DNA of 64,000 nucleotides, taken from assembly GCF_016892705.1 (NCBI RefSeq), contig NZ_JAFEMB010000001.1, forward strand, positions 124,001-188,000, written 5' to 3'. Below, one piece after another: positions 1 through 64,000 of this stretch (positions are counted from its first letter, which is position 1; each line of letters starts with the position of its first letter). This DNA is from Microvirga pudoricolor (GTDB taxonomy: Bacteria > Pseudomonadota > Alphaproteobacteria > Rhizobiales > Beijerinckiaceae). The notes beneath the pieces are model-generated. The model saw nothing but the letters and a program-made list of their open reading frames with translations. It did not search any database and was not told where the DNA came from. The translations under genes and the position numbers were made by a program.

Positions 1-2933
1 TCGCCGGCATGACGCGGGAGGTAGAGGATCGCTGTCGTGCCGTTTCCTTCCTCGCTGTCGATCTGGATGTAGCCTTTGGTCTGCTTGATGAAACCGTAGA
101 TCATGGACAGGCCGAGACCGGTCCCCTGCCCGATCGGCTTGGTGGTGAAGAACGGTTCGAAGGCCTTCGCCTTCACGTCCGCGGCCATGCCGGATCCCGT
201 ATCGGCCACGATCAGGGCGACGTAATCCCCAGGCACCATGCCCCTCAGGTGGCGGGAATCGCGCAGGCTGAACGAGATGTTGCGCGTCTCGATCCGAAGG
301 CGTCCACCCTCGGGCATCGCGTCGCGGGAATTGATGGCGAGGTTGAGCAGAGCGCTCTCGAGCTGATTGGCGTCCGTCAGTGCGGGCCAGGTGGAAGGGT
401 CCAACGCCGTCTCCACGGCGATTGCCTCGCCCATCGTCCGACGAAGCAGGTCCTCCATGGAGGTCACGAGCGCATTCACGTCGGTGGGTCGCGTGTCGAG
501 GGACTGGCGTCGGGCGAAGGCCAGGAGGCGGTGCGTGAGGGCCGCCGCCCGAGCGGCCGACGAGGTGGCGGCATCGATGTAGCGCTGAACATCCTGGGTT
601 CGACCCGCAGCCAGCCGGCGCTGCAGGAGATCGAGTGACCCGGTGATGCCGGTGAGCAGGTTGTTGAAGTCGTGCGCGATCCCGCCCGTCAACTGGCCGA
701 CCGCCTCCATCTTCTGACTCTGGCGCAGGGCATCCTCCGTCAGCCTCTGCTCCGTGATGTCGCGGCCAATGGCGTAGAATTCGCCGTCGCCCGGTATTCC
801 GGTCCAGGAGATCAGGCGGTAGCTTCCATCGGCGCAACGGAGCCGGTCCTCGAACTGCCGGATGAACTTGCCCGCCGCCAGGGCCCGGATGCTCTCCTTG
901 AGGCTGTCCACATCCTCGGGATGCGTGATCTCGTCGAAGGGCAACGAAAGCAGCGTCTCCTCATCGTAGCCGAGCAGGCGGGACCATGCGGGATTGATGG
1001 CCTTGCGGTACCCGTCATACCCGAAGACCGCCATCAACTCGTTGGAGTTCTGCCAGACCAGATCGCGCTCCCGGGTCCTCTGCTCGACCTGCACCTCCAG
1101 GGTCTCGTTGAGACGCTTGAGCGCGTTCTGCGCCTCTCGCACGTCGGTCACGTCGTGGGCGACGCCGATGAACCCGAGATGCTCGCCGGAGGGGCCCAGG
1201 CGCGGTTGGGACTGGGAATGCAGCCAGCGCCACTGGCCGTCACCGCGCCTGAAGCGGGCCTCCAGGGTGATGGCATCCTCGGACGTGAGGTTCTCCGCAT
1301 GATTCCTCAGGATCCTGTCGCCGTCCTCGGGATGGAGGATGTCGGTCCAGTCCACGGCGATGGCCTGCTCGTAAGGCAGTCCGATGAAGCTGCAATAGGC
1401 GTGGTTGACGAACTCCCGACGACTGTCCGGCCCGCTGACCCACATGGGAACGGGCGCGCTGTTGGCGATGATGCGGAAGCGTTCCTCGCTCTCCTTCAGG
1501 GCGGCCTCCGACCGCTTGCGCTCCGTGATGTCGAAGGCGACCCCGACGAACCGCCTCTCGTTGTGCTCGCGCGACAGCATGACCTCGCCGCGCCGCGCGA
1601 TCCAGCGCTGCTCGCCGGTATCGGCGCGGAGGATGCGATACTCCGCGTAGGTCAACGGATTCTGGTCGGTCATCCGCAACGGCCCCGTGAGGGTGCGGTC
1701 GTCCGGATGAACGAGGCTGACGAGAAACGTGTCCGTGACTGGGATGTCGGGTGCGATGCCCCAGATTCTCCGATATTCGTCCGATACCTCGAGCCGCCCC
1801 GACGCCGGATACCACTCGAAGGTCCCGATCATTCCGGCCCGCTGCGCGATGCGCAGACGCTCGTTGCTGTGCCGAAGGGCCGCTTCGGTACGAGACCGCT
1901 CCAGGGCCTCCCAGGTTCGTTCAGCCACATCCTCGACGAGCTTGATCTCCGCGTGCGTCCACTCCCTCGGCTCGCGGTCGTGCACGTACAACGCCGCGGC
2001 CAGACGTTCCTGCTTGAGAAGCGTCACGGTCACGGTGGCAGTCGTTTCGAGGGCCGCGAAGGCCGCTAAACGATCTGGGGTCGCGGTTCGCGGATCCCGG
2101 ACCACGTCGTTCACGACGAGCGTCACGCCAGACCTCAAGGTAGAGAGCACGTCCGGACCGAACCCGGCAAGGTCGTGCTCGCCCAGGCTTTGGGCGACGG
2201 TGCCGTCGGTCCAGTTCCGTTCCACGGTGAAGTGGCGTTGCGTCGCGTCGACTTCCCCATAGCCGACGCGGCTGGCCCCGAGGTGCTTGCCAAGGGCTTC
2301 CTCGGCCGCGGCGATCATGTCCAGGGGGTCCGAGATGGTGCGGAGGCGGTCGCCGAGGGCAAGGAGGAAGCTGTGGCGTTCCTCGCTGCGCCGCAGGGCC
2401 TGAGCGATCTGGACGCTCCGGGTCGTCTCGATGACGATGGCAAGGCACCCGGTCACCGCGCCATTCTCGTCGAACACCGGACTGCAATCCAGGCTGGCCC
2501 AGATGGGCCGGGATCCGCCGGAGCGGTCGAGCGTGTATCGTTGATCCTTGATCGACACCGTCTTCCCGCCGAAGACGGCCTCCAGCGCCCGGTCGATGGA
2601 TGCGGCGGCATCGGGCCAGGCTTCTGCGGCCGGAAGGCCGAGAAGACCCGGATGCCGGTCGCCCATGAGGGCCGCGTAGGCATCGTTGTAGATCATCACG
2701 CCGGTCCGACCCGAGAGCAGCGTCATCGGCACGTGAGCGTGCAGGAGGAGATCGACGGTGAGCTTCAGGCTCTGGGGCCAGGACATGCGAGGTCCCAGCG
2801 CTGTCCGGGACCAGTCGAACGCCTCCACGAGCGCCTTCAGTCCCGGTTTGACGGCCATGCCGCCGTCGCCACGCAAGGCGGCCCCTGGCCCGCCATCGGC
2901 TGCTGTCGTCTCCTGGCGATTGTGGCGCGGCAT
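1..2933 (-). CDS. Multi-PAS/GAF sensor histidine kinase, C-terminus outside window
   Basis: The reverse frame is open from 2933 to the window edge (977 codons) and has no stop, so the C-terminus is missing. It reads as a signalling kinase: an N-terminal PAS-like sensor, a GAF-like region (about residues 170-330), three further PAS/PAC units each closing with motifs such as DITERKRSE and DVTDVREAQ, then a HisKA domain with phospho-acceptor box [11 protein letters not shown] and a HATPase domain with N-box [12 protein letters not shown] and G-boxes ADTGSGM and GTGLGLSM. The catalytic domain ends in a LYLPR motif right at the edge; homologues often continue into a receiver domain, which cannot be checked here. 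There are no transmembrane segments, so it is probably cytosolic. An in-frame stop lies at 2976-2978. ATG 2933 is the first ATG, but GTG 2942 or ATG 2858 are possible. The ligand is unknown. Confidence 0.88.
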
Positions 2934-3268
2934 GTCGTGCACGGGGTTTGGGCCTCGGGAACCGGTCCGATATTTTTAGACCGTCTGCGACAATCGGCAA
3001 CATAGGTCTGTCTCAACGCGTCCTCGACGACAACCCTCACCGGCTGAATTGACACGCTCTCCAAGAAATCCGCGGCTACCGATGCCCCGATTGGCTATCT
3101 TATTACAAGTATTTCGGGCTGAAACGCTCGGGCGCGGAAGACCAAAATACGCAGGTAGAGGCGGAAAAACATCAAAAGTAACATTATTCCTCTCCGGGCA
3201 GAGAGCAGACAGGGTTTTGACCTAGGGGTAGACAAGACGCACCTAAGCAAACCGAAAGCACAACGCCC
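2934..3268. other. Intergenic region, no gene recognised
   Basis: This 335-bp gap lies between the divergent starts of the sensor kinase and the small protein at 3269. It is richer in A and T than its flanks, as expected for promoters. A TTGACC hexamer at 3217-3222 could be a -35 box, but no convincing -10 follows at the right distance. I see no RNA gene or coding region. Confidence 0.5.
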
Positions 3269-3511
3269 ATGAGCCTCGACCTCAACCTCGATACGATCGG
3301 TGCCCTCACGAGCTTCTCCGTCGGCACCCTCGATGGGCGCGACGCCATGATGGTGATCGAAATCTCAACGCCCGAAGGCTTCAGCAGCGGCATCCGCCAC
3401 CAGATGCCCGTCGCCATGACGCCGGAGCATGCCCGCGAGCTGGGCGAGGCCTTGCTGCTGGCGGCCCGGGCAGCCCATATGGGCGAAGCGCCGTCCCAGA
3501 CCGTCAACTGA
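3269..3511 (+). CDS. Small conserved-looking hypothetical protein (80 aa)
   Basis: I do not recognise the family. The 80-residue product is acidic and soluble, without signal peptide or membrane segment. The N-terminal half alternates hydrophobic and polar residues like a beta sheet and the C-terminal half (MTPEHARELGEALLLAARAA) is a clear amphipathic helix. Codon use matches the surrounding genes. It stands alone on the plus strand, convergent with the extensin-like gene whose stop lies 14 bp downstream. No strong Shine-Dalgarno sequence precedes the ATG. It is probably a real gene because the region contains no better reading frame. Confidence 0.6.
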   Translation: MSLDLNLDTIGALTSFSVGTLDGRDAMMVIEISTPEGFSSGIRHQMPVAMTPEHARELGEALLLAARAAHMGEAPSQTVN

Positions 3512-3525
3512 GCCGGCGAAGCACG

Positions 3526-4272
3526 TCACCGGCACGACCGGAAAGGCCCCATGTCGAAGTGAAAGTGGTCCCGGTGGGCGCTGTTGTAATCGGGGCCCAG
3601 CACGACATCGAAGAAGCGGCAAGCTCCATCCCGTACAGCCCTGAGAAAGGCTGTCCGACGCGGATCGCCGCCCTCCCAATCGTCCAGAACCGAAATTTGT
3701 CGGCCATCCGCCAGGATAAAGGCGGAGACGTCGATGGCGTTTGCCGTCGCGTGCTGGCTGCGCCGTCCGCCGGCGCTGTGGTTGATGTTGCGGCACGCAT
3801 AGGTGCCGAGCTGAACCACGCGAACGACGTCCTGGCCGAGATGCTGGCGCGCCGCCTCTTGCAACACATGCGTTTCGAACATCGCCCAAGCGACGGTCAA
3901 CGGACAGGTCGCGACGAAGCCCCGATTGAACGCGACCTCGGACCGTTCCACGTCAACCCCATTGCTGAGACCGCAGCCGTCGCTCCCAGAGCGATCCGGC
4001 AGAGCGCGGTGGACGACCTTGGAGCCGTTCAGGACCGACCGGCATTGTGGTCCGTCGGCTTCCAGTCTTGAAATCTTCATGCGGGTCAGAATGCCGACCG
4101 GATCGTCGATCCGGAGGGGCGCGAACGGATTGAGGTAACCCGGCACGGCGAAGACGCCCAACCCCGCCAAGGCGACGGCGGCCAATGCGGCCAGCGCGAT
4201 CGCCATCGCCACCCGGCCCAGAACAATGCGCCAGAGATTCGGTCGATGCCGTTGACCCGGGGTCGGCTCCAT
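3526..4272 (-). CDS. Extensin-like C-terminal domain protein
   Basis: The 248-aa product has a cytoplasmic basic N-terminus and one transmembrane helix (about residues 18-42, Ala/Val/Leu-rich), followed by an extensin-like C-terminal domain (PF06904 type). Family hallmarks visible are the paired cysteines (PQCRSVL, GCGLSNGV, ATCPLTVAW, TYACRNIN), the SQHATANAIDVSAF segment and the HRDHFHFDMG ending, which resemble metal-binding motifs of D-Ala-D-Ala-carboxypeptidase-like (LAS/peptidase M15) folds. It is likely a membrane-anchored periplasmic cell-wall protein; the enzymatic activity is inferred from fold similarity only. It lies 41 bp downstream of kdgF on the same strand but seems functionally unrelated to the uronate operon. 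Confidence 0.85.
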   Translation of the reverse strand: MEPTPGQRHRPNLWRIVLGRVAMAIALAALAAVALAGLGVFAVPGYLNPFAPLRIDDPVGILTRMKISRLEADGPQCRSVLNGSKVVHRALPDRSGSDGCGLSNGVDVERSEVAFNRGFVATCPLTVAWAMFETHVLQEAARQHLGQDVVRVVQLGTYACRNINHSAGGRRSQHATANAIDVSAFILADGRQISVLDDWEGGDPRRTAFLRAVRDGACRFFDVVLGPDYNSAHRDHFHFDMGPFRSCR

Positions 4273-4274
4273 GC

Positions 4275-4320
4275 GGCCTGATATAGGGTGCCGCCGGAGC
4301 CCCTGCTACCGTATCAGGCC
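4275..4320 (-). repeat. 9-bp inverted repeat at the 3' end of kdgF
   Basis: GGCCTGATA at 4275-4283 is repeated in inverse orientation as TATCAGGCC at 4312-4320, with 28 bases between. The right arm overlaps the last codons and stop of kdgF. The repeat could form a hairpin at the end of the dctPQM-kduI-kduD-kdgF transcript, though no T-run follows. It may reduce read-through into the extensin-like gene. Confidence 0.4.
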
Positions 4321-4658
4321 CCGACGAAGTCCTCCCGCATGGGTGTGAAGACATCCACGAGGATACCGGCCTCGACCGCGACGGCGCCATGCAGCGCGTG
4401 AGGCGGAACAAGAAAGCTGTCACCGGCCGCGAGACGCTGCGTCCGGCCCGATATCGTGATGTCGAAGATGCCCGATTCGACAAGGCTGCACTGCACATGG
4501 GGATGCTGGTGAGGCGCCCCGACGGCGCCTGCCTCGAACGCAACCCGGACCATCATGACCCCATCGTCGTATGTGAGCACCTTGCGCCGGATGCCGTCCC
4601 CGGCCGCTTCCCACGGGAGGTCTCCATCGACCGCGAATGCTTGGCCCTTGCGTGTCAT
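4314..4658 (-). CDS. kdgF: KdgF-like cupin, unsaturated uronate linearisation
   Basis: This 114-aa single-domain cupin belongs to the KdgF/pectin-degradation family. KdgF converts the cyclic 4,5-unsaturated galacturonate released by pectate or alginate lyases to the linear ketouronate that enters the Kdu pathway. Metal ligands are visible in APHQHPHVQC (His-X-His-X-His) and PPHALHG, and the C-terminal TPMREDF motif is typical. The reading frame is open further upstream, but ATG 4658 is preceded by a GAGAGAAAG Shine-Dalgarno-like stretch and gives the usual family length. It starts 25 bp after the kduD stop, as last gene of the uronate operon, which supports the assignment. Confidence 0.85.
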   Translation of the reverse strand: MTRKGQAFAVDGDLPWEAAGDGIRRKVLTYDDGVMMVRVAFEAGAVGAPHQHPHVQCSLVESGIFDITISGRTQRLAAGDSFLVPPHALHGAVAVEAGILVDVFTPMREDFVGA

Positions 4659-4683
4659 TGTCTTTCTCTCATGCTCGAGCGGA

Positions 4684-5439
4684 TCAACGGGCGAGCCAGC
4701 CGCCGTCGACAGGCAGAACGACGCCGTGAACGTAGGCGGAGGCGTCCGACGCCAGGAACACCGCCGCGCCGCCAAGGTCGGACGGCTTGCCCCAGTGACC
4801 TGCCGGGATGCGCGCCTGGATCTGCGCGTTCCTGTCGGGGTCGTCCCTCAAGGCCTGTGTGTTGTTGGTGGCGAAGTAGCCCGGCGCGATGGCGTTGACG
4901 TTGATGCCCCTGGCGGCCCACTCGCAGGCAAGAAGCCGGGTCAGTCCCGCCAGACCGCTCTTGCTGGCCGTGTAGGACGGGATGCGGATACCGCCCTGGA
5001 AGGAAAGTAGCGAGGCGATGTTGATGACCTTTCCGCCCGCACCATCTGCGATCATTCGACGGGCGAAGGCCTGCGTGAGGAAAAAGACGGATTTCAGGTT
5101 CACGTCCATCACCGCATCCCAGTCGGCTTCCGTGAAGTCGATGGCGTCGGCGCGACGGATGATGCCAGCATTGTTCACCAGGATGTCGACGCGCCCGCCG
5201 GCCGAGGCCTCAGAGACGATGCGGTCGATGGGCTCCAGGGTGGACAGATCCGCCGAGATGGCCTGGAACGATGAGCCCGTTCCTGCCACCATGGCTTCGG
5301 TTTCCGCCATGGAAGAGCGCCCGACCGCGACGATTCCGGCGCCCGCATGAGCCAGCGCGACGGCGATCGCCTGCCCAAGGCCGGTATTGGCACCGGTCAC
5401 AAGGGCCCGCTTGCCCGTGAGATCGAACATCCCGTTCAT
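4684..5439 (-). CDS. kduD: 2-dehydro-3-deoxy-D-gluconate 5-dehydrogenase
   Basis: KduD reduces 3-deoxy-D-glycero-2,5-hexodiulosonate (DKII) to 2-keto-3-deoxygluconate (KDG) with NADH. The 251-aa product is a classical short-chain dehydrogenase: Rossmann motif TGANTGLGQA, NNAG motif (LVNNAGII), catalytic Ser in NIASLLSFQGG, Tyr-X-X-X-Lys in SYTASKSG, and the C-terminal HGVVLPVDGGW. Length equals the family norm. The frame stays open into kduI, but ATG 5439 lies 11 bp after the kduI stop with an AGAGG ribosome-binding sequence, as expected for a coupled operon gene. It is cytosolic. Confidence 0.93.
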   Translation of the reverse strand: MNGMFDLTGKRALVTGANTGLGQAIAVALAHAGAGIVAVGRSSMAETEAMVAGTGSSFQAISADLSTLEPIDRIVSEASAGGRVDILVNNAGIIRRADAIDFTEADWDAVMDVNLKSVFFLTQAFARRMIADGAGGKVINIASLLSFQGGIRIPSYTASKSGLAGLTRLLACEWAARGINVNAIAPGYFATNNTQALRDDPDRNAQIQARIPAGHWGKPSDLGGAAVFLASDASAYVHGVVLPVDGGWLAR

Positions 5440-5450
5440 GCCGAAAGCCT

Positions 5451-6287
5451 CTATCGCAACGCGGTCATGGGAACCGGGTCCATGTCGGTGTAATCCTGGT
5501 TGTCGCCGCCCATGGCCCAGATGAAAGCGTAATGGCTCGTGCCGACCCCGGAATGGATGGACCAGCCTGGCGACAGGATCGCCTGCTCGTTGGCGACGAC
5601 GAGGTGACGCGTCTCCTGCGGTTCGCCCATCAGGTGGATGACCCGAGCTGATTCGTCGAGATCGAAGTAGACGTAAGCCTCGGAGCGCCGGTCGTGCACA
5701 TGGGCCGGCATCGTGTTCCACATGCTACCGGGCTCCAACTGGGTCAGGCCCATGACCAACTGGCACGACCGGCAGATGCCAGGGATGATGTATTGATGGA
5801 TCGTCCGCTTGTTGGAGGTGGCCTGGTCGCCGAGTTCGATTTTGTTGGCATGATCGATGGAGATCTTGACCGTGTCATAGGCCGCATGGGCGGGTGTGCT
5901 GACGAGGTAGAACTTCGCCGGGTGGGACGCGTTCGCGCTCTCGAACACGACATCGCCTGCGCCCATGCCGACGTAGAGCGCGTCGCGAGGGCCGAGGTCG
6001 TGGGAATGCCCGCCGACGCCGACGCGTCCCGGCCCACCGATGTTGATGATCCCCATTTCCCTGCGCTTCAGGAAGGCATCCGTCCCGACCGCGCCCGGCG
6101 TGGGCAAGTCGACTGGCTTGGTCACCGGCATCGCGCCGCCGACGATCAGGCGTTCCAGGTGGCTGTAGGTGAGGCAGACCTCATCGGCGGCGAAGAGCTG
6201 CTCGATCAGGAAATGACGGCGAAGTTCCTCCGTGTCGAAGCGCTTCACGGCCTCGGGGTGGTTGACCTGCCGGATTTCGATGGACAT
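5451..6287 (-). CDS. kduI: 5-dehydro-4-deoxy-D-glucuronate isomerase
   Basis: KduI interconverts 5-keto-4-deoxyuronate (DKI) and 2,5-diketo-3-deoxygluconate (DKII), the step before KduD. The 278-aa length is exact for the family, and the zinc-binding cupin motif THVHDRR-like segment appears as PAHVHDRRSEAY; other recognisable stretches are GIINIGGPG and QYIIPGICRSCQLVMG and the C-terminal MGGDNQDYTDMD. It starts 28 bp after the TRAP large-permease stop, so transport and isomerisation are in one transcript. Enzymes after KDG (KDG kinase, KDPG aldolase) are not in the window. Confidence 0.95.
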   Translation of the reverse strand: MSIEIRQVNHPEAVKRFDTEELRRHFLIEQLFAADEVCLTYSHLERLIVGGAMPVTKPVDLPTPGAVGTDAFLKRREMGIINIGGPGRVGVGGHSHDLGPRDALYVGMGAGDVVFESANASHPAKFYLVSTPAHAAYDTVKISIDHANKIELGDQATSNKRTIHQYIIPGICRSCQLVMGLTQLEPGSMWNTMPAHVHDRRSEAYVYFDLDESARVIHLMGEPQETRHLVVANEQAILSPGWSIHSGVGTSHYAFIWAMGGDNQDYTDMDPVPMTALR

Positions 6288-6315
6288 GGGCTTTCCTTTG
6301 AAGATGCGCGTGCGC

Positions 6316-7596
6316 TTAGCGGAAGAGGTTGGGCAGCCAGAGCGACAGGCCCGGAATGTAGGTGACGAGGAGCAGGACGAAGACGCTCGCGCCGAGGAAA
6401 GGCCAGATCGTCTTCATGGCCTCGCCAATGGAGATCTTGCCCACCGCGCATCCCACGAAGAGCACGGATCCCACCGGCGGCGTGTTGAGGCCGATGCCCG
6501 CATTGAGGATCAGGACGATGCCGAAGTGCAGCGGATCGATGCCGAAGGCCTTGACCACGGGCAGGAAAATCGGCGTGCAGATGATGATCATCGGCGCCAT
6601 GTCCATGAAGGTGCCGAGGACCAGGAGCACCACGTTGATCAGGAGCAGAATCGCGATGGGATTGTCCGAGATCGCCCGCATGGCCGAGATCGTCGCCTGG
6701 GGCACTTGCAGGAAGGCCATGAGCCATCCGAAAGCGCTGGCGCAGCCGATGACGAGAAGCACCATCGCGGTCGTTCGCACGGCGCCAAGCGTGGCCTCGA
6801 CGAAACCTGCCCAGGTCATCTCCCGATAGACGAACACTGTGATGAGCAGCGCGTAGACCACGGCGATGCACGAACTCTCCGCCGCCGTGAACACGCCGGA
6901 TCGGACGCCGCCGAAGATGATGCCGATGAGCAGGATGCCAGGGAGAGCCGCGACGAGCCAGTAGCCCACGGTGGCGAAGCCTGGAAACTTCTCGGCGGGA
7001 TAGCCCCGGCGCACGGCCACGACATACGCGGTGATCATGAGAGCCGCCGCAAGCAGCAGGCCGGGCACGATGCCGGCGGTAAAGAGGTCGGCCACCGAGA
7101 TGCTGCCGCCAGCCGCGATGGAGTAGATGATCATGTTGTGCGAGGGCGGCACGAGGAGCGCGATGATGGCCGCGTTGACCGTCACGTTGACGGCGTAATC
7201 CTTGGCGTAGCCGCGCTTTTCCATCTGCGGAATCATGATGCCGCCCACCGCCGATGCGTCGGCGATGGCGGAACCGGAGACACCGCCGAAGAAGGTGGAG
7301 GCCAGGATGTTGACTTGGCCAAGACCGCCCCGCAGGTGCCCGACGAGACCGGCGGCGAACCGGATCAATCGCTCGGCGATGCCGCCTCTGACCATCATGT
7401 CGCCGGCGTAGATGAAGAACGGGATAGCGATCATCGCGAAGGCATTCATGCCGGAATTGATCTGCTGGAACACCACGATGGGGGGCAGGCCCATGACCAG
7501 AACCGTCGCCAGGGACGCGATCCCAAGGCAGAACGCAACGGGCGTCCCGATGCAGAGCAGCAGCGTGAAGACGCCGAAGAGAACCCAGAGCTCCAT
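6316..7596 (-). CDS. dctM: TRAP transporter large permease (DctM family)
   Basis: The 426-aa hydrophobic protein has about 12 predicted membrane helices and is the ion-coupled translocation subunit of a tripartite periplasmic (TRAP) transporter. Characteristic features are the N-terminal PVAFCLGIASLATVLVMG region, FFIYAGDMMVRGG, GGVSGSAIADASAVG, the central VPPSHNMIIYS, and C-terminal GLNTPPVGSVLFVGCA. The frame is open far upstream, but ATG 7596 lies 5 bp after the dctQ stop and matches the family start MELWVLFGVF. Its position before kduI suggests it imports an unsaturated or deoxy uronate. Confidence 0.93.
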   Translation of the reverse strand: MELWVLFGVFTLLLCIGTPVAFCLGIASLATVLVMGLPPIVVFQQINSGMNAFAMIAIPFFIYAGDMMVRGGIAERLIRFAAGLVGHLRGGLGQVNILASTFFGGVSGSAIADASAVGGIMIPQMEKRGYAKDYAVNVTVNAAIIALLVPPSHNMIIYSIAAGGSISVADLFTAGIVPGLLLAAALMITAYVVAVRRGYPAEKFPGFATVGYWLVAALPGILLIGIIFGGVRSGVFTAAESSCIAVVYALLITVFVYREMTWAGFVEATLGAVRTTAMVLLVIGCASAFGWLMAFLQVPQATISAMRAISDNPIAILLLINVVLLVLGTFMDMAPMIIICTPIFLPVVKAFGIDPLHFGIVLILNAGIGLNTPPVGSVLFVGCAVGKISIGEAMKTIWPFLGASVFVLLLVTYIPGLSLWLPNLFR

Positions 7597-7601
7597 GACG
7601 A

Positions 7602-8141
7602 TTATTCCTTCACCGTGACGAGATGCGGCGTGTCGGGACGAACCAGGGGAACCTCCTCGTCGCGCACGATCAGAAGCACGAGCTTTTCGAGGGAGAAGAT
7701 GGCGATCAGCGCACCGCCGAAGGCGAGAGGCAGGTAGTCCATGCCCTGGGGGATCGGCAGCCCGGCCATGTTGGCGGACCATGTCTCGATGGCGAGCAGC
7801 GTGCCGTACCAGGACATGGCGGCCCCGAACCCGATGACGAGAATTTCCGTCACGGCGAGCATGATGCGGCGCAGAGCATGCGGCGCGTAGTGAAGGCCTG
7901 TCTCGAACCCGAGATGAACCCCCTCCTTCACGCCGACCGCGGATCCCAGGAGGATGAACCAGCTCATGAGAAGCAATGAGGCGGGCTCCGTCCAACTCGG
8001 GGACTCGTTGAGGACGTAGCGACCGAAGACCTGCCAGGCCACGAAAGCCGTCATGGCGACCAGCCCGACGCCCGATATCCAAAGGGCCGCCTGGCTCAAG
8101 CGTGACAGGAAGCGCGGCAGCACGGATGCGCTGGTGATCAT
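7602..8141 (-). CDS. dctQ: TRAP transporter small permease (DctQ family)
   Basis: The 179-aa protein has four predicted membrane helices and belongs to the DctQ family, which partners with DctM. Helix 1 starts near residue 20 (LWISGVGLVAMTAFVAWQVF), followed by the family hallmark RYVLNESPSWTEP, then GSAVGVKEGVHLG. It lies between dctP and dctM in the usual order. The gap to dctP contains a strong hairpin (8160-8184), which may lower expression of the permeases relative to the binding protein. Confidence 0.9.
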   Translation of the reverse strand: MITSASVLPRFLSRLSQAALWISGVGLVAMTAFVAWQVFGRYVLNESPSWTEPASLLLMSWFILLGSAVGVKEGVHLGFETGLHYAPHALRRIMLAVTEILVIGFGAAMSWYGTLLAIETWSANMAGLPIPQGMDYLPLAFGGALIAIFSLEKLVLLIVRDEEVPLVRPDTPHLVTVKE

Positions 8142-8159
8142 GTGTCCAACTCCGTTGGG

Positions 8160-8184
8160 CCGGGGCCCATCGAACGGGCCCCGG
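8160..8184 (-). terminator. Hairpin between dctP and dctQ
   Basis: CCGGGGCCC at 8160-8168 and GGGCCCCGG at 8176-8184 form a perfect 9-bp GC stem with a 7-base loop, inside the 54-bp dctP-dctQ gap. No T-run follows on the minus strand, so it is better read as a partial attenuator or a 3' stabiliser of the dctP message than as a full terminator. Such hairpins are common after binding-protein genes. Confidence 0.6.
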
Positions 8185-8195
8185 TCTGTGGCGCC

Positions 8196-9173
8196 TCAGT
8201 TGGTGGCCTGGATGCGGGCGACGAGCTCCTTGAGCTTCGCGTCCTTCACGTACTTGTCGTAGACGGGCTTCATGGCGTCGATGAAGGGCTGCTTGTCGAC
8301 CGCATTGACCTGCGTGCCGGACGCGCGAACCTTTTCCTCGGCCGTCTTCTCGCGGGCCTCCCAGAGCTTGCGCATTTCGACGACGGACTCCTTGGCGGCC
8401 TCGCGCACGGCCTGCTGGTCGGCGGGAGACAGCTTGTCGAAGCTCCGCTTGGACATCACGAGCACTTCCGGCGACATGGAATGCTCGGTCTGGGAGTAGA
8501 ACTTGGCGACCTCGGCGTGGCGGAAGGATTCGTAGCTCGGCCAATTGTTCTCGGCGCCGTCGACGACGCCGGTTTGGATGGCCGAATAGACCTCGCCGGC
8601 CGGCATCGGCGTGGCATTGGCGCCCAGCGCGTTCACCAGATCGATGAAGAGATCCGATTGCTGCACGCGGATCTTCATGCCCTTCATGTCGGCGGGGGCC
8701 TTGATGGGTCGCTTGGAGTCGTAGAACGAGCGCGCGCCGGAATCGTAGAAGGCCAGGGCCACGAGACCGTGCGGCTCGAAAGCCTTGAGGATCTGGTCGC
8801 CGATCGGGCCGTCCATGGTCTTGCGCATATGATCGACCGACCGGAAGATGAAAGGCAGTGCCGGTACGAAGGTTTCCGGGATCAGGTTATTGAACGGCCC
8901 CATGTTGATCCGGTTGAGGTCGATGACGCCGAACCGGGTCTGCTCGATGGTGTCCTTCTCCTGACCGAGCTGAGCTGAGTGGAAGACCTGAACCTTGTAG
9001 CGTCCGTTGGTTTTTTTCTCCAAGGCGCTCCCGAAGGCCTTCACGGCCTCGACCGTCGGGTAGCCGTCCGGGTGAATGTCGGTGGAGCGCAGGACCGTCT
9101 GGGCTTGGGCCCCACCCGCCGCGAAGGCGCATAATGCGAGGGCCGCGCCATAAATTGCCCGTCTCGTGATCAT
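8196..9173 (-). CDS. dctP: TRAP transporter substrate-binding protein (DctP family)
   Basis: The 325-aa periplasmic protein captures the substrate for the DctQM permease. It has a Sec signal peptide (MITRRAIYG... to GGAQA-QT, cleavage near residue 24) and DctP-family features: GRYKVQVFHSAQLGQEKDT, the family arginine in MKGMKIRVQQSD that usually salt-bridges the substrate carboxylate, and GVVDGAENNWPSY. ATG 9173 was chosen over an upstream in-frame ATG because it is preceded by GAGGGAGATGAC and begins the signal peptide. Given the downstream kdu/kdgF genes, a uronate ligand is inferred. Confidence 0.92.
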   Translation of the reverse strand: MITRRAIYGAALALCAFAAGGAQAQTVLRSTDIHPDGYPTVEAVKAFGSALEKKTNGRYKVQVFHSAQLGQEKDTIEQTRFGVIDLNRINMGPFNNLIPETFVPALPFIFRSVDHMRKTMDGPIGDQILKAFEPHGLVALAFYDSGARSFYDSKRPIKAPADMKGMKIRVQQSDLFIDLVNALGANATPMPAGEVYSAIQTGVVDGAENNWPSYESFRHAEVAKFYSQTEHSMSPEVLVMSKRSFDKLSPADQQAVREAAKESVVEMRKLWEAREKTAEEKVRASGTQVNAVDKQPFIDAMKPVYDKYVKDAKLKELVARIQATN

Positions 9174-9307
9174 GATGTCATCTCCCTCTCGTGTCGTTTG
9201 CTTTTGTCCCTCCGGCCAACCGGCGAAGCGTTTGGCCATCAAGGGTTTTGCCGCTAGAACAGGACTGAAATTTTCCCGTTGCGGCGCTGGTCGACACTTG
9301 TATGGTA

Positions 9308-9320
9308 GTGTAGATTACAC
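9308..9320. promoter_or_regulatory. Palindrome, candidate GntR operator
   Basis: GTGTA-GAT-TACAC is a perfect 5-bp inverted repeat with a 3-base spacer in the 181-bp gap between the divergent dctP and GntR-regulator genes, 34 bp before the regulator start. FCD-type GntR proteins usually bind short palindromes in such positions and control both the regulator and the divergent operon. Binding itself is inferred. Confidence 0.5.
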
Positions 9321-9354
9321 CGGACGCAATCAGCCAAAGGTTTGAGAGAGCCCT

Positions 9355-10032
9355 GTGAACAAGCCCTTTCCGGTCCCCCAGGGATCAGCCGCTCAGCGGA
9401 TCGAGGCGGAGCTTCGCCGGGCCATCGTGGCCCTGGATCTCCCGCCAGGGACGCGCCTGTCGGAGCAGGAGATCGCCGGACGCCACGGCATGTCCCGCCA
9501 GCCCGTGCGCGAGGCCATGATCGCGCTGGCGCGGGCCCGGCTGGTCGAGATCCTACCGCAGCGGGGGACCGTCGTCGTCAAGATCTCGGCGCGCAAGATG
9601 ATGGAGGCCCGCTTCATCCGGGAGGCCATCGAGACGGCAGTGGTGCGCCGGGCCTGCTCGTCCTTCGACCGGCAGAGCCGCCAGCGCATCGACGACCTTC
9701 TCGGGATGCAGGAGGATGCCGCCCGCCGCGACGACCACACGGGTTTCCAGCGTTACGACGAGATGTTCCATGTCACCCTCGCGGAGGGCGCCGGTTGCCC
9801 GCTGGCCTGGGACACGGTGCAGGACATCAAGGCCCATATGGACCGGGTCTGCCAGCTCAGCCTTCCCGGTGCGAACGCCATGCTGCCGCTGATCGCCCAG
9901 CACAAGGCCATCGTGGCCGCCATCGACGCGCAGGACGAGGCCAAGGCCGAGGAGGCCATGCGCTTTCACCTCACGGAAATTCTGCGGGCGCTGCCGAGGA
10001 TCGAGGCGGAGCACCCGGAATTGTTCGAGTAA
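9355..10032 (+). CDS. GntR-family (FCD) transcriptional regulator of the uronate operon
   Basis: The 225-aa protein has an N-terminal winged helix-turn-helix (about residues 12-75; GTRLSEQEIAGRHGMSRQPV, REAMIALARARLVEILPQRG) and a C-terminal all-helical FCD ligand domain, with metal or ligand residues likely in the ERFHVTL-like segment DEMFHVTLAEG, QHKAIVAAI and FHLTEIL. Translation starts at GTG 9355, with GAGAG about 6 bp upstream. It is divergent from the TRAP-kdu operon, so I infer it responds to a uronate intermediate and controls that operon, in the manner of ExuR/UxuR/KdgR-like FCD regulators. Confidence 0.88.
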   Translation: MNKPFPVPQGSAAQRIEAELRRAIVALDLPPGTRLSEQEIAGRHGMSRQPVREAMIALARARLVEILPQRGTVVVKISARKMMEARFIREAIETAVVRRACSSFDRQSRQRIDDLLGMQEDAARRDDHTGFQRYDEMFHVTLAEGAGCPLAWDTVQDIKAHMDRVCQLSLPGANAMLPLIAQHKAIVAAIDAQDEAKAEEAMRFHLTEILRALPRIEAEHPELFE

Positions 10033-10055
10033 GGATCGAAAGCGAAACGCGCGCG

Positions 10056-10086
10056 AGGCCCTCGGGCGGCCTTGGGCGATTTTTTA
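10056..10086 (+). terminator. Possible terminator after the GntR gene
   Basis: AGGCC at 10056-10060 pairs with GGCCT at 10068-10072 (7-base loop) and a run of six T begins at 10080. The stem is short and separated from the T-run by seven bases, so this is a weak candidate. It lies between convergent genes. Confidence 0.35.
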
Positions 10087-11064
10087 CGCGGGCAGAACCC
10101 GATCCGGTGCTGCTTCAAAATCGATGACCGGCCCCAGCGGCACGATCCCGGTCGGGTTGATGGTGCGGTGGCTCTGGTAGTAGTGCCGCTTGATGTGGTC
10201 GAAATCGACCGTCCCGCGGATCCCCGGCACCTGATAGAGTTCACGGGTGTAGGACCAGAGGGCCGGATAATCCACGAGCCTGCGCAGGTTGCATTTGAAA
10301 TGTCCGACATAGACCGGATCGAACCGAAGCAGCGTCGTGAAGAGACGCCAATCGGCTTCGGTTGGGCGGTCCCCGCACAGATATCGCTGCTTTGACAGGA
10401 TGCCTTCCAGCCAGTCGAGGCTCTCGAAAAGAGGCGTGACGGCCTCGTCGTAGGCCTCCTGCGTGGTGGCGAAGCCGGCCTTGTAGACGCCGTTGTTCAC
10501 CGTGTCGTAGACGCGCTCGTTCAGATCGTCGATCCTGCCGCTTTCCGCCTCCGGGTAATAGTCTCCCGGCGCGGCGCCGATGCCGTCGAAGGCGCCGTTG
10601 AACATGCGGATGATATCGGCGGACTCGTTGCTGACGATGCTCTCCGTCTTCTTGTCCCATAGGACCGGCACCGTGACCCGTCCGGTATAATGCGGGTCGT
10701 TCTTGAGATAGACCTCGTAGAGATATCGGGCACCGTGCAGCCGATCTCCCGTGACGCCCGGCCCCGGTTCGAAGGTCCAGCCGTGATCGCCCATGTACCA
10801 ATGGACGACGGAGTAATCGACCAAGCCCTGGAGGCCCTTCAACTCGCGAAAGATCATCGTCCGGTGCGCCCAGGGGCAAGCACGGGCGATGTAGAGATGG
10901 TAGCGTCCGGCCTCCGCCTTGAAACCACCCTCCCCGGTCGGCCCGGGACCGCCATCGGCCGTGACCCAGTGGCGGAGCTTCGCGTCGTCGCGCTGGAACC
11001 GCCCGCTGCTCTTCTTCGTGTCGTACCATTGGTCGCGCCAGACGCCGTCGACGAGGAGACCCAT
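10084..11064 (-). CDS. yqjG: Glutathionyl-hydroquinone reductase (Xi-class GST)
   Basis: The 326-aa cytosolic enzyme belongs to the YqjG/PcpF/ECM4 family, which reduces glutathionyl-hydroquinones and so recycles quinone-glutathione adducts. The catalytic cysteine is in the hallmark YIARACPWAHRT, followed by the Trp-containing GDHGWTFEPGPGVTGD loop; the C-terminal all-helical domain contains YLCGDRPTEADWRLF and the family motif FDHIKRHYYQSHRTINPTGI-like ending. Length is normal. The ATG at 11064 follows GAGAGG. It begins 12 bp after araB on the same strand and may be co-transcribed, though the functions are unrelated. Confidence 0.92.
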   Translation of the reverse strand: MGLLVDGVWRDQWYDTKKSSGRFQRDDAKLRHWVTADGGPGPTGEGGFKAEAGRYHLYIARACPWAHRTMIFRELKGLQGLVDYSVVHWYMGDHGWTFEPGPGVTGDRLHGARYLYEVYLKNDPHYTGRVTVPVLWDKKTESIVSNESADIIRMFNGAFDGIGAAPGDYYPEAESGRIDDLNERVYDTVNNGVYKAGFATTQEAYDEAVTPLFESLDWLEGILSKQRYLCGDRPTEADWRLFTTLLRFDPVYVGHFKCNLRRLVDYPALWSYTRELYQVPGIRGTVDFDHIKRHYYQSHRTINPTGIVPLGPVIDFEAAPDRVLPA

Positions 11065-11076
11065 GCTGAAAACCTC

Positions 11077-12690
11077 TCAATCGACCACCGGGTCGGACGG
11101 GACCGGCGGAATCGGGATGGCGGCGATCGTCTTCAGGTCGCGCAGGACATGGCCTAGGGCAACAGCCTCGGTCACGCCGCCGAAGCCGAAATAAAGCGTT
11201 CTGTAGATCGCGTAGAGCCGCTCATAGACGTCCCTCGTGGACGGGTCGGGCTCGAACGTGCGAAACGGCAGACCCATGGCGTCTTGAGCCTCTTCCAGAC
11301 TGCCATAGGTCCCGGCCGCCAGGCTGGCGAAGATGCTGGAGCCGAGCCCGGTCGGAATACCGTCCGGCACGAGAACCGGCCGGTTCAGCACGTTGGCGTA
11401 AACCTGGTTGAGCACAGGGCTGTTTTGCGGGATGCCGCCCGCATTGATGACGCGCTTCACGGGAACGCCCCGCTCCGCCATGCGCTCCAGGATGATGCGG
11501 GTGTGGAAGGCCGTGCCCTCGATGGCGGCGAAGAGCTCGTCCTGAGCTGTGTGAGTGAGATTCCAGCCTAGGGTGATGCCGCCGAGATCAGCGTTCACGA
11601 GCACCGTGCGGTCGCCATTGTCCCAGGTCAGACGCAGCAAGCCGGTCTGGCCCGCACGGTAAGCCTCGAGGCCCTTCGCCAGGTCCCGGATCGAGACGTT
11701 GGCGCGCCGGGCAATGGCCTCGAAGATGTCACCCGTGGCCGACAGCCCTGCTTCGATGCCGACGAGACCCGGATCGACGCTGCCGGGCACGACGCCGCAC
11801 ACGCCGGGGATCAGGCCGACTTCGGGCGCCATAGCGATGATGCAGGTGGACGTGCCGACCACGTTGACGACGTCGCCGACGCGCCCGCCCGCCCCGATCG
11901 CATCCCAATGCGCATCGAAGGCTCCGACCGGAATCGGGATGCCGGCTTTCAAGCCAAGTTTTTCAGCCCAGCGCTCGGAAAGATGCCCGCCGATCCTGTC
12001 GGAGGTCTCGTACGCGCTTGCAAGCTTGTCCCGGATGCCGTCGAAGAGCGGATCCACCTTGGACAGGAACTCCTGCGACGGGAGGCCGCCCCAGCGCGGG
12101 TTCCACATCCATTTGTGGCCCATGGCGCAGACACTGCGCTTGAGCCGTCGGGGATCGGTGATTCCCGAGAGGGTCGCGACCACCATGTCGCAATGTTCCA
12201 GGGCGGTGACGAGCCGCCCGCGCTTTTCCGGATTTTGGCGCAGCCAGTGCAGCAGCTTGGCGAAGCCCCATTCATGCGAATAGGTCCCGCCACACCACTC
12301 GATGGCCTCCAGGCCCTCCCGGTGCGCCAGCTCGGTGATCTCCCGCGCCTCGTCCTTCGCCCGATGGTCGCACCAGAGATAATACTCGCCCAGGGGCTCC
12401 AGATTCTCACCCACCATGATCACGCTGGACCCGGTGGTGTCGATGGCGAGAGCGGCCACGTCCTCGCCGTTCACGCCCGCCGCCTGCAGGGCGTCCCGCA
12501 TGGCGCGCGCCAGGGCGTCCATATGATCCGTGTGCGACTGGGTCGCGTGGTCGGGATCGTCCCGGCGGCGGTGAAGGGGATACTCGGCCGTCGCCAGGCC
12601 CAGGGTGCCCTTGCGGTCGTCGACCAGGGTGGCGCGAACGCTCAGCGTGCCGAAATCCACGCCTGCCACGATCGGCATTCGCATCTCCAT
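11077..12690 (-). CDS. araB: FGGY-family kinase, ribulokinase type
   Basis: The 537-aa protein is an FGGY carbohydrate kinase of the AraB (ribulokinase) branch, predicted to phosphorylate L-ribulose or a related ketopentose. Visible motifs: N-terminal phosphate loop VDFGTLSVRA, IDTTGSSV, the Ara-type LWCDHRAKDEA, catalytic-base region PVGAFDAHWDAIGAG, and the ATP-site VVGTSTCI and NAGGIPQNS. Length fits ribulokinases (about 530-560) and exceeds xylulokinases (about 490). It follows araD by 41 bp. No arabinose isomerase (araA) is nearby, so the ketose must come from import or from a dehydrogenase elsewhere. Confidence 0.87.
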   Translation of the reverse strand: MEMRMPIVAGVDFGTLSVRATLVDDRKGTLGLATAEYPLHRRRDDPDHATQSHTDHMDALARAMRDALQAAGVNGEDVAALAIDTTGSSVIMVGENLEPLGEYYLWCDHRAKDEAREITELAHREGLEAIEWCGGTYSHEWGFAKLLHWLRQNPEKRGRLVTALEHCDMVVATLSGITDPRRLKRSVCAMGHKWMWNPRWGGLPSQEFLSKVDPLFDGIRDKLASAYETSDRIGGHLSERWAEKLGLKAGIPIPVGAFDAHWDAIGAGGRVGDVVNVVGTSTCIIAMAPEVGLIPGVCGVVPGSVDPGLVGIEAGLSATGDIFEAIARRANVSIRDLAKGLEAYRAGQTGLLRLTWDNGDRTVLVNADLGGITLGWNLTHTAQDELFAAIEGTAFHTRIILERMAERGVPVKRVINAGGIPQNSPVLNQVYANVLNRPVLVPDGIPTGLGSSIFASLAAGTYGSLEEAQDAMGLPFRTFEPDPSTRDVYERLYAIYRTLYFGFGGVTEAVALGHVLRDLKTIAAIPIPPVPSDPVVD

Positions 12691-12731
12691 GTCTTCCGAG
12701 GGGTGTCTTCGATGCGCGGGAGCATGCCGCC

Positions 12732-13421
12732 TCAGCTCTGTCCGTAGGTGGCGGCGGCGCCGTGCTTGCGCTTGTAGTGCCGATCGAGCAACGCCTGGGT
12801 AATCCCGGCGCTGTCAGGCTTCAAGGCGATTGTGTGATAGGCCATCCGGGCGACCGCCTCCAGCACGACGGCGTTGTGCACGGCCTCGGCGGGCGTCGCG
12901 CCCCAGCAGAAAGGCCCGTGATCGGCCACCAGCGCCGCCGGAGCCTCCATGGGATCGCGGTTGCCGAAGCTGTCCACAATGGCGACGCCCGTCGCGTGCA
13001 CGTAATCGCCCTCGATCTCCTCGCGGGTCAGCTCACGGGTCGCCGGGATGGGCCCGTAGAAATAATCCGCGTGGGTGGTGCCGAGGGGCGGGATGGAGCG
13101 CCGGGCCTGGGCCCATATGGTGGCGAACTCTGAATGCGTGTGAACGACGCCGCCGACGGCTGGAAAGGACCGGTAGAGGTGGAGATGAGTCTTCAGGTCG
13201 GAGGATGGACGAAGCTTGCCCCACACCACGGTCCCGTCGAGATCCGTCACCACCATGTCGTCGGCGGTCATCCGCTCGTAATCGACGCCGCTGGGCTTGA
13301 TGACGACAAGGCCATCCTCTCGGCTGATGCCGCTGACATTGCCGAACGTGTAGAGGACGAGGCCGCGCCGGACGATCTCGCGGTTGGCCTCCAGCACCTC
13401 TTCCCTCAGGGATTGGAGCAT
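12732..13421 (-). CDS. araD: L-ribulose-5-phosphate 4-epimerase
   Basis: AraD converts L-ribulose-5-phosphate to D-xylulose-5-phosphate, feeding the pentose phosphate pathway. The 229-aa product is a class II aldolase/epimerase fold enzyme. Phosphate and zinc sites are visible: FGNVSGI, KPSGVDYE, SSDLKTHLHLY, zinc ligands in VVHTHSEFAT and the later ADHGPFCWG, and the AAD/KPDSAG-like tail. Length equals the family norm (231 in E. coli). It is separated from the upstream binding-protein gene by a strong terminator-like hairpin. Confidence 0.93.
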   Translation of the reverse strand: MLQSLREEVLEANREIVRRGLVLYTFGNVSGISREDGLVVIKPSGVDYERMTADDMVVTDLDGTVVWGKLRPSSDLKTHLHLYRSFPAVGGVVHTHSEFATIWAQARRSIPPLGTTHADYFYGPIPATRELTREEIEGDYVHATGVAIVDSFGNRDPMEAPAALVADHGPFCWGATPAEAVHNAVVLEAVARMAYHTIALKPDSAGITQALLDRHYKRKHGAAATYGQS

Positions 13422-13432
13422 ACCTGGTTCCT

Positions 13433-13472
13433 AAAAAAGGAAGCGCGCGGCCGCAAATGCGAGCCGCGCGCT
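13433..13472 (-). terminator. Intrinsic terminator/attenuator between binding protein and araD
   Basis: On the minus strand AGCGCGCGGC and GCCGCGCGCT (13463-13472 and 13442-13451 on the plus numbering) form a perfect 10-bp stem with an 11-base loop, followed by TTCC and six T. It lies in the 61-bp gap after the binding-protein stop. It should end most transcripts from the ABC operon before araD and araB, leaving read-through for the enzymes. Confidence 0.75.
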
Positions 13473-13482
13473 CTAAGCACGA

Positions 13483-14418
13483 TCAGCGGGCGGCCGTCCA
13501 GCCCTTGTACTCGCCGAGGTTGTCGGCCGTGATCAGCTTGGGCGCCAGGAGGATGACCTTCTGCTCAGGCTTCTTGCCGTTGAGAATGCCGTTGGCGAGT
13601 TCCAGGGACTGACCGGCCATCACGTAGGGGTCCTGCGAGGCCGACGCCTTGATCAGCGAGGTGCCGGATTTCAGCTCCGCCTCGATGTCCGGAGCGCCGT
13701 CGACGCCCGTGATGATGAACTCGTTGCGGTTGAGCTGCTTGGCCGCCAGATTGACGCCGATCGCCGTCGGGTCGTTCACGGCGAAGACCGCGTCAACCTT
13801 CGGGAAGCGGGTCAGAAGGCTCTGGGAGACGGCGAATCCGCCCTCGCGCGAGCCCTTGCCGTCCTGGTCGTCCGACAGGATCTTGATGCCGGGAGCCTTG
13901 CCGAAAGCCGCCTTGCAGCCCTTCACCCGGTCGACGATGGACGACACCTGCGGGCCGTTGACGATCATCACGTCGCCTTTGCCCTTCAGGTGGTCGACGA
14001 TGTACTGGCAGGCCAATTCGCCCGCCTTCACGTTGTCGGTCATCACCGTCACGTCGGCTCCCGCCGCCGCGACGTCGAAGGCCGCCACGACCACGCCGGC
14101 GGCCTGGGCGCGCTTCACCGACGGCTCGACGGCCACCGGATCGACCGCATTGATCATGATGACGTTCGTGCCGGCGGCGATGAAGTTGTCGATCTGGGTG
14201 AATTGCTTGTTCAGATCGTAGTCCGACGAGGCCGCGTTGACCTTCACGTTCGGGTTCACGGCCTTGGCCTTGTCCTCGATGCCCTTGATCGTGGCGACGA
14301 AGAAGGGATTGCCGAGGGAGCCGACCGAAATGCCGACATTCGTCAGGTCCTTGGCATGGGCTGCACCGGTCAGGCCCGCGGCGACCGCAAGTCCAAGGGT
14401 GAGATGGGATACTTTCAT
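13483..14418 (-). CDS. Sugar ABC transporter substrate-binding protein, ribose type
   Basis: The 311-aa periplasmic protein has a Sec signal peptide (residues 1-22, ending AAHA-KD) and a Peripla_BP_4/type I two-lobed fold: VGISVGSLGNPFFVATIKGI, NKQFTQIDNFIAAGTNVIMI, the hinge VFAVNDPTAIGVNLAAKQ and ITGVDGAPDIEAELKSG. This is the RbsB class that binds pentoses and other monosaccharides. It pairs with the RbsC- and RbsA-like genes upstream. Given araB, araD and xylB in the same cluster, a pentose, pentulose or pentitol ligand is inferred. Confidence 0.92.
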   Translation of the reverse strand: MKVSHLTLGLAVAAGLTGAAHAKDLTNVGISVGSLGNPFFVATIKGIEDKAKAVNPNVKVNAASSDYDLNKQFTQIDNFIAAGTNVIMINAVDPVAVEPSVKRAQAAGVVVAAFDVAAAGADVTVMTDNVKAGELACQYIVDHLKGKGDVMIVNGPQVSSIVDRVKGCKAAFGKAPGIKILSDDQDGKGSREGGFAVSQSLLTRFPKVDAVFAVNDPTAIGVNLAAKQLNRNEFIITGVDGAPDIEAELKSGTSLIKASASQDPYVMAGQSLELANGILNGKKPEQKVILLAPKLITADNLGEYKGWTAAR

Positions 14419-14481
14419 GGCGTCCTCCTAGCGAAAGGCGAGTGGCGGAACGGTGTTGGGCCGCCCCTCGCCGTTGACCAC

Positions 14482-14496
14482 CGCCCATTCGGGGCG
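14482..14496 (-). repeat. Short hairpin between permease and binding-protein genes
   Basis: CGCCC and GGGCG form a 5-bp inverted repeat with a 5-base loop in the 93-bp gap between the permease stop and the binding-protein start. It may be a processing or stability element. The evidence is weak. Confidence 0.3.
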
Positions 14497-14511
14497 TTGG
14501 AACCGGTTGTT

Positions 14512-15552
14512 TTAAGTGCGAGCGGAGCCCTTCAGTCGGTAGCGGTCCAGCGCCACTGCGCCGATGATGACGAAGCCCTTGATGATGAACTGCCAGATGT
14601 CCGACACGCCCACCAGGATCAGGCCGTTGGACAGAACCGCGATGATCAGCGCGCCGATCAGCGTGCCCCAGATCGACCCGATGCCGCCCACGAAGCTCGT
14701 CCCGCCGAGGATGACGGCCGCGATGGCGTCGAGTTCGTAGGATTGACCTAGCTGCAATCCGTTTGCCGCGTAGAGGCGGGCCGCCGACATGACGCCGCCG
14801 AGCCCGCTCGCGAGGCCCGACATCGCGTAGACGAACAGCAGCACGGCCCAGACCTTGATGCCGGTGAGCCGCGCGGCGTCCGGATTGCCGCCGACCGCAT
14901 AGATGTGCACGCCCAGCACCGTTCTCCGCAGGATGAACCACGAAATGATGACCACAAGGAGCGCGATGATCACCAGCCAAGGCACCCCGAACAGCGTACC
15001 GTTGCCGATGAAAGCGAAGGGAAGCTGGGGGTTGAATTGGGTAGTGTCGGAGCCGAGCAGGCGCGCCAGGCCGCGCACCGCCGTCAGCGACCCCAGCGTG
15101 ACGATGAAGGGCGGTAATCGGGCAAAGGCGATGAGGGCGCCGTTGACCAAGCCGAGCGCCAGACCCATGAGAAGGGCCGCCGGAATCCCGATCATGCCCC
15201 ATTCCGGAATCTTGGACCCGATGACCGCCACCATGGCGGCGGCGGCCAGGATCGAGCCTACCGACAGGTCGATGCCGCCCGTCAGGATGACGAAGGTCAT
15301 GCCTGCCGCCAGCACCGTGTTGATGGAGGCCTGCTGGGCCACGATGGACAGGTTCTGGAAGCTGAAGAACCGTCCCGACATCAGCTCGAAGGCGATGCCC
15401 AGGATGATCAGGATCGGCAGCATCCCGACGGCCTGGAGCGTCGTGCGCCACGCAATGGCGCGCTGCGCACCGGCGCGGTCGAGATCGGCTCCCGGACTTT
15501 TCGTCGGCGAGCTTTGCACGGATGCGCTCGTATCATTCCCAGGAGCCGTCAT
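14512..15552 (-). CDS. Sugar ABC transporter permease, RbsC type
   Basis: The 346-aa integral membrane protein belongs to the ribose-class (BPD_transp_2) permeases, with about 9-10 membrane helices beginning near residue 38. The family signature [20 protein letters not shown] near residue 265 and [19 protein letters not shown] near residue 90 are clear. It has a 35-residue hydrophilic N-terminal extension. Its ATG (15550-15552) overlaps the stop of the ATPase gene as ATGA, so translation is coupled. Confidence 0.93.
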
Positions 15553-17081
15553 GCTGCCGCCTCTTCACTCATACCTGTTGCGATCGCTACGATGTTTTCC
15601 TGCGTGATCGGCGGGTTGCCGGGCCCGCCAACCTCGCCCGCGAGGCGGCCCTCGCGCATGACGAGCACCCGGTCGCAGACGCCCACGATCTCCGGCAACT
15701 CGCTGGAGATGACGATGACGCCGACGCCCCTGCGGGCCAGCTCGTCGATCAGGCGGTAGATCTCGGACTTGGCTCCGATATCCACCCCGCGCGTCGGCTC
15801 GTCCAGGATCAAGACGCGGGGCTTCGTTTCCAGGAGACGGGACAGGAGGACTTTTTGCTGGTTGCCGCCCGACAGCGTTCCCACTTGCACCTTTTCGCTC
15901 GCCACCCGGATAGCCAGCGCCTTGATGGCCGCGATGGCGCGGTCCTTGGCGGCGCGCAGATCCATGACCCCGCCCATGCGGGCATCGCGCCCGAGAACGC
16001 TGAGATTGACGTTCTCGCGCACGGTCAGGTCGAGGAACAAGCCCAGATGCTTCCGGTCCTCGGTGAGATAAACGAGACCGGAATCGATGGCGTCCTGCGG
16101 CCGCCGGATCGAAAGCGGCTTTCCGTCCAGGGACACCTCGCCGGACGTTCGCAGGTCCGCTCCATAGATCAACCGGGCGAGTTCCGTGCGGCCGGCGCCC
16201 ACGAGGCCCGCGATGCCTAGCACCTCTCCCTCGTGCAGGTCGAAGGAGCAGTCTTGCACCCGTGCGCCGTCGCCCATGCGGCGGACGCTGAGGATGACCT
16301 TCCCCCGGCTGCCATGGGCGTCGTGGTCCTTTTTGTAGAACGAGGACAGGTCACGACCGACCATCATGCGCACGAGACGGTCGGCGGACAGCTCCGACCG
16401 GTCGAGAGTGCCGACATAGGACCCGTCGCGCAGAACCGTCACCCGATCGGCCAGCTCGTAGATCTCCGCCATGCGATGGCTGATGTAGATGATCGCGAGA
16501 CCTTCCGCGCGCAGCTGGCGCACAAGGGCGAACAGGGCCTCCGTCTCGCGCGACGACAGGGACGTCGTGGGCTCGTCCATGACGAGGATGCGGGAATTGG
16601 CGATGAGCGCGCGGGCGATCTCGACGAGCTGGCACTCGGCCATGGAAAGCTCGCTCACTTTCGTGGACGGCTTGAAATGCACGCCGAGCCGTTGGAGGAC
16701 AGAGCGGCAGGCCTCTTCCATCGACCCTCGGTCGATCATCGGGCCAGTCTTGTGCTCGCGGCCGAGCAGCATGTTCTCGGCCACCGACAGGTTCGGCGCG
16801 AGCGAGAGTTCCTGGTAGATCGTCGCGATGCCGTGTTGGCGCGCCGTCAGCGGACCGTCGATGACCACCAGCTGTCCTGCGATCCGGATCTCGCCACCCG
16901 CATCCGCCTGATAGGCGCCCGACAAAATCTTCATGAGCGTGGACTTGCCCGCCCCGTTCTCGCCCATCAGGGCATGGATCTCGCCGGGATAGATCTGAAG
17001 AGACACGTCCGTCAGGGCCTTGACGCCCGGAAATGTCTTGGAGATGTGGCGCATTTCCAGAATCGGGGTCTGCGCGCTCAC
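15549..17081 (-). CDS. Sugar ABC transporter ATP-binding protein, RbsA type
   Basis: The 510-aa protein contains two ABC domains, as in RbsA, AraG and XylG. Domain 1 has Walker [13 protein letters not shown], signature [16 protein letters not shown] and Walker [12 protein letters not shown]. Domain 2 has the family's degenerate Walker [14 protein letters not shown], a good signature [15 protein letters not shown] and Walker [13 protein letters not shown]. The frame is open to 17165, but GTG 17081 is preceded by GGGAGGT eight bases upstream and gives the normal family length, so I prefer it. It energises the RbsC-like permease encoded just downstream. Confidence 0.92.
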
Positions 17082-17260
17082 GGCCGACCTCCCGATGGAA
17101 AGCCGCATCCAGGGGATATCCGGATCGGGAAGGGCATGGACCCCCGACCGGTAACGCGATCGCATCGGCGCAAAGTCGACCTCCCGAGAGCATCCATTCC
17201 GGCCGGACGCCGTATCCTTAGGTCATACGAAAGCTAACGCGATGGCATAGCCTGTCAATC

Positions 17261-18739
17261 TCAGCCGTGGGGGGCAGACGCAAATTCAGGCTTGAGAACT
17301 TTGTAGAGACGGCGATAGGCTTCGATGCGGGGCGCGTAAGCCTCGACGATGCGGGGGACCGGCTCCGTCACGTCGAGGATCTCGGGCACGGAGCAGACCT
17401 CCCGCAAATCGCCCGCACCGGCCGCAAGCTGGCCGAGACGGGCGGCCCCGAAGGCTGGGCCCTTGTCGGCTCCCTTGTAGCGGACGAGGGAGAGGTCGAG
17501 GACGCTCGCCAGGATCTTCGTCCAGAAAAGGCTGCGTGCTCCTCCGCCGATGACGCCTGCCGTCGGAATGGTCGTTCCGGCATTCGCCAAGCAGGTTTTC
17601 GCATCTGCGAAGCTGAATGCCACGCCCTCCAGCACAGCCTGCATGAGCTGGGAGGGTCCCGTCTCGGGTGACAGGCCGAAGAAGACGCCGCGCGCGTGCG
17701 GGTCGTTGTGCGGGGTCCGCTCCCCTGTCAGGTAAGGCAGGAACAGGCAGGATCCCGGACCGGTGAAATCCTCCTCCGTCTGCCGGAGAAGACCGGCGAG
17801 GTCCCGCCCCAGCAGGTTCGCGGCCCAGGCGAGGCAGCTCGCCCCGTTGAGCATCGCGGCCATCTGGAACCATCGTCCCGGCACCGCGTGGCAGAATGCG
17901 TGAACCAGGGTCTCGGGCGCCGGCCGGTACTCCTTCGTGACGACGAAGAGCTGGCCCGACGTCCCCAAGGACAGGAAGGCGGCCCCGTCCTCCACGGCGC
18001 CGAGGCCGACGGCGCCGGTGGCCGCGTCGCCCCCGCCGCCCGCGACCACCACGGGATGCGAAAGCCCCCAGGCATGGGCAATGTCGGGCCGCAGCATCCC
18101 GGACGGTTCGGACCCCTCGGACAGCCGCGGCATCCGGGACCGGTCGAGGCCCGTGGCCGCGAGGGCGGCGCCCGACCAGGCGCGGGCTCCCTCGTCGAGC
18201 CACCACGTTCCGGCGGCGTCGGACATTTCGGTGGCCAACTCGCCCGTCAGCTTGAGGCGGATGTAGTCCTTCGGCAGGAGGATCGTGCGGATGGCCCGGA
18301 AGATCTCCGGCTCATGGCGCTCGAGCCAGAGGATCTTGGGCGCCGTGAACCCCGGCATGGGCAGGACGCCGGTGTCCCGGGACAGGCCTGGGTGCCGGGC
18401 ATTCAGTTCCTCCGCCTCCCGGAAGGATCGCCCGTCGTTCCACAGGATCGCGGGGCGCAGCGGCCGGTCGTCGTCGCCCAGGAGCACGGCTCCGTGCATC
18501 TGGCCCGACAGGCCGATGCCCCGCAAGCACGCGAAAGCCTCGGGAGCCGCTTCGCGCAGGCCCGCCACGGCCTCCTCCACGGCCCGCCACCACGCGTCGG
18601 GCGCCTGCTCGGACCAAAGCGGCTTGGGACGGGAAATGTCCAGGGGAACGCTGCCCTCGGCGAGCACCGCCTGGCGCTCGTCCACCAGGATGGCCTTGAC
18701 GGCCGAGGTGCCCACATCGATCCCCAGAAAGGTCGTCAC
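17261..18739 (-). CDS. xylB: Xylulokinase
   Basis: The 492-aa FGGY kinase is of the XylB branch, phosphorylating D-xylulose to D-xylulose-5-phosphate. Motifs: FLGIDVGTSAVKA, IGLSGQMHGAVLL (typical of xylulokinases), ILWNDGRS, catalytic region VVAGGGGDAATGAVG, FLSLGTSGQLFV, and IGGGARSLFWTKILASVL. GTG 18739 was chosen because GGGAG lies seven bases upstream and it puts the phosphate loop at the usual place; an in-frame ATG at 18778 is less likely. It is the first gene of the pentose cluster, 179 bp before the ABC ATPase. Confidence 0.9.
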   Translation of the reverse strand: MTTFLGIDVGTSAVKAILVDERQAVLAEGSVPLDISRPKPLWSEQAPDAWWRAVEEAVAGLREAAPEAFACLRGIGLSGQMHGAVLLGDDDRPLRPAILWNDGRSFREAEELNARHPGLSRDTGVLPMPGFTAPKILWLERHEPEIFRAIRTILLPKDYIRLKLTGELATEMSDAAGTWWLDEGARAWSGAALAATGLDRSRMPRLSEGSEPSGMLRPDIAHAWGLSHPVVVAGGGGDAATGAVGLGAVEDGAAFLSLGTSGQLFVVTKEYRPAPETLVHAFCHAVPGRWFQMAAMLNGASCLAWAANLLGRDLAGLLRQTEEDFTGPGSCLFLPYLTGERTPHNDPHARGVFFGLSPETGPSQLMQAVLEGVAFSFADAKTCLANAGTTIPTAGVIGGGARSLFWTKILASVLDLSLVRYKGADKGPAFGAARLGQLAAGAGDLREVCSVPEILDVTEPVPRIVEAYAPRIEAYRRLYKVLKPEFASAPHG

Positions 18740-18781
18740 GCGCCTGCTCCCATCGGCGCCGGCACCGGGGCCGGACACCGC

Positions 18782-19294
18782 CTACTTCCTCAACACGGCT
18801 TCCCGGATCTGCCTCGGATCGGGCCTGCGGCTCGATTCGAACCGCACCACCTTGTAGCCGCAAGACGCCAGAATGCGATCCCGCCGCGCATCCTTTCGGG
18901 CATCGTGGGTGCGGTCGTCGAGCTCGATCACGGCGACGATCTCCAGATCCCGCGCGACCACCCAGTCGACCCGAGCGTTGGAGATCGCCCGGAAGCCCTT
19001 CCAGAACAAGCGGGACGCGTCGCGGGCGTCGGGCCGCACGAGGGACAGGATCGGAATCTGGGGCCAGATCCGGCAATCCGGGAAGGCCCGCTCCAGACGG
19101 GTATGAAACTCGCGCTCGTTGGCCGTCATCACGGCGTGCCGCCGGAACCGGGGTTTCCGCCCTGCCCGGAGAATTGCCAGGATGGCGAATGCGAAGATGA
19201 GGACGGCCGCGGTAGCGTACCAGGACGCCGCAGGGAGATGACTTCCGAACAAAGGTACCCGTAGGGAATGATTTCCCGTTCCTGTTGATGACAT
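18782..19294 (-). CDS. Membrane-anchored DUF2726 protein
   Basis: The 170-aa product has one membrane helix (about residues 25-43) followed by a cytosolic DUF2726 domain: EREFHTRLERAFPDCRIWPQ, FRAISNARVDWVVARDLEIV, AVIELDDRTHDARKDARRD and LASCGYKVVRFE. The D-X(n)-E-L-D pattern with a following basic helix resembles restriction-endonuclease-like nuclease folds, a relation proposed for this family. Function is unknown. ATG 19294 was chosen over GTG 19324. It lies 42 bp upstream of xylB on the same strand but has no evident link to pentose metabolism. Confidence 0.75.
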   Translation of the reverse strand: MSSTGTGNHSLRVPLFGSHLPAASWYATAAVLIFAFAILAILRAGRKPRFRRHAVMTANEREFHTRLERAFPDCRIWPQIPILSLVRPDARDASRLFWKGFRAISNARVDWVVARDLEIVAVIELDDRTHDARKDARRDRILASCGYKVVRFESSRRPDPRQIREAVLRK

Positions 19295-19613
19295 TCGCCG
19301 GCCCAATACGACCCGGATACGCACGAAGATGCAAGCGCCGTCGAAACCGGCGCCGCGTCTCAGGTTGAGCGATCATGCTATACTGGGATCGGGCCTGTCG
19401 GATCCTCTTGCACTTATGTAACGGCCAACCTAGCCTTGAACGTAAGAACAGTTTTGGAAACCGGCCGATTCGAAACGAGAGCCGCTTCCAGAGGGAGAGC
19501 GCACGCAAGGGCTGCCGTTTCCGCTATTCGCGGATGGCTTCCCGGAGTCGCACTCGAAGCTTGCCCGCAGCCGTTCCGGCGGCCTGCGGCTGATGCGGAG
19601 AGGACCAGGGCCG

Positions 19614-20699
19614 ATGACGCTGATCGTCGAAGGCGTGAGCAGGAAGGTCGGGGCGGAAGACCACATCCGCGACGTCTCCTTGAGCCTGCTGCCAGGGTCA
19701 CTCAACGTGTTGCTGGGCGCGACGCTTGCCGGAAAAACGTCGCTCATGCGGCTCATGGCGGGCCTCGATGCCCCGACGAGCGGCCGGATCCTCGTGGACG
19801 GCAAGGATGTGACCGGCCTGCCCGTGCAACGCCGCAGCGTCGCGATGGTGTATCAGCAATTCATCAATTACCCGTCGCTGACCGTATACGAGAACATTGC
19901 CTCCCCGCTGCGCGTGGCCCGGCTGCCGAAGGCCGAGATCGAAGCGCGCGTCGGGCACGCCGCAAGGCTGCTGAAGCTCGAGCCCTATCTCGACCGCAAA
20001 CCCCTGAACCTGTCCGGCGGCCAGCAGCAGCGCACCGCCATCGCGCGAGCCCTCGTGAAGCGTGCCTCCCTGGTGCTCCTCGACGAGCCCCTGGCCAATC
20101 TCGACTACAAGCTTCGGGAAGAGCTTCGTGAAGAGCTGCCGAAGGTTTTCGCCGCCTCCGGGGCGATTTTCGTCTATGCGACGACGGAGCCGACCGAAGC
20201 GCTCCTCCTCGGCGGCAGCACCGCGACGCTGCATCAAGGCGCGGTCACCCAGTTCGGTCCGACCCCGCAGGTGTACCGGCGCCCGCACGACATCACGACC
20301 GCGCGGGTCTTCTCCGATCCGCCGCTCAATACCCTGACAGCGCGCAAAGCCGGTGCGACCGTCTCCTTGAGCACGGGAGGCGATGGACACGCCGCCGGCG
20401 CCTTCGCGGCCGTGCCGGACGGCGAGTACACGGTCGGGTTCCGGGCGCATCACCTGAGGCTCGAACGCCCCTCCGGCGAACCTCTGGCCATCCCGGCAGC
20501 GGTGTCGGTGTCAGAGATCACAGGCTCCGAGAGCTTCATCCATCTCGACGCCGGGAGCCGTCGGTTCGTCGCCCTCGTGCCAGGGGTGAAACGCCTCGAT
20601 CCGGGCTCTGCGGTGACGGCCTACCTCGATCCCCGGGATCTCTTCCTCTTTGACGAGTCAGGGCGCCTCATGGCGGCCGATTTCGCCAGAGCCGCTTGA
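19614..20699 (+). CDS. glpS: Glycerol ABC transporter ATP-binding protein GlpS
   Basis: The 361-aa protein is the first of two different ATPases of the rhizobial glycerol importer. It has Walker [13 protein letters not shown]-loop [16 protein letters not shown], a perfect signature [10 protein letters not shown] and Walker [13 protein letters not shown], but the H-switch histidine is replaced (YATTEPTEA instead of a THDQ-EA motif). A C-terminal TOBE-like regulatory domain follows. Start 19614 was chosen because GGAGAGGA lies about ten bases upstream. It begins the operon glpSTPQUV and ends 10 bp before glpT. The order is the same as in Rhizobium leguminosarum, where the system takes up glycerol. 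Confidence 0.88.
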
Positions 20700-20709
20700 G
20701 GAGACGGCC

Positions 20710-21813
20710 GTGGCCCGCATCACTCTCGATCATCTCGCCCACGCCTACAAGCCGAACCCGGAGGGGGCCGGCGACTACGCCTTGAAGGAGATCAATCACG
20801 TCTGGTCCCAGGGCGGCGCCTACGCGCTCCTCGGACCGTCCGGCTGCGGCAAGACCACGCTCCTCAACATCATCTCGGGTCTCGTGCGGCCGACGCGCGG
20901 ACGGATCCTGTTCGACGACCGGGACGTGACGGACCTGCCGACCGAAGCCCGCAACATCGCCCAGGTCTTCCAGTTTCCGGTGGTCTACGACACCATGACG
21001 GTGCGCGAGAATCTCGCCTTTCCGCTCAAGAACCGCGGCGTGCCGCAGGACAGGACCATTGCCCGCGTCGAGGAAATCGCGCGGCTCCTCGACCTGGCGC
21101 GGGTGCTCGACCGCAAGGCCAGCAACCTGACGGCCGACATGAAGCAGAAAATCTCGCTGGGCCGTGGCCTCGTGCGCTCGGACGTCGCCGCGATCCTGTT
21201 CGACGAGCCGCTGACGGTCATCGATCCCCACCTGAAATGGCAGCTCCGCTCGACCCTGAAGGAAATCCACCGGGCTCTCGACATCACCATGATCTACGTC
21301 ACTCACGACCAGACCGAGGCGCTCACCTTTGCCGACAAGGTCGTGGTGATGCACGATGGCGCGGTGGTGCAGACCGGTACGCCCGACGAGTTGTTCGAGC
21401 GCCCCGCCCACACGTTCGTGGGACACTTCATCGGGTCTCCGGGCATGAACGTCCTGCCCTGCCGCGTGGAGGGAGCAGCCGCCTATGTGGGCGAGGGCCG
21501 GATCGAGCTGACCCGCGTCTATCCGGGCCTTCCGGAGGGGCGGCGGATCGAGCTGGGAATCCGGCCGGAATTCGCGTGGCTCCGGTCGCGCGGACAAGGC
21601 CTGCCGGTGCGCGTTCGGCGGATCGACGATATCGGTCGCGCCCGCATCGCCCGCGTGGAAATGGACGGCAAACCTCTGGCCGCAAGCGTACCGGACGCGC
21701 TCGTCATCGACGGCGAGGAGGCGGCTCTCAGCGTCGACCCCAGCCACGTCCATATCTACGCCGATGGGCACCTCATCCCGGGCGAACCGCTGGGTCGGGG
21801 AGGCCGCCCATGA
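20710..21813 (+). CDS. glpT: Glycerol ABC transporter ATP-binding protein GlpT
   Basis: The 367-aa second ATPase has a canonical Walker A GPSGCGKTTLLN, Walker B AILFDEPLTVID and H-switch YVTHDQTEAL, but its signature is degenerate: NLTADMKQKISLGRGL replaces LSGGQ. Together with GlpS this predicts one competent and one degenerate ATP site. A C-terminal TOBE-like domain is present. Translation starts at GTG 20710 with GAGGAGACG just upstream; a more upstream ATG lies inside glpS. Its stop overlaps the glpP start (ATGA). This GlpT is unrelated to the glycerol-3-phosphate permease of the same name in E. coli. Confidence 0.88.
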   Translation: MARITLDHLAHAYKPNPEGAGDYALKEINHVWSQGGAYALLGPSGCGKTTLLNIISGLVRPTRGRILFDDRDVTDLPTEARNIAQVFQFPVVYDTMTVRENLAFPLKNRGVPQDRTIARVEEIARLLDLARVLDRKASNLTADMKQKISLGRGLVRSDVAAILFDEPLTVIDPHLKWQLRSTLKEIHRALDITMIYVTHDQTEALTFADKVVVMHDGAVVQTGTPDELFERPAHTFVGHFIGSPGMNVLPCRVEGAAAYVGEGRIELTRVYPGLPEGRRIELGIRPEFAWLRSRGQGLPVRVRRIDDIGRARIARVEMDGKPLAASVPDALVIDGEEAALSVDPSHVHIYADGHLIPGEPLGRGGRP

Positions 21814-22702
21814 CGAAGACCGTGAACAACCGAGCCTGGCTCCTCGTCCTGCCCGTCTTCGCCGTCGTCGCCTTCTCGGCGGTGCTCCCCCTGATGACGG
21901 TGGTGAACTACTCCGTCCAGGACACGTTCGGCAACAACCAGTTCTTCTGGAACGGCGTGGCCTGGTTCCAGGACCTGCTCGATCCCTCCAAGGAGCTGGG
22001 TGGACGCTTCTTCGAAGCCCTGTGGCGCAATCTCCTGTTCTCGGCCATTATCCTGGCGATCGAGATCCCGCTCGGCATCGCCGTTGCCCTCGCCATGCCA
22101 CGGGAGGGCTGGACGGTCGCGGTCAGCCTCGTGCTGATGGCCTTGCCCCTGCTGATCCCATGGAACGTGGTCGGCACCATCTGGCAGGTTTTCGCGCGGG
22201 GCGATATCGGTCTCCTGGGCTGGGGCATCAACCGCCTTGGCATGGACTACAACTACACGGGCGATTCCTTCGATGCCTGGGCCACCATCGTGGTGATGGA
22301 CGTCTGGCACTGGACGAGCCTCGTTGCCCTCCTCTGCTACGCGGGCCTCAAGTCGATCCCCGATGCATATTACCAGGCGGCCCGGATCGACGGGGCCTCG
22401 CGCTGGGCCGTGTTCCGCACCATTCAGCTGCCCAAGATGCGGCGCGTCCTGCTGATCGCCGTGCTGCTCCGCTTCATGGATTCCTTCATGATCTACACCG
22501 AACCCTTCGTGCTGACGGGCGGTGGGCCGGGCAACGCGACCACTTTCCTGTCCATCGACCTCGTGAAGCTGGCGCTGGGCCAATTCGACCTCGGCAAGGC
22601 AGCCGCCATGTCGCTGGTCTACAATCTCATCATCCTCGTGGTATGCTGGGTGTTCTACACGGTCATGACCCACACGGATGCAAGCCGCGAAAGGGTCGAA
22701 GC

Positions 22703-22706
<4 letters not shown>
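21810..22706 (+). CDS. glpP: Glycerol ABC transporter permease GlpP
   Basis: The 298-aa protein is a MalF/UgpA-type inner-membrane permease with six predicted helices, the first near residues 9-32. The EAA loop that contacts the ATPases reads YYQAARIDGASRWAVFRTIQ. The start overlaps the glpT stop and the stop overlaps the glpQ start, so expression is tightly coupled. It forms a heterodimer with GlpQ. Confidence 0.9.
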
Positions 22707-23587
<881 letters not shown>

Positions 23588-23598
23588 CGGAGGCTGGG

Positions 23599-23880
23599 AT
23601 GCCTGACCTGACCTGGATGGCCTGGACGTGGCAGACGGGGATCTTCTTCATCGTCATCGCGTGCCTGCTGGTTTCGCTGATCGTCCTGGCCCTTCGCTGG
23701 CCCGAAACGGAGCAGGTGGGAATCCTGCGCATTCCGACCACACGGGGCGACCGGCTGTTCATCTCCCTGATTGGCGCCGCCTTCATCAATCTCGCCTGGC
23801 TCGGGCTCGTCGGCCCGGACCTTTGGCCTGCTCTCGGCCTGTCCCTCGTCTACGCGGCGGGAGTTTTCCGCTTCGTATGA
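23599..23880 (+). CDS. glpU: Small membrane protein GlpU (DUF2160)
   Basis: The 93-aa protein has two to three membrane helices (about residues 12-34, 53-68 and 75-90) separated by the conserved LRWPETEQVGILRIPTTRGD loop. This DUF2160 family is found specifically with glycerol ABC operons, where it is called GlpU; its exact role is not established. ATG 23599 is preceded by GGAGGCTGGG, 11 bp after glpQ. The reading frame is open far upstream, which is only the antisense frame of glpQ. Confidence 0.88.
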   Translation: MPDLTWMAWTWQTGIFFIVIACLLVSLIVLALRWPETEQVGILRIPTTRGDRLFISLIGAAFINLAWLGLVGPDLWPALGLSLVYAAGVFRFV

Positions 23881-23958
23881 AGGACAGCCCCCACCGCTCT
23901 CCGGCTTGAAGCCGAAGGGAACGGCCGGCCCGCCGGTCGCTATAATTGGGAGGAACCA

Positions 23959-25716
23959 ATGACTCTGCCAAAACGACATTTGACCCTTCTGGTCTCGGCG
24001 AGCGCGCTCGCGATGACCCTTGGGGCCGGCTCCGCCCTCGCGGGCATGGAGGAGGCCCGCCGCTGGGTCGACAGCGAGTTCCAGCCATCGACGCTCTCCA
24101 AGGAGGAGCAGCTCAAGGAGATGGAATGGTTCGTCAATGCGGCAAAACCATTCGCCGGCCAGGAGATCAACGTCGTCTCCGAGACGATTACGACCCATGA
24201 ATACGAGTCCAAGACCCTGGCCAAGGCCTTCTCGGAGATCACGGGCATCAAGCTGACCCACGACCTGATCCAGGAAGGCGACGTGGTCGAGAAGATCCAG
24301 ACCCAGATGCAATCCGGGCGGAACGTCTACGACGCCTGGGTCAATGACTCGGACCTGATCGGCACCCACTTCCGCTACAAGCAGGCCATCGCCCTCGACG
24401 ATTGGATGGCGGGCGAAGGAAAGGACGTCACCTCTCCGACCCTCGACATCGCCGACTTCATCGGCCGCTCCTTTACGACAGCACCCGACGGCAAGATGTA
24501 TCAGTTGCCGGACCAGCAATTCGCGAACGTCTACTGGTTCCGCTACGACTGGTTCCAGCGCCCGGATTTCAAGGAGAAGTTCAAGGCCAAGTATGGCTAT
24601 GACCTCGGCGTGCCGGTCAACTGGTCGGCTTACGAGGACATTGCCGAGTTCTTCACCAACGACGTCAAGGAAGTCGATGGCGTGAAGGTCTATGGCCATA
24701 TGGATTATGGCAAGAAGGACCCGTCTCTCGGGTGGCGCTTCACGGATGCGTGGCTGTCCATGGCTGGCAATGGCGACAGGGGCATTCCCAACGGCAAGCC
24801 CGTCGACGAGTGGGGCATCCGCATGGAAGGCTGCCGGCCGGTCGGCTCGTCGATTGACCGCGGCGGCGACACGAACGGTCCGGCGGCCGTCTATTCGATC
24901 GTAAAATACTTGGAGTGGATGAAGAAGTACGCGCCACCCCAGGCGAACGGTATGAACTTCTCCGAATCCGGCCCCGTCCCGGCGCAGGGGAACATCGCCC
25001 AGCAGATCTTCTGGTACACCGCCTTCACGGCCGACATGGTGAAGCCCGGCCTGCCGGTGATGAACAACGACGGCACGCCGAAATGGCGCATGGCTCCTTC
25101 GCCGAAGGGTTCCTACTGGAAGGAGGGCATGAAACTCGGCTATCAGGATGCGGGCGCGTGGACGTTGCTGAAGTCGACGCCGGTCGAACGTCGCAAGGCC
25201 GCATGGCTCTACGCGCAGTTCGTGGCCTCGAAGACGGTTTCCCTGAAGAAGAGCCATGTGGGGCTGACTTTCATCCGCGAGAGCGACATCTGGGACAAGA
25301 GTTTCACCGAGCGCGCTCCGAAGCTCGGCGGCCTCGTGGAGTTCTATCGCTCGCCTGCGCGGGTGCAATGGACGCCGACGGGCAACAACATCCCGGATTA
25401 TCCGAAGCTGGCCCAGCTCTGGTGGCAGAATATCGGTGACGCGGCCTCCGGTGCCAAAACTCCGCAACAGGCGATGGACTCGCTCGCAGCGGCGCAGGAC
25501 GAGGTTCTCGGACGCCTGGAGCGCGCCAATGTCCAAGGCGAATGCGGCCCGAAGCTGAACCCGAAGACCTCGGCCGAGGATTGGTACAAGAAGTCCGAGG
25601 CGGCCGGGAACATCGCGCCTCAGCGTAAACTCGCCAACGAGAAGCCAAAGGGCGAAACGGTCGATTACGACACTCTTATCAAGAGCTGGCCGGCCTCCCC
25701 GCCAAAAAGAAGCTAA
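23959..25716 (+). CDS. glpV: Glycerol ABC transporter substrate-binding protein GlpV
   Basis: The 585-aa protein is the periplasmic binding protein of the glycerol importer and is much larger than ordinary sugar-binding proteins, as is typical for GlpV. A Sec signal peptide covers residues 1-30 (ending SALA-GM). Family stretches include QEINVVSETITTHEYESKT, IQEGDVVEKIQTQMQSGRN and ANVYWFRYDWFQRPDFKEKF. It has a strong ribosome-binding site (GGGAGGAACC) and lies 78 bp after glpU. A strong terminator ends the operon 21 bp downstream. glpD, glpK and glpR are not in the window. Confidence 0.9.
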   Translation: MTLPKRHLTLLVSASALAMTLGAGSALAGMEEARRWVDSEFQPSTLSKEEQLKEMEWFVNAAKPFAGQEINVVSETITTHEYESKTLAKAFSEITGIKLTHDLIQEGDVVEKIQTQMQSGRNVYDAWVNDSDLIGTHFRYKQAIALDDWMAGEGKDVTSPTLDIADFIGRSFTTAPDGKMYQLPDQQFANVYWFRYDWFQRPDFKEKFKAKYGYDLGVPVNWSAYEDIAEFFTNDVKEVDGVKVYGHMDYGKKDPSLGWRFTDAWLSMAGNGDRGIPNGKPVDEWGIRMEGCRPVGSSIDRGGDTNGPAAVYSIVKYLEWMKKYAPPQANGMNFSESGPVPAQGNIAQQIFWYTAFTADMVKPGLPVMNNDGTPKWRMAPSPKGSYWKEGMKLGYQDAGAWTLLKSTPVERRKAAWLYAQFVASKTVSLKKSHVGLTFIRESDIWDKSFTERAPKLGGLVEFYRSPARVQWTPTGNNIPDYPKLAQLWWQNIGDAASGAKTPQQAMDSLAAAQDEVLGRLERANVQGECGPKLNPKTSAEDWYKKSEAAGNIAPQRKLANEKPKGETVDYDTLIKSWPASPPKRS

Positions 25717-25737
25717 ACGCCATAACTTCTTGCCAAT

Positions 25738-25762
25738 AAAGAGGGGCTTAGGCCCCTCTTTT
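25738..25762 (+). terminator. Intrinsic terminator of the glp operon
   Basis: AAAGAGGGGC, a TTAG loop and GCCCCTCTTTT form a perfect stem of at least 7 GC-rich base pairs, extended by A-T pairs, followed by a T-run. It begins about 21 bp after the glpV stop. Confidence 0.9.
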
Positions 25763-25764
25763 AC

Positions 25765-25786
25765 TTTGATTACCACTTCAATCAAA
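25765..25786. repeat. 7-bp inverted repeat in AT-rich gap
   Basis: TTTGATT at 25765-25771 and AATCAAA at 25780-25786 form a perfect inverted repeat with an 8-base spacer, immediately after the glp terminator. The size and spacing fit a protein-binding operator better than an RNA hairpin. The protein is unknown. Confidence 0.4.
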
Positions 25787-25836
25787 CCAATAAAGGAATT
25801 AAAACTTAGTTTGTTTTTGTTCCATAAAAAAATGTG

Positions 25837-26070
25837 ATGGATAATCGTTGCTATCTTCCTAATACACCAACACTCATGAATGAACAGATAATTCGTCTAT
25901 CCATAGTTGATACAGCACATATTCGGTCTTTCTTCGAAAATTTTCCTGTCGATATTCGTCATCTTTACTGGAAAGACTGCGGGTTATTATTCGATGCGAT
26001 TAACCCCAATGGGTCAATTGTGGAGCTGTTCACGCGGGTCCATTGTCTCTGCCTGAAGACGAGCCCTTGA
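25837..26070 (+). CDS. Doubtful AT-rich open reading frame (77 aa)
   Basis: This frame could encode 77 residues without recognisable domain, signal peptide or repeats. There is no Shine-Dalgarno sequence and the base composition is clearly more AT-rich than every neighbouring gene, so codon use gives no support. It could be a remnant of acquired DNA or non-coding. I list it because it fills an otherwise empty stretch between the glp terminator and the TAXI gene. Confidence 0.2.
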   Translation: MDNRCYLPNTPTLMNEQIIRLSIVDTAHIRSFFENFPVDIRHLYWKDCGLLFDAINPNGSIVELFTRVHCLCLKTSP

Positions 26071-26140
26071 TCATGAGGCATCCCTACAGGAGTCCTTGAT
26101 CAATCCGTGGATTGCAGCGACCAACCGGGAGGCGTCCCCG

Positions 26141-27316
26141 ATGCGCTACACGACCCGCCGTCCTTTCCCGCTCATCCGACGGGTTCTCGGGCAAACGCTC
26201 CGTCTATGGTTGACCCTGATTTCACTTGCGACTCTTTCCGTTCCGGTCGCAGCCCAGACCAGGCCCGAGAGCGGGGCCGCCAGCGCGCGAGCCGCCGCCG
26301 GGGCGATGAATGCCGGAACGCTGGGGGTCATCTCGGGCGGTGCCGATGGAACCTATATCCGCATCGCAGCCGACCTCGCCACCGTGCTGGATGGAAGCGA
26401 CCTGCGGGTGCTGCCCATTATCGGTCGCGGATCGCTGCAGAACCTGCGCGACATCATGTTCCTGCGCGGCGTCGATATCGGCATCGTCCAGATGGATGCG
26501 CGGGAAGGCCTTCGCAACGAGGGACTGGAACAGCAGGCGCTGAACCGGCTGCGTTACATCACACGTCTCTACAATGAGGAGGTCCACGTTCTTGCCAGCA
26601 AGGACATCACGGATATTCGCCAGCTCGACGGCAAGAAAGTCAACATCGACAAGGCGGGCAGCGGCACGAACCTGACGGCCCGGCTGATCTTCGAGAAGCT
26701 CGGCATCAAGCCGGATCTTGTCACCTACGATCAGGCTTCGTCCTATGAGCGCCTTCGGTCCGGCGAGATCGCAGCCGCCCTCTACGTGGCCGGACGGCCC
26801 GTACGAGCAATCTCGGAATTCCAGGGTGACGGCCGGTTTCATCTGCTCGCGATCCCATTCGAAGGCGAGATCGCGGAAAGCTACTTTCCGGCGAAGTTCA
26901 CGGGCTCCGACTATCCGCGTCTCGTCGAACCCGGACAAGAGATCAACACGCTTGCGGTCGGCAGCATCCTGGCGGTCTTCAACTGGCCCGACAATTCCGA
27001 TCGCTACCGCCGGGTTGAGCGCTTCGTGAATGCGTTCTTCTCCCGCTTCGACGAATTCACGTTGCCGGGCCGCCACCCGAAATGGAAGGAAGTCAGCCTG
27101 ACGGCCGAAGTGCCCGGATGGGAGCGGTCCAAGGCCGCCCAGGACTGGCTCGAAAGCGGGCGCTCCGGCGCGGCCACGGGCCGTTCCAACGACTTCAAGG
27201 CCTTCATGGATGCGCAGGGAATCATCGCCTCCGCGGCTGACCGCGAGCGCCTCTTCCGCGAGTTCATCGCATGGCAGCGAGACAGGGAGCGCACTCGGAC
27301 GGGGGCGGCCCGATGA
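26141..27316 (+). CDS. TAXI-family solute-binding protein
   Basis: The 391-aa protein belongs to the TAXI (TRAP-associated extracytoplasmic immunogenic) binding proteins. After a long N-terminal region with a membrane/signal segment (about residues 18-38, ending VPVAAQ) come family motifs: LGVISGGADGTYIRIAADLA, RGSLQNLRDIMFLRGVDIGI, LYNEEVHVLASKDITDIRQL and VNIDKAGSGTNLTARL. TAXI proteins normally feed a fused TRAP 4TM-12TM permease, but none is encoded here. ATG 26141 follows GGGAGGCG; an upstream in-frame ATG at 26096 is less likely. The stop overlaps the next gene (ATGA). Confidence 0.85.
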   Translation: MRYTTRRPFPLIRRVLGQTLRLWLTLISLATLSVPVAAQTRPESGAASARAAAGAMNAGTLGVISGGADGTYIRIAADLATVLDGSDLRVLPIIGRGSLQNLRDIMFLRGVDIGIVQMDAREGLRNEGLEQQALNRLRYITRLYNEEVHVLASKDITDIRQLDGKKVNIDKAGSGTNLTARLIFEKLGIKPDLVTYDQASSYERLRSGEIAAALYVAGRPVRAISEFQGDGRFHLLAIPFEGEIAESYFPAKFTGSDYPRLVEPGQEINTLAVGSILAVFNWPDNSDRYRRVERFVNAFFSRFDEFTLPGRHPKWKEVSLTAEVPGWERSKAAQDWLESGRSGAATGRSNDFKAFMDAQGIIASAADRERLFREFIAWQRDRERTRTGAAR

Positions 27317-28860
27317 CAGTCACTCGCAAGCTGCCATCCGTGGATGCGGGCCCCGATTTCACTCACGGCCCGACACTGTCCTCCAAGCCGCCGAGTATCC
27401 CGAATGAGGTCGACCGGATGTTCGACACGGTGGACGAGGAACGGGACGAGCCGCTGCGGCCTTTCGATTTCCGGACGGGAGCCGCAACCAGAGCGTCTGC
27501 CGTAGCGGGTCACGCCAAGCTTGAGATTCCCGACGATCTCGATCGTGCCTTCCAGGAATTTCCCGATGATCGCGAGGACGCGGCGCATCCGGGATCCGGC
27601 TCCACAGCCTCAGGTTTGGAGCCCCATCTGGCAACGGTGCGCAGGCCGCTCGTCCGCTGGATCATCGCGGTTGGCGTTCTCGTGAGCCTCGGAGCCCTGG
27701 CGCCCCTTGCGACCAAAGACCCGTCCCGCGCCTGGGCGTCCGCCCTGCCCCCGTTTTCCTTGGATCAGGCCACGGGCGCCGCCGTCCGGCTACGGGATAT
27801 GCTGGCTTCCGCCGGGAATGCGGCGCTCGCCGGGGTTCCGAGCCTGAAACAGGTGACGGCTTGGTTCATTCCGGAACCTGAGCCGGACACGATCGCTGCG
27901 GAGATGGACGTTCCCTCGCCGCCCGACGAAGCCTCCGGCTTGCCCACCTCTCAAGATTCCTCCCTGGAGACACCGGGGCTTCCCACCTTGGAGCCGGAGC
28001 AGACAGCCCAGGCCGAGCCCGCTCCGAACGCCATTCAGCAGCACGAGCCCGCACCCGCCCCGCCGATCCTGGAACCGGCGGCTCCGGTCTCGGAGCCAGC
28101 GCAGAGAGCGGAATCGATCCGCACGCAGGCTCCAGTCCAAGACCTTCCGGCCGACACAGCGTCCATTCCCGTCATCCCGCCGGCCGACGTGACGGTGACC
28201 CTGGGAAAAACCGACGTTCCGGAGCTGCAAGGCGCGTCGGACAATTCCCTTCCCGATCTGCGCGATTTGGCCCTGAACCTAGAGCGCGAACGGGCCGAGA
28301 AGCTAACCGAGGAGCTGACCGAACTGCGCGGGGAGCTTGGGGCCATGAAGGCGAAAACGCTGCAAAGCTGGTTGACGGCTCCGTCCCTGCCGCCGACCCT
28401 CCTTCAGCCTCAGCCCGAGACGGTTCCTGAGCCGCAGGCGGTGCGGGACGATGCGGTCGGCACGGATGTGTCGTCGGCGCAAGCGCATGTCGATCTCGCC
28501 CTGCCCGATCCGGAACCCAGCGCCCCGGTAACGTTGCCACCTCCTGCAACCTCCAATCCTGCCCCAGCCCGAACCCTGGCCCAGGCCCCCGTTCAATCCA
28601 CAGCAGGCCCCAGCGAGGACAAGCTGATCCAACGCGCTGAAGCTCTGCTGAAGAACGCCGACATCAGCGGCGCGCGGCTCATTTTGGAACATGCGATGTC
28701 GGCAGGCAGCGCGCGGGCCACCTATCTGCTGGCCCAGACTTACGATCCGAAGGTGCTCGCCAGCTGGCGTGTGGTGGGGATCAAGGGGGATTCTGCGAAA
28801 GCGCAGGAGCTTTATGCCAGGGCTCTGGCGGGGGGCGTCCGGGAAGCGGGCCAGCGGTAG
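27313..28860 (+). CDS. Pro/Glu-rich membrane protein with C-terminal Sel1/TPR-like repeat
   Basis: The 515-aa protein has a 110-residue hydrophilic cytosolic N-terminus, one membrane helix (about residues 115-137, RWIIAVGVLVSLGALAPLA), a long low-complexity linker rich in Pro, Glu and Ala (about residues 190-420) with a short coiled-coil-like segment (LERERAEKLTEELTELRGEL), and a C-terminal Sel1/TPR-like helical repeat (AEALLKNADISGARLILEHA, ATYLLAQTYDPKVL, AKAQELYARAL). It probably spans the envelope. Its start overlaps the TAXI stop, so the two are co-translated and may work together. No function is known to me. Confidence 0.75.
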   Translation: MTVTRKLPSVDAGPDFTHGPTLSSKPPSIPNEVDRMFDTVDEERDEPLRPFDFRTGAATRASAVAGHAKLEIPDDLDRAFQEFPDDREDAAHPGSGSTASGLEPHLATVRRPLVRWIIAVGVLVSLGALAPLATKDPSRAWASALPPFSLDQATGAAVRLRDMLASAGNAALAGVPSLKQVTAWFIPEPEPDTIAAEMDVPSPPDEASGLPTSQDSSLETPGLPTLEPEQTAQAEPAPNAIQQHEPAPAPPILEPAAPVSEPAQRAESIRTQAPVQDLPADTASIPVIPPADVTVTLGKTDVPELQGASDNSLPDLRDLALNLERERAEKLTEELTELRGELGAMKAKTLQSWLTAPSLPPTLLQPQPETVPEPQAVRDDAVGTDVSSAQAHVDLALPDPEPSAPVTLPPPATSNPAPARTLAQAPVQSTAGPSEDKLIQRAEALLKNADISGARLILEHAMSAGSARATYLLAQTYDPKVLASWRVVGIKGDSAKAQELYARALAGGVREAGQR

Positions 28861-28884
28861 GTCCAATTGACGGTCCCAAACGAA

Positions 28885-28909
28885 AAAGAGAGGCCATGGG
28901 CCTCTCTTT
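28885..28909. terminator. Bidirectional terminator
   Basis: AAAGAGAGGCC, an ATG loop and GGCCTCTCTTT form a perfect 11-bp inverted repeat with A- and T-rich ends, lying between the convergent membrane-protein and FtsK-like genes. It should work on both strands. Confidence 0.9.
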
Positions 28910-28931
28910 CGCAACAGGTATGTGGTCGATC

Positions 28932-31646
28932 CTAATCGAAATCGTGCCCACCCTGGTCGACGAGGATGTCGCGTTTGCCCGCGTGGTTGGCCGGACCGAC
29001 GACGCCCTCCTTCTCCATGCGCTCCATGATGGAAGCGGCGCGATTGTAGCCGATCTGGAGGCGGCGCTGGATATAGGAGGTCGAGGCCTTCTTATGGCGA
29101 AGCACGATGGACACGGCTTGGTCGTAGAGATCACCGGAGCCCAGTCCCATCTCGCCCTCGTCGAAGATGGGGGTCTCGTCCTCTTCGATCTCCTCGTCGT
29201 CATCGGCCGTCACGGCATCCAGATAGACCGGCTGGCCCTGGCGCTTGAGGTGAGCGACGACCTTCTCGACCTCCTCGTCGGAGCAGAACGGTCCGTGCAC
29301 GCGGGTGATGCGCCCGCCCCCCGCCATGTACAGCATGTCGCCCTGGCCCAAGAGCTGCTCGGCGCCCATCTCGCCCAGGATCGTGCGGCTATCGATCTTC
29401 GAGGTCACCTGGAACGAGATCCGGGTCGGGAAGTTCGCCTTGATCGTGCCCGTGATCACGTCCACGGAAGGGCGTTGCGTCGCCAGGATCACGTGGATGC
29501 CCGCAGCTCTAGCCATCTGGGCCAGGCGCTGGATCGCGCCCTCGATCTCTTTTCCGGCCACCATCATCAGATCGGCCATCTCGTCGACGATCACCACGAT
29601 GTAGGGCAAGGGATCGAGATCCATGATCTCGTCCTCGTACACGGCCTGGCCGGTCTCCTTGTCGAAGCCGGTCTGGACCGTGCGGGTGATGACCTCGCCC
29701 CGCGCCTTGGCCTCGGAGACACGGGCGTTGAAGCCGTCGATGTTGCGCACGCCCAGCTTGGCCATCTTCTTGTAGCGGTCCTCCATTTCGCGGACCGCCC
29801 AGCGAAGGGCGATGATCGCCTTCTTGGGATCTGTGACGACGGGAGTCAGCAGATGCGGGATGCCGTCGTAGACGGAGAGTTCGAGCATCTTGGGGTCGAC
29901 CATGATCAGGCGGCACTCTTCTGGCTTGAGCCGGTAGAGGATCGACAGGATCATGGTGTTGATGGCCACCGACTTGCCCGAGCCGGTGGTTCCGGCCACC
30001 AGCAGGTGCGGCATGCGGGCGAGATCCGCGATCACGGGCTCGCCGCCGATGGTCTTGCCGAGACACAGCGCCAGCTTCTGCTTCGTCGTCTCGAAATCCT
30101 GCGAGACGAGAAGTTCGCGCAGAAACACGGTCTCCCGGGTCTGGTTCGGCAGCTCGATCCCGATGGCATTGCGTCCGGGGATGACGGCGACGCGGGCCGA
30201 CACGGCGCTCATGGAGCGGGCGATGTCGTCCGAGAGGGCAATGACACGCGACGACTTGGTGCCCGGCGCGGGCTCGAATTCGTAGAGCGTCACCACCGGA
30301 CCTGGGCGAACGTGAATCACCTCACCTTTAACGCCAAAATCGCGGATGACTTTCTCGAGTCGGCCGGCTGCCTCCTCCAGAATGTCTTCCGTCAGGATAG
30401 GCCCATCCTTCTCGGGCGGCTCGGCCAGGAAATCGATGTCCGGAAACTCGTAACCACCATCCCGTTCGAGGGACCGTACCGGCGCGGGAAGCAAGTTTTG
30501 GGCCAGGGCGACGGCGCGGATCTCAGCCTCCGGCGTTACAGGAGGCAGTTCGAGTGTCTCGGCCGTGAAATCGGCATCGATGGGCTCTCCCTCGACCTCG
30601 CACGCGGCGGTTTCAGGCTCCACGGGCGGGATCGTCTTCGCCTCGGCTGGCGAGGGTTGAGCCCGAGCGACCGGCAGGCTGTCGGCATAAAGGGATAGGA
30701 AGCCCCAATCCACATCGTCCTGCTCGTGGGATGCCGGGGCTTCCGCGACGACCGGCTCGGGAGCGATGTCCACCGGCGTGACCTCGACCAGCGTCGCCTC
30801 GACCTCAAGAACCTCTTCGAGCTGCGCTTCGCAGGCCTCGACCGCCTCTTCCGTGCTGGCGACGAGCTTGTCCAGCGAGCCGATGAGGCGGATCGGATCG
30901 AAACGGTAGGGGTCCGAGGACCAGGCGAAAGCGGCCGAGCGGATGCTCACCGGTCCCGTAGTCATGGTTTCCTCGGTCTTTTGGGTTTCGGCTTGCAGTT
31001 CGGCGGCTGTCTGAGATTTGGCTTTCATCTGACCTTCAGTCCGGACCGCCTGAGCGGCGGGCTTTTCTTGATTTTCGACGACGATGGGCGAAGGCTGTTC
31101 GATGGCCTGCGTCTGCATTGAAGGTGTTTCCGGCTTCGCGGTGGCCTCGCGGTCCGCCGCCCTGGCTTGGGGCGGTGCCGTGAACGGGCCCTTCGCCGGA
31201 GGACTCTGGGGCTTCGCGCCGAAGGGACCGGGTCCGGGAGCCAGGTGAGCCTTGAGTGATTCGATGCGCCGGTCATTGGCTTCCGTCACGCGCGGGTCCA
31301 CCACCGGCAGCTCCAGCGGGCGGGCCGGACCCATGCGCTCACGCAGAACCCGGTCGGGTGTTCGCGTGTACCGGACGCCGGACGGGGCCGTGAACACCGT
31401 GCGCCAAGCGGGCTCCGACGGGTCGTGAATCGCCGCCTTCGGACCTTGTCCGAGAAGGGTCGGATCCGTCGGATGCGGCCGCCCCTGGGCGGGGGTGGCC
31501 GGCTCGGCCATCCACGGCCGCGCTGGAGCCGGCTGCGAGGCCGGAATCGTCGTTGAGGCGCCGTCCTCGGTCGAGGAATGGCGCAAACCGGGAGGGTGAG
31601 GAGACCGTCGAGAGGATTGCATTGTCTGTTGTTGGTTGGAGGCCAT
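28932..31646 (-). CDS. ftsK: Soluble FtsK/SpoIIIE-like DNA translocase
   Basis: The 904-aa protein has the full FtsK motor: alpha/beta domains with Walker [16 protein letters not shown], Walker [13 protein letters not shown] and the [12 protein letters not shown] motif, plus a C-terminal gamma winged helix ([20 protein letters not shown]) that reads KOPS-like DNA signals in the family. The first roughly 430 residues are Pro/Ala/Glu-rich and contain no membrane helix, unlike classical FtsK with four. It thus resembles soluble translocases such as Bacillus SftA. It probably is a second, non-anchored FtsK acting in chromosome segregation. It stands alone, with a strong terminator downstream. Confidence 0.88.
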
Positions 31647-31865
31647 TCAGCGGACTGCTGACGTTCGCCCCCAATGTGCGGCCGCATTAGTAAAAAGAGG
31701 ATTAGGAAGCCGGTCCCCCGTCCACTCGCTCGCGTCTCTGGTGCGCCGCGAATCTCTTGCAGATCATACCCTTAGGTCAGCCAGAACGGCTCCAAGCGCC
31801 CGAAACCCTGGGCTGCTACGGCCTCGAGGCGATTATCAGGTTTGGCGGCAGTGCGGTTTCGCCGC

Positions 31866-32564
31866 CTATCGGCGCCCAATGGCGCGGTCGCGGGCGCTCA
31901 TGATATGCCGGCCCATGGCTTCCGATGCCTTCGCAGGGTCACGGGTCGAGATGGCGCCGATCACGGCGAGGTGCTCGCGCATGGTGGGAATCAGAACAGC
32001 GTAATTGAGGCGGGTCTGTTCCTGCTTGATAAGCCGAATCTTCAGGAGATTGACCCTGTAGGCGTCGGCGATGATGGCGTTGCCCAGCGCGTCGATGATG
32101 AGGCGATGGAAGCTCCAGTCGATCTCCTGGGCTTCATCCACCAGTTCGGTGGTGATTCCCCCATTGGCTTCCGCCCGCTCGCAGGTGGCGATGATGCTTT
32201 CGTGCTGGTCGAGGAGTTGCGCCAGAACCGAATCGGTCGCTTCGGTCGCGAAGACCGCCGTGGCTTCCTTTTCCAGGAAGAGCCGGAACTGGAAAGCGTC
32301 CTGGATCAGGTTGAGGTCCACATGGGCGATCTGCATCCCCCGCTGCGGGATCGTCCGCACCAAGCCTTCCGCCTCGAGGCGTGGGATCAGCTCACGAATC
32401 GCCCCCAGCGGCAGGCCCGTGATCTCCACGAGCTCGCGCTGGGAGATGAATTGCCCGGCCCGGATGTCCCGGGCCAGGAGATGCCGCGTGAAGCTGTCAT
32501 ACGCGCGTTCGCGAAGGTTGAGCGGCTCGCGCTCGGCCGACGATGGTTTCACGAACGCGGTCAT
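31866..32564 (-). CDS. GntR-family (FCD) transcriptional regulator
   Basis: The 232-aa protein has an N-terminal winged helix (about residues 15-80; FISQRELVEITGLPLGAI, REL, LVRTIPQRGMQIA) and a C-terminal FCD ligand domain (IDWSFHRLIIDALGNAII, MREHLAVIGAI, MGRHIMSARDRAI), with histidines in the typical metal-site positions. ATG 32564 was chosen because it follows the aldolase stop by only 4 bp; the upstream frame is inside that gene. It forms an operon with the DapA-family gene and likely controls the divergent ABC operon starting at 33692. Confidence 0.87.
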   Translation of the reverse strand: MTAFVKPSSAEREPLNLRERAYDSFTRHLLARDIRAGQFISQRELVEITGLPLGAIRELIPRLEAEGLVRTIPQRGMQIAHVDLNLIQDAFQFRLFLEKEATAVFATEATDSVLAQLLDQHESIIATCERAEANGGITTELVDEAQEIDWSFHRLIIDALGNAIIADAYRVNLLKIRLIKQEQTRLNYAVLIPTMREHLAVIGAISTRDPAKASEAMGRHIMSARDRAIGRR

Positions 32565-32568
32565 GGTT

Positions 32569-33465
32569 TCAGGCAGCTTTCGATGCGAAAGCCGCATCAT
32601 AGGCGGATGCGACGCGGCTTGCATCCGCAGCCGACAGGGCCATCAAAGGCGAGCGGACCCGGAGCCAGCCGTTATCGCCGGTCCGATGAGCGACGAGCGC
32701 CTTCACGGCCGGGGTCACGGGGAACTTCAGAACATCCTCGACGATCCGAACCACCTGATCGCTCTCCTGACCCGCCGTGATCATGGGCTTGAGCCGATCC
32801 GGGCAGACATTCGCCATGCCGGAGATGGCGCCCTGGGCGCCGATGCGCACGCCCTGGGCCAAGTGACGCTCGTCGCCGATGAGGATGGCGATGTCCTTGT
32901 GGGCCGCCAGGAGCTTCTGCGTGTAGGCCCAATCGCCCGAGGAATCCTTCACGCCGGTGATGATCTGAGGGTACGCCGTTCTCAGGCGGGAGATGAGATC
33001 CACCGACAGGGTCACGGCGGTCACGGAAGGGATATTGTAGAGGATAACGTCCCGTGCCCTGTCGCCGAGCTTGTCGAAATAGGACGAGAACCATGCGAAC
33101 AGCCCGTCGTCGCTCACACCCTTGAAGTAGAAAGGCGGCGCCAGGAGGATCGCACGGCAATCCGCATCGAGAAGGATGGCGGTCTGGTCGAGCGCCTCGT
33201 GCAGGGAGGAAGCGGCCACGCCGCCCAGGACGCGCTGGCGCAGATCGATGCCTGAATCGGCAATGGCCTTCAGGATCGTCTGGCGGGCCGGAATGCCCAA
33301 TGACGGCCCTTCACCGGTCGTGCCGAAAGCCGTGACGCTGTCGCACCCCTGGGAGAGAGCCCATTGGACGTGAGCGGCGAGCTTTGCGCCCTCGACCTGC
33401 CCGGACTCGTCGAAAGGGGTCGCGAGGGCGCAGGAAAGACCAAAACGTTCAACAGATTGGGCCAC
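32569..33465 (-). CDS. DapA-family aldolase/lyase
   Basis: The 298-aa enzyme is in the dihydrodipicolinate synthase/N-acetylneuraminate lyase superfamily of class I, pyruvate-handling TIM barrels. The catalytic Tyr lies in VILYNIPSVT and the Schiff-base Lys in TGVKDSSGD; the pyruvate-binding motif reads FGTTGEGPSLG. The sequence does not settle the substrate: a keto-deoxy sugar acid or a hydroxy-oxo acid is as plausible as sialic acid. Position beside a GntR regulator and a sugar ABC transporter points to catabolism, not lysine synthesis. Translation starts at GTG 33465 with TGAGG upstream. Confidence 0.85.
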   Translation of the reverse strand: MAQSVERFGLSCALATPFDESGQVEGAKLAAHVQWALSQGCDSVTAFGTTGEGPSLGIPARQTILKAIADSGIDLRQRVLGGVAASSLHEALDQTAILLDADCRAILLAPPFYFKGVSDDGLFAWFSSYFDKLGDRARDVILYNIPSVTAVTLSVDLISRLRTAYPQIITGVKDSSGDWAYTQKLLAAHKDIAILIGDERHLAQGVRIGAQGAISGMANVCPDRLKPMITAGQESDQVVRIVEDVLKFPVTPAVKALVAHRTGDNGWLRVRSPLMALSAADASRVASAYDAAFASKAA

Positions 33466-33691
33466 GATTCTACCTCAGCATGGCTCATCTCGAGCCGGAA
33501 ACACGCTGACATGTTAGTACGCTGTTTTTCTGTTTACAAGCGACGCGAAACGGATTTATGGTCTTTGGACGTTGCTGGACCCGGGGTTCGGGTCATGGTG
33601 GCATCCCATTCGACAAGCCGGCACCGGATCAGGCAGAAACGCCGTCCGTAAGAACCAGGCGATCACAACCGAACTGACCCAAGGGTGGAAA

Positions 33692-35029
33692 ATGTCTGAG
33701 ATCATTGGAAAGAACCTGACGCGCCGGAACTTCCTGGCGACGACCGCCGCAGCCGGTGGCCTGGGGCTCATGGGCGTGCGCCCGGCCTTCGCCAACGTGA
33801 ACTGGAAGAAGTTCGCGGGCACGACCATCGACGTGAACCTCACGAAAAGCCCCCGCGGCGAACTTCTGACTAAGTACCAGAAGGAATTCGAGGACCTGAC
33901 GGGCATCAAGGTCAATTCCGAGATGACCCCCGAGCAGCAGCAGCGCCAGAAGGCCGTGATCGAGCTGACCTCCGGCAAGCCGAGCTTCGACGTCATCCAC
34001 ATCAGCTATCACGTCCAAAAGCGCCAGTTCGAGAAGGGCCGCTGGCTCGCCGACCTGTCGGGCTTCCTGAAGGATGCCAACCTTACCGACCCGTCCATGG
34101 TCGAGAGCGATTTCGCCGAGGCCGGCATGGCCTTCGCCAAGGACCAGCAGGGCGCGATCCGGTCCCTGCCCTTCTCGGTGGATTACTGGATCGTCTATTA
34201 CAACAAGGACCTTTTCGCGAAGAAGAACCTGGCGTTCCCGAAGACCTTTGCGGAGATGATCGACACCGCCCAGGCCCTGACGGATCCCAAGGCCCAGACC
34301 TACGGCTTCGTGGCCCGCGGCCAGAAGAACGCCAACACGCCGGTCTGGACGAGCTTCATGCTCGGCTACGACATGCCGTCGGTCGATCCCAGCGGCAAGC
34401 TGATGACGGACACGCAGGAGGCCATCGACGCCGCCAAGATGTACCAGACCCTCCTGACCAAGGCCTCGCCCACGGGGGTCGCGGGCTTCAACTGGGCCGA
34501 GTGCCAGTCCGCCTTCCTTCAGGGCCGGGTGGGTATGTGGTTCGACGGTGTCGGCTTCGCGCCTCCCCTGGAGGATCCGGAGAAGTCCCGCGTGGTCGGC
34601 AAGGTCGGCTACGGCGTCATGCCGAAGGGCCCCAAGGTCCAGGCGGCCGCCACCACGGGCGACGGCATCGGCGTCACGGAGGCCAGCACCAAGAAGGAAG
34701 CCGCCTACCTCTATTGCCAGTGGGCGATCTCCAAGGAAATGGGCGCTCGCCTCCTTCAGACCGGCTCCGGCGTGCCGTTCCGCAACTCCATCCTGAACGA
34801 CGCGGAAGTGCGCAAGGGCGTGAAGATGCCGGCCGAGTGGGTCGACGCCGTCGCCCAATCGGCCAAGATCAGCCGCCTGACGCTGCCTGTCATCATACCG
34901 GTGACGGAATTCCGCGACACGATGGGCGTGGCGCTCACCAACCTGCTCGCCGGCGCGGACGCAGCGGCCGAGCTGAAGCGCGCGACGGAAGAGTTCAAGC
35001 CGGTGCTTGAGCGCAGCGAGCGGGCTTGA
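33692..35029 (+). CDS. Tat-exported sugar ABC transporter substrate-binding protein
   Basis: The 445-aa protein is a family 1 (COG1653) extracellular solute-binding protein. Its leader carries a twin-arginine motif (NLTRRNFLATTAAAGG), so it is probably exported folded by the Tat pathway, cleaved near residue 36 (AFA-NV). Features such as FEDLTGIKVNSEMTPEQQQR, SGKPSFDVIHISYH and SVDYWIVYYNKDLFAKK are typical. ATG 33692 starts the leader; the frame upstream is open but not coding-like. The stop overlaps the permease start (TGATG). The substrate is unknown. Confidence 0.9.
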   Translation: MSEIIGKNLTRRNFLATTAAAGGLGLMGVRPAFANVNWKKFAGTTIDVNLTKSPRGELLTKYQKEFEDLTGIKVNSEMTPEQQQRQKAVIELTSGKPSFDVIHISYHVQKRQFEKGRWLADLSGFLKDANLTDPSMVESDFAEAGMAFAKDQQGAIRSLPFSVDYWIVYYNKDLFAKKNLAFPKTFAEMIDTAQALTDPKAQTYGFVARGQKNANTPVWTSFMLGYDMPSVDPSGKLMTDTQEAIDAAKMYQTLLTKASPTGVAGFNWAECQSAFLQGRVGMWFDGVGFAPPLEDPEKSRVVGKVGYGVMPKGPKVQAAATTGDGIGVTEASTKKEAAYLYCQWAISKEMGARLLQTGSGVPFRNSILNDAEVRKGVKMPAEWVDAVAQSAKISRLTLPVIIPVTEFRDTMGVALTNLLAGADAAAELKRATEEFKPVLERSERA

Positions 35030-35967
35030 TGACCGCAGTCTCCACACCCGCTGTCCCTGCCAGCGAAGAAGAGGCCCGCCCCCACAAGGGCGGGCACCTC
35101 AAGCCATCCTACTGGCCCTTCGTTCTGCCCGCTCTCCTCGTCGTCGGGGCCGTCATCCTGTTCCCCTGGGTCTTTACGATCTGGATGAGCCTGAACGAAT
35201 GGCGCGTCGGATCCGACACCAGCTTTGTCGGACTTGCGAATTACATCCGCCTCGCCACGGACATGAGATTCCTCGAATCTCTCTGGCACACGATCCTCTA
35301 CACCGTCCTGTCGGTGGTCGCCCCCCTGATTCTCGGGACGGCGGCGGCCCTGGCCTTCAACACCAAGCTGCCCTTCCGCGGTCTCCTGCGTGGCATCTTC
35401 GTCATGCCCATGATGGCGACGCCGGTGGCCATCGCGCTGGTCTGGACCATGATGTTCCACCCGCAGCTCGGCGTCCTGAACTATCTCCTGTCCCTCGTCG
35501 GCATCCCGCCGCAGGCCTGGGTGTTCCATCCGGCCAGCGTGATCCCGTCTCTCGTCCTCGTCGAGACCTGGCAATGGACGCCTCTCGTCATGCTCATCGT
35601 GCTTGGGGGCCTCGCGGCTATTCCCCAGGAGCCCTATGAAAGCGCCCAGATCGACGGTGCGAATGCGTGGCAGAAGTTCCGCTACATCACCCTGCCGATG
35701 ATCTCACCCTTCCTCATGGTGGCGGTCATCATCCGCACCATCGACGCGCTGAAGAGCTTCGACATCATCTACGCCATCACGCAGGGCGGTCCCGGCACGG
35801 CCTCCGAGACCATCAACCTCTATCTCTACAGCGTCGCCTTCGCCTATTACGACGTGGGCTACGGCTCCGCCATCGCGGTCGTGTTCTTCCTGCTCATCAT
35901 TCTGCTGTCCCTGGTTCTGCTGCACCTGCGCCAGCGCGCAGCCTGGTCCTCGGGAGACGGCAAATGA
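35029..35967 (+). CDS. Sugar ABC transporter permease (MalF/UgpA type)
   Basis: The 312-aa inner-membrane protein has six predicted helices after a 30-residue hydrophilic N-terminus. The EAA loop reads EPYESAQIDGANAWQKFRYI, followed by TLPMISPF. It starts on the last base of the binding-protein stop and its own stop overlaps the next permease start (ATGA). It forms the channel with the following permease. Confidence 0.92.
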   Translation: MTAVSTPAVPASEEEARPHKGGHLKPSYWPFVLPALLVVGAVILFPWVFTIWMSLNEWRVGSDTSFVGLANYIRLATDMRFLESLWHTILYTVLSVVAPLILGTAAALAFNTKLPFRGLLRGIFVMPMMATPVAIALVWTMMFHPQLGVLNYLLSLVGIPPQAWVFHPASVIPSLVLVETWQWTPLVMLIVLGGLAAIPQEPYESAQIDGANAWQKFRYITLPMISPFLMVAVIIRTIDALKSFDIIYAITQGGPGTASETINLYLYSVAFAYYDVGYGSAIAVVFFLLIILLSLVLLHLRQRAAWSSGDGK

Positions 35968-36788
35968 ACCTCCGCAAGATCGTCCATGGCACCTGGATGG
36001 CGTTCTGTGTCTTTCTGCTCGTGTCGCCCGCCCTGTTCTTCTTCATCTGGATGCTGTCGCTCTCGCTCAAATACGAGATCGACAACGGCGCCTATCCGCC
36101 CATCCTGATCCCCGAGCGGATCGCCTGGAAAAACTACGCAGGCGTCTTCGAGTCGAACAATTTCCTGCTCTATTTCAAAAACAGCATCATCGTAACGGGC
36201 GGCGCTACGCTCCTGGCCTTGATGGTCGGAGTGCCGGCGGGCTACGGCATCGCCCGGATGCGGGCCACCAAGTCCGCCATGGTGATCATGATCGCCCGCA
36301 TGACGCCGGGGCTGTCGTTCCTGATCCCGCTGTTTCTGCTGTTCCAATGGCTCGGCCTTCTCGGCACCCTGGTGCCCCAAATCCTGATCCATCTGGTCGT
36401 GACGGTACCGATCGTGATCTGGATCATGATCAGCTATTTCGAGACGACGCCCCTGGAACTGGAGGAAGCCGCCATGATCGACGGCGCGACCCGTTGGCAG
36501 GTGTTCCGCAACGTGGCGTTGCCGATCGCCAAGCCCGGCATCGTGGTGGCGTTCATCCTGTCGGTCATTTTCTCTTGGAACAACTTCGTGTTCGGCATCG
36601 TGCTGGCGAGCCGCGAGACCAGGACCCTGCCGGTGGCCGTCTACAACATGCTGTCCTTCGAGCAGGTCAGCTGGGGACCGCTCGCGGCTGCGGCTCTCAT
36701 CGTCACGCTGCCTGTTCTGATCTTGACCATCGTGGCGCAGCGCCAGATTATCGCCGGCCTCACAGCCGGAGCCGTGAAGGGCGGCTAA
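35964..36788 (+). CDS. Sugar ABC transporter permease (MalG/UgpE type)
   Basis: The 274-aa permease has six predicted helices; the EAA loop reads [20 protein letters not shown], followed by ALPIAKPG. It overlaps the preceding permease by 4 bp and precedes the ATPase gene by 58 bp. It is the second half of the channel. Confidence 0.92.
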
Positions 36789-36846
36789 GCGCCCTCACCC
36801 ATCCATTGATAGGCCCTGTCGGGCCAAGAACGAACGGAAATACGCC

Positions 36847-37926
<1,080 letters not shown>

Positions 37927-37990
37927 CGCCGACCTCCCCTAGGACCGTCATACGCTTGGGCGGACCGATCATTCTCAAGGCTTGGGACCC

Positions 37991-38344
37991 ATGGCAGAAC
38001 CACGACGCGTTGGAGTCGCTGCGCGATACAGCGACCTCGTCATCCTCGGCGATACGGCGCATTTCTCGGGTTACGTACCGGAGAACTCCGAAGGCCTCAC
38101 CGTGCGCGAACAAACGCAGGATGTGCTCGACCAGATCGAGCAATCCTTGCGCGAGATCGGCAGCAACAAGACGAAGCTGCTCAGGGCGACGATCTGGCTG
38201 TCGTCCATGGGTTTCTACGACGAGATGAACGGCGTCTGGGACGCATGGCTCGAACGGGGACACGCTCCGGCCCGGGTTTGCGTCGAATCGCGACTGGCAA
38301 ACCCCGCCTACGCGCTCGAAATTCAGGTGACGGCGGCGCTCTGA
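37991..38344 (+). CDS. RidA (YjgF/YER057c/UK114) family protein
   Basis: The 117-aa protein belongs to the Rid family. RidA proper hydrolyses reactive enamine/imine intermediates made by PLP enzymes; other Rid subgroups have related or unknown roles. The conserved arginine is in GHAPARVCVESRLANP and a Glu lies in YALEIQVTAAL. The ATG at 37991 is preferred over a TTG nine bases upstream. It is the last gene of the ABC operon, which suggests that the imported compound yields a reactive imine or keto intermediate. Its 3' end overlaps the convergent nagA-like gene by 22 bp. Confidence 0.85.
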   Translation: MAEPRRVGVAARYSDLVILGDTAHFSGYVPENSEGLTVREQTQDVLDQIEQSLREIGSNKTKLLRATIWLSSMGFYDEMNGVWDAWLERGHAPARVCVESRLANPAYALEIQVTAAL

Positions 38345-39363
38345 CGGCGGGAGCGGTAGACCTCGCCGGCGAGCATGACCTGACGGATCCGAAGATCCGG
38401 ACCCCACTCCACTTCCCCTGGATCCAGAACGATCCCATGTTTCGCGAGCGCAGGCTGCATGGCGGCGATCGGGTGATCGTGCGCCATCGCGATCGCTTCG
38501 TCGAAAGTGCAAAGCCCCCAGTCCACGACGTTGCGGACGGCATCGTCCAGGGTCAGCGACGAACCGGCCAGGTAGGTGCTCCGGGGCAATCTGACGGTGC
38601 CGTCGCCGGAGCGTTCCACGACCATGCCTGCGAATGGGTACTCGCCCGGCGGTGCGTAGGCCGCCGCGACCGCGTCCGTGACGAGGATGGATCGGGCCAG
38701 CGACTTGGCGCGCAGCATCACCTTGAGAGCCGAGGGCGGGATGTGGATCCCGTCCGCGATGAATGTGGCCACGAGCCGATCTTCGCTCAGCTGAGCGAAA
38801 AGCGAATTGGCGAACTTGTGATGAGTTTGCGCGATCCCATTGCCGAGATGGGTCGACAGCGTGGCCCCCGCCGTCGCCGATCGGCCAATGGTCTCCACGT
38901 CGGCGGACGAATGCCCGACCGCCACGATCTTGCCGCCCTCCACGGCTGCCCGCACGAAGCTCTCGCTTCCCGCCTGCTCGGGCGCCAGCGTGATCAGCAA
39001 AATCGGCCGGCTCAGGCCCGCTTCCACCCGCGCCACGAGATCGATATCGGGCGGGATCATCACCTCGCGCGGATGGCAGCCCGCATAACCTTCCGTGGGG
39101 TTCAGAAACGGTCCTTCGAGATGGTAGCCCGGCACCATGCGGGGCCCGAGGCGGCTCTCGCGCACCGCGTGATCGAGCGCTCGAAAGCGTACCGCCAGGG
39201 TCGCCTCATCGGCGGTGATCAAGGTGGGAAGGCAGAGGGTCACGCCGGTTTCCAGCATGCCGGCCAGCGCTCTGTCGAACGCTTCCGGGGTCAGGCCGGC
39301 ATCGTTGAAGTCGACGCCGGCAAAGCCGTTGACCTGAAGATCGAAAAGGCCCCCGGTGATCAT
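38323..39363 (-). CDS. nagA: NagA-like N-acetylglucosamine-6-phosphate deacetylase, short N-terminus
   Basis: The 346-aa amidohydrolase is predicted to remove the acetyl group from GlcNAc-6-phosphate. Key sites are present: the Gln-X-Asn variant of the metal motif (FDLQVNGFAGVDFND), Glu in YHLEGPFLNP, His in VAVGHSSAD and STHLGNGIAQ, catalytic Asp in VTDAVAAAY. Compared with E. coli NagA (382 aa) the N-terminal 45-55 residues, which form part of the beta-sandwich, are missing: ATG 39363 lies at the QVNG motif, 5 bp after the nagB-like stop, and the open frame upstream shows no NagA-like sequence. It is the last gene of the ATPase-permease-nagB-nagA operon. Confidence 0.85.
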   Translation of the reverse strand: MITGGLFDLQVNGFAGVDFNDAGLTPEAFDRALAGMLETGVTLCLPTLITADEATLAVRFRALDHAVRESRLGPRMVPGYHLEGPFLNPTEGYAGCHPREVMIPPDIDLVARVEAGLSRPILLITLAPEQAGSESFVRAAVEGGKIVAVGHSSADVETIGRSATAGATLSTHLGNGIAQTHHKFANSLFAQLSEDRLVATFIADGIHIPPSALKVMLRAKSLARSILVTDAVAAAYAPPGEYPFAGMVVERSGDGTVRLPRSTYLAGSSLTLDDAVRNVVDWGLCTFDEAIAMAHDHPIAAMQPALAKHGIVLDPGEVEWGPDLRIRQVMLAGEVYRSRRQSAAVT

Positions 39364-39368
39364 CGGCC

Positions 39369-40136
39369 TCAACCCTCCTGCGCGTCGGCCAGTGTCTCGG
39401 GCGACAGGCGCGACGCTGCGGGGCGGTCCAGGAAGACCGTACAGCGGGAATGGGTCTTCAGGATCGACGCCGGATAGTCGGGCGTGATCGGGCCCTCGAT
39501 GGCGGCCTGGACGGCCACTGCCTTGCGTTCGTCCGGGACGGAGATCACCAGCACGTCGCTCTTCAAGATCTGCTGGATGCTCATGGAGATCGCCTTGGCG
39601 GGAACATCCTCGAGGGACGGGAACCAGCCCTCCCCCAGTTGCTGGCGGCGGCAGCCTTCGTCGAGCTCGACGACGATATACGGCGACCGGGTATCGAAAT
39701 CCGCAGGCGGATCGTTGAAGGCCAGGTGGCAGTTCTCGCCGATCCCCGCGAAGCACACGTCGATGGTCTTTCCGTCGATGGCCCTGTTGAGGCGGACGAT
39801 CTCCTCGTCGAGATCTTCGGCGTCGCCGGTCACCTCCGTGAAGACCGCCAGGCCGGGAACTCGGGAGACGAAACGCTCCTGCAGATAGCCTCGAAAGCTC
39901 GCCGGATGGGTTTTGGGCAGCCCTACATATTCGTCGAGATGATAGGCCGAGACCTTCGACCAGTCGATGCCGGGGATCTCAACGAGGGCGCCAAGAACCT
40001 CGAACTGACTGGCCCCGGTCGCCACGATGATGTTCGCCTCCCCGCGCTCCGCAATGGCGTTCCTGATCGCGGCGGCACCTTGCGCCGCGGCCGCCGCGCC
40101 GAGAGACTGCTTGTCGTCGAAGAGCCGTATATCCAT
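39369..40136 (-). CDS. NagB-like glucosamine-6-phosphate deaminase/isomerase family protein
   Basis: The 255-aa protein belongs to the NagB/6-phosphogluconolactonase superfamily; NagB converts GlcN-6-phosphate to fructose-6-phosphate and ammonia. The sugar-phosphate loop [30 protein letters not shown] and [14 protein letters not shown] are clear. In E. coli NagB the corresponding catalytic segment is VGNDGHIAFNEP; here Asn replaces the catalytic Asp and Cys replaces the Gly before His, so it is closer to the YieK-like subgroup and its activity could differ. ATG 40136 was chosen; an in-frame TTG at 40148 is possible. It precedes nagA by 5 bp. Confidence 0.82.
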
Positions 40137-40157
40137 CGTGTCAGCCAATCCTGAGGG

Positions 40158-41795
40158 TCAGAGCAGGGCCCGTTCGTCGCGGCCCATGAGACGAAAAGCA
40201 CAATAGATGGCGGCGCCGCTGATGAGAAGCAGAACCGTGGAAAGTGCCGCCGCCGTGCCGTAATCGCCGTCGTTGATCGCGATGTAGATCCGGACCGGCA
40301 TCGTGGCGGTGCTGCCGACATACAGCACGAGGGACGAGGACAGCTCGTTGATGGCCGTGACGAAGCTCAGCATGCCGCCCGCGATGATGCCGGGAACGAT
40401 CAGCGGCACCGTGACCTTCATGAAGGCCTGGAGCGGGCTGTAGCCGAGCGAGATGGCAGCCTCCTCCATGCTCGGGCTGACCTGCCTAAGCGCGGAGGCG
40501 GACGACCGAACCGAATACGGCAGACGCCGGATGAAAATCGACAGGATGATGATGAGCGCCGTTCCGGTGATGGCGAATGGCGGAGAGTTGAAAGCGGCCA
40601 CGAACGCGATGCCGACCACGATCCCCGGCATCACATAGGGAACCATGAGGGTTGCATCGAGAGACGAGGTGTTCACGTTCGTCCGGCGCGCCACGAGGCA
40701 GCCGATGATGGTGCCGATGGTCACCGTCAGGAACACGGTCGCGGCAGAGAACACCAGGGAGTTCTGGACCACATCGGCGAGGTTGTAGAGGATCCGCCGG
40801 TAGCTATCGAGTCCCAGGCCCGGTTGGAACACCGGCCCGTTCGTGCGCCGGATCGAATAGATCGCCGCGATGATGGCCGGCATCGCACCCGCAAGGGCGA
40901 TGAAGTAGACCGCCACGTGGGCCACCACGTTCCAGACGCCCGTCAGCTTCTTCTTGACGGGCTTGTTGATGAGGTTGCCGTGGTAGACATTCTTGCGGGA
41001 CATGTAGCGCTGCCCGAAGACGAACAGCATCGACAGGAGGATCAGCATGATGCTGATGGTCGTCGCCATGCCGAGATTGCTGCCGATCTCCGCCGAGTAA
41101 AGCGTGTAGGCCTCGGTTGCCAGCACGCTGAAGCCGCGGCCGATGAGCCGTGGCGTTCCGAAATCCGCGATGGAGTGGATCAGGGCGAGAAGCCCCCCCG
41201 CCGAGAGAGCCGGCAGGACCAGCGGGAAGGAGATCTTCATCACGCGCTTGAAGGGCGTCATGCCGAGGCTCTCGGCGGCCTCTTCCAGGGAGCGGTTGAT
41301 GTTCCCGAGCGCGCCGGATGCCAGGAGATAGACGTAAGGATAGAACTTGAACGAGAAGACGATGAGCACGCCCCACATGCCGAAAATGGGCGGCATGAAG
41401 AACCCCCACGACATGAGGGTCTGGCGGACGAGACCGTTGGAGCCGAACAGGACGATCCACGAATAGGCGCCGATGAAGGGCGGAGAGACCAGGGCCAGGA
41501 TCGCCAAGAGCGACACGAACCGGCCGCCCTTGATCTCGAGCCGGGCCATGCAGAAGGCCATGATGGAGCCGAGGACCAGCGATCCCACGAGACCGCCGAA
41601 GCCGACGATGAGCGTGTTGACGAAGGCGGTTCGGAAACGCGGCGTCGTGAAGAAGCGCTCGTAATTCGCCAGGGAGAAGTTTCCGGCCGCGTCCTGCATG
41701 CTCGACAACAGCACCGATCCCAGCGGGATGACGAGCAGGACGATCAGGATCAGCCAGGCCAGGATGCTGACGACGGTCCAGAAATTGAGCCGCAT
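40158..41795 (-). CDS. AfuB/FbpB-type fused ABC permease
   Basis: The 545-aa membrane protein carries two permease domains in tandem (about 12 helices), each with an EAA loop: SLEEAAESLGMTPFKRVMKI and SMEEAAISLGYSPLQAFMKV. This fused type occurs in ferric-iron (FbpB), phosphonate, thiamine and AfuB-type transporters. AfuABC of Actinobacillus carries hexose phosphates, not iron. The gene starts 1 bp after the ATPase stop and is followed by the NagB- and NagA-like genes, so an amino-sugar phosphate is the inferred substrate. Confidence 0.88.
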   Translation of the reverse strand: MRLNFWTVVSILAWLILIVLLVIPLGSVLLSSMQDAAGNFSLANYERFFTTPRFRTAFVNTLIVGFGGLVGSLVLGSIMAFCMARLEIKGGRFVSLLAILALVSPPFIGAYSWIVLFGSNGLVRQTLMSWGFFMPPIFGMWGVLIVFSFKFYPYVYLLASGALGNINRSLEEAAESLGMTPFKRVMKISFPLVLPALSAGGLLALIHSIADFGTPRLIGRGFSVLATEAYTLYSAEIGSNLGMATTISIMLILLSMLFVFGQRYMSRKNVYHGNLINKPVKKKLTGVWNVVAHVAVYFIALAGAMPAIIAAIYSIRRTNGPVFQPGLGLDSYRRILYNLADVVQNSLVFSAATVFLTVTIGTIIGCLVARRTNVNTSSLDATLMVPYVMPGIVVGIAFVAAFNSPPFAITGTALIIILSIFIRRLPYSVRSSASALRQVSPSMEEAAISLGYSPLQAFMKVTVPLIVPGIIAGGMLSFVTAINELSSSLVLYVGSTATMPVRIYIAINDGDYGTAAALSTVLLLISGAAIYCAFRLMGRDERALL

Positions 41796-41796
41796 C

Positions 41797-42858
41797 TTAT
41801 CGTGCTCCGAGGGAAACGCGCGCGCCCTGCTGATCGAACCCCATCACGTGACCGCGTCGGAAGGCCAGTGTCACCGGATGTCCCTGTTCCATCGTCAGCG
41901 ACGGCTCGGGATCCGCGACTTGCACCACCAACTTCCCAACGGAAGTCTTGGCGGCGATATGGGCCTCTCGGCCGAGATAGGTGTACTTTTCGACCGTGCC
42001 GGGCACCCGGATCGTGTCGGCCGGCAGGTCGCCCTCGCCGAGGCGGATATGCTCGGGCCGGATCGCCCATTGGCTCAGGCTGGCTGGAGCATCCTGGAGA
42101 ATCGAAGCTTCGAGGGCCGGGTCGGTCCCGCGTTGAAGCACGTTCATGGTGCCCACGAACGAGGCCGCGAATAGGGTTTGCGGCGATGAGTAAATGTCCT
42201 GCGGCGTGCCGATCTGCTGAATGCGTCCCGTGCTCATCACGCAGATGCGGTCGGAGATGGCGAGCGCTTCCTCCTGGTCGTGGGTGACGTAGATCGCGGC
42301 GATCCCGATCTTCTTCTGGATATCGCGGATCTCGTCCCGCAGGTCCACGCGGAGCTTGGCATCGAGGTTCGAGAGCGGCTCGTCCATGAGGAGGAGCTTA
42401 GGCCTGATCACCATCGCGCGCGCAAGGCCGATGCGCTGCTGCTGCCCGCCCGACATCGCTGCCGGAAGACGGTCCCGGAAATCTGTCAGGCGTGCCGTCG
42501 CAAGCGCCTCGGCGACACGCCTCTGGATGTCGGCCGCCGGGACCTTGCGGGCCTTCAGGCCGAAGGCCACGTTTTCGCTGACGGTCAGGTGCGGAAAAAC
42601 AGCGTAGTCCTGGAACACCATGCCGATGTCGCGCTTGTGGGCCGGCACGGTATCGAGGCGCCGGCCGTCGAGCTTGATATTCCCGTCCGACAATTCGATG
42701 AAGCCGGCGATCGACCGTAGCAGCGTCGTCTTCCCGCAACCGCTCGGACCCAGAAGCGTGAAGAACTCGTCCCTTCCCACCGAAAGAGAAACGCCGTCCA
42801 GGGCGCGCGCTGCGCCTCCATAGACTTTAGTTGCATTCTCGACTTCCAGATAGGCCAT
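41797..42858 (-). CDS. AfuC/FbpC-type ABC transporter ATP-binding protein
   Basis: The 353-aa ATPase has Walker A GPSGCGKTTLLRS, Q-loop VFQDYAVFPHLTV, signature MSGGQQQRIGLARAM, Walker [13 protein letters not shown] and H-switch YVTHDQEEAL, plus a C-terminal TOBE domain ([13 protein letters not shown]). ATG 42858 was chosen because GGGCGGGC precedes it and it begins the standard MAYLEVENATKVYG start; the frame upstream runs through the promoter region. It is the first gene of the leftward operon, divergent from its cognate binding-protein gene at 43000. Confidence 0.9.
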   Translation of the reverse strand: MAYLEVENATKVYGGAARALDGVSLSVGRDEFFTLLGPSGCGKTTLLRSIAGFIELSDGNIKLDGRRLDTVPAHKRDIGMVFQDYAVFPHLTVSENVAFGLKARKVPAADIQRRVAEALATARLTDFRDRLPAAMSGGQQQRIGLARAMVIRPKLLLMDEPLSNLDAKLRVDLRDEIRDIQKKIGIAAIYVTHDQEEALAISDRICVMSTGRIQQIGTPQDIYSSPQTLFAASFVGTMNVLQRGTDPALEASILQDAPASLSQWAIRPEHIRLGEGDLPADTIRVPGTVEKYTYLGREAHIAAKTSVGKLVVQVADPEPSLTMEQGHPVTLAFRRGHVMGFDQQGARVSLGAR

Positions 42859-42892
42859 GCGCCCGCCCTTGAACTTATTGCTGCCCTTGCTT

Positions 42893-42909
42893 CCTTTACA
42901 CCATAAAGG
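42893..42909. promoter_or_regulatory. Perfect 6-bp inverted repeat in divergent promoter region
   Basis: CCTTTA-CACCA-TAAAGG lies between the divergent ATPase and binding-protein genes, 34 bp before the ATPase start. The arrangement suggests an operator for the DeoR regulator encoded at 45016 or for another factor. Confidence 0.5.
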
Positions 42910-42912
42910 TCG

Positions 42913-42930
42913 ATGTTTAGATTGCAACAT
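42913..42930. promoter_or_regulatory. Candidate DeoR/GlpR-type operator
   Basis: ATGTT, eight bases, AACAT: half-sites and spacing match those of the GlpR operator of the DeoR family (ATGTT-N8-AACAT), though the inner CG dinucleotides are absent. It lies 3 bp from the repeat at 42893-42909 in the shared promoter region of an operon pair that includes a DeoR gene. Confidence 0.5.
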
Positions 42931-42999
42931 ATGGCCGTTCGTTTTGCGACATTCCTTAACGCAGGGTCACACTGCATCTTCGGTCTTCGGGAGGAAGCG

Positions 43000-43974
43000 A
43001 TGAAGACGTTCACGAGTTTGGTTGCGGGCGCCATCGGCGTCGTCGCCCTGGGAGGCACTGCCTTCGCGCAGGGCAAGGTCGTTCTCTACACGGCTCACAA
43101 GACATCCCTTGTGCAGAAGCTGGCGCCGCAATTCGAAGCGGAGACCGGCATCAAGACCGAGGTCATTCAGCTCGGTTCGAGCGAAATTGTCCGCCGCGCC
43201 CGCGCGGAGATGAGCGCCCCGAAGGCCGATGTGATCTGGAGCATCACGGGCGACATTCTTGGCAACAATCCGGACCTCCTGGAGCCCTACAAGCCCAAGG
43301 ATTTCGACGCCATCGACAAGCGCTTCGTGAAGAGCGACGCGTGGACGCCCTACACGGCGGTGATCTACGTGCTGATGCAGAATACCAAGATGGTGCCTGA
43401 TGCCGATACGCCCAAAAACTGGGCCGAGCTCAGCAACCCGAAATGGAAGGGCAAGGTCGCCTCCGCCCGCGCCGACAATTCCGGCTCGGCCTTCCAGCAG
43501 ATGATGACGGTCCTGTCGGTCTTCGGCGACAAGGGGTGGGACGAGTACCAGAAGCTGGCCCAGAACTTCGTCTTCACGGACAGCTCCGGCGCCGTACCGC
43601 GCTACGTGGCCGACGGGGAGGCTCCATTGGGCCTGACTCTCGAGGACAATGCGCTTGAGTACAAGGTCGGCGGCGCTCCCGTGAAGATTGCCTACATCGC
43701 GGACGGCACGACCGCGTCTCCGGACGGCGTCGCCCTCATCAAGGGCGCGCCTAATGCTGAGAACGGCAAGAAGTTCATCGATTGGGCCCTGACCAAAAAG
43801 ACCCAGGAGGCCCTCGTCCAGGAAGGCGGGCGCCGGTCCGTCCGCACGGACGTTAAGGGACCCGGCGACGTTCCTCCGCTGAGCAGCCTCAACCTCGTCA
43901 CCTTGAAGAACATCAAAGATCTGGGCGGCACGGAGGCGATCCTAAACCAGTGGCGCAAGGCCACCGGCCAGTAA
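43000..43974 (+). CDS. AfuA-like periplasmic binding protein, probably for a sugar phosphate
   Basis: The 324-aa protein has a Sec signal peptide (residues 1-23, GGTAFA-QG) and the two-lobed fold of the FbpA/AfuA/PhnS class: VVLYTAHKTSLVQKLAPQFE, TGIKTEVIQLGSSEIVRRAR, SITGDILGNNPDLL, GLTLEDNALEY. In ferric-binding FbpA proteins the last region holds a Tyr-Tyr pair that binds iron; here the matching positions carry Glu-Asp-Asn, so iron transport is unlikely. Together with the NagB/NagA genes this favours a sugar-phosphate ligand, as shown for AfuA. ATG 43000 follows a strong GGGAGGAAG site. The PP2C-like gene follows after 34 bp. Confidence 0.87.
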   Translation: MKTFTSLVAGAIGVVALGGTAFAQGKVVLYTAHKTSLVQKLAPQFEAETGIKTEVIQLGSSEIVRRARAEMSAPKADVIWSITGDILGNNPDLLEPYKPKDFDAIDKRFVKSDAWTPYTAVIYVLMQNTKMVPDADTPKNWAELSNPKWKGKVASARADNSGSAFQQMMTVLSVFGDKGWDEYQKLAQNFVFTDSSGAVPRYVADGEAPLGLTLEDNALEYKVGGAPVKIAYIADGTTASPDGVALIKGAPNAENGKKFIDWALTKKTQEALVQEGGRRSVRTDVKGPGDVPPLSSLNLVTLKNIKDLGGTEAILNQWRKATGQ

Positions 43975-44008
43975 GGCCGACCTGCGACACGAGACCTGAG
44001 CGAGACTG

Positions 44009-45001
44009 ATGCGGATCGAAGCGTTCTCCCAAGGCAAGGTTTTCCTGCGGCCGGAAGACAACGAAGACAGCTTCATCGTCATCCCAGGCATCGGTTACGC
44101 CGTCATCGACGGCGTAACCGACCACAACGGCACCTATTTCGGCGACGTGAAGGCCGGGCGTTTCGCCTCGCAGACCGTCAAGCGGGCTCTGGGCGAGTAT
44201 CTCCTGTCTCGGCAGGATTCCGGGTCCCGCCCCGATCCGCAGGATCTTGTCGGCCATCTCTCGAAGCGGCTCCGGGAAGCCTATGAGCACCATGGTCAAC
44301 TCGAAAATGCCCGCGCGGACTTGAACAGGCGTGCCGGCTGCGCCTTCACGGTCGCGATCCATGCGGGCGACAGCCTCGACATCGTGGCGGTCGGCGACGC
44401 GGGCGTCCGTCTCAACGGCCGCGACGTTCACCAGATGGCCAAGCCGCTCGATGTTGTGACATCCCTCATGCGGCGCGAGGCCTGGAACCTGTTTGCCGCC
44501 GAAGGTTTCGGCGAGCTGGACAGCGACTCGCTCTCCGCTTCGATCAATCGCTACGGCGTCAACCACCAAGCCGATCCGAGGATCACGGATAAGCGCAAGG
44601 CGACAATCCGCGAGCGCGTCCTCCAGGCCTTCGCGGGCATGTTCCAAGGGATCCCGCCGGCGGAGGTCGAGCACCTCATCGCGAATGGCATCGCTCATGG
44701 CCAGAGACGATTTTCCAACAAGGCGGATCTCGAACTCGCCTATGGTCTCTTGGACGGCTTCGATGTGCCGGATCAGCATGTCCTCCACCTCGCCTTTCCC
44801 GTGAAGGATGTCGAGCAGATCGAGCTCTTCTCGGACGGCTATTTCAAGTGCGGGGACGATTTCGGCGTCGCGTCCTGGGAAGAAGCCTTCCGCGAGGTCG
44901 AGAAGGTGGACCCTCACAAGATCGGCCCGTACATGAGCACCAAGGGCACCACGTCATCGGCCTACACGGACGACCGAACCTATCTCGGAGTCCAGCTCTA
45001 G
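44009..45001 (+). CDS. PP2C-like phosphatase in the amino-sugar transporter operon
   Basis: The 330-aa soluble protein is a divergent member of the PPM/PP2C metal-dependent phosphatases. Motifs in order: RPEDNEDSF (residues 14-22), the metal-binding AVIDGVTDHNG (Asp34-Gly35), CAFTVAIHAGDSLDIVAVGD with the Gly-Asp motif, LFSDGYFK, and the C-terminal DDRTYLGVQL that matches the metal-binding Asp-Asp-X-Thr motif. An inserted region of about 100 residues lies between the last two. It could dephosphorylate a protein or the imported sugar phosphate; the sequence cannot decide. It lies between the binding protein (34 bp) and the DeoR gene (14 bp). Confidence 0.75.
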   Translation: MRIEAFSQGKVFLRPEDNEDSFIVIPGIGYAVIDGVTDHNGTYFGDVKAGRFASQTVKRALGEYLLSRQDSGSRPDPQDLVGHLSKRLREAYEHHGQLENARADLNRRAGCAFTVAIHAGDSLDIVAVGDAGVRLNGRDVHQMAKPLDVVTSLMRREAWNLFAAEGFGELDSDSLSASINRYGVNHQADPRITDKRKATIRERVLQAFAGMFQGIPPAEVEHLIANGIAHGQRRFSNKADLELAYGLLDGFDVPDQHVLHLAFPVKDVEQIELFSDGYFKCGDDFGVASWEEAFREVEKVDPHKIGPYMSTKGTTSSAYTDDRTYLGVQL

Positions 45002-45015
45002 GGAGCTGCAGGAGA

Positions 45016-45816
45016 ATGCTGGGGCAAGCCATACTCCTTCAAGAGGCCAAGCTCGACGCCGACGAGCGCCAGCGGCTCATCGTCGACGCCATCGCGAAGA
45101 AGGGCGCCATCTCGGTCGCGACCTTCGCCCGCGAATGCGGCGTCACCACCCAGACCATCCGCCGTGACCTCGAGAAGCTCGGAGCCCAAGGATTGATCCA
45201 GAAGGCCCATGGGGCGGCCTTTGCGGGTCCGGGAACCGTCGTTCAAGCCTACAAGGACCGCAGCGTCACGCAGGTCGAGGTGAAGCGCAGGCTCGTCCAG
45301 AGACTGGCGGAATTCATCGAGCCCGGCGCGACAATCTTCGTAGGTCTCGGCACGACTTTCAATTCAGTGCATGAAATCCTGCGAGACCAGCCGAGAATTA
45401 TCCTGGCGACGAACAATCTGGGCGTCGCCCATAGCTGCACCTTCAATACCGGCGTGACGCTTTTCGTGTTCGGAGGCTACCTGCGCCGCAACGACACCGC
45501 GATCCTGGCCGTCACGGATGGCGGCCTGCACGACCGGTTCAAGTTCGATGTGGCCATCTTCGGGGCCAATGCGGTGGATGAGGACGGCGCTTTCCTGGCC
45601 TTTGACCCTCTGGAGGCCGAATTCACGCGGGACGTGATCAAGGCCTCTCGCAGGGTCATCTTCGTGATCCAGGAGGAAAAATTCAACAGCCGGGCCCCGC
45701 ACGTCGTGGCACATATGCAGGATGTCTCGGTCCTCGTCACCAATTGCGACGTGCGCACCAAGGTGGCCAACCCTGAAATCGTCAAAGGGACACGGCTGAT
45801 CAATATCGAAGGCTGA
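45016..45816 (+). CDS. DeoR-family transcriptional regulator
   Basis: The 266-aa protein has an N-terminal DeoR helix-turn-helix (about residues 15-70; RQRLIVDAIAKKGAISVATF, TTQTIRRDLEKL, LIQKAHGAA) and a C-terminal sugar-phosphate-sensing domain related to phosphosugar isomerases (IFVGLGTTFNSVHEIL, DVAIFGANAVDEDGAFLAFD). DeoR proteins usually repress and respond to a phosphorylated sugar, which fits the NagA/NagB context. ATG 45016 follows CAGGAGA. It is the last gene of the rightward operon; a GC hairpin follows. It likely controls both divergent operons. Confidence 0.9.
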   Translation: MLGQAILLQEAKLDADERQRLIVDAIAKKGAISVATFARECGVTTQTIRRDLEKLGAQGLIQKAHGAAFAGPGTVVQAYKDRSVTQVEVKRRLVQRLAEFIEPGATIFVGLGTTFNSVHEILRDQPRIILATNNLGVAHSCTFNTGVTLFVFGGYLRRNDTAILAVTDGGLHDRFKFDVAIFGANAVDEDGAFLAFDPLEAEFTRDVIKASRRVIFVIQEEKFNSRAPHVVAHMQDVSVLVTNCDVRTKVANPEIVKGTRLINIEG

Positions 45817-45825
45817 TGGCGGCCT

Positions 45826-45848
45826 GGCGGCCCGGCGGCCGGGCCGCC
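45826..45848 (+). terminator. GC-rich hairpin after the DeoR gene
   Basis: GGCGGCCCGG, a CGG loop and CCGGGCCGCC form a perfect 10-bp stem 9 bp after the DeoR stop. No T-run follows, so it may be a Rho-assisted or partial terminator. Confidence 0.6.
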
Positions 45849-45912
45849 GGAGGATGGTCAGCCCGACCCGGTTGAACCATACTGGATCGGCCTACAGGCC
45901 AGGGAAACGTCC

Positions 45913-47538
45913 ATGAAGCCGTCCGCCTACGATATCGACCTCGACAAGAACCCTGCCAATTTCCAGGCCCTGTCTCCCCTCACCTTCCTGGAGAGGGCCG
46001 CAAGCGTGCACCCGGACCGGACGGCGATCCTTCACGGGTCTCTTCGGCGAAGCTACCGGGACTTCTACGCCCGATCCCGGCGGCTTGCATCCGCCCTGGC
46101 GGAGCGAGGCATCGGGCATGGGGACACGGTCTCGGCGGTGCTGCCGAATACTCCGGCCATGCTGGAATGCCATTACGGCGTGCCGATGGCGGGTGCGGTT
46201 CTCAACACCCTCAATACGCGCCTCGACGCCCGTGTCATCGCCTTCTCGCTGGACCATTGTGACGCCAAGGTTCTGATCACGGACCGGGAGTTCTCGGAAG
46301 TTGTGAAGGAGGCGCTTGGCCTGTGTCGCGTCAAGCCGATGGTCATCGACTATGACGACCCCGAATATGTCGGCCCGGGCGAGCGACTCGGCACGTTGGA
46401 ATACGAGCAGTTCCTGGCCGACGGCGATCCCGGCTTCGCATGGAACCTGCCGGCGGACGAGTGGGATGCCATCACCCTCAATTACACATCCGGCACCACG
46501 GGCGATCCCAAAGGCGTCGTCTATCACCACCGGGGCGCCTATCTTCTGGCCCTCGGCAACATCGTCACCAGCGGCATGGGCCAGCATCCGGTCTACCTCT
46601 GGACGCTGCCCATGTTCCACTGCAACGGATGGTGCTTCCCCTGGTCCCTCTCCATCGTGGCGGGCACGCATGTATGCCTGCGCGCCGTTCGCGCCAAGCC
46701 GATCTACGACGCGGTTGCCGATCATGGAGTCACGCATCTCTGCGGCGCCCCGATCGTCATGTCGACGCTCCTGGCCGCGCCGGAGAAGCGGGATTTCAGC
46801 CAGACGGTCAAGTTCATGACCGCCGCAGCCCCTCCCCCCGAGGCCGTCCTGGCCGCCATGAAGGAGGCCGGGTTCGACGTCACTCATCTCTATGGCCTAA
46901 CCGAGGTCTACGGACCTGCGGTCGTCAACGAGTGGCATGACGATTGGAACAACCTGCCGCCCGCCGAATATGCGGCCAGGAAGGCGCGACAGGGCGTGCG
47001 CTATCCCGTCCTCGAGGCTCTGGACGTGCTCGATCCCCAGACCATGGTCCCCGTCCCGGCCGACGGCGCGACGCTAGGCGAGGTCATGTTCCGGGGCAAC
47101 GTTGTCATGAAGGGGTATCTGAAAAACCCAGTCGCCACCGCCAAGGCCTTCGAGGGCGGATGGTTCCATTCGGGCGATCTCGGCGTGAAGTATCCGGACG
47201 GCTATCTCCAGCTCAAGGACCGGTCCAAGGATATCATCATCTCAGGGGGCGAGAACATCTCATCCATCGAGGTCGAGGATGCCCTTTATAAGCATCCCGC
47301 CGTGCAGGCGGCCGCCGTGGTGGCCATGCCCGACGACAAGTGGGGCGAGACGCCCTGCGCCTTCGTGGAGCTGAAGCCCGGCGCTGAGGCGACGGTGGAG
47401 ACCATCATCGCCTGGTGCCGCCAGCATCTCGCAGCCTTCAAATGTCCTCGCGCCGTCGTCTTCACCGAGCTGCCGAAGACTTCGACCGGCAAAATCCAGA
47501 AGTTCCTCCTCAGGGAGCTGGCTCGGGAGCGGGACTGA
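45913..47538 (+). CDS. Acyl-CoA synthetase (AMP-forming, fatty-acid/DmdB-like)
   Basis: The 541-aa enzyme is an ANL-superfamily ligase that activates a carboxylic acid to its acyl-CoA through an acyl-adenylate. Core motifs: A3 LNYTSGTTGDPKGVVYHHRG, A5 HLYGLTEVYGP, A7 GGWFHSGDLGVKYPDGYLQL, A8 KDRSKDIIISGGENISSIEV, and the catalytic C-terminal Lys in KTSTGKIQKFLLR. The LNTLNTRLDA stretch is typical of the medium-chain/DmdB-like group. Substrate is unknown. It is convergent, with only 6 bp, to the crotonase-fold gene, with which it may share acyl-CoA metabolism. Confidence 0.9.
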   Translation: MKPSAYDIDLDKNPANFQALSPLTFLERAASVHPDRTAILHGSLRRSYRDFYARSRRLASALAERGIGHGDTVSAVLPNTPAMLECHYGVPMAGAVLNTLNTRLDARVIAFSLDHCDAKVLITDREFSEVVKEALGLCRVKPMVIDYDDPEYVGPGERLGTLEYEQFLADGDPGFAWNLPADEWDAITLNYTSGTTGDPKGVVYHHRGAYLLALGNIVTSGMGQHPVYLWTLPMFHCNGWCFPWSLSIVAGTHVCLRAVRAKPIYDAVADHGVTHLCGAPIVMSTLLAAPEKRDFSQTVKFMTAAAPPPEAVLAAMKEAGFDVTHLYGLTEVYGPAVVNEWHDDWNNLPPAEYAARKARQGVRYPVLEALDVLDPQTMVPVPADGATLGEVMFRGNVVMKGYLKNPVATAKAFEGGWFHSGDLGVKYPDGYLQLKDRSKDIIISGGENISSIEVEDALYKHPAVQAAAVVAMPDDKWGETPCAFVELKPGAEATVETIIAWCRQHLAAFKCPRAVVFTELPKTSTGKIQKFLLRELARERD

Positions 47539-47544
47539 CTTCCT

Positions 47545-48345
47545 CTACCGGCCCTTCCAGGTCGGCTTTCTCTTGGCGATGAAGGCGTCGATGCCTTCCG
47601 CCGCATCCTCTACCATCATGTTGCAGGCCATGACGTCACCGGCATATCGGTAAGCGTCTTCGAGCCCCATCGAGCGCTGTCGTCCGAACATGGCCTTGCC
47701 GGTACGAATCGCCACGGGGCTCTTCGAGCAGATATCGGCTGTGAGCGAAGCCACGGCGGCATCGAGCTCTCCATCCGGAGCCACCCGGCTGACGAGGCCA
47801 TGGGAGAGGGCTTCGGAGGCCGAAATGAAGCGCCCCGTCACCAGCATATCGAAAGCCTGCTTGGGAGCCACGTTGCGCGACAAGGCCACGGCCGGGGTGG
47901 AGCAGAACAGTCCCACATTGATACCCGAGACGGCGAAACTGGCGCTCTCTGCGGCCACCGCGAGGTCGCAGGTAGCCACCAATTGGCAGCCCGCCGCCGT
48001 CGCCATGCCATGGACCCGAGCGATGACGGGAACCGGGCACGACACGATGCTCTGCATGACCCGGCTACAGCGGGCGAACAGGTCCTCATAATAGTCCTGG
48101 CGCGGATTGGCACGCATCTGCTTGAGATCGTGCCCAGCGCAAAAGGCCTTTCCGGCTCCCGCGATCACCACGCAGCGCGCCGCCGGGTCGTCGGCGATAC
48201 CGTCCAAGGCTTCCTGGAGGGCGGCCAGCATCTCCTCCGACAGGGCATTGAACTGGCCTGGACGGTTCAGGGTGAGCGTGACCACGCCTCCTGCGTCGTT
48301 GCGCAGCAGGATCGGCTCGACCGGATGGGTTTGGGCTAGGCTCAT
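47545..48345 (-). CDS. Enoyl-CoA hydratase/isomerase family protein, ECHDC3-like
   Basis: The 266-aa crotonase-fold protein has the oxyanion-hole motifs CVVIAGAGKAFCAGHDLKQM and IARVHGMATAAGCQLVATCD. In classical enoyl-CoA hydratase two catalytic glutamates are needed; here the first is Gln (AAGCQL) and the second position falls in SGINVGLFCSTPAVALSR without Glu. This pattern is shared with the ECHDC3-like subgroup, whose reaction is uncertain. It may be a thioesterase, isomerase or non-catalytic CoA-binding protein rather than a hydratase. It is convergent with the acyl-CoA synthetase. Confidence 0.85.
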   Translation of the reverse strand: MSLAQTHPVEPILLRNDAGGVVTLTLNRPGQFNALSEEMLAALQEALDGIADDPAARCVVIAGAGKAFCAGHDLKQMRANPRQDYYEDLFARCSRVMQSIVSCPVPVIARVHGMATAAGCQLVATCDLAVAAESASFAVSGINVGLFCSTPAVALSRNVAPKQAFDMLVTGRFISASEALSHGLVSRVAPDGELDAAVASLTADICSKSPVAIRTGKAMFGRQRSMGLEDAYRYAGDVMACNMMVEDAAEGIDAFIAKRKPTWKGR

Positions 48346-48486
48346 GGGCGGCCTCCATCGCGAGGGCTGGTTCCCTAGACTCTAGGACAGGTTACGGTTC
48401 GGCGCCAACCTGACTATGGTAGCCTCCAGATCCCGGAATGAGGCTCGGCCGTTCCCGATGCCTCCGCGACAAGGACCGATATACCC

Positions 48487-49059
48487 GTGAGCTCGCATCC
48501 CATCAGCCGCTTCGACGTCCCCGCTCTGAAGGACCTGCCGGACGATATCCGATCGCGCATCGAGGCCGTTCAGGAGAAGTCCGGCTTCATTCCGAACGTA
48601 TTCCTCACCCTGGCCCGCCGGCCGGACGAATTCCGAGCCTTCTTCGCCTATCACGACGCGTTAATGGAAAAACCCGGCAATCTCACCAAGGCGGAGCGCG
48701 AGATGATCGTGGTCGCGACGAGCGCCGCCAACGAGTGCCAGTACTGCGTCATCGCTCACGGCGCGATCCTTCGCATTCGAGCCAAAAATCCGCTGGTGGC
48801 TGATCAGATCGCCGTCAATTACCGCAAGGCCGATATCACGGACCGTCAGAAGGCGATGCTGGCCTTCGCCATGGAAGTCGCCTTGCACTCTCAGGCCGTG
48901 AACGATGCCGATCTGGCAGACTTGAGAGAGCACGGCTTCAGCGACGACGACATCTGGGACATCGCCGCGATCGCGGCTTTCTTCGGCATGTCCAACCGTC
49001 TGGCCAACGTCACCAACATGAGGCCGAACGACGAATTCTATATGATGGGACGCGGCTGA
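48487..49059 (+). CDS. AhpD-like peroxidase-related protein (carboxymuconolactone decarboxylase family)
   Basis: The 190-aa all-helical cytosolic protein belongs to the AhpD/CMD family. The redox Cys-X-X-Cys and catalytic His are in NECQYCVIAHGAI, preceded by KAEREMIVVATSAA. Members of the longer 'peroxidase-related' subgroup are thought to use these residues to reduce hydroperoxides. Translation starts at GTG 48487. It is divergent from the crotonase-fold gene, with 141 bp between. A strong terminator follows. Confidence 0.87.
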   Translation: MSSHPISRFDVPALKDLPDDIRSRIEAVQEKSGFIPNVFLTLARRPDEFRAFFAYHDALMEKPGNLTKAEREMIVVATSAANECQYCVIAHGAILRIRAKNPLVADQIAVNYRKADITDRQKAMLAFAMEVALHSQAVNDADLADLREHGFSDDDIWDIAAIAAFFGMSNRLANVTNMRPNDEFYMMGRG

Positions 49060-49093
49060 TCCGCCGCACCTGAAGGTGAGCTGGGATCGGGGC

Positions 49094-49124
49094 GCCGGAG
49101 CGGGAGTTCCCGCTCCGGCCGTTT
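49094..49124. terminator. Strong intrinsic terminator
   Basis: GCCGGAGCGGGA and TCCCGCTCCGGC form a near-perfect stem of at least 11 bp with a 4-base AGTT loop, followed by CGTTTT. It lies between the convergent AhpD-like and deaminase genes and should mainly stop the rightward transcript. Confidence 0.88.
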
Positions 49125-49128
49125 TCGG

Positions 49129-49611
49129 CTAGTAGGGAACGCGATCAGCTTTATTCTTGTACTTCTTCCAGACTTCGACGGCTTCAGGCTGCATGATCTG
49201 CACGCAGGTGATGGATCTCTCGGAGATCGGCTTGCGCAGTTCGCCGTAGATCATCGAGTCGTCGAAATCGCCGTATTCCAGCGCATCGGCGTTAGTCGAC
49301 GCGTAGTAGACCTTCTCGATACCGGCCCAATAGGCCGCCGCCATGCACATCGGACAGGGCTCGGCGCTGGTATAGAGAACCGCTCCGGGGAGCTTGAAGC
49401 TTCCCGCCTTCTTGCAGGCGTTGCGGATCGCTTCGATTTCGCCATGCCAGGTCGGATCGTTCTCCGCCACGACGCGGTTTGCGCCTTCCCCGATGATTTC
49501 GCCGTCTCGAACGATCACGGTTCCGAAGACGCCGCCGGCGCTCTCAATGAGTGACGTCTTCTCGGACAGGGCGATGGCCCGCGTCATGAATTTCTTGTCG
49601 TCTTCGTTCAT
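49129..49611 (-). CDS. Guanine-deaminase-like nucleobase/nucleoside deaminase
   Basis: The 160-aa enzyme is a cytidine-deaminase-fold hydrolase with zinc ligands in TWHGEIEAIRNA and EPCPMCMAAAYWAG. The segment around FDDSMIYGEL and the late KPISERSI region resemble bacterial guanine deaminase (GuaD), which turns guanine into xanthine. The usual HAE motif is HGE here, a minor change. Related substrates such as isocytosine or modified purines cannot be excluded. It is cytosolic, with GAGG upstream of the ATG, and apparently monocistronic. Confidence 0.85.
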   Translation of the reverse strand: MNEDDKKFMTRAIALSEKTSLIESAGGVFGTVIVRDGEIIGEGANRVVAENDPTWHGEIEAIRNACKKAGSFKLPGAVLYTSAEPCPMCMAAAYWAGIEKVYYASTNADALEYGDFDDSMIYGELRKPISERSITCVQIMQPEAVEVWKKYKNKADRVPY

Positions 49612-49668
49612 ATGACCTCCTCTGGAACTCTCACTCTGTTTAGGACGCGTCCCACGATCGTTCGTCGA

Positions 49669-50679
49669 TCATGGATGGTAGAGAAACGTGAAGACGGCGA
49701 TCTCGATCGCGTAGAGAGCCAGCACCACGGCGAGCCCCGTGGCCTCGGCCTGCGCACGATTGCTCGGCGACGGCCTCAGCCACCACCCGAGACCCGAGAC
49801 GGCAAGCGCCATCAGGGGCCATGACACGAGTGCGACGCTGAGGGCGTTCCCGATGAAGGTGGCAACGGCCAATGGCAGGGATGCCAGGTAGGGACTGAGA
49901 AACCGTATTTCCAGCATGACCACCGGAAATAGGACCAGGAGCACCAGCATGGTCTGCTTCCAAGCCGGGGGCGAGTCGCTGCCGGCGCCTGGGAACCACG
50001 CCGCAAAGCCGCTTTGCATCCGGCGGCTTTCCCATGTCGACGTTTCCCGGTCCACTTGAGCCAACAAAGCTTTCCGCTCGTCGGACTCGATCCAGGCGTC
50101 GAGTTCTGCCGGCGTCGCGAAGCGGACAAGGGTTGTCCAATACGGCACGTCCTGGGATACCGGTGCCTGGATCAGCGTGCCCATATATCCTGGGAAAGAC
50201 GCCTGCGCGGATTGGATGGCCTGCGCGAAGGCTTGAAACCGACCTTCGCCGCCGGGTTGCACGGTCGTGGTGACGACCTCCGTTACGAAGGATGTGGCGT
50301 GATAATCCGGCGCCGCCTCCTCCACGATATCCGGGTTGTCGCGGGAGAGCAGGGGCAACAACTCCGCGAAGAGGGCGGCACGCTCGCCTCCAGTGCGCCA
50401 TGCCTGCAAGTCAGCACTAGACTTGAAGCGCTGCGCGACTTGCCATTCGGGCGAGCCCGAATAGATCGGGATCATTTCGATGCTGACGAACCCTGCCGCG
50501 CCAGTGGCGGCCCGGCTCAGTTTCGCCTGCCAGCCCGCGAAGGTCTGAGGTGAGGCCTCGGCGAGGATAAAGCGGCTGGTAATCGCGCTGACGCCGGCCG
50601 AGGTGAAATTTTTGCCAGCGGGTGACGGCTTTCCCACAGTTGTGGAGGACGCAGTGTCGGCATGGGAGGCGCTCTGCAT
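49669..50679 (-). CDS. Tandem ABM-domain protein with C-terminal membrane helices
   Basis: The 336-aa protein holds two antibiotic-biosynthesis-monooxygenase (ABM) ferredoxin-like domains in tandem (about residues 25-110 and 125-210), each ending in a Trp-containing helix (SADLQAWRTGGERAAL; PAELDAWIESDERKAL), followed by three membrane helices (about residues 245-335). ABM domains normally dimerise, so this fusion makes an internal dimer facing the cytosol on a membrane anchor. The reaction is unknown; heme or quinol oxygenation is possible by family analogy. ATG 50679 was chosen over 50739. Confidence 0.8.
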   Translation of the reverse strand: MQSASHADTASSTTVGKPSPAGKNFTSAGVSAITSRFILAEASPQTFAGWQAKLSRAATGAAGFVSIEMIPIYSGSPEWQVAQRFKSSADLQAWRTGGERAALFAELLPLLSRDNPDIVEEAAPDYHATSFVTEVVTTTVQPGGEGRFQAFAQAIQSAQASFPGYMGTLIQAPVSQDVPYWTTLVRFATPAELDAWIESDERKALLAQVDRETSTWESRRMQSGFAAWFPGAGSDSPPAWKQTMLVLLVLFPVVMLEIRFLSPYLASLPLAVATFIGNALSVALVSWPLMALAVSGLGWWLRPSPSNRAQAEATGLAVVLALYAIEIAVFTFLYHP

Positions 50680-50862
50680 CCGAAATCCATTATCTAATGA
50701 TAAAGCTCCCGTAGCATGCGCAGACAGAGCTGGAAACACTTAGGCCTTCGGCACTTTCGTCTAAGGACAGGCGAGAACGGGCAACTGCGCTTTCTCAGCC
50801 GTTTGGAACAAGACGGGCACCCGCAAGTTCGCTTGACGGGCATCGGTCAGGAAGCGAACGCA

Positions 50863-51015
50863 ATGAACACGCGTGCTTGGATCATTTTAGGCGTCATCGG
50901 TATTGCTGTCGCCGGCTTCTACGTCGCCTTGTACTCGACTCATCTGAGCCCAAGTCAAGCTCCCGCCAACAACCCGAATACCGCCCCGATCACGCGGCAA
51001 TCACCCAGCCAATAG
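50863..51015 (+). CDS. Small single-pass membrane protein (50 aa)
   Basis: This 50-residue protein has a short cytosolic start (MNTRAW), one membrane helix (about residues 6-26, IILGVIGIAVAGFYVALYS) and a Pro/Asn/Ser-rich tail, presumably periplasmic. A good ribosome-binding sequence (AGGAAG) lies eight bases before the ATG. No family is recognised. It is divergent from the ABM-domain gene, 184 bp away. Confidence 0.6.
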   Translation: MNTRAWIILGVIGIAVAGFYVALYSTHLSPSQAPANNPNTAPITRQSPSQ

Positions 51016-51129
51016 GCTCCTAGCGGACACGTTCAGGGTCTGACTGTCTCTTTCGCAACGGAGTGAATGTATTGGCAGCGATCCGAATGTCGCTTTCGGA
51101 ACGATTGCCGTAGCCCAACCCCCGCCCTT

Positions 51130-51157
51130 CATATATAATACGTATATGAATCATATA
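51130..51157. promoter_or_regulatory. Overlapping inverted repeats and -10 box before the parD-like gene
   Basis: Three half-sites CATATA, TATATG, CATATA are spaced by 7 and 3 bases, so two inverted repeats share the middle half-site; the right one, TATATG-AAT-CATATA, is perfect. A consensus -10 box TATAAT lies at 51134-51139, inside the repeats. The parD-like gene starts 12 bp downstream. This is the expected layout for an auto-repressed operon. Confidence 0.65.
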
Positions 51158-51168
51158 TAGGGTGAGCG

Positions 51169-51381
51169 ATGGGTATCGTGAACATTGAGGACGACCTGCA
51201 CGACCAGCTTCGCAGGGCGAGCAAGGTCTCCTTTCGGTCGATCAATGCGCAGGCGGCTTACTGGATCAAACTCGGCATGCTCTGCGAGACCAATCCTGGC
51301 CTCAACTTTCAGGAGATCGTCGAGCGCGAGTTGCGGGCAGCCGGCGTGAGGGCTCGGCCATTGATCGAGAGCGAGGCGTGA
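51169..51381 (+). CDS. ParD-like antitoxin-type DNA-binding protein
   Basis: The 70-aa protein resembles the ParD_like family of ribbon-helix-helix proteins: an N-terminal strand (GIVNIEDDLHDQLRRAS) and a helix with FRSINAQAAYWIKLGMLC, followed by a C-terminal helix (NFQEIVERELRAAG). Such proteins bind palindromic operators as dimers and neutralise a partner toxin through their C-terminus. Here the partner position is taken by a methionine aminopeptidase, whose GTG start overlaps this stop. The palindromic repeats just upstream are the likely auto-regulatory operator. Confidence 0.8.
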   Translation: MGIVNIEDDLHDQLRRASKVSFRSINAQAAYWIKLGMLCETNPGLNFQEIVERELRAAGVRARPLIESEA

Positions 51382-52169
51382 CCAAGCAGCCCTCGGAGCT
51401 TGTGCTGCTGGCGGAAGCCGGCCGCTTGCTCGCTTCCGTCTTTGACATGCTGGATCGAACGTCCCTTGCCGGCTTGTCGACCCTCCAGGTCAACGACATG
51501 GTCGAGCGCTTCATCGTGCAGGACCTCAAGGCACGGCCCGCGAGCAAAGGCCAGTACGGGTACGGCTTCGTGCTGAACGCGTCGGTGAACGATGTTGTCT
51601 GCCACGGGGTGCCATCGGCCACCGCCGTTCTCAAGGAGGGCGACATCGTCAATTTCGATATCACGCTCGAAAAGAATGGCTTCATCGCGGACTCCAGCAA
51701 GACTTATCTCGTGGGGCAGGTGAAGCCGGCCGCTAGGCGCCTCGTGCTGGCCGCTTATGAGGCCCTGTGGAAGGGCATTCGCATGGTTCGGCCGGGCGCG
51801 CAGCTGGGCGATGTCGGCTGGGCCATAGAGCGGTATGCCAAACAGAGCGGCTATTCCGTCGTGCGCGAGTTTTGCGGCCACGGGATCGGGCGGGAGATGC
51901 ATGAGGAGCCGCAAGTCCTGCATTACGGCAAGCCGGGGACCGGGCTTCTCCTCCGCGAGGGAATGGTCTTCACGATCGAGCCGATGTTCAATAAGGGAAG
52001 GCGCAGCGTCAGAACCGAAGCCGATGGATGGACCGTCGTGACGACCGACGGTTCATTGTCCGCACAGTTCGAGCATACCGTCGCCGTGACGGCATCGGGC
52101 TTCTCGGTACTCACGCTCCGCTCCGACGAGGTCGGTTCACGCGCGAGCCGGCAGATCCGAACGCTTTGA
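51378..52169 (+). CDS. map: Type I methionine aminopeptidase paired with ParD-like protein
   Basis: The 263-aa enzyme removes N-terminal methionine from new proteins. All metal ligands are visible: His in DVVCHGVPS, Asp in VNFDITLEKNGFIADSSKTY (two), His in FCGHGIGREMHEEP, Glu in FTIEPMFN and Glu in AQFEHTVAVT. It lacks a zinc-finger extension. Translation starts at GTG 51378, overlapping the ParD-like stop, so the pair is coupled. Bacteria usually have a housekeeping map elsewhere; this copy is probably an accessory paralogue. Its 3' end overlaps the convergent amidoligase gene by 33 bp. Confidence 0.9.
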   Translation: MTKQPSELVLLAEAGRLLASVFDMLDRTSLAGLSTLQVNDMVERFIVQDLKARPASKGQYGYGFVLNASVNDVVCHGVPSATAVLKEGDIVNFDITLEKNGFIADSSKTYLVGQVKPAARRLVLAAYEALWKGIRMVRPGAQLGDVGWAIERYAKQSGYSVVREFCGHGIGREMHEEPQVLHYGKPGTGLLLREGMVFTIEPMFNKGRRSVRTEADGWTVVTTDGSLSAQFEHTVAVTASGFSVLTLRSDEVGSRASRQIRTL

Positions 52170-53102
52170 AGCGGACGCATTCGACTCCACCAACCTGTCC
52201 CGATCCATCGCCAAGCGCTCCACGTGCAACCACCGTTGCCAGTCGGGCAGCATGTTCCAGCCCGGACGGCCGAGGTGAGCCACCGGCAAACGGTAGTGGA
52301 ACACCGGCCGGGGACCGATCTTCTCGTGCGGGAGAACCGAGCGAACCCGATCGCCGTCGAGATGGGCTAGCAGTGGCAGGAGGTCGAGGGATCGCTTACG
52401 GGTCGGATTGGCTAGGAGATAGTCGTTCGTGAAGCCTTGGATGTCGGGCCAGTAGTCCGGGTCCAGTACGCGGCGGCGGTAGGTTGCCGGATAGCGCGGA
52501 GGCAACAGAAGTCCTAACCGCACGCTTCGCCCCGCGGTCGCGTCGCGAAGCTCATCCTCGAGAAGGAGAAACGCCTTAAAGTATCGCACCAGCGTTTGTG
52601 CATCGAGCTCCGGCGGATCGATGTTGAAATGGAGCCCGAGAGTATCCCACAGCATGGCTCCTCGCCCCCGTGCGCCAGCCTCCTGAAGGGCTCGGACGAC
52701 CTGATCGACCGGCTCCAGCTGGTCCATTGGCAGGGGGTTAAGCACGAGTTCACGCGGGACGACGGGCGCCACCATGGTCCCAAGCCAAGCCGCGACGCGT
52801 GGAGGCAGCGTCAAACCGAGATTGCGGTGCCGCTGAGGGTGAACGTGCCGCAAATCAGTTTCGACCCGCAGGGATCCGATCCCTCTCGCCTCGACCCGGT
52901 AGGCATGCGGATCCTCAGCGTGACGGGTGCCACCGAATACCCGCGCCAGAGCATCGGCGGCTACGCGCGCGCTCGGCCCCATGAACTCGATCTCGACGCC
53001 GACCCGTCGCGGGCGGCCATCGACCGTCATCAAAGGGAACCCAGGCGGTATCAGGTCTTCAGACGAAAGGATGTCAGCGTCGACCGCCGCGTCGATCCGC
53101 AT
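52137..53102 (-). CDS. Putative amidoligase (Amidoligase_2 family)
   Basis: The 321-aa cytosolic protein has the start RRVGVEIEFMGPSARVAADAL typical of the Amidoligase_2 family, a glutamine-synthetase-like fold predicted to form amide bonds between amino groups and carboxylates, with ATP. Other recognisable stretches are LRVETDLRHVHPQ, MLWDTLGLHFNIDPPE and PDIQGFTNDYLLANPTRKRS, where acidic, Arg and His residues could bind metal and ATP. The product is unknown. The start overlaps the DUF4112 gene by 29 bp, so they are translated together; the stop overlaps the MetAP gene on the other strand. Confidence 0.8.
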   Translation of the reverse strand: MRIDAAVDADILSSEDLIPPGFPLMTVDGRPRRVGVEIEFMGPSARVAADALARVFGGTRHAEDPHAYRVEARGIGSLRVETDLRHVHPQRHRNLGLTLPPRVAAWLGTMVAPVVPRELVLNPLPMDQLEPVDQVVRALQEAGARGRGAMLWDTLGLHFNIDPPELDAQTLVRYFKAFLLLEDELRDATAGRSVRLGLLLPPRYPATYRRRVLDPDYWPDIQGFTNDYLLANPTRKRSLDLLPLLAHLDGDRVRSVLPHEKIGPRPVFHYRLPVAHLGRPGWNMLPDWQRWLHVERLAMDRDRLVESNASASKRSDLPARA

Positions 53103-53502
53103 GATCGTCTCCCATCCGTAAAGGGTGGGTCCTGTCCAAGTGTTGTCGCAACAGGCTCATATTGCGCAAATTGGAGCGGTAAAACACGTCCGCCATCCAA
53201 CCCACGACCGGAACTGCGCTGATGACGAAGTCAATGCCGACGTTCCGAACCATTTTCATGATCGTCGAAGCAGGGACGCCAAGTCGATGAGCCTCCCAGA
53301 TCAGGTAGGCGGACATACCCTTCGAGGTGAGCAATCCGAATCCCGGCACTAGGTTCAGAATGGCGTCGGCGCCGAAGCGGATGTTGGTGCCTGGCACCCG
53401 GAGAGCGCTGTCGAGCAGGCGCGCGAGGGTGTCCAGGCGCGCACGGGTCCCCTGAGCGCGGGATGACGGATCGAAGGAAGATGCGTAGGAAAAAGTCGCC
53501 AT
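53074..53502 (-). CDS. DUF4112 membrane protein
   Basis: The 142-aa protein has the DUF4112 pattern: LDTLARLLDSALRVPGTNIR, FGADAILNLVPGFG, SAYLIWEAHRLGVPASTIMK and MVRNVGIDFVISAVPVVGWM, followed by FYRSNLRNMSLLRQHL. Two hydrophobic segments (about residues 45-65 and 88-108) probably enter the membrane. Function is unknown. It is translationally coupled to the amidoligase downstream. Confidence 0.85.
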   Translation of the reverse strand: MATFSYASSFDPSSRAQGTRARLDTLARLLDSALRVPGTNIRFGADAILNLVPGFGLLTSKGMSAYLIWEAHRLGVPASTIMKMVRNVGIDFVISAVPVVGWMADVFYRSNLRNMSLLRQHLDRTHPLRMGDDHADRRGGRR

Positions 53503-53777
53503 GGTCGCCTCCCAGATGCGGAGCGACGGCTCCTCAGGTGAGAGAGTCCGACATCGCAGCCTCTAGGAAGGCTGCCAGAGGGACCCGGACCCCGATGGAT
53601 CACAAATGGGGTCGATGGCTCGCGCCCGCAAGGACCCTTTGCCTCCGTCGATGTCCCGACCGATAACCCTCCTCCCCGTTCAGCTCTCGCTCATGTTCCA
53701 CGCATCATAATCCCAACATCGACAGCCTTGGAAAGCGCTTGTCGATGGGGATCCGATCGGAGATGTCCACCGGATAT

Positions 53778-53790
53778 GGACCTTAGGTCC
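53778..53790. repeat. Small palindrome GGACC-TTA-GGTCC
   Basis: A perfect 5-bp inverted repeat with a 3-base spacer, 27 bp before a possible small peptide gene. It could be an operator. Apart from this and the small frame at 53817, I see nothing in the gap 53503-53910. Confidence 0.3.
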
Positions 53791-53816
53791 GGATTTTGGT
53801 GTCATGTGAGGAAGAA

Positions 53817-53903
53817 ATGCCGACTGTGTTGTTCGATGTGCTGCCTTTGATCGGAGCGGTCTCCGTTTTCCTGGCGATCTGCTCCCTGGAAGCGTCGGCC
53901 TGA
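53817..53903 (+). CDS. Candidate 28-aa hydrophobic peptide
   Basis: A short frame (MPTVLFDVLPLIGAVSVFLA, then ICSLEASA) starts with ATG preceded by an excellent ribosome-binding sequence GAGGAAG five bases upstream. Most residues form one hydrophobic helix, so the product would be a tiny membrane peptide. It ends 7 bp before the convergent lysozyme stop. The evidence is the ribosome-binding site and composition only. Confidence 0.35.
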   Translation: MPTVLFDVLPLIGAVSVFLAICSLEASA

Positions 53904-53910
53904 GGGATGG

Positions 53911-54708
53911 TCAGCGCGTCGCAACCGTAGAGCGACCGGCCAGCCAACTCGCCCATTGGGCGCGGTTCCCCACAAACGCGTTCCTGTCGACGGGCCCCTT
54001 GATGCCCGGAACCCGACCCGTGGTGGTGAACTGCCACAAGGTCCAGGTGCGGTTCCGGTATCGCTCCTTCGGGTCGGCGGCGACGCTCCGCACCCAGTAG
54101 GGATAGGCGTCAAACTCGCCCTCGAGAACCTCTTCGTGAAATGTGATATCGGTGTAGATGATCGGTCGCTTTCCCGAGTGCCGCTCCATGGCGTCGAGTA
54201 CCGTCTTCATCATGGCCCGCGCTCGACCCGGCGGGATCTTGCCCGGACAAGTCTTGGGATTTCCATTCCATTCCGCGTCAAGAACGGGAGGCAAGGCGTG
54301 AGGGTCCGCAGGCACGTTCCTGGCGAACCAGCGGGCTTGTTCCTCAGCCGACCGGCACCAAACCATGAAGTGATAGGCGCCGCGGGGAATTCCGGCCCGT
54401 GCGGCTCCACTCCAGTTCAGTTTGAACTTCGAGTCGAGATGGTCCACACCCTCGGTAGCCTTGATGAAGGCGAATTTCGTCCCGGCTTTGGCGACAGCCG
54501 ACCAGTGAATCTCACCCTGCCAATGCGACACGTCGATGCCGTGAACCGGCATCTTGTGGACCCGAGCAACGCCTGGGTGACGAGCCGAGTCTCCTTTGGT
54601 CGGGTATTCGCTGGCATGAACCTGCCATCCCGACCCCAGCAATGCTGTCCCAACGGCGGCGTATAGGGTTCGGCGAGAAAACGCCCCGAAGGCCTGTATT
54701 TCCGTCAT
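53911..54708 (-). CDS. GH25-family lysozyme
   Basis: The 265-aa protein is a glycoside hydrolase family 25 (Chalaropsis-type) muramidase that cleaves peptidoglycan. It starts with a signal or membrane segment (about residues 12-32, RRTLYAAVGTALLGSGWQVHA) and then the barrel: HGIDVSHWQGEIHW, FAFIKATEGVDHLD, GAYHFMVWC, PPVLDAEWNG with the catalytic Asp/Glu, PIIYTDITFHEEVL, and WTLWQFTTTGRVPGI. All family positions are present. ATG 54708 was chosen although the frame is open upstream. It may act in cell-wall turnover. Confidence 0.9.
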   Translation of the reverse strand: MTEIQAFGAFSRRTLYAAVGTALLGSGWQVHASEYPTKGDSARHPGVARVHKMPVHGIDVSHWQGEIHWSAVAKAGTKFAFIKATEGVDHLDSKFKLNWSGAARAGIPRGAYHFMVWCRSAEEQARWFARNVPADPHALPPVLDAEWNGNPKTCPGKIPPGRARAMMKTVLDAMERHSGKRPIIYTDITFHEEVLEGEFDAYPYWVRSVAADPKERYRNRTWTLWQFTTTGRVPGIKGPVDRNAFVGNRAQWASWLAGRSTVATR

Positions 54709-54838
54709 GTTTCTGAGCTCGATTTCGCTGCGAAGGGTGACGTCATCCACCCTGCCGCCATTGTCAGGGCGCGACGTGAACAATCCGTTCAATCGGGTCA
54801 CAGGGTTCCGCATAAGCCATGACGGCCTCGGTTGCGCT

Positions 54839-55162
54839 TCAGTCCGCGGGGAGTGGGCGCATCTCCATCTCCGGGTTGCCGTCCCATCGGGCCAAGCCCG
54901 TGGCCATGTCGATCTCAAGAGTGAAGCGCCGTGGCATACTATGCGTATCCCCACCGCAGCCCTTACCCTGCTTCCGGTGGACACGAACCTCGGCCATCGT
55001 GCCGGGGCCATGATCGGCCACGACATACACCGAACAAGCCATCTCCTCCTTCGTCAAAAGACGGCGCTCAAGGATAATCTGCTTGGCCCGGTGGACAACC
55101 TCGCTTTGGGCTAGGGCGGCGGTTGCCAGAAGCGAGGACAGGATGACTAATGCAGCGCGCAA
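54839..55162 (-). CDS. Small secreted protein of unknown function
   Basis: The 107-aa precursor has a clear Sec signal peptide (MRAALVILSSLLATAALAQS, cleaved near residue 18-19), leaving about 88 residues with two cysteines (ACSVYVV, GKGCGGD) that may form a disulfide. No family is recognised. The start codon is TTG 55162, supported by AGAGG nine bases upstream; an in-frame TAG upstream with no ATG or GTG between excludes other starts. It lies 130 bp upstream of the lysozyme gene on the same strand. Confidence 0.65.
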   Translation of the reverse strand: MRAALVILSSLLATAALAQSEVVHRAKQIILERRLLTKEEMACSVYVVADHGPGTMAEVRVHRKQGKGCGGDTHSMPRRFTLEIDMATGLARWDGNPEMEMRPLPAD

Positions 55163-55338
55163 GGATTCGAACCTCTGATGACGTTCTTCTAGCTAGCGCA
55201 TTCCCGGTCAGTCGCGATTCACAGATGCGTGGGGACTTCACGCGAGGATCGTCCCGTGCGGCACAGGTGAGTGCCTCGCCGAGACGATCAAAGGTCTTCA
55301 TGTCCTGAATTCCGCTCGCGTTCTTGTGAAAGGCAGCG

Positions 55339-55354
55339 GGCTCGTTCCCGAGCC
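55339..55354 (-). terminator. Hairpin at the end of the kdp-ptsN operon
   Basis: GGCTCG, a TTCC loop and CGAGCC form a perfect 6-bp stem starting 3 bp beyond the ptsN-like stop. No clear T-run follows, so it is a weak terminator candidate. Confidence 0.45.
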
Positions 55355-55357
55355 AGA

Positions 55358-55807
55358 TCAGGAGCCGAGGATCGCCCGATAGGCCCTGGACGCGTCGGGA
55401 GCCTTGCGGATTTCCGCGATGGTCACCTCGTCACGCAAGCGCCTGGCGGCGCAGGCCAATACATTGAGCTGGACGCCCCCTTTGGGCATTTGCGGCAGAG
55501 CCAGAAAGAACAGGATGTCGACGGGCCTGCCGTCGACGGCATCGAAGTCAATGGGATTCTTCAGCCGGACCAGGATTCCGATAGGCTGATCAGTGCCCAT
55601 AACCCGAACATGCGGGATTGCGACACCATCGCCCATCCCGGTGGACCCGAGCTTTTCGCGGTCTTGCAGCGCTTTGAACAAGACCTTCACATCTTCGTTC
55701 AACAAAGCCGCCGCCCGACCCGCAAGGTCACGCAATGCGGCATTCTTGCCGCCTGCTGCCACGTCGACGATCACGTTCGAAGCCTGTAGGAACTCTTGAA
55801 TGGTCAT
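55358..55807 (-). CDS. ptsN: EIIA-Ntr-like PTS protein linked to kdp
   Basis: The 149-aa protein is a PTS EIIA type 2 domain of the nitrogen-PTS branch. The phospho-acceptor histidine is His66 in GDGVAIPHVRV; the start MTIQEFLQASNVIVDV and the region PVDILFFLALPQ are typical. EIIA-Ntr does not transport sugar; in E. coli its unphosphorylated form binds the KdpD kinase and stimulates kdp expression. ATG 55807 gives the normal length. It follows kdpE by 41 bp on the same strand, so it is most likely the last gene of the kdp operon and a dedicated KdpD partner. A housekeeping ptsN next to rpoN would be expected elsewhere. Confidence 0.87.
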   Translation of the reverse strand: MTIQEFLQASNVIVDVAAGGKNAALRDLAGRAAALLNEDVKVLFKALQDREKLGSTGMGDGVAIPHVRVMGTDQPIGILVRLKNPIDFDAVDGRPVDILFFLALPQMPKGGVQLNVLACAARRLRDEVTIAEIRKAPDASRAYRAILGS

Positions 55808-55848
55808 GGTGATACGGACGTCCCTCGACGAGCGGAAGGCTCGGCAGA

Positions 55849-56541
55849 TCAATCGGGTGCCTGGAGACGATAGCCGACGCCAGTCTCCGTGTGGATGAGA
55901 GCGGGTTGCTCCGGGTCGCTCTCGAGCTTCTGGCGCAACTGTCGGATATGGACACGCAGGTTCTGGGCGTCGACAGGGCCGCCCCAAACCTCGTGAATGA
56001 TGAAGCGATGCGTCAGAACCTTGCCGGCGTGTTGAACGAGCACTCTCAAGATCTCATACTCGCGTGGAGAGAGCCTGACGTCCTGGTCGTGCACTGTCAC
56101 TGTTCTTCGCACGAGATCCACCTTGAGGGCACCGACCTGGAAGATCGGACGCTCACCCTGCTGTTGAAGGCGGTGGCGGATCGCCACCCGGAGTCGGGCG
56201 ATCACCTCCTTCATGCCGAAGGGCTTGGTGATATAATCGTCCGCGCCGAGTTCCAGCGCCTGCACGATTCCTGTTTCGTCAGTGCGGCTCGACAGAATAA
56301 GGATCGGGAAGTTCGATCCTTTATCTCGAAGCTCGGCCAGGAAATCCATGCCATTTCGTCCTGGCAGACCGAGATCCAGCAGCATGACGTCGGGAGCGTC
56401 CTTCGCGATCGCGTCTAGCGCTTCCTCCACGCTGCCTGCCTCGTGCACCACGTAATCCTGAGTGGTAAGGCCTGCACGCAGAAGGCGACGGATCGGCGGT
56501 TCGTCGTCAACGACGAGAACCTTGATGCCTGGTGCCGTCAT
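55849..56541 (-). CDS. kdpE: KDP operon response regulator KdpE
   Basis: The 230-aa OmpR-type regulator has a receiver domain with acidic pocket VVDDEPPI, phospho-acceptor Asp56 (MLLDLGLPGRNG), Thr/Ser in ILSSRTDE and Lys in ITKPFG, then a C-terminal winged helix (RLSPREYEILRVLVQHAGKV, LRVHIRQLRQKLE, IHTETGVGYRLQ). KdpD phosphorylates it to activate kdpFABC. Its start overlaps the kdpD stop by 4 bp. Confidence 0.95.
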   Translation of the reverse strand: MTAPGIKVLVVDDEPPIRRLLRAGLTTQDYVVHEAGSVEEALDAIAKDAPDVMLLDLGLPGRNGMDFLAELRDKGSNFPILILSSRTDETGIVQALELGADDYITKPFGMKEVIARLRVAIRHRLQQQGERPIFQVGALKVDLVRRTVTVHDQDVRLSPREYEILRVLVQHAGKVLTHRFIIHEVWGGPVDAQNLRVHIRQLRQKLESDPEQPALIHTETGVGYRLQAPD

Positions 56542-59237
56542 GCCGCGTCTCCCTCCGCTTGCCTACGATCCGTGAACGGCAGCCTGAGCGTGAAGACCGC
56601 ACCGCTTCGGTCTGCGCGGTTCGTGGCCACGATGGAACCACCCATAGCCTCGATGAAACCCCGGCAGATCGGAAGGCCGAGGCCTGTACCGGCACGGACC
56701 CGATCGCCTTTCCGGGTTCGGTAGAATTTGTCGAACACGCGTTCCAGGTCTGACTCCTGAATACCCTCGCCCTCATCGAGAATCTGGAGAACTATTCCCT
56801 CCTCCTCCCAGCCCCTTGCGAGGATTGTCGACCCCGGTGGGGAATACTTGGCGGCGTTGTCGAGAAGATTGAACAGAACCTGCTCGAACAGAACCGGATC
56901 GACGGCAATCATAGGTAGATCGGGAGCCAGGCGAACCTCGATCCGATGGTCCGACAGGACATTGCGAGCCCGGTGCAGCGCGGCCCCGAGAATATCGCTC
57001 AGGTCGTTGAGCGCGATATTGGGCGCAATCGCTCCCGACTCAAGTTTCGTCATGTCCAGCAGGTTGGCGATGAAACGGTTGAGGCGCTCGGCCTCATCCT
57101 CGACCGTCGCAAGCAGTTCATCCCTGGATGTGGCGTCAAGGGCTGTCCAGTAGCCCTTCAGGGTTTCGGCCGCGCCGATGATCGCCGCCAGGGGTGTCTT
57201 GAGGTCATGGGAGATCGAGGTCAGGAGGGCGGACCGGAGGCGGTCGGATTCTGCCAGCAGCCGGGTACGGTCCACATCCTCCACCAGCCGGATCCTCTCT
57301 GCCGCGAGGGCCGATTGATCGGACAAGGAGTGAAACAGACGGCGCTGCTCGGGCGTCAGAAGAGGACCGGGTCTGTCCCTATCGATACCGATGACGCCAA
57401 CGGCGCCACGGCTCGTGCGCATGGGAATGAAGAGGCGTTTCGCGCCAGGAAGCGTGTCGGATCCTCGCCCTGTCTCTCGATCATGATCGAAAGACCATTT
57501 TGCGGCGCCTAGATCCGCATCATCCATCCGATCCTCGGGGGGATATCCTGACTTCAGTTCCAGTTGCCCGTGCTCCGGCATGAGGACGACGACCCTCACC
57601 TTCAGCATCGATGCAATCTGGAAAGATGTCGCCCAAAGCAGATCGTCGATGGTGCCGACGCTCGTGAGCTTCCGGCTGAACAGATAGAGATCCTCCGTCG
57701 TCTTCGCCCGTTGGCGGGCCACGATCGCCTGGCTGCGCACGCGTGCGGTCAGATTGCTGGCAATGAGCGCGACAAGAATGAAGAAGAAGAGCGCGAGAAC
57801 GTTTTCAGGGTCGGCGATGGTGAAAGTCTGAACGGGCGGCAGAAAGAAAAAATTGAAGGCAAGAACGCTCAGGAGGCTAGCGTAAAGGCCCGGCCACAGC
57901 CCGAACGTCACGGAGGCTCCCAGGATTGCGGTCAGAAAAACCAGGGCGATGTTCTGGACGTCGAGAAAGCGGTCGAGCACGATCCCCAGCGCGAGAGCCC
58001 CCAGCACGAAGGTGGCGCTGATGGCGTAGGAACGAGCGGCCAGCTCGGAACGGGGCGGCTGGAACGACCGACGGCTGGGCGCGCTATCCGAGTTACCGAG
58101 CGCAATGACATGAACGCTGATGTTTCCGGCCTGCCGGATGATCTCATGCGTGACCGATCCCCACATCATCTCCTGGAAGCGGGACTTGGCCGGCTTTCCG
58201 ATGATGATATGGGTCGCGTTGTGCGTCTCGGCGTAACGAACGACCTCCCCGGACACATCGCGACCCGGGATCGTCACGGCTTCGCCACCGAGGCGCTCCG
58301 CCAATCGCAAGGTCTCGTTGATCCGGTCGTTTGCGGCCTCCACGCGACGGAGCGAGGCCGCCGTTTCCACGTGCAGCACGGTCCAGCGCGCCTGGAGGCG
58401 TTCGGTCATGCGACGCGCATACCGGACAAGGGCCTCGCTGCCGGGGGCATCGTCGATGCAGACCAGAATGCGCTCTCCTGCCGCCCAAGGTCCTGGGATC
58501 GCGTTGGCCTGCATGTGATCGAGGAGCTGTGCATCGACTCGTTGGGCAGTGCGTCGCAGCGCAAGCTCTCGCAAGGCAGTCAAATTGCCGGGAGAGAAAT
58601 AGTGAGTGAGAGCCCGCTGCGCCGTTTGAGAGACATAAACCTTGCCCTCATTGAGTCTCTGGATCAGGTCCTCTGGGGTGATGTCGATCACCTCGATGGC
58701 GTCGGCCCGCTCGAGGATGGCGTCCGGAACGGTCTCCCGTACGCGGATCCGAGTAATCTGCGCCACGACATCGTTCAGGCTCTCCACATGCTGGACGTTC
58801 ATCGTCGTGAACACGTCGATCCCCGCCGCGAGAAGCTCCTCGACGTCCATGTATCGCTTGGGGTGCCGGCTGCCGTCCGCATTCGTGTGGGCCAGCTCGT
58901 CGACGAGCACCAGCTCAGGCCGCCGCTTCAGGATCGCGTCGAGATCCATTTCCTCGAGGCGGTGGCCCTTGTAATCGAGTGTCCTCCGCGGCAGAATCTC
59001 AAGCCCCTCGACCAGTGCTTGGGTTTCACGGCGGCCGTGGGTTTCCACGACACCGATGACGACGTCGATACCCTCGTTTCGCTTGGCGGCTGCCTCCATC
59101 AACATTTCATAGGTCTTGCCGACGCCTGGGGCGGCGCCGAGGAAGACTTTCAGGCGGCCTCGACCCTCCCGCTTCGCGGCGCGGAGCAGGGCATCGGGCG
59201 AGGGTCGAAAGGAGTCGAGGATTCGGGTGTCAGCCAT
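56538..59237 (-). CDS. kdpD: Potassium sensor histidine kinase KdpD
   Basis: The 899-aa membrane kinase senses potassium limitation. Domains in order: KdpD N-terminal domain with Walker A FLGAAPGVGKTYEML and DELAHTNADGSRHPKRY (about residues 20-230), a universal-stress-like domain (about 250-370), four membrane helices of the DUF4118 region (about 395-500), a GAF-like domain, HisKA with SISHDLKTPLAAIIGAAET and a HATPase with NLLDNAAKYSP, DEGEGI and GTGLGLPICRGFIEAMGG. All catalytic residues are intact. It lies 51 bp after kdpC and overlaps kdpE. Confidence 0.95.
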   Translation of the reverse strand: MADTRILDSFRPSPDALLRAAKREGRGRLKVFLGAAPGVGKTYEMLMEAAAKRNEGIDVVIGVVETHGRRETQALVEGLEILPRRTLDYKGHRLEEMDLDAILKRRPELVLVDELAHTNADGSRHPKRYMDVEELLAAGIDVFTTMNVQHVESLNDVVAQITRIRVRETVPDAILERADAIEVIDITPEDLIQRLNEGKVYVSQTAQRALTHYFSPGNLTALRELALRRTAQRVDAQLLDHMQANAIPGPWAAGERILVCIDDAPGSEALVRYARRMTERLQARWTVLHVETAASLRRVEAANDRINETLRLAERLGGEAVTIPGRDVSGEVVRYAETHNATHIIIGKPAKSRFQEMMWGSVTHEIIRQAGNISVHVIALGNSDSAPSRRSFQPPRSELAARSYAISATFVLGALALGIVLDRFLDVQNIALVFLTAILGASVTFGLWPGLYASLLSVLAFNFFFLPPVQTFTIADPENVLALFFFILVALIASNLTARVRSQAIVARQRAKTTEDLYLFSRKLTSVGTIDDLLWATSFQIASMLKVRVVVLMPEHGQLELKSGYPPEDRMDDADLGAAKWSFDHDRETGRGSDTLPGAKRLFIPMRTSRGAVGVIGIDRDRPGPLLTPEQRRLFHSLSDQSALAAERIRLVEDVDRTRLLAESDRLRSALLTSISHDLKTPLAAIIGAAETLKGYWTALDATSRDELLATVEDEAERLNRFIANLLDMTKLESGAIAPNIALNDLSDILGAALHRARNVLSDHRIEVRLAPDLPMIAVDPVLFEQVLFNLLDNAAKYSPPGSTILARGWEEEGIVLQILDEGEGIQESDLERVFDKFYRTRKGDRVRAGTGLGLPICRGFIEAMGGSIVATNRADRSGAVFTLRLPFTDRRQAEGDAA

Positions 59238-59288
59238 GGTGGTTCAGGGTCGGAACGACCGGATGACGGTCGCACCGGTGGCAAGAGG

Positions 59289-59891
59289 TTACCCGTTAAT
59301 GCGGTCGAGCGCGAGGTTCAGCTTGAGGACATTGACCCGGGGCTCCCCAAGGACGCCCAGCACCCGCTGCTCCGTATGCTCCGCCACGATCTGCCGAACG
59401 CGCTCCTCCTGGAGGCCCCGGGCGGCGGCGACACGAGGGACTTGGAACAGGGCAGCTTCGGGCGAAATATCGGGATCGAGGCCGCTACCGGAGGCGGTCA
59501 CGAGGTCGACCGGCACAGATTGCCCTCGGTTCTGGGACTTCCGGACGTCCGCATCGCCTTTGATGCGGTCGATCAGGACCTGGCTGGTGGGGGCAAGGTT
59601 GGAGCCGCCGGAATTTGCCGCGTTGTAGGGGACGGAGGTCGTCTTGCTCGGGTCGGCGGGATCAGGGCCGACGGTGGCGGACAGACGGCCTTGAAAGTAG
59701 CGATCACTCGCAAAATTCTGGCCAATGAGTTCTGATCCGATCACCTGGCCGTTCACCGCAATCAGGCTCCCATTGGCTCTGCCGGGTAGAACGGCTTGGG
59801 CGATGCCTGTCATGCCAAGGGGATAAAGGAGGCCTGTAATCACCGTCATGGCGACGATCATCACGAGAGCGGGGCGAAGCTGACGAAGCAT
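59289..59891 (-). CDS. kdpC: Potassium-transporting ATPase subunit KdpC
   Basis: The 200-aa subunit has one N-terminal membrane helix (about residues 8-30, [19 protein letters not shown]) and a periplasmic domain with family motifs [54 protein letters not shown] and [19 protein letters not shown]. It stabilises the KdpFABC complex and raises potassium affinity. It starts 12 bp after the kdpB stop. Confidence 0.95.
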
Positions 59892-59903
59892 GGGGTTGAC
59901 CTT

Positions 59904-62015
59904 TCAGGCGAGGCCGATGGCGCTGATGGCCATGTCGATGGCCTTGATGGCGATGAATGGGATGACGATGCCGCCGAGGCCGTAGACGATGAGGTTGCGG
60001 CGCAGGAGCGGCCCGGCCCCCACAGCGCGGTACTTCACGCCCCTCAGGGCCAATGGGATCAGCGCGATGATGATGAGTGCATTGAAGATGATGGCGGACA
60101 GGATCGCGCTCTCGGGTGTCGCGAGACCCATGACGTTCAGAGCGCCGAGTTGGGGATAGATCCCGGCGAAGATTGCCGGAATGATCGCGAAGTACTTGGC
60201 GACATCGTTGGCGATGGAAAAGGTCGTGAGAGATCCCCTCGTCATCAGCAATTGCTTCCCGATCTCCACGATCTCGATCAGCTTCGTCGGGTCGCTGTCG
60301 AGATCGACCATGTTCCCGGCCTCCCGGGCCGCGACCGTGCCGGTATTCATGGCAACGCCCACATCGGCCTGCGCCAAGGCTGGTGCATCGTTCGTGCCGT
60401 CGCCGCACATCGCCACGAGCTTGCCTTGCGCCTGCTCGGAGCGAATGAGCTGGAGCTTGTCCTCAGGTGTCGCCTGCGCGAGAAAGTCGTCGACCCCTGC
60501 CTCCGCCGCGATGGCGGCCGCCGTCATGGGATTGTCGCCGGTGATCATCACGGTTCGGATGCCCATGCGACGCAACTCGGCGAAGCGCTCCCGGATGCCC
60601 CCCTTGACGACGTCCTTGAGCTGAACCACGCCGAGAAGGCGTCCGTCCATGGCAACGGCCAGCGGGGTTCCGCCTGCTTTGGCGATCTCGTCTGCAAGGG
60701 CCTGAATCTCGCGCACCTGCTCGGAGGTCACCAGTGGCTTTAGGGACTGAGCGGCCCCGCCGTGAAAGACGGGAATCGCTCCGCTCACGGAGGAAAGGAT
60801 CGAATCCACTGCCCCCTTGCGGATCGATCTCCCTCCTATGTCGACACCGCTCATGCGGGTCTGCGCAGTGAACGGCACGAAGGCGGCGCCGAGTTCGGTC
60901 ATGTCGCGGGCGCGGATGCCATACTTCTCCTTTGCCAGCACGACGATGGAGCGCCCCTCGGGAGTCTCGTCAGCCAGCGACGCGAGTTGGGCCGCGTCAG
61001 CCAATTCCACCTCGCTCACGCCGCGAATGGGCCTGAATGATGTGGCCTGACGGTTGCCAAGGGTGATGGTGCCGGTCTTGTCGAGCAGGAGCGTGTCGAC
61101 ATCGCCTGCAGCCTCCACGGCACGGCCCGACATGGCGAGCACGTTGAAGCGCACAAGGCGATCCATGCCGGCGATGCCGATGGCGGAGAGGAGCGCCCCG
61201 ATGGTCGTCGGGATCAGCGTGACGAAGAGCGCCACGAGAGATATGATCGGAATGGCGCCGCCGGCATAGCTTGCGAAGCTGGGGATGGTCGAGACGGCGA
61301 TGACGAAGATCAGCGTCAATCCGGCGAGCAGGATGTTGAGGGCGATCTCGTTCGGGGTCTTTTGGCGCGAGGCGCCCTCGACGAGCGCGATCATCCTGTC
61401 GATGAAGGTCGAGCCGGGCGCCGCCGTGATCCGGACCCGGATCCAATCCGACAGCACCTGTGTGCCCCCCGTGACCGCCGAGCGGTCGCCGCCCGACTCG
61501 CGAATCACGGGCGCGGACTCGCCCGTGATGGCGGCTTCGTTGACGGATGCCACGCCCTCGATGACCTCACCGTCGCTGGGGATGATGTCGCCAGTCTCGA
61601 CGAGGACGAGATCGCCAACCTTCAACTCTGTGCCCGCGATGACCGTGTAATCCCTCCCGGAGGCGTGAGTAAGCTTCTTGGCGGTCGTCTCGGTCCGGGT
61701 CCTGCGCAAGGACGCGGCTTGGGCCTTGCCTCTTCCCTCCGCCACGGCCTCGGCGAAATTCGCGAAGAGCAGCGTGAACCAGAGCCAGAGGATGATCTGG
61801 AACGAGAAACCGAGGCTCTCTCCACCGATCGCCAGATGCTTGACGAACAGGACGCTGGTGAGGATCGCGACGACCTCGACGACGAACATGACCGGGTTGC
61901 GGATCATGATCCGGGGATCGAGTTTGGTGAAGGCGGCACCCAGTGCCGGAACAATGATGTGCGGGTCCATGATGGAGGCCTTGGAGGCCCCGCCACGGGT
62001 CTGAGCGGTGTTCAT
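59904..62015 (-). CDS. kdpB: Potassium-transporting P-type ATPase KdpB
   Basis: The 703-aa ATP-hydrolysing subunit has the P-type hallmarks: phosphorylated Asp in [12 protein letters not shown], actuator motif [11 protein letters not shown] with the regulatory Ser region, nucleotide-binding [12 protein letters not shown] and KGAVDSIL, and hinge [18 protein letters not shown]. About seven membrane helices are predicted. The ATG at 62015 is preceded by AGGAG. It is slightly longer at the N-terminus than the E. coli protein (682 aa). A small membrane-protein gene lies between kdpA and kdpB. Confidence 0.96.
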
Positions 62016-62051
62016 CGATGAACTCCTGGATATCCTTGAGCCACCCAGCCC

Positions 62052-62186
62052 TCAGGCGGTGACGATGCGAGTGATGAGATGGAAGAGACCGACCAGGACA
62101 ACCATGCCGGCCGTCAGGGTCAGGACGACGGTGACCGGGCTCCAAGGCCTCGGCTTGGGGCGGGAGCGATCGACAGGTCTAGCCAT
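62052..62186 (-). CDS. Small single-pass membrane protein between kdpA and kdpB (44 aa)
   Basis: A 44-codon frame reads MARPVDRSRPKPRPWSP followed by one hydrophobic helix (about residues 18-39, VTVVLTLTAGMVVLVGLFHL) and ITRIVTA. The ribosome-binding site GGGAGG lies seven bases before the ATG, inside the last kdpA codons, and the gap from the kdpA stop is only 3 bp. The basic, proline-rich N-terminus should face the cytosol. I know of no described Kdp subunit at this place; KdpF is separately encoded upstream of kdpA. It may be an accessory peptide of the KdpFABC complex or of KdpB assembly. Confidence 0.7.
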   Translation of the reverse strand: MARPVDRSRPKPRPWSPVTVVLTLTAGMVVLVGLFHLITRIVTA

Positions 62187-62189
62187 GCC

Positions 62190-63905
62190 TCAGCCTCCCA
62201 CCGAGAAGGTCTGGCCTGCGATCATGGAGAGATGCTCGACAATCGGACCGAGAGCGAGAGCCGGGAAGAACGTTAGGCCTCCGACGATCAGGATGACGCC
62301 GACGAGAAGGCCGATGAACAGTCCTCCGTGGGTCGGGAACGTGCCCGAGGAGACCGGCACCGTCTTCTTGGCTGCCATGGATCCGGCGATCGCGAGCGCA
62401 GGCGCGATGACCAGGAACCGGCCCATGAGCATCGCCATGCCGATGGTCAGGTTGTACCATGGGGTGTTGCCCGACAGGCTGCCGAAAGCCGAACCGTTGT
62501 TGGCGGCACCCGACACATACGCATAGAGCACCTCCGAGAAGCCGTGCGGTCCCGGATTGCCGATGGACGCGAGGCCCGCGGGCAGAACCACCGCTAACGC
62601 CGTGAAGCCCAGCATGGCGAGCGGAAGGCACAAAATGGCCAGGATCGCCATCTTGACCTCCTTGGCCTCAATCTTCTTGCCGAGATATTCGGGGGTCCGG
62701 CCGACCATCAGGCCTGCCACGAACATGGTGAGCACGACGAAGAGGAGCATTCCGTACAGCCCGGCGCCGACACCGCCGATGACGATCTCGCCCAGCTCCA
62801 TGTTGATGAGCGGGATCAGCCCACCCAGCGGCATGAAGCTCGAATGCATGGCATTCACCGCGCCGCAGCTCGCGGCCGTCGTGATGACGGCAAACAAGGC
62901 GGACAAGGCGGTGCCGAAGCGGACTTCCTTGCCTTCCATGTTGCCGCCCTCGACGCCGAGCGCGTGCACCAGCGGATTGCCCGAGGCTTCCGCCCAATAT
63001 GCGACGGCGACGCCGACGATGAAGATGACGCCCATGGCGCCAAGGATCGCCCACCCCTGGCGCTGATCGCCGACCATACGGCCGAAGACATTGGTCAGTG
63101 CCGCGCCGATGGCGAAGATCGACACCATCTGGATCAGGTTGACGAGGGCGTCCGGATTCTCGAACGGGTGGGCCGAATTGGCGTTGAAGAAGCCGCCGCC
63201 ATTCGTGCCGAGCATCTTGATCGCAAGTTGCGAGGCCACGGGACCGACGGCGATCGTCTGCTTGGCACCTTCCAGGGTTGTGGCGCCCACATAGGCAGAG
63301 AGTGTCTGCGGCACACCCCGGGCCACGTAGAACACCGTCAGGACCGCGCAGAGCGGCAACAGCAGGTAGAGGACTGCGCGACTCATATCAGTCCAGAAAT
63401 TGCCGACACTCTTTGCTGATGCGCGCGAGAACCCGCGGATGAGCGCGACCGCAATGGCGATGCCCGTGGCGGCGGAGACGAAGTTCTGCACCGTCAAGCC
63501 TGCCATTTGGACCAGATACGACATGGTGCTCTCGCCACCATAATTCTGCCAGTTCGTGTTGGTCATGAAACTGACGGCGGTGTTGAAGGCGAGATCGGGC
63601 GCTACCGCGGCCATGCCCATCGGATTGTACGGCAGAACGTCTTGAAAGCGTTGCAGCGCATAAAGAACCAAGAAGCCGAGCAGGTTGAAGGCCAGCATCG
63701 ACAACGCGTAGGTCAGCCAGTGCTGCTCTTCGCGCTCACCGGTGCCCGAAAGCCTATAGAGCACGGCCTCGACGGGCCGCAGGACGGGAGAAAGGAGGGT
63801 GTGCTCTCCGCTGAAGACACGCGTCATGTACCAGCCCAGGGGCTTCACGAGCGCTAGGACGAGAGCGCAGAAGATGAGGATCTGGATCCAACCGTTGATG
63901 GTCAT
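62190..63905 (-). CDS. kdpA: Potassium-transporting ATPase potassium-binding subunit KdpA
   Basis: The 571-aa integral membrane protein is the potassium channel-like subunit of KdpFABC, with about ten helices and four selectivity-filter-like loops, such as [50 protein letters not shown] and [12 protein letters not shown]. The selectivity-filter glycines are present. It starts 11 bp after kdpF. The stop codon is followed after 3 bp by a small membrane-protein gene. Confidence 0.96.
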
Positions 63906-63916
63906 GGAAGCCTCCG

Positions 63917-64000
63917 TCAGAACCGTTCGGGCCGAACGAGAGCGTAGGTGAGATAGGCGAGAAGCCCGGCCGTCACGAGACCGGCCAGGGTGTAGTCGAA
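63917..64000 (-). CDS. kdpF: KdpF, N-terminal codons outside window
   Basis: The last 27 codons of a small frame read [20 protein letters not shown] and then LVRPERF, which is the typical single helix and C-terminal R-P-E-x-F ending of KdpF, the roughly 29-residue stabilising peptide of the Kdp ATPase. The start codon lies just beyond the right edge. The stop is 11 bp before kdpA. The operon promoter is therefore outside the window. Confidence 0.88.

Follow-up and report, generated by a model that had tools for sequence, protein, structure and literature searches.

A putative AfuABC-type phosphate-ester importer with a PP2C phosphatase and a DeoR regulator in Microvirga pudoricolor

What does the ABC transporter that is encoded by two divergent operons of Microvirga pudoricolor bring into the cell? 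The operons lie at 38323..45816 of the 64,000-nucleotide stretch of DNA that we analyzed (the window), and they include genes for a solute-binding protein (SBP), amino-sugar enzymes, and a phosphatase (Table 1). To our knowledge, few ABC importers of already-phosphorylated sugars are known. An initial annotation had proposed that this one takes up an amino-sugar phosphate. Its seven genes were confirmed in place, strand, and description, with corrected starts for NagA (39363, instead of the 39756 of the open reading frame) and DeoR (45016). NagB starts with TTG at 40148 or possibly with ATG at 40136. Our best explanation, which we hold with confidence and doubt in about equal measure, is that the locus encodes an importer of the AfuABC type that is under DeoR control and carries a phosphate ester, together with a dedicated PP2C phosphatase. 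In this branch, the ester would most likely be the phosphate of an amino sugar.

Table 1. Genes and predicted regulatory sites of the locus, in positions of the window
Feature	Positions	Strand	Remarks
NagA-like deacetylase	38323..39363	-	346 aa; lacks the N-terminal part of NagA
NagB-like deaminase	39369..40148	-	Pfam Glucosamine_iso; of the subfamily whose active site has GENCH
ABC permease	40158..41795	-	545 aa; two permease halves fused; Pfam BPD_transp_1
ABC ATPase	41797..42858	-	TOBE domain
Sigma-70-like promoter of the SBP operon	42895..42923	+	9/12 matches
Predicted DeoR operator, copy 1	42914..42937	+	overlaps the promoter-like -10
Predicted DeoR operator, copy 2	42936..42959	+	direct repeat, 22-bp step
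AfuA-like SBP	43000..43974	+	324 aa; SBP_bac_8/11/6; signal peptide by eye
PP2C (PPM) phosphatase	44009..45001	+	no signal peptide by eye
DeoR-family regulator	45016..45816	+	Pfam DeoR

A conserved module of transporter and PP2C, and its operator

A search of genome contigs with a single protein as the query found no PP2C loci, and an alignment-based search found 75. The SBP is encoded near the PP2C in 70 of these 75 named loci, and the transporter lies beside the PP2C in all 14 of the loci that we fetched (from 13 relatives). In one lineage, the PP2C has been replaced by a different PP2C rather than lost. At the level of gene content, comparison across relatives shows that the transporter and the PP2C form a conserved module. 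The initial annotation had called for a search for co-occurrence of all seven genes and had treated the PP2C as incidental; the seven are not conserved as a set, and the constant set is the transporter plus the PP2C.

The PP2C has a weak match to PP2C_2 in Pfam (23.1 bits, with a cutoff of 24). Its predicted model matches PP2C structures, and it has the fold and the metal-binding acidic residues of PPM phosphatases. The metal-site or catalytic aspartates are invariant in 67/67 sequences. Bacterial PP2Cs of the PstP/tPphA type share this fold and these aspartates, but the window protein is about 90 residues longer, and the extra length is in helices (four of them, at about residues 146-235, apparently inserted). 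Also, it does not retain the Arg before the NED motif, which we take to bind phosphate. Unlike those phosphatases, it is encoded in a transporter operon, and a profile search across the genome found no match to the Hanks-kinase family (PF00069). The genome does have a match to HPr kinase.

We tentatively propose that, in a family of ABC importers for phosphate esters, the PP2C counts as a genuine fifth component and does not serve to oppose a Hanks kinase. It might be a small-molecule phosphatase whose substrate is the imported ester, or it might be a gating switch for the importer (for example, via Ser-phosphorylated HPr); uptake and phosphatase would be passed on together, and even exchanged together. 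A table in PMC6213207 includes an ABC transporter that is phosphorylated by a kinase (Rv1747), and the accessible part of that source does not mention a PP2C encoded next to an importer. A search of the literature, mostly outside of subscription journals, found no description of a PP2C-transporter system or of an AfuA system for amino-sugar phosphates.

The promoter region shared by the two operons contains two copies of a predicted DeoR operator. The operator word is present in 29/30 of the shared promoters from DeoR-bearing loci and in 0/27 of the other loci, so comparison shows that this sequence is found only with DeoR. Copy 2, which was left out of the training set, is the second-best site in the window (15.2 bits), and the next site scores 8.0 bits. 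The 17-mer word occurs just once in the genome, with up to 2 mismatches allowed. Sigma-70-like sites are no more numerous in the region than in shuffled sequence. The module's regulator is DeoR here and of the RpiR-SIS type in other Microvirga.

The binding protein and its phosphate cradle

The nearest relatives of the SBP in PDB, by sequence, are AfuA (E = 5e-28), 8x1a (titled as a G6P-binding protein, VcA0625), and P5PA. The initial annotation had suggested a comparison of the predicted structure with that of AfuA and glucose-6-phosphate. A structure search with the predicted model also preferred AfuA, albeit with a model of middling confidence (pLDDT 66); in both kinds of search, AfuA-type proteins rank first. 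Another match, at 21% identity, is the 6lkg chain, which is listed as a two-component system protein and which we take to be HptA of S. aureus, a sensor of glucose-6-phosphate. It shares E215, D242, S280, R282, and D284 of the window SBP. HptA is a sensor and not a part of an importer (PMC8774646).

AfuABC of Actinobacillus pleuropneumoniae imports hexose and heptose phosphates (PMC4546632) and P5PA binds pyridoxal phosphate (PMC8427247). We took the phosphate-contact positions from the latter paper and aligned 67 SBPs from the module. Most of the cradle is kept: S60 in 60/67, S161 in 67/67, G162 in 66/67, S163 in 67/67, S196 in 67/67, and G197 in 62/67. The window SBP shares its fold with AfuA and P5PA, and as in both, it has a cradle of Ser, Thr, and Gly at the N-termini of helices, except that the contact Thr60 of AfuA is not retained. 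It has Ser where Gly38 stands among the listed contacts.

The residues around the rest of the ligand differ. AfuA's sugar motif is H205/D206/E229 (PMC4546632). In our alignment, the window SBP does not have this motif: depending on gap placement, H205 aligns with D216 or E215 and D206 aligns with N217 or D216, while E229 aligns with S240. Q269 of AfuA and the ring contacts of P5PA (His203 and Gln267) are not kept either. Because the ring motif and Thr60 are not kept, the sugar part of the ligand cannot be predicted. The locus also differs from AfuABC in its divergent operons and in its PP2C, DeoR, and NagA/NagB.

Amino-sugar enzymes and the alternatives for the ligand

The NagB-like protein misses the equivalog cutoff of TIGR00502 (130.1 bits instead of 236.9), but it keeps what we take to be the catalytic Asp72 and His143 and the phosphate-binding Lys208 and Arg172. 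A Cys (position 142) precedes the catalytic His, and Asp replaces E148. The NagA-like protein has no match in Pfam at E = 0.001 and is also below the equivalog cutoff for nagA (TIGR00221, 181.5 bits instead of 225.65). This match begins at model position 53, as the N-terminal domain is missing. The residues that align with E131, H195, H216, H251, and D273 of E. coli NagA are kept, and R227 is replaced by Lys.

NagB lies close to the module in 10 of the 75 named loci, and NagA, counted at scores over 200 bits, does so in 8. The other 65 loci have no NagB nearby, although some of those contigs are short. On these counts, we dropped NagA and NagB from the conserved core; judging from gene neighborhoods, they are accessory to the transporter module. 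Could the importer carry some other phosphate ester, with NagB and NagA recruited in only some lineages or belonging to a neighboring pathway? The 65 loci would fit this, as would the ring residues that are unlike AfuA's, and the loci that branch off deepest in the SBP tree (L089, L092, L096, and L102) have other neighbors, such as a TauD dioxygenase in L089. But amino-sugar neighbors occur in three separate settings: NagB and NagA in Microvirga and again in Devosia, and, in Tagaea (L100), a kinase, NagA, and a SIS-type deaminase that is not homologous to NagB. Furthermore, the module's NagBs group on the NagB tree (2 label changes versus a mean of 7.9 after shuffling; 0/500 shuffles were as low). 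We consider another ester to be unlikely, at perhaps a little over one chance in five.

Alternatively, the transporter might take up an amino sugar, or an oligomer of amino sugars, that carries no phosphate, and a kinase encoded elsewhere would supply NagA and NagB with their substrate. The initial annotation had argued that there is no kinase and hence that the phosphate ester is imported. Indeed, the window has no match to ROK or BadF-type kinases (PF00480 or PF01869). However, the kinase argument is not valid, because the homologous Tagaea operon contains a NagK-like kinase (and L077 has a gene of the same cluster), and because the M. pudoricolor genome has a separate set of NagK-like, GntR, NagB-II-like, and NagA genes (C8:1068 kb). 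Also, the same kind of NagB is found away from the transporter in eight other Microvirga loci, seven of which have NagA; the three of these that we scanned (L150, L152, and L153) contain LacI-type proteins, and other binding proteins adjoin NagB. What makes this alternative improbable, at about one chance in five, is that the SBP's nearest relatives bind phosphate esters and that the phosphate cradle is kept even in the Tagaea operon. In addition, the modules of Aureimonas L046 and L052 have genes of one cluster after the permease, and the one from L046, which we scanned, encodes a Na/Pi transporter with a PhoU domain.

The top NCBIfam names for the SBP, ATPase, and permease would suggest a 2-aminoethylphosphonate transporter of the PhnS2T2U2 type. 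All three are below their cutoffs (phnS2, 128.8 instead of 392.75 bits; PhnT2, 355.1 instead of 457.7; PhnU2, 198.5 instead of 593.25), the scanned neighbors include no phosphonate genes, and both kinds of search preferred AfuA, so we reject this as very unlikely. Thiamine transport was ruled out as its matches were below cutoffs. Least probable of all is a ferric iron transporter like FbpABC: the fold and superfamily are identical and FbpA chains are numerous among the matches, but the window SBP has no Tyr-Tyr pair, as the initial annotation had stated, AfuA-type proteins rank ahead, and the regulator and enzymes are of sugar types.

Predicted function of the locus

Returning to the phosphate-ester importer, DeoR would repress both operons (ATPase-permease-NagB-NagA and SBP-PP2C-DeoR) until it is released by a sugar phosphate. 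The ester would enter through the importer; NagA would strip the N-acyl group, and NagB would then deaminate and isomerize the 6-phosphate. GlcNAc-6-P and GlcN-6-P are candidate ligands. The PP2C would be an active phosphatase that is dedicated to the transporter, and its target would be either a phosphoprotein that gates uptake or the imported ester itself. The parts of the original proposal that stand are the rejection of iron on the basis of sequence, the kinship of the SBP to binders of phosphate esters, the recurring link to amino sugars, and the sugar-type regulators (DeoR and RpiR-SIS).

We counted several observations against the importer of amino-sugar phosphates: the loci with no NagB nearby, the Microvirga loci that have this type of NagB apart from the module, the altered ring motif, the kinase of Tagaea L100 and the gene of its cluster in L077, and the confidence of the SBP model. 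Also, there was no operator upstream of the separate NagB and NagA genes in the seven Devosia loci that we scanned (the L047 contig ends at NagB).

With an operator and a small module, every claim is open to direct testing. If our reading is correct, then importers of already-phosphorylated sugars would extend to amino-sugar phosphates in soil Alphaproteobacteria, and the iron or phosphonate labels of the whole clade would need correction. It would also give a first lead as to why a PP2C travels with an importer.

Distribution of the transporter-phosphatase module

The seven genes lie where the initial annotation placed them, in a 4.77-Mb genome. The locus is genuine and its core, an AfuABC-type transporter plus a PP2C phosphatase (the module), is well conserved. 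In our view the odd part is the phosphatase, rather than the missing kinase that had been emphasized.

A search of 61 genomes detected the PP2C in 14, including M. pudoricolor itself, and the solute-binding protein (SBP), ATPase, and permease were present in all 14 PP2C loci fetched (13 relatives). Searching genome contigs with a PP2C alignment gave 75 loci, several from genomes already in the relatives' set. These were from Microvirga, Devosia, Bosea, Aureimonas, Rhizobium, Rhodospirillales, and more distant taxa such as a Deinococcota bin. Conserved co-occurrence of all seven genes, which the initial annotation had proposed as a check, was borne out for the transporter and PP2C: an SBP lies within 5 kb in 70/75 loci and an ATPase or permease within 6 kb in 69/75. 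It did not extend to NagB (nearby in 10/75) or NagA (8/75 above 200 bits, excluding weaker matches in loci L100 and L104), and these occurrences are not independent events because Devosia and Microvirga are over-represented. Five loci are without an SBP: contig ends truncate L085 and L095, and no transporter is visible in L084, L099, or L105.

As a reverse check, we compared an SBP profile to 385 genomes of the class, scoring five candidates per genome, and found at least 85 matches at E = 1e-40. We fetched 60 SBP regions (58 from profile matches and two from M. pudoricolor). The PP2C adjoins the SBP in eight of these, which are the best non-self matches listed for the profile. Thus, carrying the PP2C is characteristic of a single clade within the SBP family; the SBP's relatives mostly lack it.

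Five loci from Devosia and an unclassified bin (L040, L041, L043, L047, and L054) have a second AfuA-like SBP-ATPase-permease set directly left of the module, with about 30% SBP identity. In Devosia algicola (L086), the ATPase, SBP, and PP2C matches are each split in two, as if from frameshifts or sequencing errors.

Coordinates of features (window positions unless a contig or locus is named)
Feature	Position	Remark
Window	C8:124001-188000	contig C8 of M. pudoricolor
Sugar-type ABC transporter	33692-38344	UgpC-like ATPase and RidA-like protein; convergent with NagA
Overlap of that region with NagA	38323-38344	22 bp
NagA	start 39363	
Predicted operator copy 1	42914	overlaps a weak promoter-like -10
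Predicted operator copy 2	42936	
SBP	43000-43974 (+)	
PP2C	44009-45001 (+)	
KdpA potassium pump subunit	62190-63905	adjoining large genes are probably the remainder of a kdp operon
NagK-like kinase set	C8:1068 kb	
HPr-kinase match	C10:14390	contig C10 of M. pudoricolor
Split matches, D. algicola	L086:5789-9000	
Gene directly after permease, Aureimonas	L046:2257-3987	
Gene directly after permease, Aureimonas	L052:2180-3982	same cluster as in L046

The PP2C phosphatase and its exchange

The predicted structure of the PP2C (pLDDT 83) matches PstP, tPphA, and other PP2Cs, with TM-scores of about 0.4-0.6 for the bacterial proteins. Relative to PstP the protein is about 95 residues longer, so we tentatively take four helices in the model, at about residues 146-235, as an insertion. 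D34, G35, D130, D276, D321, and D322 are invariant in 67/67 aligned proteins (the window's and 66 of the 71 called genes, after five with atypical lengths were excluded). Although M. pudoricolor has the PP2C, a search of its genome for Hanks kinases (PF00069) gave no matches, while the control was positive in 11/14 genomes. The genome does contain an HPr-kinase match.

Three Microvirga loci (L061, L064, and L070), with the altered gene order SBP-DeoR-PP2C, are 75-77% identical to the window in the SBP but only 42-43% identical in the PP2C. Compared to Microvirga loci of a second type (L066, L072, L074, and L076), their PP2Cs are 62-67% identical and their SBPs only 50-53%. In supported trees of 37 rows each, their SBPs group with the window and Bosea, and their PP2Cs fall among those of the second Microvirga type, although the tree program warned of some long PP2C branches, including the window's. 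The PP2C was thus exchanged, not lost, which argues that it is needed.

Promoter and regulators

Of 57 divergent ATPase/SBP intergenic regions compared, we counted 30 as having DeoR. In 29/30 of these, TGTTGCAA is present on one strand or the other, against 0/27 of the rest; the exception, L058, was counted as DeoR-bearing solely by a 123-bit distant DeoR match. The predicted operator site is similar to TTTCGTATTGCAACA. The window's two predicted copies score 21.4 bits (copy 1, which was among the 34 training sites) and 15.2 bits, the top two in 64 kb; the next scores 8.0. Allowing up to two mismatches, the genome has a single occurrence of the Microvirga operator 17-mer; the reversed control produced one match by chance. 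In seven Devosia loci, we found no comparable operator site upstream of NagB/NagA (the contig of L047 stops at NagB).

CTTTACAA is common to 17/27 of the DeoR-less promoters. In other Microvirga modules of the second type (L019, L021, L022, L027, and L029), an RpiR-SIS regulator after the PP2C replaces DeoR, NagA, and NagB; L021 was scanned, and the others were assigned by cluster.

NagA, NagB, and the imported ligand

NagB keeps the residues aligned with catalytic and phosphate-binding positions. NagA does too, except for R227 to K, and lacks the N-terminal domain. Both score below their family cut-offs. A cysteine directly precedes the catalytic histidine in 10/11 module NagBs and in two non-module NagBs (L147 and L148). 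The other nine relatives' sequences, Bacillus subtilis NagB, and the module NagB of L034 have glycine there. On a quick NagB tree, with support from SH-aLRT alone, the module label requires 2 changes, versus a shuffled mean of 7.9 (0/500 shuffles were as low).

The initial annotation reasoned that, with no kinase present, a phosphate ester is imported directly, but the absence of a kinase from the cluster is no proof of the imported form, as three observations illustrate. First, one strand of Tagaea locus L100 carries DeoR, a NagK-like kinase (67 bits, versus a cut-off of 370), a SIS-type deaminase-like protein, SBP, PP2C, ATPase, permease, and a NagA that exceeds the TIGR00221 cut-off. (L077 also holds genes from the kinase and SIS clusters.) Second, elsewhere in its genome, M. 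pudoricolor encodes a NagK-like kinase with GntR, a NagB-II-like protein, and NagA; AnmK and a SIS protein that we read as MurQ-like are nearby. Third, among the relatives, 4/12 window-type NagB loci (at least 58% identity, our own included) are at the module; of the 8 located elsewhere, 7 have an adjacent NagA. Those eight (L147-L154), from Microvirga-genus genomes G017, G006, G034, G021, G030, G036, and G009, lack the PP2C module. Ten neighbours scanned in five of them included three LacI-type proteins (L150, L152, and L153) and three SBP_bac_8 proteins of 396-398 amino acids, interleaved in L147 and L152 (two). On the other side, favoring ester import, the gene after the Aureimonas permease encodes a sodium-phosphate transporter with a PhoU domain (scanned in L046; L052 by cluster), which might serve to export phosphate derived from imported esters.

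Using phmmer against PDB, the SBP's top hit is AfuA (5e-28), followed by 8x1a and P5PA, with iron binders lower; a profile of 15 SBP relatives gave the same top three. The structural comparison with AfuA that had been proposed agrees: with Foldseek, AfuA entries rank first for the AlphaFold model (pLDDT 66.3, built from 15 sequences), and 8x1a, titled as a G6P-binding protein, is sixth (TM-scores 0.58-0.70).

PMC8427247 places Ser37, Gly38, Thr60, Ser148, Gly149, Thr150, and Gly185 around the phosphate in AfuA. We aligned 67 module SBPs (the window's and those of 66 named loci; the remaining 9/75 loci had no SBP or no cleanly called gene). Columns aligned with the phosphate contacts are S60 (60/67), S161 (67/67), G162 (66/67), S163 (67/67), S196 (67/67), and G197 (62/67). 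Position 61 is glycine in 55/67 and serine in the window, and Thr60 of AfuA aligns with a variable column. In contrast, AfuA's ring contacts H205, D206, and E229 are not conserved; according to PMC4546632, AfuA no longer binds its ligand when they are lost. The module family has its own ring-region residues: E215 (66/67), D242, R278, and R279 (each 67/67). With most of the phosphate cradle kept, the ligand is likely a phosphate ester. An amine in the ligand would suit the acidic residues near the ring site.
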